From the NCBI GenBank assembly GCA_030620115.1, contig JAUXFG010000121.1, positions 1 to 12,053 of the forward strand: a stretch of 12,053 nucleotides of DNA, written 5' to 3'. A program made the translations under genes and the position numbers. The notes beneath the pieces are model-generated. The model was not told the origin of the DNA, made no database searches, and saw nothing but the letters and a program-made list of their open reading frames with translations. The stretch is from Candidatus Fermentibacterota bacterium (lineage in GTDB: Bacteria > JAFGKV01). This document shows positions 1 through 12,053 of the stretch, piece after piece. The first letter of the stretch is position 1; each line of letters opens with the position of its first letter.

Positions 1-87
1 AGCGTTCTTCAGGCGATAGAGAAGGGCCGGGATCTTGTTGAGGAGGCGGACTGGGATGTGGGAGATCTGCTCGATTCACTTCAATAA
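1..87 (+). CDS. 3' end of an unrecognised gene
   Basis: Frame 1 is open from the window edge to a TAA at 85-87 and gives 28 residues ending in DWDVGDLLDSLQ. The peptide is acidic and looks helical, with ordinary codon use, so it reads as a true C-terminus. No family can be named from so short a tail. It converges on the truncated toxin that ends at 112 on the other strand, and a small hairpin follows its stop. Given the neighbouring toxin-antitoxin genes it may be another small accessory gene, but that is only inference. Confidence 0.5.
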   Translation, partial: SVLQAIEKGRDLVEEADWDVGDLLDSLQ

Positions 88-89
88 AC

Positions 90-104
90 TAGCTATACTA
101 GCTA
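90..104. repeat. small hairpin between convergent gene ends
   Basis: TAGCTA-TAC-TAGCTA forms a 6-bp stem with a 3-nt loop directly after the TAA at 85-87 and just past the toxin remnant stop on the minus strand. No T-run follows on either strand, so it is a weak terminator candidate at best. It also lies close to the point where similarity to the toxin family is lost. Confidence 0.35.
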
Positions 105-111
105 CGTCCCC

Positions 112-189
112 CTATGCCCCAATCTCGATGTAGTAGCAGCAGGCTTCCAGATACTCCTCGGAAGCTTCAGGATGGAACTTCCACCTCAC
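112..189 (-). pseudogene. truncated ParE/RelE-type toxin (N-terminal 25 codons)
   Basis: A GTG start at 187-189 overlaps the antitoxin stop in a GTGA junction, the usual arrangement for antitoxin-toxin pairs. The frame begins MRWKFHPEASEEYLEACCYY, which has the pattern of the first strand and helix of RelE/ParE superfamily toxins (a basic start, then FHPEA, then E-Y-L-EA and a YY pair). It meets a TAG at 112-114 after 25 codons, where the family normally runs to about 90-110 residues. The other two minus frames also stop within a few codons, so a single frameshift does not rescue it. The catalytic C-terminal half is missing, so I read it as a non-functional remnant. An error in assembly or sequencing is less likely because no continuation is seen in any frame. 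Confidence 0.7.
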
Positions 190-419
190 TTGCCGACTAT
201 TTCCCGCGCCCTCGCCATAACCGCCTCTCCCTCCAAAGGCACTACGCGACCGGCTCTGACTTCGTCGCGGCGTCGTTTTGCCTCGTCGAGATGTGCTCGC
301 TCGACTTCGGGCTCGACATGGGTCTCAAGGTATGCCACAAGACGCTCCGCCAGCGATTCCTTCGAATCGTCAGGGAGCGTAAGGGCTTGGTTGTAAACGT
401 CATCGACTGTCAGCGGCAT
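186..419 (-). CDS. antitoxin, addiction-module component family
   Basis: This 77-residue protein beginning MPLTVDDVYNQALTLPDD matches the pattern of the 'putative addiction module component' family (TIGR02574/PF09720): an N-terminal helix with L-P-x-D-x-x-x-L-A-E-R-L, then EAKRRRDEVRAGRVVPLEGE, and a final arginine-rich helix. Such proteins bind and neutralise a ParE/RelE-like toxin encoded just downstream. The start at 419 is chosen because AGGAGG lies 7 nt before it. An in-frame ATG at 503 would add 28 residues that do not resemble the family. The toxin partner follows in a 4-nt overlap but is truncated, so this appears to be an orphan antitoxin. A copy of the TGAGAAG repeat lies about 64 bp upstream in the same orientation. 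Confidence 0.85.
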   Translation of the reverse strand: MPLTVDDVYNQALTLPDDSKESLAERLVAYLETHVEPEVERAHLDEAKRRRDEVRAGRVVPLEGEAVMARAREIVGK

Positions 420-482
420 TTGTGCGCCTCCTATGTCTGTTGGAGCTGTCCACACAGAGTGCGGTACGCCTGGCGCATCCCT

Positions 483-504
483 GGTTAAACCCGCACTTCT
501 CACC
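483..504 (-). repeat. TGAGAAGTGCGGGTTA dispersed repeat, copy A
   Basis: Read on the minus strand this is TGAGAAGTGCGGGTTTAACC preceded by GG. It has the same core as copies at 652-672, 1034-1055 and 1450-1471. It lies upstream of the minus-strand antitoxin in the same orientation, and forms a long imperfect inverted repeat with copy B. Confidence 0.6.
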
Positions 505-651
505 AGCTTCCTGCTACGACAGCCGATATGGTTCTGTCTGCTGCGTTACGCTCTGTCGGCTTCCTCGACGTATCGCAGAGGATACGTCTGCGGGAGCCTC
601 GGTCGCAAGCCTTGCAGCCACAACCATTTCTCCCGTCTCGCGACGAAAGCC

Positions 652-672
652 GGTGAGAGGTGCGGGTTAACC
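652..672 (+). repeat. TGAGAAGTGCGGGTTA dispersed repeat, copy B
   Basis: TGAGAGGTGCGGGTTAACC preceded by GG differs from copy A mainly by one A-to-G change and one fewer T. It is in the opposite orientation to A with 147 bp between them, so the two could pair. Confidence 0.6.
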
Positions 673-727
673 CGAACGTCAGCCATTCGTCTTGCAGAAT
701 GTGTGTTTGCGAAGCAGCCCGTACACA

Positions 728-756
728 TTCAGACGGCGGCACGGCCGACGTCTGAA
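728..756. repeat. stem-loop of unknown function
   Basis: TTCAGACG at 728-735 pairs with CGTCTGAA at 749-756. An inner GGC-ACG-GCC helix (738-746) is separated from the outer stem by a 2x2 internal loop. No T-run follows and no gene is near, so its role is unknown. Confidence 0.4.
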
Positions 757-1033
757 CAAATAGCGTTCTATCCTGAGTGCTATGAGTATATAATGTTTGC
801 GGATGGAGGCAAGCGGTTTGGGAGCAGCATTCGGGATAGAATGTGTGGACGGAGTCGGCTTCGTGCTGTGTGTCAAGCAACGTCGCGGGCTGCGAAAGGC
901 CAATGAAGGCGCTATGGGGTTTTCATAGGCTGTTTCTGCTCGGTGGGGGAAAGAGACCATGGGGGGAGCGCATGTGGTAGATCCGGATATGCCACTGGTT
1001 GCGTTGAGTCGATTTGGTGAGTCGGTGGCAGGC

Positions 1034-1055
1034 CGATGAGAAGTGCGGGCTATCC
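1034..1055 (+). repeat. TGAGAAGTGCGGGTTA dispersed repeat, copy C
   Basis: TGAGAAGTGCGGGCTATCC matches the core of the other copies with two changes near the end (GGCTAT for GGTTAA). No gene follows it within 400 bp. Confidence 0.5.
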
Positions 1056-1433
1056 GCTTGCTTGCCAAACTCACCGCACCAGGTCGGATCCCTCCAAAAT
1101 GCGCTCCTATCTCTCATGTCCCGCGGTGTCAGCGGTGTCAAGTGTGTTCGCGTGTCCCCTTCGCGCGAGGGGAAGATGTTCTAGAGAAAGATAACGACGA
1201 AGTTCGGGAAGAGGGCGGATGCCCAGACCAATTGAGATGCTACGAGTGGAGATGACAGCACGAAGAGGTCGATATATAGTTCCCGTTGCCGAAAGGACGG
1301 ACCGAGTCCGCCAGCCACTGGACAGCGCGGCGGAGTCGGAGGTAAGGACCAGTAATCCATCCGTCACGCAACGTTCTTAGTGCCGGGGCGAGGAACGGGA
1401 ACCCCGCAGGCGCGGTCAAATACAATGCTGCAG

Positions 1434-1452
1434 TCCCGCGGCGGACGCGGGA
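1434..1452. repeat. TCCCGCG/CGCGGGA hairpin, copy 1
   Basis: TCCCGCG-GCGGA-CGCGGGA is a perfect 7-bp stem with a 5-nt loop. The same stem with a different loop recurs at 11413-11433, and both copies run on into T(G/C)AGAAG. This copy abuts repeat copy D and lies in the probable leader of the antitoxin gene at 1480. A TACAAT (-10-like) hexamer is at 1421-1426, without a clear -35. Confidence 0.6.
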
Positions 1453-1471
1453 TGAGAAGCACGGGTTAAGG
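1450..1471 (+). repeat. TGAGAAGTGCGGGTTA dispersed repeat, copy D
   Basis: TGAGAAGCACGGGTTAAGG is the most diverged copy (GTGCGGG becomes GCACGGG). Its end runs into the ribosome binding site of the antitoxin gene starting at 1480, so the repeat edge and the gene leader coincide. Confidence 0.5.
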
Positions 1472-1479
1472 GAGGCAGT

Positions 1480-1710
1480 ATGCGCAAACAGAGAATTGAG
1501 TATGATTCGCCTGTGGACGCCCTTGTCGCTATTGCCAAGCGCCTCAGCGTCAAGGAAGGGCAATACCAAATGGATTCTGAGGCATTCTTTGATAGATACT
1601 GCAAAGGATGCCTGGAAGATTCGATAGATTTCATCGAGTGGGCAAACGACTACCAGCACTATCTCGCCATACGGAACGATCTATCAAAACAGCTTCGTCA
1701 TGTTGCATGA
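1480..1710 (+). CDS. small antitoxin-like protein
   Basis: This is a 76-residue protein with the layout of a compact family of solo or paired antitoxins: a basic start, YDSPVDALVAIAKRLSV at about residues 8-24, SEAFFDRY (residues 33-40), then EDSIDFIEWANDYQHYLAIR (residues 46-65) and a short basic tail. I recall such proteins next to DUF6516 (TumE-type) toxins, but that link is from memory and moderate at best. GGGAGG at 1470-1475 lies 4 nt before the ATG and fixes the start. The next frame overlaps its end by 11 nt (ATG at 1700) and appears to be a broken partner. It shares no sequence with the antitoxin at 186-419. Confidence 0.65.
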   Translation: MRKQRIEYDSPVDALVAIAKRLSVKEGQYQMDSEAFFDRYCKGCLEDSIDFIEWANDYQHYLAIRNDLSKQLRHVA

Positions 1711-1867
1711 AGCGCTCGCTCGATATCTCGGCGAAATCGAAGGGGAATGTGTACGTCTTATCCTGTGGAGGGACGTCCGACCACCGGCGGATCGCGTCCG
1801 CTGTATGAGCACCAACGCCGGCCATGACGGCGGATGCCCCTACAATGCGTGGTCCAATCTGAGGTGA
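1700..1867 (+). pseudogene. possible truncated toxin downstream of the antitoxin
   Basis: The ATG at 1700 overlaps the preceding gene by 11 nt, a typical translationally coupled pair. The frame gives 55 residues starting MLHEALARYLGEIEGECVRL and stops at a TGA at 1865-1867. Its first ~19 residues look like the N-terminal helix expected of a toxin in this position. The rest (RDVRPPADRVRC and onward, Cys- and Gly-rich) does not look like a folded domain and no other frame continues it. I infer a toxin that lost its body just after the first helix. It could instead be a small unknown protein or a non-coding frame. Confidence 0.35.
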
Positions 1868-1930
1868 ATTCGGGCGGCAAGAACAACGAATTGCTTCTGA
1901 ATGATCGCCTCCCCGTCTATGAACATCAGC

Positions 1931-4198
1931 TCAGAACCAGCGTTTGATCCAGGAGCGGAAGCCTCCGGAGGCTTTGACTACGAGCAGGGGCGTGTCGCAG
2001 CGTTGAGCCACGATCTCGGGGATTGTGTCATGCGTGACCTGATAGAGGAGGGGCTCCCTGGTGGCGCCTAACACGAGCAGATCGTAGCCTTTTGCCTCGT
2101 CGAGGATAGAGGAAATGATGTCCCTGCTGCTGACGGACTTGATCCGAATCGTCTGATCCGGGTAGGCGTGTCGTCCACGGAAGTCCTTCACAAAGGACTC
2201 AATGTCGAACGGCTTCCTTCCCGTCTCTACCGTAAATGCAACGATCTCACCTTCTTGGTGGTCGGCCAAGATGGTGGCGACTTCCAGCGCAAATCGACCG
2301 TTCGGTCCACCCGCCAGGGGCACGAGTACGCGCCGGAACGTACGGTTCCCGCAGTCTTTCATGATCACGACGTGACACGGTGATCGCTCGATGATGGGAT
2401 CAACAGTACTCCCTAAACGAAACGCTCTCGTTCCCTTCCCGCCGTGCCACCCCATGATGAGCATGTCGATCCTCTTCTCGCGTACGGCGCTGACGATGCC
2501 CCGCGCCACATTCCGACAGTACCTGATGGTAGTGCTCACCGGAAAGGAGCTGGCGAGGTAGAGCATGATTTCCACGATGCCGGCTTTGCCGTCCATCATG
2601 TACTTGTCCGCATCATGCAGCGGCACCTGGTCGGGGACCCGAACCACGTGGAGCAGCTCCACTTGGCCGTTCCGCGCTTCGCAGAGCCTGTAGGTATTCC
2701 GAACGAGCCCCAGGGCGTTGTCGGGATTCGCTACCGAGACCATAATCCGGTATTCATCGCCCTTGGGCGGCGCTTCCGTCTCTTCCTCCAGTACGAGGAT
2801 CTCGTCTTCGGTGGCCACCGCATGCGACTTGGAGTAGAGATGGAAGATGGCAATGCCGGAAAGCACCCAGATGGGAGCAATGATCCATGCGATAAGACTC
2901 ATGTGAACCAGCCATACGGCCAATACTGCCTGGCAGATGATGGCGAGGATGGGGAAGAGTGGGAAGAACGGCATGATGAAGCCATAGGTGAGCTCATCAC
3001 CCATGTTGACGCGGATCTTGATGACACAGATGTTGACCAAGAAGAAGAGGTACAAGAACATGATGCTTGCGCTTGATGCCACGTCCATGGTGGGAAGGAA
3101 GAGGGCCACCACGATGAGCAAGACCCCTGTGCTCGAGAGCGCCATGACCGGGGTCTTACGCTTTTGGGATATCTTGGCGAGGAGCCCGGGAAGCATACGA
3201 TCACGACCAAGCGCATACGAGGCTCTGGTTGCCGAGTAGACCGTGGCGTTCAGCGCCGATGTGGATGCGAAGATGACCGCCAGGGTGAGGAGCAGGTTGG
3301 CGAACGGCATGAACCTGGCAACCGCCTCGGCGAATCCTCGTTCCTTGAACTGACCGATCCATTCCCATGGAGCGCCCTCGATGCCGGGAGAACCAGCCTT
3401 GACAGCCACAACCGTGGCGAAGCACACCACTACGTACGTCAATGTGACGATAAAGACCGAGTACAGCATAGCCTTGGGGAGGTTGCGTCGAGGATCCATG
3501 GCTTCGTCCCCTGCCTGCGCAATGACCTCGAATCCCTCGAAGGCAACGTAGGTGAAACCCATGGTCACCAGGAGGCTCGACCAGCCATGCGGCAGGAAGG
3601 GGCTGAAGTTCTGGAGGCGAGAGGGGTCCTTTATGGTGACCACGATGCCGAGAAGGCCGATTATCAGAAGGAAGGTTGTCTGCCCCAGTGTGATGAAGGC
3701 CCCGACCTTCCCGGTCTCCGAGGCTCCCCGGTAATTGATGTAAAGGAAAAGCAGCGCGATGAGGAGGGCCGCGGCTTTGGTGGCGATCAGGCTTTCCCCG
3801 CCAATCCATGTGAGCAGACCAAGTTGCTGTAGGTAGCGGAGCGTGTAGAGGGAGAAAGTCAACGCATACATGCTCCCGGCAACTGTGGATGCAAACCACT
3901 CCATCCATCCCGCCAGAAAGCTTGTCCCCCGCCCGAAACCCATGCGGGCGAAGTTGTACGCGCCCCCTGCTCGGGGTACCGCAGATGAGAGTTCCGCGTA
4001 CGACATTGCAGTGAACAGTGCGAGGAGGCCGTTCAAGGTAAATGTCAGCATGACTCCGCCAGGACCGGCCTTGTGGATCGAGAATCCTATTCCAAGGAAT
4101 ACTCCCGCGCCGATCATCATCCCCAATCCCATCATGGTGATGTGGAAAAGAGAGAGCTCCCGGGAGAGCTCCGAGGAAACGCGGGGCTTCTCACTCAT
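1931..4198 (-). CDS. APC-family amino acid permease with two C-terminal universal stress protein domains
   Basis: This 755-residue inner-membrane transporter has residues 15-455 forming about 12 membrane helices of the amino acid-polyamine-organocation superfamily. The first helix carries GLGMMIGAGVFLGIG (24-38), followed by PRAGGAYNFARMGFGR (75-90) and EGFEVIAQAGDEAMDPRRNLP (from 221). Substrate cannot be told from sequence; an amino acid by proton symport is the family norm. After a charged linker (456-480) come two UspA-like domains, about 484-614 and 622-743. The first has an intact G-x2-G-x9-G-S signature (G583, G586, G596, S597), so it may bind ATP. The second starts GATREPLLYQV and lacks the later glycines, so probably does not. 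The ATG overlaps the upstream small-membrane-protein gene by 8 nt with AAGGA before it, indicating one operon and coupled translation. The USP tail may let the transporter sense energy state (inference). Confidence 0.92.
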   Translation of the reverse strand: MSEKPRVSSELSRELSLFHITMMGLGMMIGAGVFLGIGFSIHKAGPGGVMLTFTLNGLLALFTAMSYAELSSAVPRAGGAYNFARMGFGRGTSFLAGWMEWFASTVAGSMYALTFSLYTLRYLQQLGLLTWIGGESLIATKAAALLIALLFLYINYRGASETGKVGAFITLGQTTFLLIIGLLGIVVTIKDPSRLQNFSPFLPHGWSSLLVTMGFTYVAFEGFEVIAQAGDEAMDPRRNLPKAMLYSVFIVTLTYVVVCFATVVAVKAGSPGIEGAPWEWIGQFKERGFAEAVARFMPFANLLLTLAVIFASTSALNATVYSATRASYALGRDRMLPGLLAKISQKRKTPVMALSSTGVLLIVVALFLPTMDVASSASIMFLYLFFLVNICVIKIRVNMGDELTYGFIMPFFPLFPILAIICQAVLAVWLVHMSLIAWIIAPIWVLSGIAIFHLYSKSHAVATEDEILVLEEETEAPPKGDEYRIMVSVANPDNALGLVRNTYRLCEARNGQVELLHVVRVPDQVPLHDADKYMMDGKAGIVEIMLYLASSFPVSTTIRYCRNVARGIVSAVREKRIDMLIMGWHGGKGTRAFRLGSTVDPIIERSPCHVVIMKDCGNRTFRRVLVPLAGGPNGRFALEVATILADHQEGEIVAFTVETGRKPFDIESFVKDFRGRHAYPDQTIRIKSVSSRDIISSILDEAKGYDLLVLGATREPLLYQVTHDTIPEIVAQRCDTPLLVVKASGGFRSWIKRWF

Positions 4199-4346
4199 CG
4201 CTCAGGTCCTTGAGTATGTCGCGGATTGAACCGAGCTGTTTGTCGGCGATGCGATCGATGATTCTCTTGCTCCAGAGGAGCAGATAGGTAAGCACGCTCA
4301 GAGCAAGCAGAATCACCACGATGCCAATGATAGTATTCTTGTCCAT
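4191..4346 (-). CDS. 51-residue single-span membrane protein in operon with the permease
   Basis: The protein starts MDKNTIIGIVVILLALSVLT. It has one hydrophobic helix (about residues 6-25) followed by a basic and acidic amphipathic tail (WSKRIIDRIADKQLGSIRDI) that should lie in the cytoplasm. I recognise no family. The stop shares an 8-nt overlap with the permease ATG, so the two are very likely co-translated and the small protein may be an accessory or stabilising subunit. The ATG at 4346 is preferred because the sequence becomes membrane-like exactly there, but no good ribosome binding site precedes it. A longer frame from 4466 adds 40 residues of unconvincing composition. Confidence 0.65.
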   Translation of the reverse strand: MDKNTIIGIVVILLALSVLTYLLLWSKRIIDRIADKQLGSIRDILKDLSDE

Positions 4347-4685
4347 AATAAAATAGTGGTTGTGGGCCGGGCTAACCCCGGAAACAGAGACCCGGCAGAT
4401 GTCGCTATTGCAACTCCGGTAGTACGAAAGCACAGAGGCACTAGTGTATGCATGCGGCGATCGCAAAGCAAGGCTTCTGTGCGTGGGATAATATGACGTC
4501 TCGGGATCCTGAATACTGGGAGGAGTATCGAGATATCCCCGTCAGCACACGCTACCACCTCTCCGCCATTCGGATTGCGAAGTGGGTTCTACCTGGACTC
4601 ATTGCTTGCTCGGAAGATCACAAGCTCATATACTCTATGAGAATAGACCGAGAGCGCATAGTATTTCCCCATCGGGGCCACGATC
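4347..4685. other. divergent intergenic region
   Basis: This spacer separates the minus-strand permease operon from the plus-strand DUF72 gene and must contain both promoters. A usable plus-strand promoter is listed separately. For the minus strand I found no clear hexamer pair. A near-palindromic GGGCCGGGCTAACCCC is at about 4365-4380, inside the leader of the small membrane protein. Open frames crossing the region have no family features. Confidence 0.5.
4606..4634 (+). promoter_or_regulatory. candidate sigma-70 promoter for the DUF72 gene
   Basis: TTGCTC at 4606-4611 and TATACT at 4629-4634 are separated by 17 nt. The -10 matches 5 of 6 consensus bases and the -35 only the TTG. Transcription would start near 4641 and give a leader of about 45 nt before the ATG at 4686. 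Confidence 0.4.
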
Positions 4686-5507
4686 ATGGCGGAATTACGA
4701 GTTGGGACCTCTGGATTCAGTTTCAAAGATTGGCGGGGGGCTTTCTATCCGCCAGGTATCCAGAATGAGCGAATGCTCGAATACTATGGTACGTTCTTCG
4801 ATTGTGTTGAGATCAATAGCACGTACTACAGGATTATGTCACCCTACATTTTTGGACGCATGGTGGAGAGAACACCCCCAGGCTTCGTATTCACCATCAA
4901 ACTCCATCGAAGCATGACGCACGACAGAGCCGGCATGCACGAAAACCTCAGCGAGTTCAAGGCCTCCATCCAACCACTTCGCGAATCCGGCAAGCTCCAC
5001 GGGCTTCTTGCTCAGTTCCCCTGGTCATTCAAGAATAGCAAGCCCAACAGAGAACACCTGCTTCTCCTGCGTTCTTCTTTTTCGGATGACGATCTGTATA
5101 TTGAGTTCAGGAATGCGAGTTGGTCAGGCCATGGGATTCTGAATTTCCTGCGTGAGCATCATCTCCTCTACTGCTCGGTGGATGAGCCGGCTCTTCCAGG
5201 TCTTTTGCCTTCGGGTGCCTTCCTTTCCGGCGACAAAGGCTATGTTCGATTCCATGGGAGGAACAAACGATCATGGTGGGGTGGTGACAGCGCTCAACGG
5301 TACCATTACTCGTACCGTAAAGACGAACTCCTTCCATGGTGCACCAAGATAAGAAAGATGGGGGAAGAGGCGGTTCGTGTCTATGTGTTCTTCAACAATT
5401 GCCATGCAGGGCACGCGGCGAGAAATGCAGTGCTCATGAAGAAACTGCTGGGTCTCTCGACCCCTTCGCTCCCTGGCGAGCAAGGTGATCTCTTCGAGGA
5501 TATGTGA
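4686..5507 (+). CDS. DUF72 (YecE-like) protein with a C-terminal clamp-binding-type motif
   Basis: This 273-residue cytoplasmic protein of the DUF72 family has its usual landmarks in order: RVGTSGFSFKDWRGAFYP (5-22), VEINSTYYR (41-49), GFVFTIKLHRSMTH (66-79), GLLAQFPWSF (106-115), YIEFRNASW (138-146), CSVDEP (163-168), GYVRFHGRN (185-193) and RVYVFFNN (231-238). DUF72 proteins have a TIM-barrel-like fold and no established reaction. The last nine residues are EQGDLFEDM. Q266-G-D-L269-F270 fits the QxxLF bacterial beta-clamp-binding pattern and is placed, as such motifs often are, on a free C-terminus. It is transcribed alone, divergently from the permease operon. Only a weak GGGG precedes the ATG. 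Confidence 0.9.
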   Translation: MAELRVGTSGFSFKDWRGAFYPPGIQNERMLEYYGTFFDCVEINSTYYRIMSPYIFGRMVERTPPGFVFTIKLHRSMTHDRAGMHENLSEFKASIQPLRESGKLHGLLAQFPWSFKNSKPNREHLLLLRSSFSDDDLYIEFRNASWSGHGILNFLREHHLLYCSVDEPALPGLLPSGAFLSGDKGYVRFHGRNKRSWWGGDSAQRYHYSYRKDELLPWCTKIRKMGEEAVRVYVFFNNCHAGHAARNAVLMKKLLGLSTPSLPGEQGDLFEDM

Positions 5508-5563
5508 TGGGGTGATGGGTAGATGGGGTGATGGGTTCGGAGGTTCAGGGTTCAGAGGTTCAG
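5506..5563 (+). repeat. short tandem repeats after the DUF72 gene
   Basis: A 16-bp unit, GATGGGGTGATGGGTA, is duplicated at 5506-5521 and 5522-5537 with one mismatch, and overlaps the DUF72 stop codon. Three copies of GGTTCAG follow at 5542-5548, 5549-5555 and 5557-5563. A similar run of TCAGAGG-like heptamers occurs at 11433-11460. Confidence 0.65.
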
Positions 5564-5576
5564 CCTCCGGCCCATA

Positions 5577-5590
5577 GGGGCCTACGCCCC
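5577..5590. terminator. GC-rich hairpin, possible terminator of the DUF72 transcript
   Basis: GGGGC-CTAC-GCCCC is a perfect 5-bp stem with a 4-nt loop, in a G/C-rich stretch that offers alternative pairings with the upstream GGCCC. No T-run follows, so intrinsic termination is uncertain. Confidence 0.3.
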
Positions 5591-5665
5591 GGTGGGGGGT
5601 TCACGGGAGATTCTGATCGTTGATTCGTGAGTTCTGAATGGAGAAGGCATGAGATCGGGCCGATA

Positions 5666-5694
5666 TGGCGGACGCGACGGAGCGCGTCCCTCCA
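5666..5694 (+). repeat. ACGGAG-loop hairpin, copy 1
   Basis: GGACGCG-ACGGAG-CGCGTCC (5670-5689) is a perfect 7-bp stem with a 6-nt loop, flanked by TGGC and CTCCA. A second element with the same loop and flanks but a different stem lies inverted at 5721-5749. The changes in the stem are matched on both sides, which indicates that the folded structure is what is kept. Confidence 0.7.
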
Positions 5695-5720
5695 CAGGAC
5701 AGGACGTACACATTCCCGGA

Positions 5721-5749
5721 TGGAGGGCCATGCTCCGTCATGGCCGCCT
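5721..5749 (-). repeat. ACGGAG-loop hairpin, copy 2 (inverted)
   Basis: On the minus strand this reads GGCCATG-ACGGAG-CATGGCC, between GGC and CTCCA. It is also a perfect 7-bp stem. Four of the seven base pairs differ from copy 1 and every one is compensated. The two copies are 26 bp apart and head to head, so they can also pair with each other through their shared parts. Confidence 0.7.
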
Positions 5750-5761
5750 TTGGTGCAGATC

Positions 5762-7489
5762 ATGGGCCAGATAGAGAATCGACGTGCAAGGGCCAAGTTC
5801 TTGAAGGCGATATGGCCTGAGCTGCTCTTGGGCGCTCTCTTGGGCTGTGCCTATCTGCTGACCGTTCCGCTCTGGGAAGCGCCCGATGAGACGGCGCACT
5901 TTGGCAACATACTCTACGTGCGAAAACACGGCGCATACAAGCTGACCTATGGTGACGCGGGTCTCTATGGCATGTTCAAGGGTGAGACAACGCAGCCGCC
6001 CCCCTTCTACTTCGTCGCATCCCTCCTGACTGAGCCTTGGGCCACCCCCTCCGAGGTGAAGATAGAGCCCGTGGAAAACGCCGCCTGCAGGGACGATCCA
6101 TGGCGGTTCAGGAATCGAGGGGCTCAGGCATGGCCACGTATGATCAGGGGAGTGAGCCTTCTCTTTCTCCTCTTGACAGGCCTGGTGACAGCTGCCGCGG
6201 CTCGCGTGGCTTGCAAGAATGATAGGCACTTTCCCGCAACCGTGATGTCGATGATGTGGGCCGTTCCCCAGATGATGTTCTGCGGTGCGGCAATCTCGAA
6301 CGATGCGTTTGCCATGGCGGCGGGTGCATGTCTCCTCTACGTGTGGCTTCGCCTTCACCCCGCGTCGCGCCGGTGGAAGCTATTATTGATTGGCTTAGTC
6401 GGAGTCGCCGCGATTCTGGCCAAGTTCACTCTTGTTCCGCTGTATGCAGCCGGTCTCCTCTTGGTGGTGATCCAAGCGAGGTCCTCCTGGGGAAGAAGGA
6501 TTCTTGACGTGGTGTCCTATCTCCTGCCGGCTCTCGCAGGGCTTGGCATGCTCTGGATTATCCGGCCGGAGATGATTCGATCACTGATATTGATGCTCGG
6601 GCAGAGGGTCTTATATCCATTGCCCCATGTAGACTCTCTGGTAGCGCTTTCCCTGGCCTGGGAGTCGTATTGGGGCAGGTTTGGGTGGATGAATGTTTCG
6701 GCGCCGCCTTGGATGAAGGAGATATTCTTCACGCTGAGTATCGCCCTGACGATTGGTGTGGCGCATGCATGGGTGCGACGTCGCGAATGGCGGTGGGCAA
6801 TCACCTGTGGAGCGATGCTGGCAGGAACGACTATCATTGCCACGGGGCTTGATATCCGGTCTTCCGCGCAGGCGCAGGGAAGGCATCTCTTCTCGGCCAT
6901 TGGGGCTTTTTCTCTACTTGGGGCATTCGCCATTCGAGCCTATATGTCGTCTCGTCGGGCACGGCAGATGACCGCGGCACTTGCCCTCCTATTGAATGGC
7001 TACGTGCTTTGTCTGCTACTGCCCTCAGCCTATGGTCAGTCCCCGCCTGACCTTCTCTTGGGAACCGCGTGTTGCCATGGCCAAGTGCCGACACCGATTC
7101 TCGAGCCTGGCGCTCCGGAGAAGCAGCAATTTGTTTCAGCGATGCCAATGCTCAGCAGGGTCGGCGTTGTACCGGCCACTTTTGGTTTGCCCGTCAGGGG
7201 AACGGCCCGGCTCTCACTGCTGGAGGTGTGGACCGGGCATTGTCTGGCGGTGCGGGTGATTGATGCGGGAGAGATCGAGGATGGGCGGTATCTTTACCTT
7301 GATTTTCCACCATTGGACGATTCTGAGAATCAAGCGTACATCATCAAAATGGAGGTTCTGGAGAAGTTCAAGGGGCAGGTGGCCTTGTTCTGGAATCCCC
7401 TTGCTCCCTGCGAAGGCGCGGAGCGATTGACGGGGAGCGGCGATCTGAGGTTCGTGACCTATCACCACGAGGTCGAAGAAGGCGGTTAG
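5762..7489 (+). CDS. DUF2142-type polytopic membrane protein (GT-C glycosyltransferase-like), first paralogue
   Basis: This 575-residue integral membrane protein has a GT-C-like plan: a first helix, then PLWEAPDETAHFGN (about 36-49) in the first external loop, SND in a later loop (179-181), WGRFGWMN (304-311), QGRHLFSAIGAFSLLG (372-387), and a soluble C-terminal domain of about 120 residues ending GDLRFVTYHHE. The PDExxHF and QGR(Y/H)LF signatures are those of DUF2142, predicted to act on polyprenyl-linked sugars at the outer face; no member's substrate can be read from this sequence. An earlier in-frame ATG at 5627 would translate straight through the two hairpin repeats, so I place the start at 5762, where membrane-protein sequence begins, although its ribosome binding site is poor. 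The second paralogue starts 8 nt downstream, so the two form an operon. Confidence 0.8.
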   Translation: MGQIENRRARAKFLKAIWPELLLGALLGCAYLLTVPLWEAPDETAHFGNILYVRKHGAYKLTYGDAGLYGMFKGETTQPPPFYFVASLLTEPWATPSEVKIEPVENAACRDDPWRFRNRGAQAWPRMIRGVSLLFLLLTGLVTAAAARVACKNDRHFPATVMSMMWAVPQMMFCGAAISNDAFAMAAGACLLYVWLRLHPASRRWKLLLIGLVGVAAILAKFTLVPLYAAGLLLVVIQARSSWGRRILDVVSYLLPALAGLGMLWIIRPEMIRSLILMLGQRVLYPLPHVDSLVALSLAWESYWGRFGWMNVSAPPWMKEIFFTLSIALTIGVAHAWVRRREWRWAITCGAMLAGTTIIATGLDIRSSAQAQGRHLFSAIGAFSLLGAFAIRAYMSSRRARQMTAALALLLNGYVLCLLLPSAYGQSPPDLLLGTACCHGQVPTPILEPGAPEKQQFVSAMPMLSRVGVVPATFGLPVRGTARLSLLEVWTGHCLAVRVIDAGEIEDGRYLYLDFPPLDDSENQAYIIKMEVLEKFKGQVALFWNPLAPCEGAERLTGSGDLRFVTYHHEVEEGG

Positions 7490-7497
7490 AGGCAAGA

Positions 7498-9252
7498 ATG
7501 AGATATCCCTCGGTCATCCTGGTTGGAGTCGTGATGCTGGCGTTCCTTGCACTTGGCAGTGCGTACATCATGATCGTACCGCTTTGGGAATCTCCAGACG
7601 AACCATCCAACTTCTCCGCAGCCCAAGCAGTGGCAAGGGTGCATAGGGTACCCACCTTGTTCGAACAGCCGCTCTATCCTGGAGTTCTGATGAACTTCAA
7701 GAGACACCCACCTGCCTACTTCGTCCTCGCCGGTCTCCTCCTTTCCATCAATCCAGATATCAGACCTGAATTCATCGCCAACGAACGGGGTTTCGTCTCA
7801 TCCGAGATTGCCCACTACCGACACGGCGGTGGCATTCCGGCCGATCAGTTTCCCGGTGCTGCTTTCCTCAGGTTGCTTCGGGGAGCATCTCTGCTCTTCG
7901 GGGTCTTTACCTTGATTCTCATCTGGCGATGCGCCAGGCTGCTCTGGCCGCAGGACCGGATGCCCGCATTCATGGCCATCTGCTTTGGTCTTACGCCCAC
8001 CTTTGTTTTTTCGCACGCGGCCATTGATCCTCTGCCATTGGGTATCCTTGTGGCGAGCCTGATTATCTACCAGCTTCTTTGGATCTACGAGCAAGGCAGA
8101 GTGGAGCTTCGGCGATGGAAGTGGCTTGCCCTGCTTCTCGTGCTTGGGATGGCAACACGGGCAACGCTTGTATTCCTCTACCTTCCCGCGATCTGGCTCA
8201 TCAGAAGAGAGCCCAGGGGAGGGCGGATGAGGCTTGTGGGGCAGCTCGCTACACCCTTGGTGCTGGGTACTATCTGGATGCTTGTGCTTGCTCCCGGCCC
8301 AATGATGACTTCATTCCGGCAGCTTGGCTCTCAGCTTGTGCACCTGAATCGCGCATACCTTTCATTCGGCGGGCTGCGCACCATCATTCTGCATTCCAAG
8401 AACTCGCTCTGGGCTCGGTTTGGATGGGCGGATCTCTACCCACCGGCCAGACTCCTGGATGTGCTCGACGTGCTGGCACTGCTGGCAACGGCGGGATTGG
8501 TGATTCGTATTTGGAAGCGGACCATGTGTCCTGGCGCCCGCATGCTTCTGGCAGTAGGCGGCTTGGGCTTCCTGGGTTTCCTGCGAGCCAACCTGGCCCA
8601 GCCTGACCCGCAAGGTCGATTTCTTCAACTCGTGGTGGCTGCATATGCTCCCCTGGCCGGGCTCGGTCTAGCATGGTTTCTCCAGCGTACTGGAAAGCGA
8701 TGGATACCACTCGCTGCAGGCACGGTGTTGCTTCTTCTTTTGATCGGAATCAATGCCTACTGTCTGGCCTTTGTGATATATCCTGCCTACGCGGCTGAGG
8801 AGTACCCAGAGATGGAACTGGCCGCATATCAGGAGCAGGGAGCCATGCTCTGGGGTGGAGTTTCCTCGGGGCAGACATTCATCTGTCGAGAGCCTGGGCT
8901 TTGTAGGATCGAGCTCTATGTGACGCCTGTTGAGCTGCGCGAGGCAGCCATCCTGGAGTTTCGCCTTTCGCAGAGTTCCTTGCTTTCGGAGCCGTTTGTG
9001 GTGGCCCGTGTCCCCTACCCCGGCGTGGGGGACAGCCCCTATGTGGGATTCAGATTCAGCCCCATGTGGGATTCAAAGGATCGTAGCTATTTCGTCCAGG
9101 TAACACGGATTCCTCCGATAGATCCGATCAGTACTTGGTATACCCTGGAGGATCGCTACCTGGGCGGAACGCGCTACGCAGATGGAGCGCCGGTTCCCGG
9201 TGATCTGCGTTTCACGACGCATGTGGCGCTTCCCCCAGTTCCTTCTGAATAG
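7498..9252 (+). CDS. DUF2142-type polytopic membrane protein, second paralogue
   Basis: This 584-residue protein parallels its neighbour: VPLWESPDEPSNF (27-39), a degenerate AAIDPL (174-179) where the first copy has SND, LWARFGW (304-310), DPQGRFLQLVVAAYAPL (370-386) and a C-terminal soluble domain (about 455-575) ending GDLRFTTHV. The DE pair of the first loop is kept, but the histidine is replaced (SNF for AHF), so the two copies may differ in substrate or activity. AGAGG precedes the ATG by 5 nt, and only 8 nt separate it from the first paralogue. No other cell-surface or lipid-carrier genes are seen nearby. The last 41 nt overlap the 3' end of the convergent LarC-like gene. Confidence 0.85.
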   Translation: MRYPSVILVGVVMLAFLALGSAYIMIVPLWESPDEPSNFSAAQAVARVHRVPTLFEQPLYPGVLMNFKRHPPAYFVLAGLLLSINPDIRPEFIANERGFVSSEIAHYRHGGGIPADQFPGAAFLRLLRGASLLFGVFTLILIWRCARLLWPQDRMPAFMAICFGLTPTFVFSHAAIDPLPLGILVASLIIYQLLWIYEQGRVELRRWKWLALLLVLGMATRATLVFLYLPAIWLIRREPRGGRMRLVGQLATPLVLGTIWMLVLAPGPMMTSFRQLGSQLVHLNRAYLSFGGLRTIILHSKNSLWARFGWADLYPPARLLDVLDVLALLATAGLVIRIWKRTMCPGARMLLAVGGLGFLGFLRANLAQPDPQGRFLQLVVAAYAPLAGLGLAWFLQRTGKRWIPLAAGTVLLLLLIGINAYCLAFVIYPAYAAEEYPEMELAAYQEQGAMLWGGVSSGQTFICREPGLCRIELYVTPVELREAAILEFRLSQSSLLSEPFVVARVPYPGVGDSPYVGFRFSPMWDSKDRSYFVQVTRIPPIDPISTWYTLEDRYLGGTRYADGAPVPGDLRFTTHVALPPVPSE

Positions 9253-10327
9253 CCTCACGGATCTCCCGAACTGAGCAGCCCTGCTCACGAGCCGCGCGCA
9301 CACAATCCTCCAATTCGGGTTTCGAGCGTACCGAACCATCAGGGAGGATTGAGTCCTTCACGCGTATGACGCCGAACCGCGTGCGAATCGTCCTCTCCGA
9401 TCGCTTCAAGGTAAACCGTCTCACCACGTGAAATCGGATGCCGATGGTCGTTGTCTCTTGGAACAGCGTGTCAGCAATCGCCTGGAGCGACCCAAAAGGC
9501 GCCAAGACAATCACCGTGCTCCCGGGGCGACCTGCCCTGGTGACGGCAGGAGCCCACCACGCGTCGCGAGCACCACAACTCCTCAACCTCGCAAGAAGCG
9601 GCGGAAAGAGCTCGGGATCCATGTCATCCAGGGTGGTCTCGATCTGGTAGAGCTGCTGTGAGTCCACTGCCGGGGTTTTGCTGCCAATGAGCAGCCGCAG
9701 TAATCCGGGGTGAGTTGCCGCGGTTCCACGCGGGGCGCCCAGGCAGAGTCGTTCCAAATGAAAGGGGATGGGGCCTTCAGGGGATTCGGTAAGGGAGCGC
9801 ATGAGGGCGATCCCTTCAGGGGAGAGCGGCGGGTCACGGGAACTATCCAGACTCATGTCCTGACCGCGCAAGAGCTCTGCAACTCTTGGGTTGAGGCCTT
9901 TTCCTATGGAGAATGGCGTCCGTTCGTGTCGCTCGAGCCCCAGGAGCGCAGAGGCAAGATGAACACCGAGCACAAGAAGAACGCTCCGCGTCTCGAGATG
10001 CGAGGTGCTTGTTTCTGTATGCGGCTCCATGAGCTGGATCGTGGCCGAGGCTGCCTTGACCACTGTTGGCGGCAGGCTGGATGATTCCATTGCGGAGCGG
10101 GTTTGCTGGATGTCCAGCTGGTGGGCCTCCGATGGCGCCACGATATCGATGCTTCTTGCCTGGAGCTCGGCGGAGCGGACAAGTTCCTCTTGAAGCTCCC
10201 ACGCGCCAAGATCGACGGACTTCATAGCTTCCATCCAGGCCTGGAGATCGAGGCCTGCATCAAAAAGGGCTCCCAACATCATGGGGCCTGTGATTCCCTC
10301 TGAGAGATCCCAGAACGCGATTTTCAG
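9212..10327 (-). CDS. diverged LarC/DUF111 family protein, probable CTG start
   Basis: This 371-residue protein is related to LarC, the CTP-dependent nickel insertase that completes the nickel-pincer cofactor of lactate racemase-type enzymes. The C-terminal half is recognisable: IETTLDDMDPELFP (229-242), RAGRPG (264-269), FQETTTIGIR (289-298) and KPELEDC (336-342). The N-terminal half is degenerate. GxSGDM is GITGPM (11-16), the family's HxHEVGAVDS block is replaced by TRSVLLVLGVHLASALLG, and TPTGAA is SPEGIA. The loss of these residues makes normal LarC chemistry doubtful. A CTG at 10327 aligns with the family's first Met (M/L-KIAFWDLS) and sits 7 nt after AAAGGAG; a GTG at 10378, directly after the dus stop, lacks a binding site. 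It follows dus in the same operon. Confidence 0.75.
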   Translation of the reverse strand: MKIAFWDLSEGITGPMMLGALFDAGLDLQAWMEAMKSVDLGAWELQEELVRSAELQARSIDIVAPSEAHQLDIQQTRSAMESSSLPPTVVKAASATIQLMEPHTETSTSHLETRSVLLVLGVHLASALLGLERHERTPFSIGKGLNPRVAELLRGQDMSLDSSRDPPLSPEGIALMRSLTESPEGPIPFHLERLCLGAPRGTAATHPGLLRLLIGSKTPAVDSQQLYQIETTLDDMDPELFPPLLARLRSCGARDAWWAPAVTRAGRPGSTVIVLAPFGSLQAIADTLFQETTTIGIRFHVVRRFTLKRSERTIRTRFGVIRVKDSILPDGSVRSKPELEDCVRAAREQGCSVREIREAIQKELGEAPHAS

Positions 10328-10341
10328 GGTACTACTCCTTT
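10325..10341 (-). promoter_or_regulatory. strong ribosome binding site in front of a CTG codon
   Basis: On the minus strand AAAGGAG (10341-10335), a 7-nt spacer TAGTACC and CTG (10327-10325) are arranged as an ideal initiation site. No ATG, GTG or TTG is in frame at the right distance. The codon falls exactly where LarC proteins begin (MKIAYFD-type start). Confidence 0.6.
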
Positions 10342-10378
10342 GTCGATGGAAGGGCGGTGGCAGGCGCGTACGCAACAC

Positions 10379-11380
10379 TCATGCATCGGTGCTAAGAAGA
10401 TGTGGCGAGATCCACTGATTCCGCAATGATCTGATGATCTCGATGAGCTCGCCATATGAGGAGGTTCTGAGAACCAGAGGGCGATACCGGCGGGCATCCG
10501 GCATACCGCGCAGGTATGCGGAGGCAACCCCGCGGGCACTAAAAAATTCCTGATTGTTTGGATCTGTCTCTGCCTGCAGAGTCAGGTGATGCAGCGCAAC
10601 CCCCAAGCGCTGGCGCCATGGCGGGTCCATTGCCGGAGTTTGGCCGGAGAGGATAGAAGCCGCTTGCTGGAGGAGCCACGGCCTTCCCACCGCGGCCCGC
10701 CCGATCATCACTGCCGCGCAGTCCGTCTGATCCACCATCCGCTTTGCATCACGAGGTTTCTCGATCCCTCCGTTCCCGATTACGGGAATAGACACTTCCT
10801 GCACAGCTCTGGCGATCCACTCCCAACTCGGTATGGTTGCAGGTGAATCAGATTTCGCTCGCGCGTGGAGAGTAATGGCGGCGATGCCTGCATCCTCCAA
10901 GGCACGGACCGTCCTAATGACCACGATTTCCCGGCGATTCCACCCTAGCCTGATCTTCGCTGTTACAGGGATGGAGACAGCCTTGACCGCCGCGTCGGCA
11001 ATGGCGCGGAGCCGTTCGCCGTCTCGAAGCAGGGCGGAGCCGGATCCGTTGGCAACGATCCGCCGGGCGGGGCAGCCGAAATTCAAGTCAATGATTCGAG
11101 TCCCCCGATCCTGCAAGAGGAGTGCTGCTTCAGCCATGATCTCGGGTTCCGAGCCGAAGATCTGCACGGCCCGGGGCTCCTCTTCGGGCTTGCCGCGAGC
11201 CATTTCCCAGCTCTTCGGATCTCCCCTTGTCAGGCCCACGGCACTGATCAGCGGCGTGACCACGAGACTGGCGCCATGCTCTCTGGCAACCTGTCGAAAA
11301 ACAGGGCCACCCACCCCGGCAAGCGGAGCCATGACGACCCTTCCATCGAGAACCACATCACCAATTCGAACAGAGCGCAC
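10379..11380 (-). CDS. dusB: tRNA-dihydrouridine synthase, DusB-type
   Basis: This 333-residue cytoplasmic flavoenzyme reduces selected uridines of tRNA to dihydrouridine using FMN and NADPH. Seen in order: VVMAPLAGVGGPVFRQ (15-30), AVQIFGSEPEIMAEAA (71-86), IDLNFGCPARRIV (97-109) with the expected catalytic Cys103, TAKIRLGW (140-147) with the FMN-contacting lysine, TLHARAK (170-176), IGNGGI (201-206) and VMIGRAAVGRPW (225-236). Two positions differ from typical DusB: the lysines after GCP are arginines (ARR), and HGRTR is HARAK with a shortened loop. The GTG at 11380 is chosen because GGAGGAG precedes it; the frame extends to a TTG at 11413 inside the hairpin. It is the first gene of an operon with the LarC-like gene. 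Confidence 0.92.
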   Translation of the reverse strand: MRSVRIGDVVLDGRVVMAPLAGVGGPVFRQVAREHGASLVVTPLISAVGLTRGDPKSWEMARGKPEEEPRAVQIFGSEPEIMAEAALLLQDRGTRIIDLNFGCPARRIVANGSGSALLRDGERLRAIADAAVKAVSIPVTAKIRLGWNRREIVVIRTVRALEDAGIAAITLHARAKSDSPATIPSWEWIARAVQEVSIPVIGNGGIEKPRDAKRMVDQTDCAAVMIGRAAVGRPWLLQQAASILSGQTPAMDPPWRQRLGVALHHLTLQAETDPNNQEFFSARGVASAYLRGMPDARRYRPLVLRTSSYGELIEIIRSLRNQWISPHLLSTDA

Positions 11381-11412
11381 CTTCTCCTCCCCTAAGGCGG
11401 CCTCTGGCCGCA

Positions 11413-11433
11413 ATCCCGCGCAGTACGCGGGAT
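11413..11433. repeat. TCCCGCG/CGCGGGA hairpin, copy 2
   Basis: ATCCCGCG-CAGTA-CGCGGGAT is a perfect 8-bp stem with a 5-nt loop, 33 nt upstream of the dusB start and so probably in its leader. The stem is identical to the hairpin at 1434-1452 while the loop differs completely. In both copies the 3' side runs into T(G/C)AGAAG. Confidence 0.65.
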
Positions 11434-11460
11434 CAGAAGTCAGAGGTCAAAGGTCAGCCG
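11433..11460 (+). repeat. heptamer tandem repeat
   Basis: Four consecutive heptamers TCAGAAG, TCAGAGG, TCAAAGG and TCAGCCG directly follow the hairpin. They resemble the GGTTCAG repeats after the DUF72 gene. Confidence 0.55.
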
Positions 11461-11792
11461 GCCAATTTCCTCGCGAATCCGTCGGCTGACGGATCATTCC
11501 TCGGCTTCGTAGCTGGCCGTGAGCACACCAGCACTCTCAGAGCAACGGCCACAATCTATGCAAGAAACGGAGATAAGTCGGACAAAGCGACAGAATAATA
11601 CCCGATTCGGAGTTTCAAGAATCTCTAGTAAATCCATGGATTTACTAGAGATTTCGGCGGACATGCCTGTTCCGCCAATTCGTGCCCCCATATCGAGCTT
11701 CTACGGCCATGACGGAGCTCCATCATCCTCACTTCGACGTTGAATGTTCAATCCCTCATTCCCCTATTTCATATTTCCCAAATCCCCCTCCC
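11434..11792. other. gene-less stretch upstream of dusB
   Basis: No supported gene here. It holds the heptamer repeat and a 7-bp hairpin, ATCCGTC-GGCT-GACGGAT, at 11477-11494. A distant inverted pair, TGGCCGT/ACGGCCA, is at 11514-11520 and 11549-11555. The 34-bp palindrome comes next, followed by AT-rich low-complexity sequence. The dusB promoter must lie in this region, but I cannot point to convincing hexamers. Confidence 0.5.
11620..11653. repeat. 34-bp perfect palindrome
   Basis: AATCTCTAGTAAATCCA (11620-11636) is followed directly by its exact reverse complement (11637-11653), with no loop and no mismatch. It is clearly AT-richer than its surroundings and stops abruptly on both sides. 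No T-run follows, so it is not an ordinary terminator. Confidence 0.9.
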
Positions 11793-11892
11793 AGATTCTT
11801 CGGTCGCTCCACTCCCTCAGAATGACATACCTTCAGGCATCTATTGCGCGCAACCACTGTCATTCTGAGCGACGGCAGGAAGCGAAGAATCT
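11793..11892. repeat. palindromic 35+30+35 bp repeat unit 1
   Basis: A 35-bp element running from AGATTCTTCGGTCGCT to CTCAGAATGACA (11793-11827) is followed after 30 bp by its inverted, partly diverged copy (11858-11892: TGTCATTCTGAGCGAC to AGCGAAGAATCT). The outer 12 bp of the arms match perfectly and the middle is looser. Confidence 0.75.
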
Positions 11893-11969
11893 TTCTCTTC
11901 AAGATTGACAGATTTCAGATTCTTCCCTTCTCCCAATCAGTGTAATCTGTGGTTCCCATCTCCCCACCC

Positions 11970-12053
11970 AGATTCTTCGGTCGCTTCGCTCCCTCAGAAT
12001 GACACCTATTGTTACATCCAATGCCAATCACCCCTGTCATTCTGAGCGACCAC
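11970..12053. repeat. palindromic 35+30+35 bp repeat unit 2, cut by the window edge
   Basis: The left arm at 11970-12004 differs from that of unit 1 at only two positions (TTCG for CCAC in the middle). After exactly 30 bp comes TGTCATTCTGAGCGAC at 12035, the start of the inverted arm, which runs off the window. The 30-bp centres of the two units do not resemble each other. The sequence between the units (11893-11969) contains CAGTGTAATCTGTGGTTCC and further AT-rich intergenic sequence. Confidence 0.7.

Follow-up and report, generated by a model that had tools for sequence, protein, structure and literature searches.

The 34-bp palindrome AATCTCTAGTAAATCCATGGATTTACTAGAGATT at positions 11,620–11,653 of the window, the 12,053-nt stretch of DNA analysed here, is probably one copy of a dispersed, lineage-specific, REP-like and non-autonomous extragenic hairpin repeat (family 1) whose arms are kept identical. 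Two sequence-unrelated families of palindromes were found in the same small phylum, and the three families share a tendency to keep dyad symmetry while the sequence itself is replaced.

A dispersed family of perfect palindromes

The two 17-nt arms of the window palindrome abut with a spacer of zero and no mismatches. The 34-mer occurred in none of 200 shuffles of the window sequence, and two arm matches were seen in the window against 0.03 expected from shuffling, which agrees with a preliminary description of this DNA as carrying a flawless 17+17 palindrome that is very unlikely to be due to chance. Its AT-rich composition in GC-rich surroundings, also pointed out there, was confirmed (flanking DNA ~55% GC). 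The copy has outer arms of the AATCT/AGATT type, and one strand is predicted to fold into a 15-bp stem closed by an apical CATG tetraloop (11,635–11,638; z = −7.7 relative to shuffles), so the term 'loop-less' holds for the duplex but not for the hairpin.

Searches were made in the genome from which the window derives (G000), a fragmented 4.1-Mb assembly of 296 contigs. A 24-bp core of the palindrome matched at 61 places with up to three mismatches, and its reversed control at none. The search with the 17-nt arm, which had been suggested in the preliminary description, gave 132 matches at the same tolerance versus one for the reversed control, and nearly all of these matches are paired as palindromes; 26 copies are identical to that in the window across all 34 bp. 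Across the 63 copies read from fetched genome stretches, positions 1–18, counted outward from the centre, each carry 1.1 bits or more of information, followed by a sharp drop to 0.62 at position 19 and 0.39 at position 20. Judged from this sequence profile, family 1 is therefore an element of ~36 bp, with about 60–66 copies. The inferred full element of the window would span 11,619–11,654, where position 18 is mispaired (a left-hand G instead of the family's A, and a right-hand T).

The window palindrome lies ~205 bp upstream of the start of a tRNA-dihydrouridine synthase (Dus) gene (10,379–11,413, minus strand; Pfam PF01207, E = 9.7e-71), and the evidence gives no functional link between the two. 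A role as an operator of dus was rejected because copies adjoin unrelated genes and are not dus-specific. An intrinsic terminator is also disfavoured, as the stem is AT-rich rather than G+C-rich and neither a T run 3′ of the palindrome nor a terminator-like site was found in this region of the window; an Rfam search with the palindrome returned no matches. Elsewhere in the window, positions 11,793–12,053 carry a second dispersed repeat of ~35 nt (AGATTCTTCGGTCGCTCCACTCCCTCAGAATGACA / TGTCATTCTGAGCGA...GAAGAATCT) in inverted copies, several of them within these 260 bp, which also occurs near palindrome copies at L047, L060, L062 and L081. The plus strand at 5,750–9,252 encodes, one after the other, two proteins (579 and 584 aa) that resemble membrane proteins in sequence and have no Pfam match.

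The flanks of family 1 copies are largely unrelated: 86 half-flanks have nothing in common when compared at equal distances, and 36 fall into small clusters. Some of the clustered flanks are common to one side only, up to the palindrome, and part of the spread of the family may therefore reflect recombination or the duplication of larger repeats. A joined-flank search for empty sites among the fetched loci gave no convincing unoccupied copy, and no target-site duplication was visible at the copies. Overall, family 1 looks like a small, unusually perfect and probably mobile repeat, its mobility being suggested by its dispersal.

Other short repeats share the intergenic space of this genome, which looks like a mosaic of them. 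At two separate loci (L077:3006 and L140 near 6080), half a palindrome is fused directly to a long hairpin repeat, GAGCCACTTGCAAAACC...GGTTTTGCAAGTGGCTC, which points to an insertion of one of these hairpins into the other. A different hairpin repeat, GTCCCGCACCCAANGCNTTGGGTGCGGGAC, with a 13-bp stem and a 4-nt loop, was observed in several intergenic regions (L048, L045, L080, L036, L133, L138 and others).

Stem positions change in matched pairs

Variation among family 1 copies is mostly symmetrical. In arm notation, pair 14 is G-G in 50 copies and C-C in 8, pair 15 is A-A in 40 and T-T in 17, and pair 16 is T-T in 44 and A-A in 14, with only 4–5 unmatched copies at each pair. A further matched switch, from CTAG/CTAG to CCAC/GTGG, is present in three copies, with seven hybrids at the first of the two positions. 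One-sided stem changes show no excess of G-T pairs or intermediates, and hybrid copies join two different arm types. An apical CATA/TATG was found in 27 of 62 copies, always in one arm and never in both, and the longest predicted stem reaches 27 bp at L059, where the arms are nearly 30 bp long. These paired changes keep the dyad symmetry and support, at the level of structure, a cruciform, as proposed earlier, or hairpin former; they are also unlike the behaviour that would be expected within a pure sequence operator.

Unrelated palindrome families in the same phylum

The 24-bp core of family 1 had no matches in 59 other genomes and is absent from both other genomes of our three-genome phylum sample (G001 and G002, from a sister genus). 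A 20-bp core gave 13 matches in other genomes, 12 of them isolated, in other taxa and lacking the outer arms. The remaining one (L098; JAUXFM010000130.1, Lentisphaerales MAG CSMAG_2903) is a true family 1 copy, the only one in another record. This contig is probably misbinned from the lineage of the window or from a sister lineage, because it has several other intergenic repeats in common with the genome of the window (81% over 282 bp). No viral sequence searched with the 20-bp core matched.

A scan of the fetched stretches for perfect hairpins yielded two further families. Family 2 (TTAAGTTYCTGCGCAGRAACTTAA) occupies 33 places in the genome of the window, is unrelated in sequence to family 1 and is absent from G001 and G002. 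Its copies, at L139:1237–1272 and 32 other places, are loop-less (AACTGATTAAGTTCCTGC/GCAGGAACTTAATCAGTT), with hybrid half-types ATA, TTA, TTC and TCC. Family 3 (CACTATTCTAATATTAGAATAGTG and variants) is found at 24 places in G001 and 45 in G002, and is absent from G000.

The palindromes of family 3 often continue beyond the core into their flanks. An additional perfect inverted flank of at least 4 bp was present in 14 of 41 copies, versus a permuted mean of 0.93 and maximum of 6, and the mean inverted-flank run was 2.78 bp versus 0.57 bp after permutation (highest of 2000 permutations, 1.17). Examples of such extensions are gcgtgtttac/gtaaacacgc and cgccagggg/cccctggcg. At L230:2967–3010, L213:3071–3114 and L203:865–906, the inverted flanks are locus-specific and reach up to 10 bp past the core. 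For family 1, runs of at least 4 bp were seen in five copies against 1.2 expected.

G001 and G002 are sister species with ~70% DNA identity even within genes. Two pairs of orthologous regions carry family 3 palindromes at matching positions: in the L208/L213 pair the outer stems differ yet are both still paired, and in the L210/L230 pair the stem is extended in one copy only. Divergence between these genomes was too high for insertion points to be defined from orthologous gaps.

Placement relative to genes

All placement counts rest on gene calls from a simple, purpose-made and non-standard caller, by which about 65–70% of the sampled DNA is coding. By these calls, 62 of 63 family 1 copies lie outside genes and the remaining copy is in a weak ORF. 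One reading frame does encode ISSKSMDLLEI on both strands, as noted earlier, but with copies in intergenic DNA this coding looks incidental, and a peptide-coding interpretation was rejected. The genes beside family 1 copies are unrelated, with copies on both their 5′ and 3′ sides, and many copies are hundreds of bases away from any called gene. When the three families were pooled, 28 copies were within 60 bp of the 3′ end of a gene versus 7 within the same distance of a 5′ end. Family 1 is spread about equally over all four gap types and is not depleted in divergent gaps (11 of 44 copies), which hold 1 of 15 copies of family 2 and 3 of 36 of family 3.

Comparison with known repeats and candidate mobilising enzymes

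REP elements of the GTAG and CGTC superfamilies are found mainly 3′ of genes and in the gaps of tandem or convergent gene pairs (PMC3733652). Like them, family 1 consists of dispersed extragenic hairpins of 20–40 bp in tens of copies (61 places, ~36 bp, 62 of 63 copies extragenic), and the palindrome families also resemble REPs in having subfamilies with alternative complementary stem residues, in being species-specific, in the coexistence of several families in some genomes and in their placement downstream of genes. In contrast, REPs have an unpaired GTAG or CGTC at the foot of the stem, and family 1 has no such tag: at positions 17–26 of the half-flanks read, GTAG and CGTC were each found zero times and their complements once each. 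The REP stem is mostly 6–9 bp and at most 13 bp, whereas that of family 1 is 15–18 bp (in the window copy, 15 bp closed by a loop of 4 nt) and, unlike that of REPs, mostly perfect in its symmetry. REPs are associated with a RAYT gene flanked by the repeat, but no linkage to a cognate RAYT was found for family 1, and no head-to-head dimers were obvious among the copies read. Family 1 is therefore REP-like but falls outside REPs by tag, stem length and transposase linkage, and assignment to canonical REPs was rejected on these three features.

Genes for Y1/HUH (IS200-type) transposases are present in all three phylum genomes, with four in that of the window. One intact copy among the four has its own 31-bp terminal inverted repeats (TIRs) containing GGGGTCAG, which are TIRYT-like and unrelated to the palindrome. 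A decayed Y1 gene has a family 1 copy 215 bp away, on one side only, and another, intact Y1 gene is ~3 kb from a different copy. No Y1 gene of this genome has the palindrome both before and after it, and family 3 is missing from all eight Y1 loci in G001 and G002. A Y1 transposase as the cognate of family 1 was rejected, there being no consistent linkage.

TIRtrons and TIRYT comprise tyrosine transposases between TIRs with GGGGWSAS (PMC3733652). The Y1 gene with GGGGTCAG-containing TIRs is a point of likeness, as is one family 1 copy ~20 bp from a GGGGTCAG-type motif beside the decayed Y1 gene, but the palindrome is outside those TIRs, and the TIR motif was near one of about 60 family 1 copies versus two in controls. 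Cyanobacterial small dispersed repeats are very short, intergenic and apparently mobile, with no coding capacity, and a REPIN is made up of two inverted REPs plus a spacer. Family 1 shares these general properties with the cyanobacterial repeats and with REPINs (PMC3116915), a comparison made by description only, and differs from them in sequence and taxon; it also forms a single uninterrupted palindrome, unlike the REPIN with its spacer.

Alternative explanations

The paired stem changes could also arise if the palindrome were a functional RNA hairpin of 3′ or 5′ untranslated regions, such as an mRNA stabiliser, processing signal or protein-binding site, selected for structure and with a lineage-specific apical sequence. 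The excess at the 3′ ends of genes (28 versus 7) fits this, as does the occurrence of family 3 at matching positions in sister species at ~70% identity, with the different but paired outer stems of L208/L213. We nevertheless consider it unlikely, given the many copies hundreds of bases from called genes, the near-even spread of family 1 over the four gap types, the lack of a T run after the window palindrome and of Rfam matches, and the one-sided changes, most of which are not G-T compatible. Perfect symmetry and intergenic placement would likewise suit a genome-wide binding site for a chromosome-organising or regulatory dimer. This is very improbable, since each half conserves ~30 bits where ~17 bits would be enough for 60 sites in 4.1 Mb, the sequence switches in pairs within the site and it is replaced entirely between genera; the operator for a dimeric regulator that had been proposed for this palindrome is disfavoured accordingly, with ~60 dispersed copies beside unrelated genes.

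It had further been suggested that the palindrome represents the ends of an inverted-repeat element, fused after its excision. More broadly, it could consist of two abutted TIRs of a DNA transposon, either a MITE that lacks an interior or a scar left by excision or at a junction, with the complete element lost or missing from the assembly. The arms do mirror each other as inverted repeats and end sharply on the outside, the joining of two arm types in hybrid copies would suit ends that behave as separate modules, and the behaviour of a dispersed element was borne out. However, within this fragmented assembly of 296 contigs no longer element with family 1 arms as its ends was found and no arm pair surrounds a gene among the 132 arm matches, target-site duplications are not visible, and changes in the outer sequence are matched between the arms, which leaves this explanation rather improbable. 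Folded-back reads were also raised as a possible source, and five contigs (C78, C83, C104, C293 and C69) do end at or near a copy, but the chance of an assembly artefact is negligible: it cannot explain ~60 copies on different contigs with unrelated flanks that are not self-complementary past the element, and the same type of feature recurs with other sequences in other genomes.

A model for spread and symmetry

As a dispersed REP-like repeat, family 1 would work as REPs do, residing between genes, being tolerated near 3′ ends and forming a hairpin when single-stranded. Most likely its copying took place in trans, on the single-stranded DNA of the hairpin, and a Y1/HUH transposase of the genome is a possible enzyme for this step. 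The identity of the arms is probably kept by template switching within the hairpin, a process known to act on quasipalindromes (PMC7202029, PMC3820800). To judge from the outcome, the polymerase would switch template inside the hairpin, so that one arm is rewritten from its partner (quasipalindrome correction). Both arms would thereby change together, with no intermediate stage, and the palindrome would lengthen into the flanks, as may have happened to the arms of family 3. Alternatively, a requirement for the hairpin could maintain arm identity.

More tentatively, these families may represent tagless, near-perfect palindromic elements of a small phylum whose sequence is wholly replaced from genus to genus, and which either insert at a longer palindrome specific to the locus or create one through inverted copying. 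If so, they would target hairpin tips or lengthen their palindrome into the host flanks, and no such way of inserting or growing is defined for REPs. The three families bear on the way in which REP-like hairpins spread and retain their symmetry, and provide a natural data set for telling apart insertion targeted to hairpins, correction by template switching and selection for structure.
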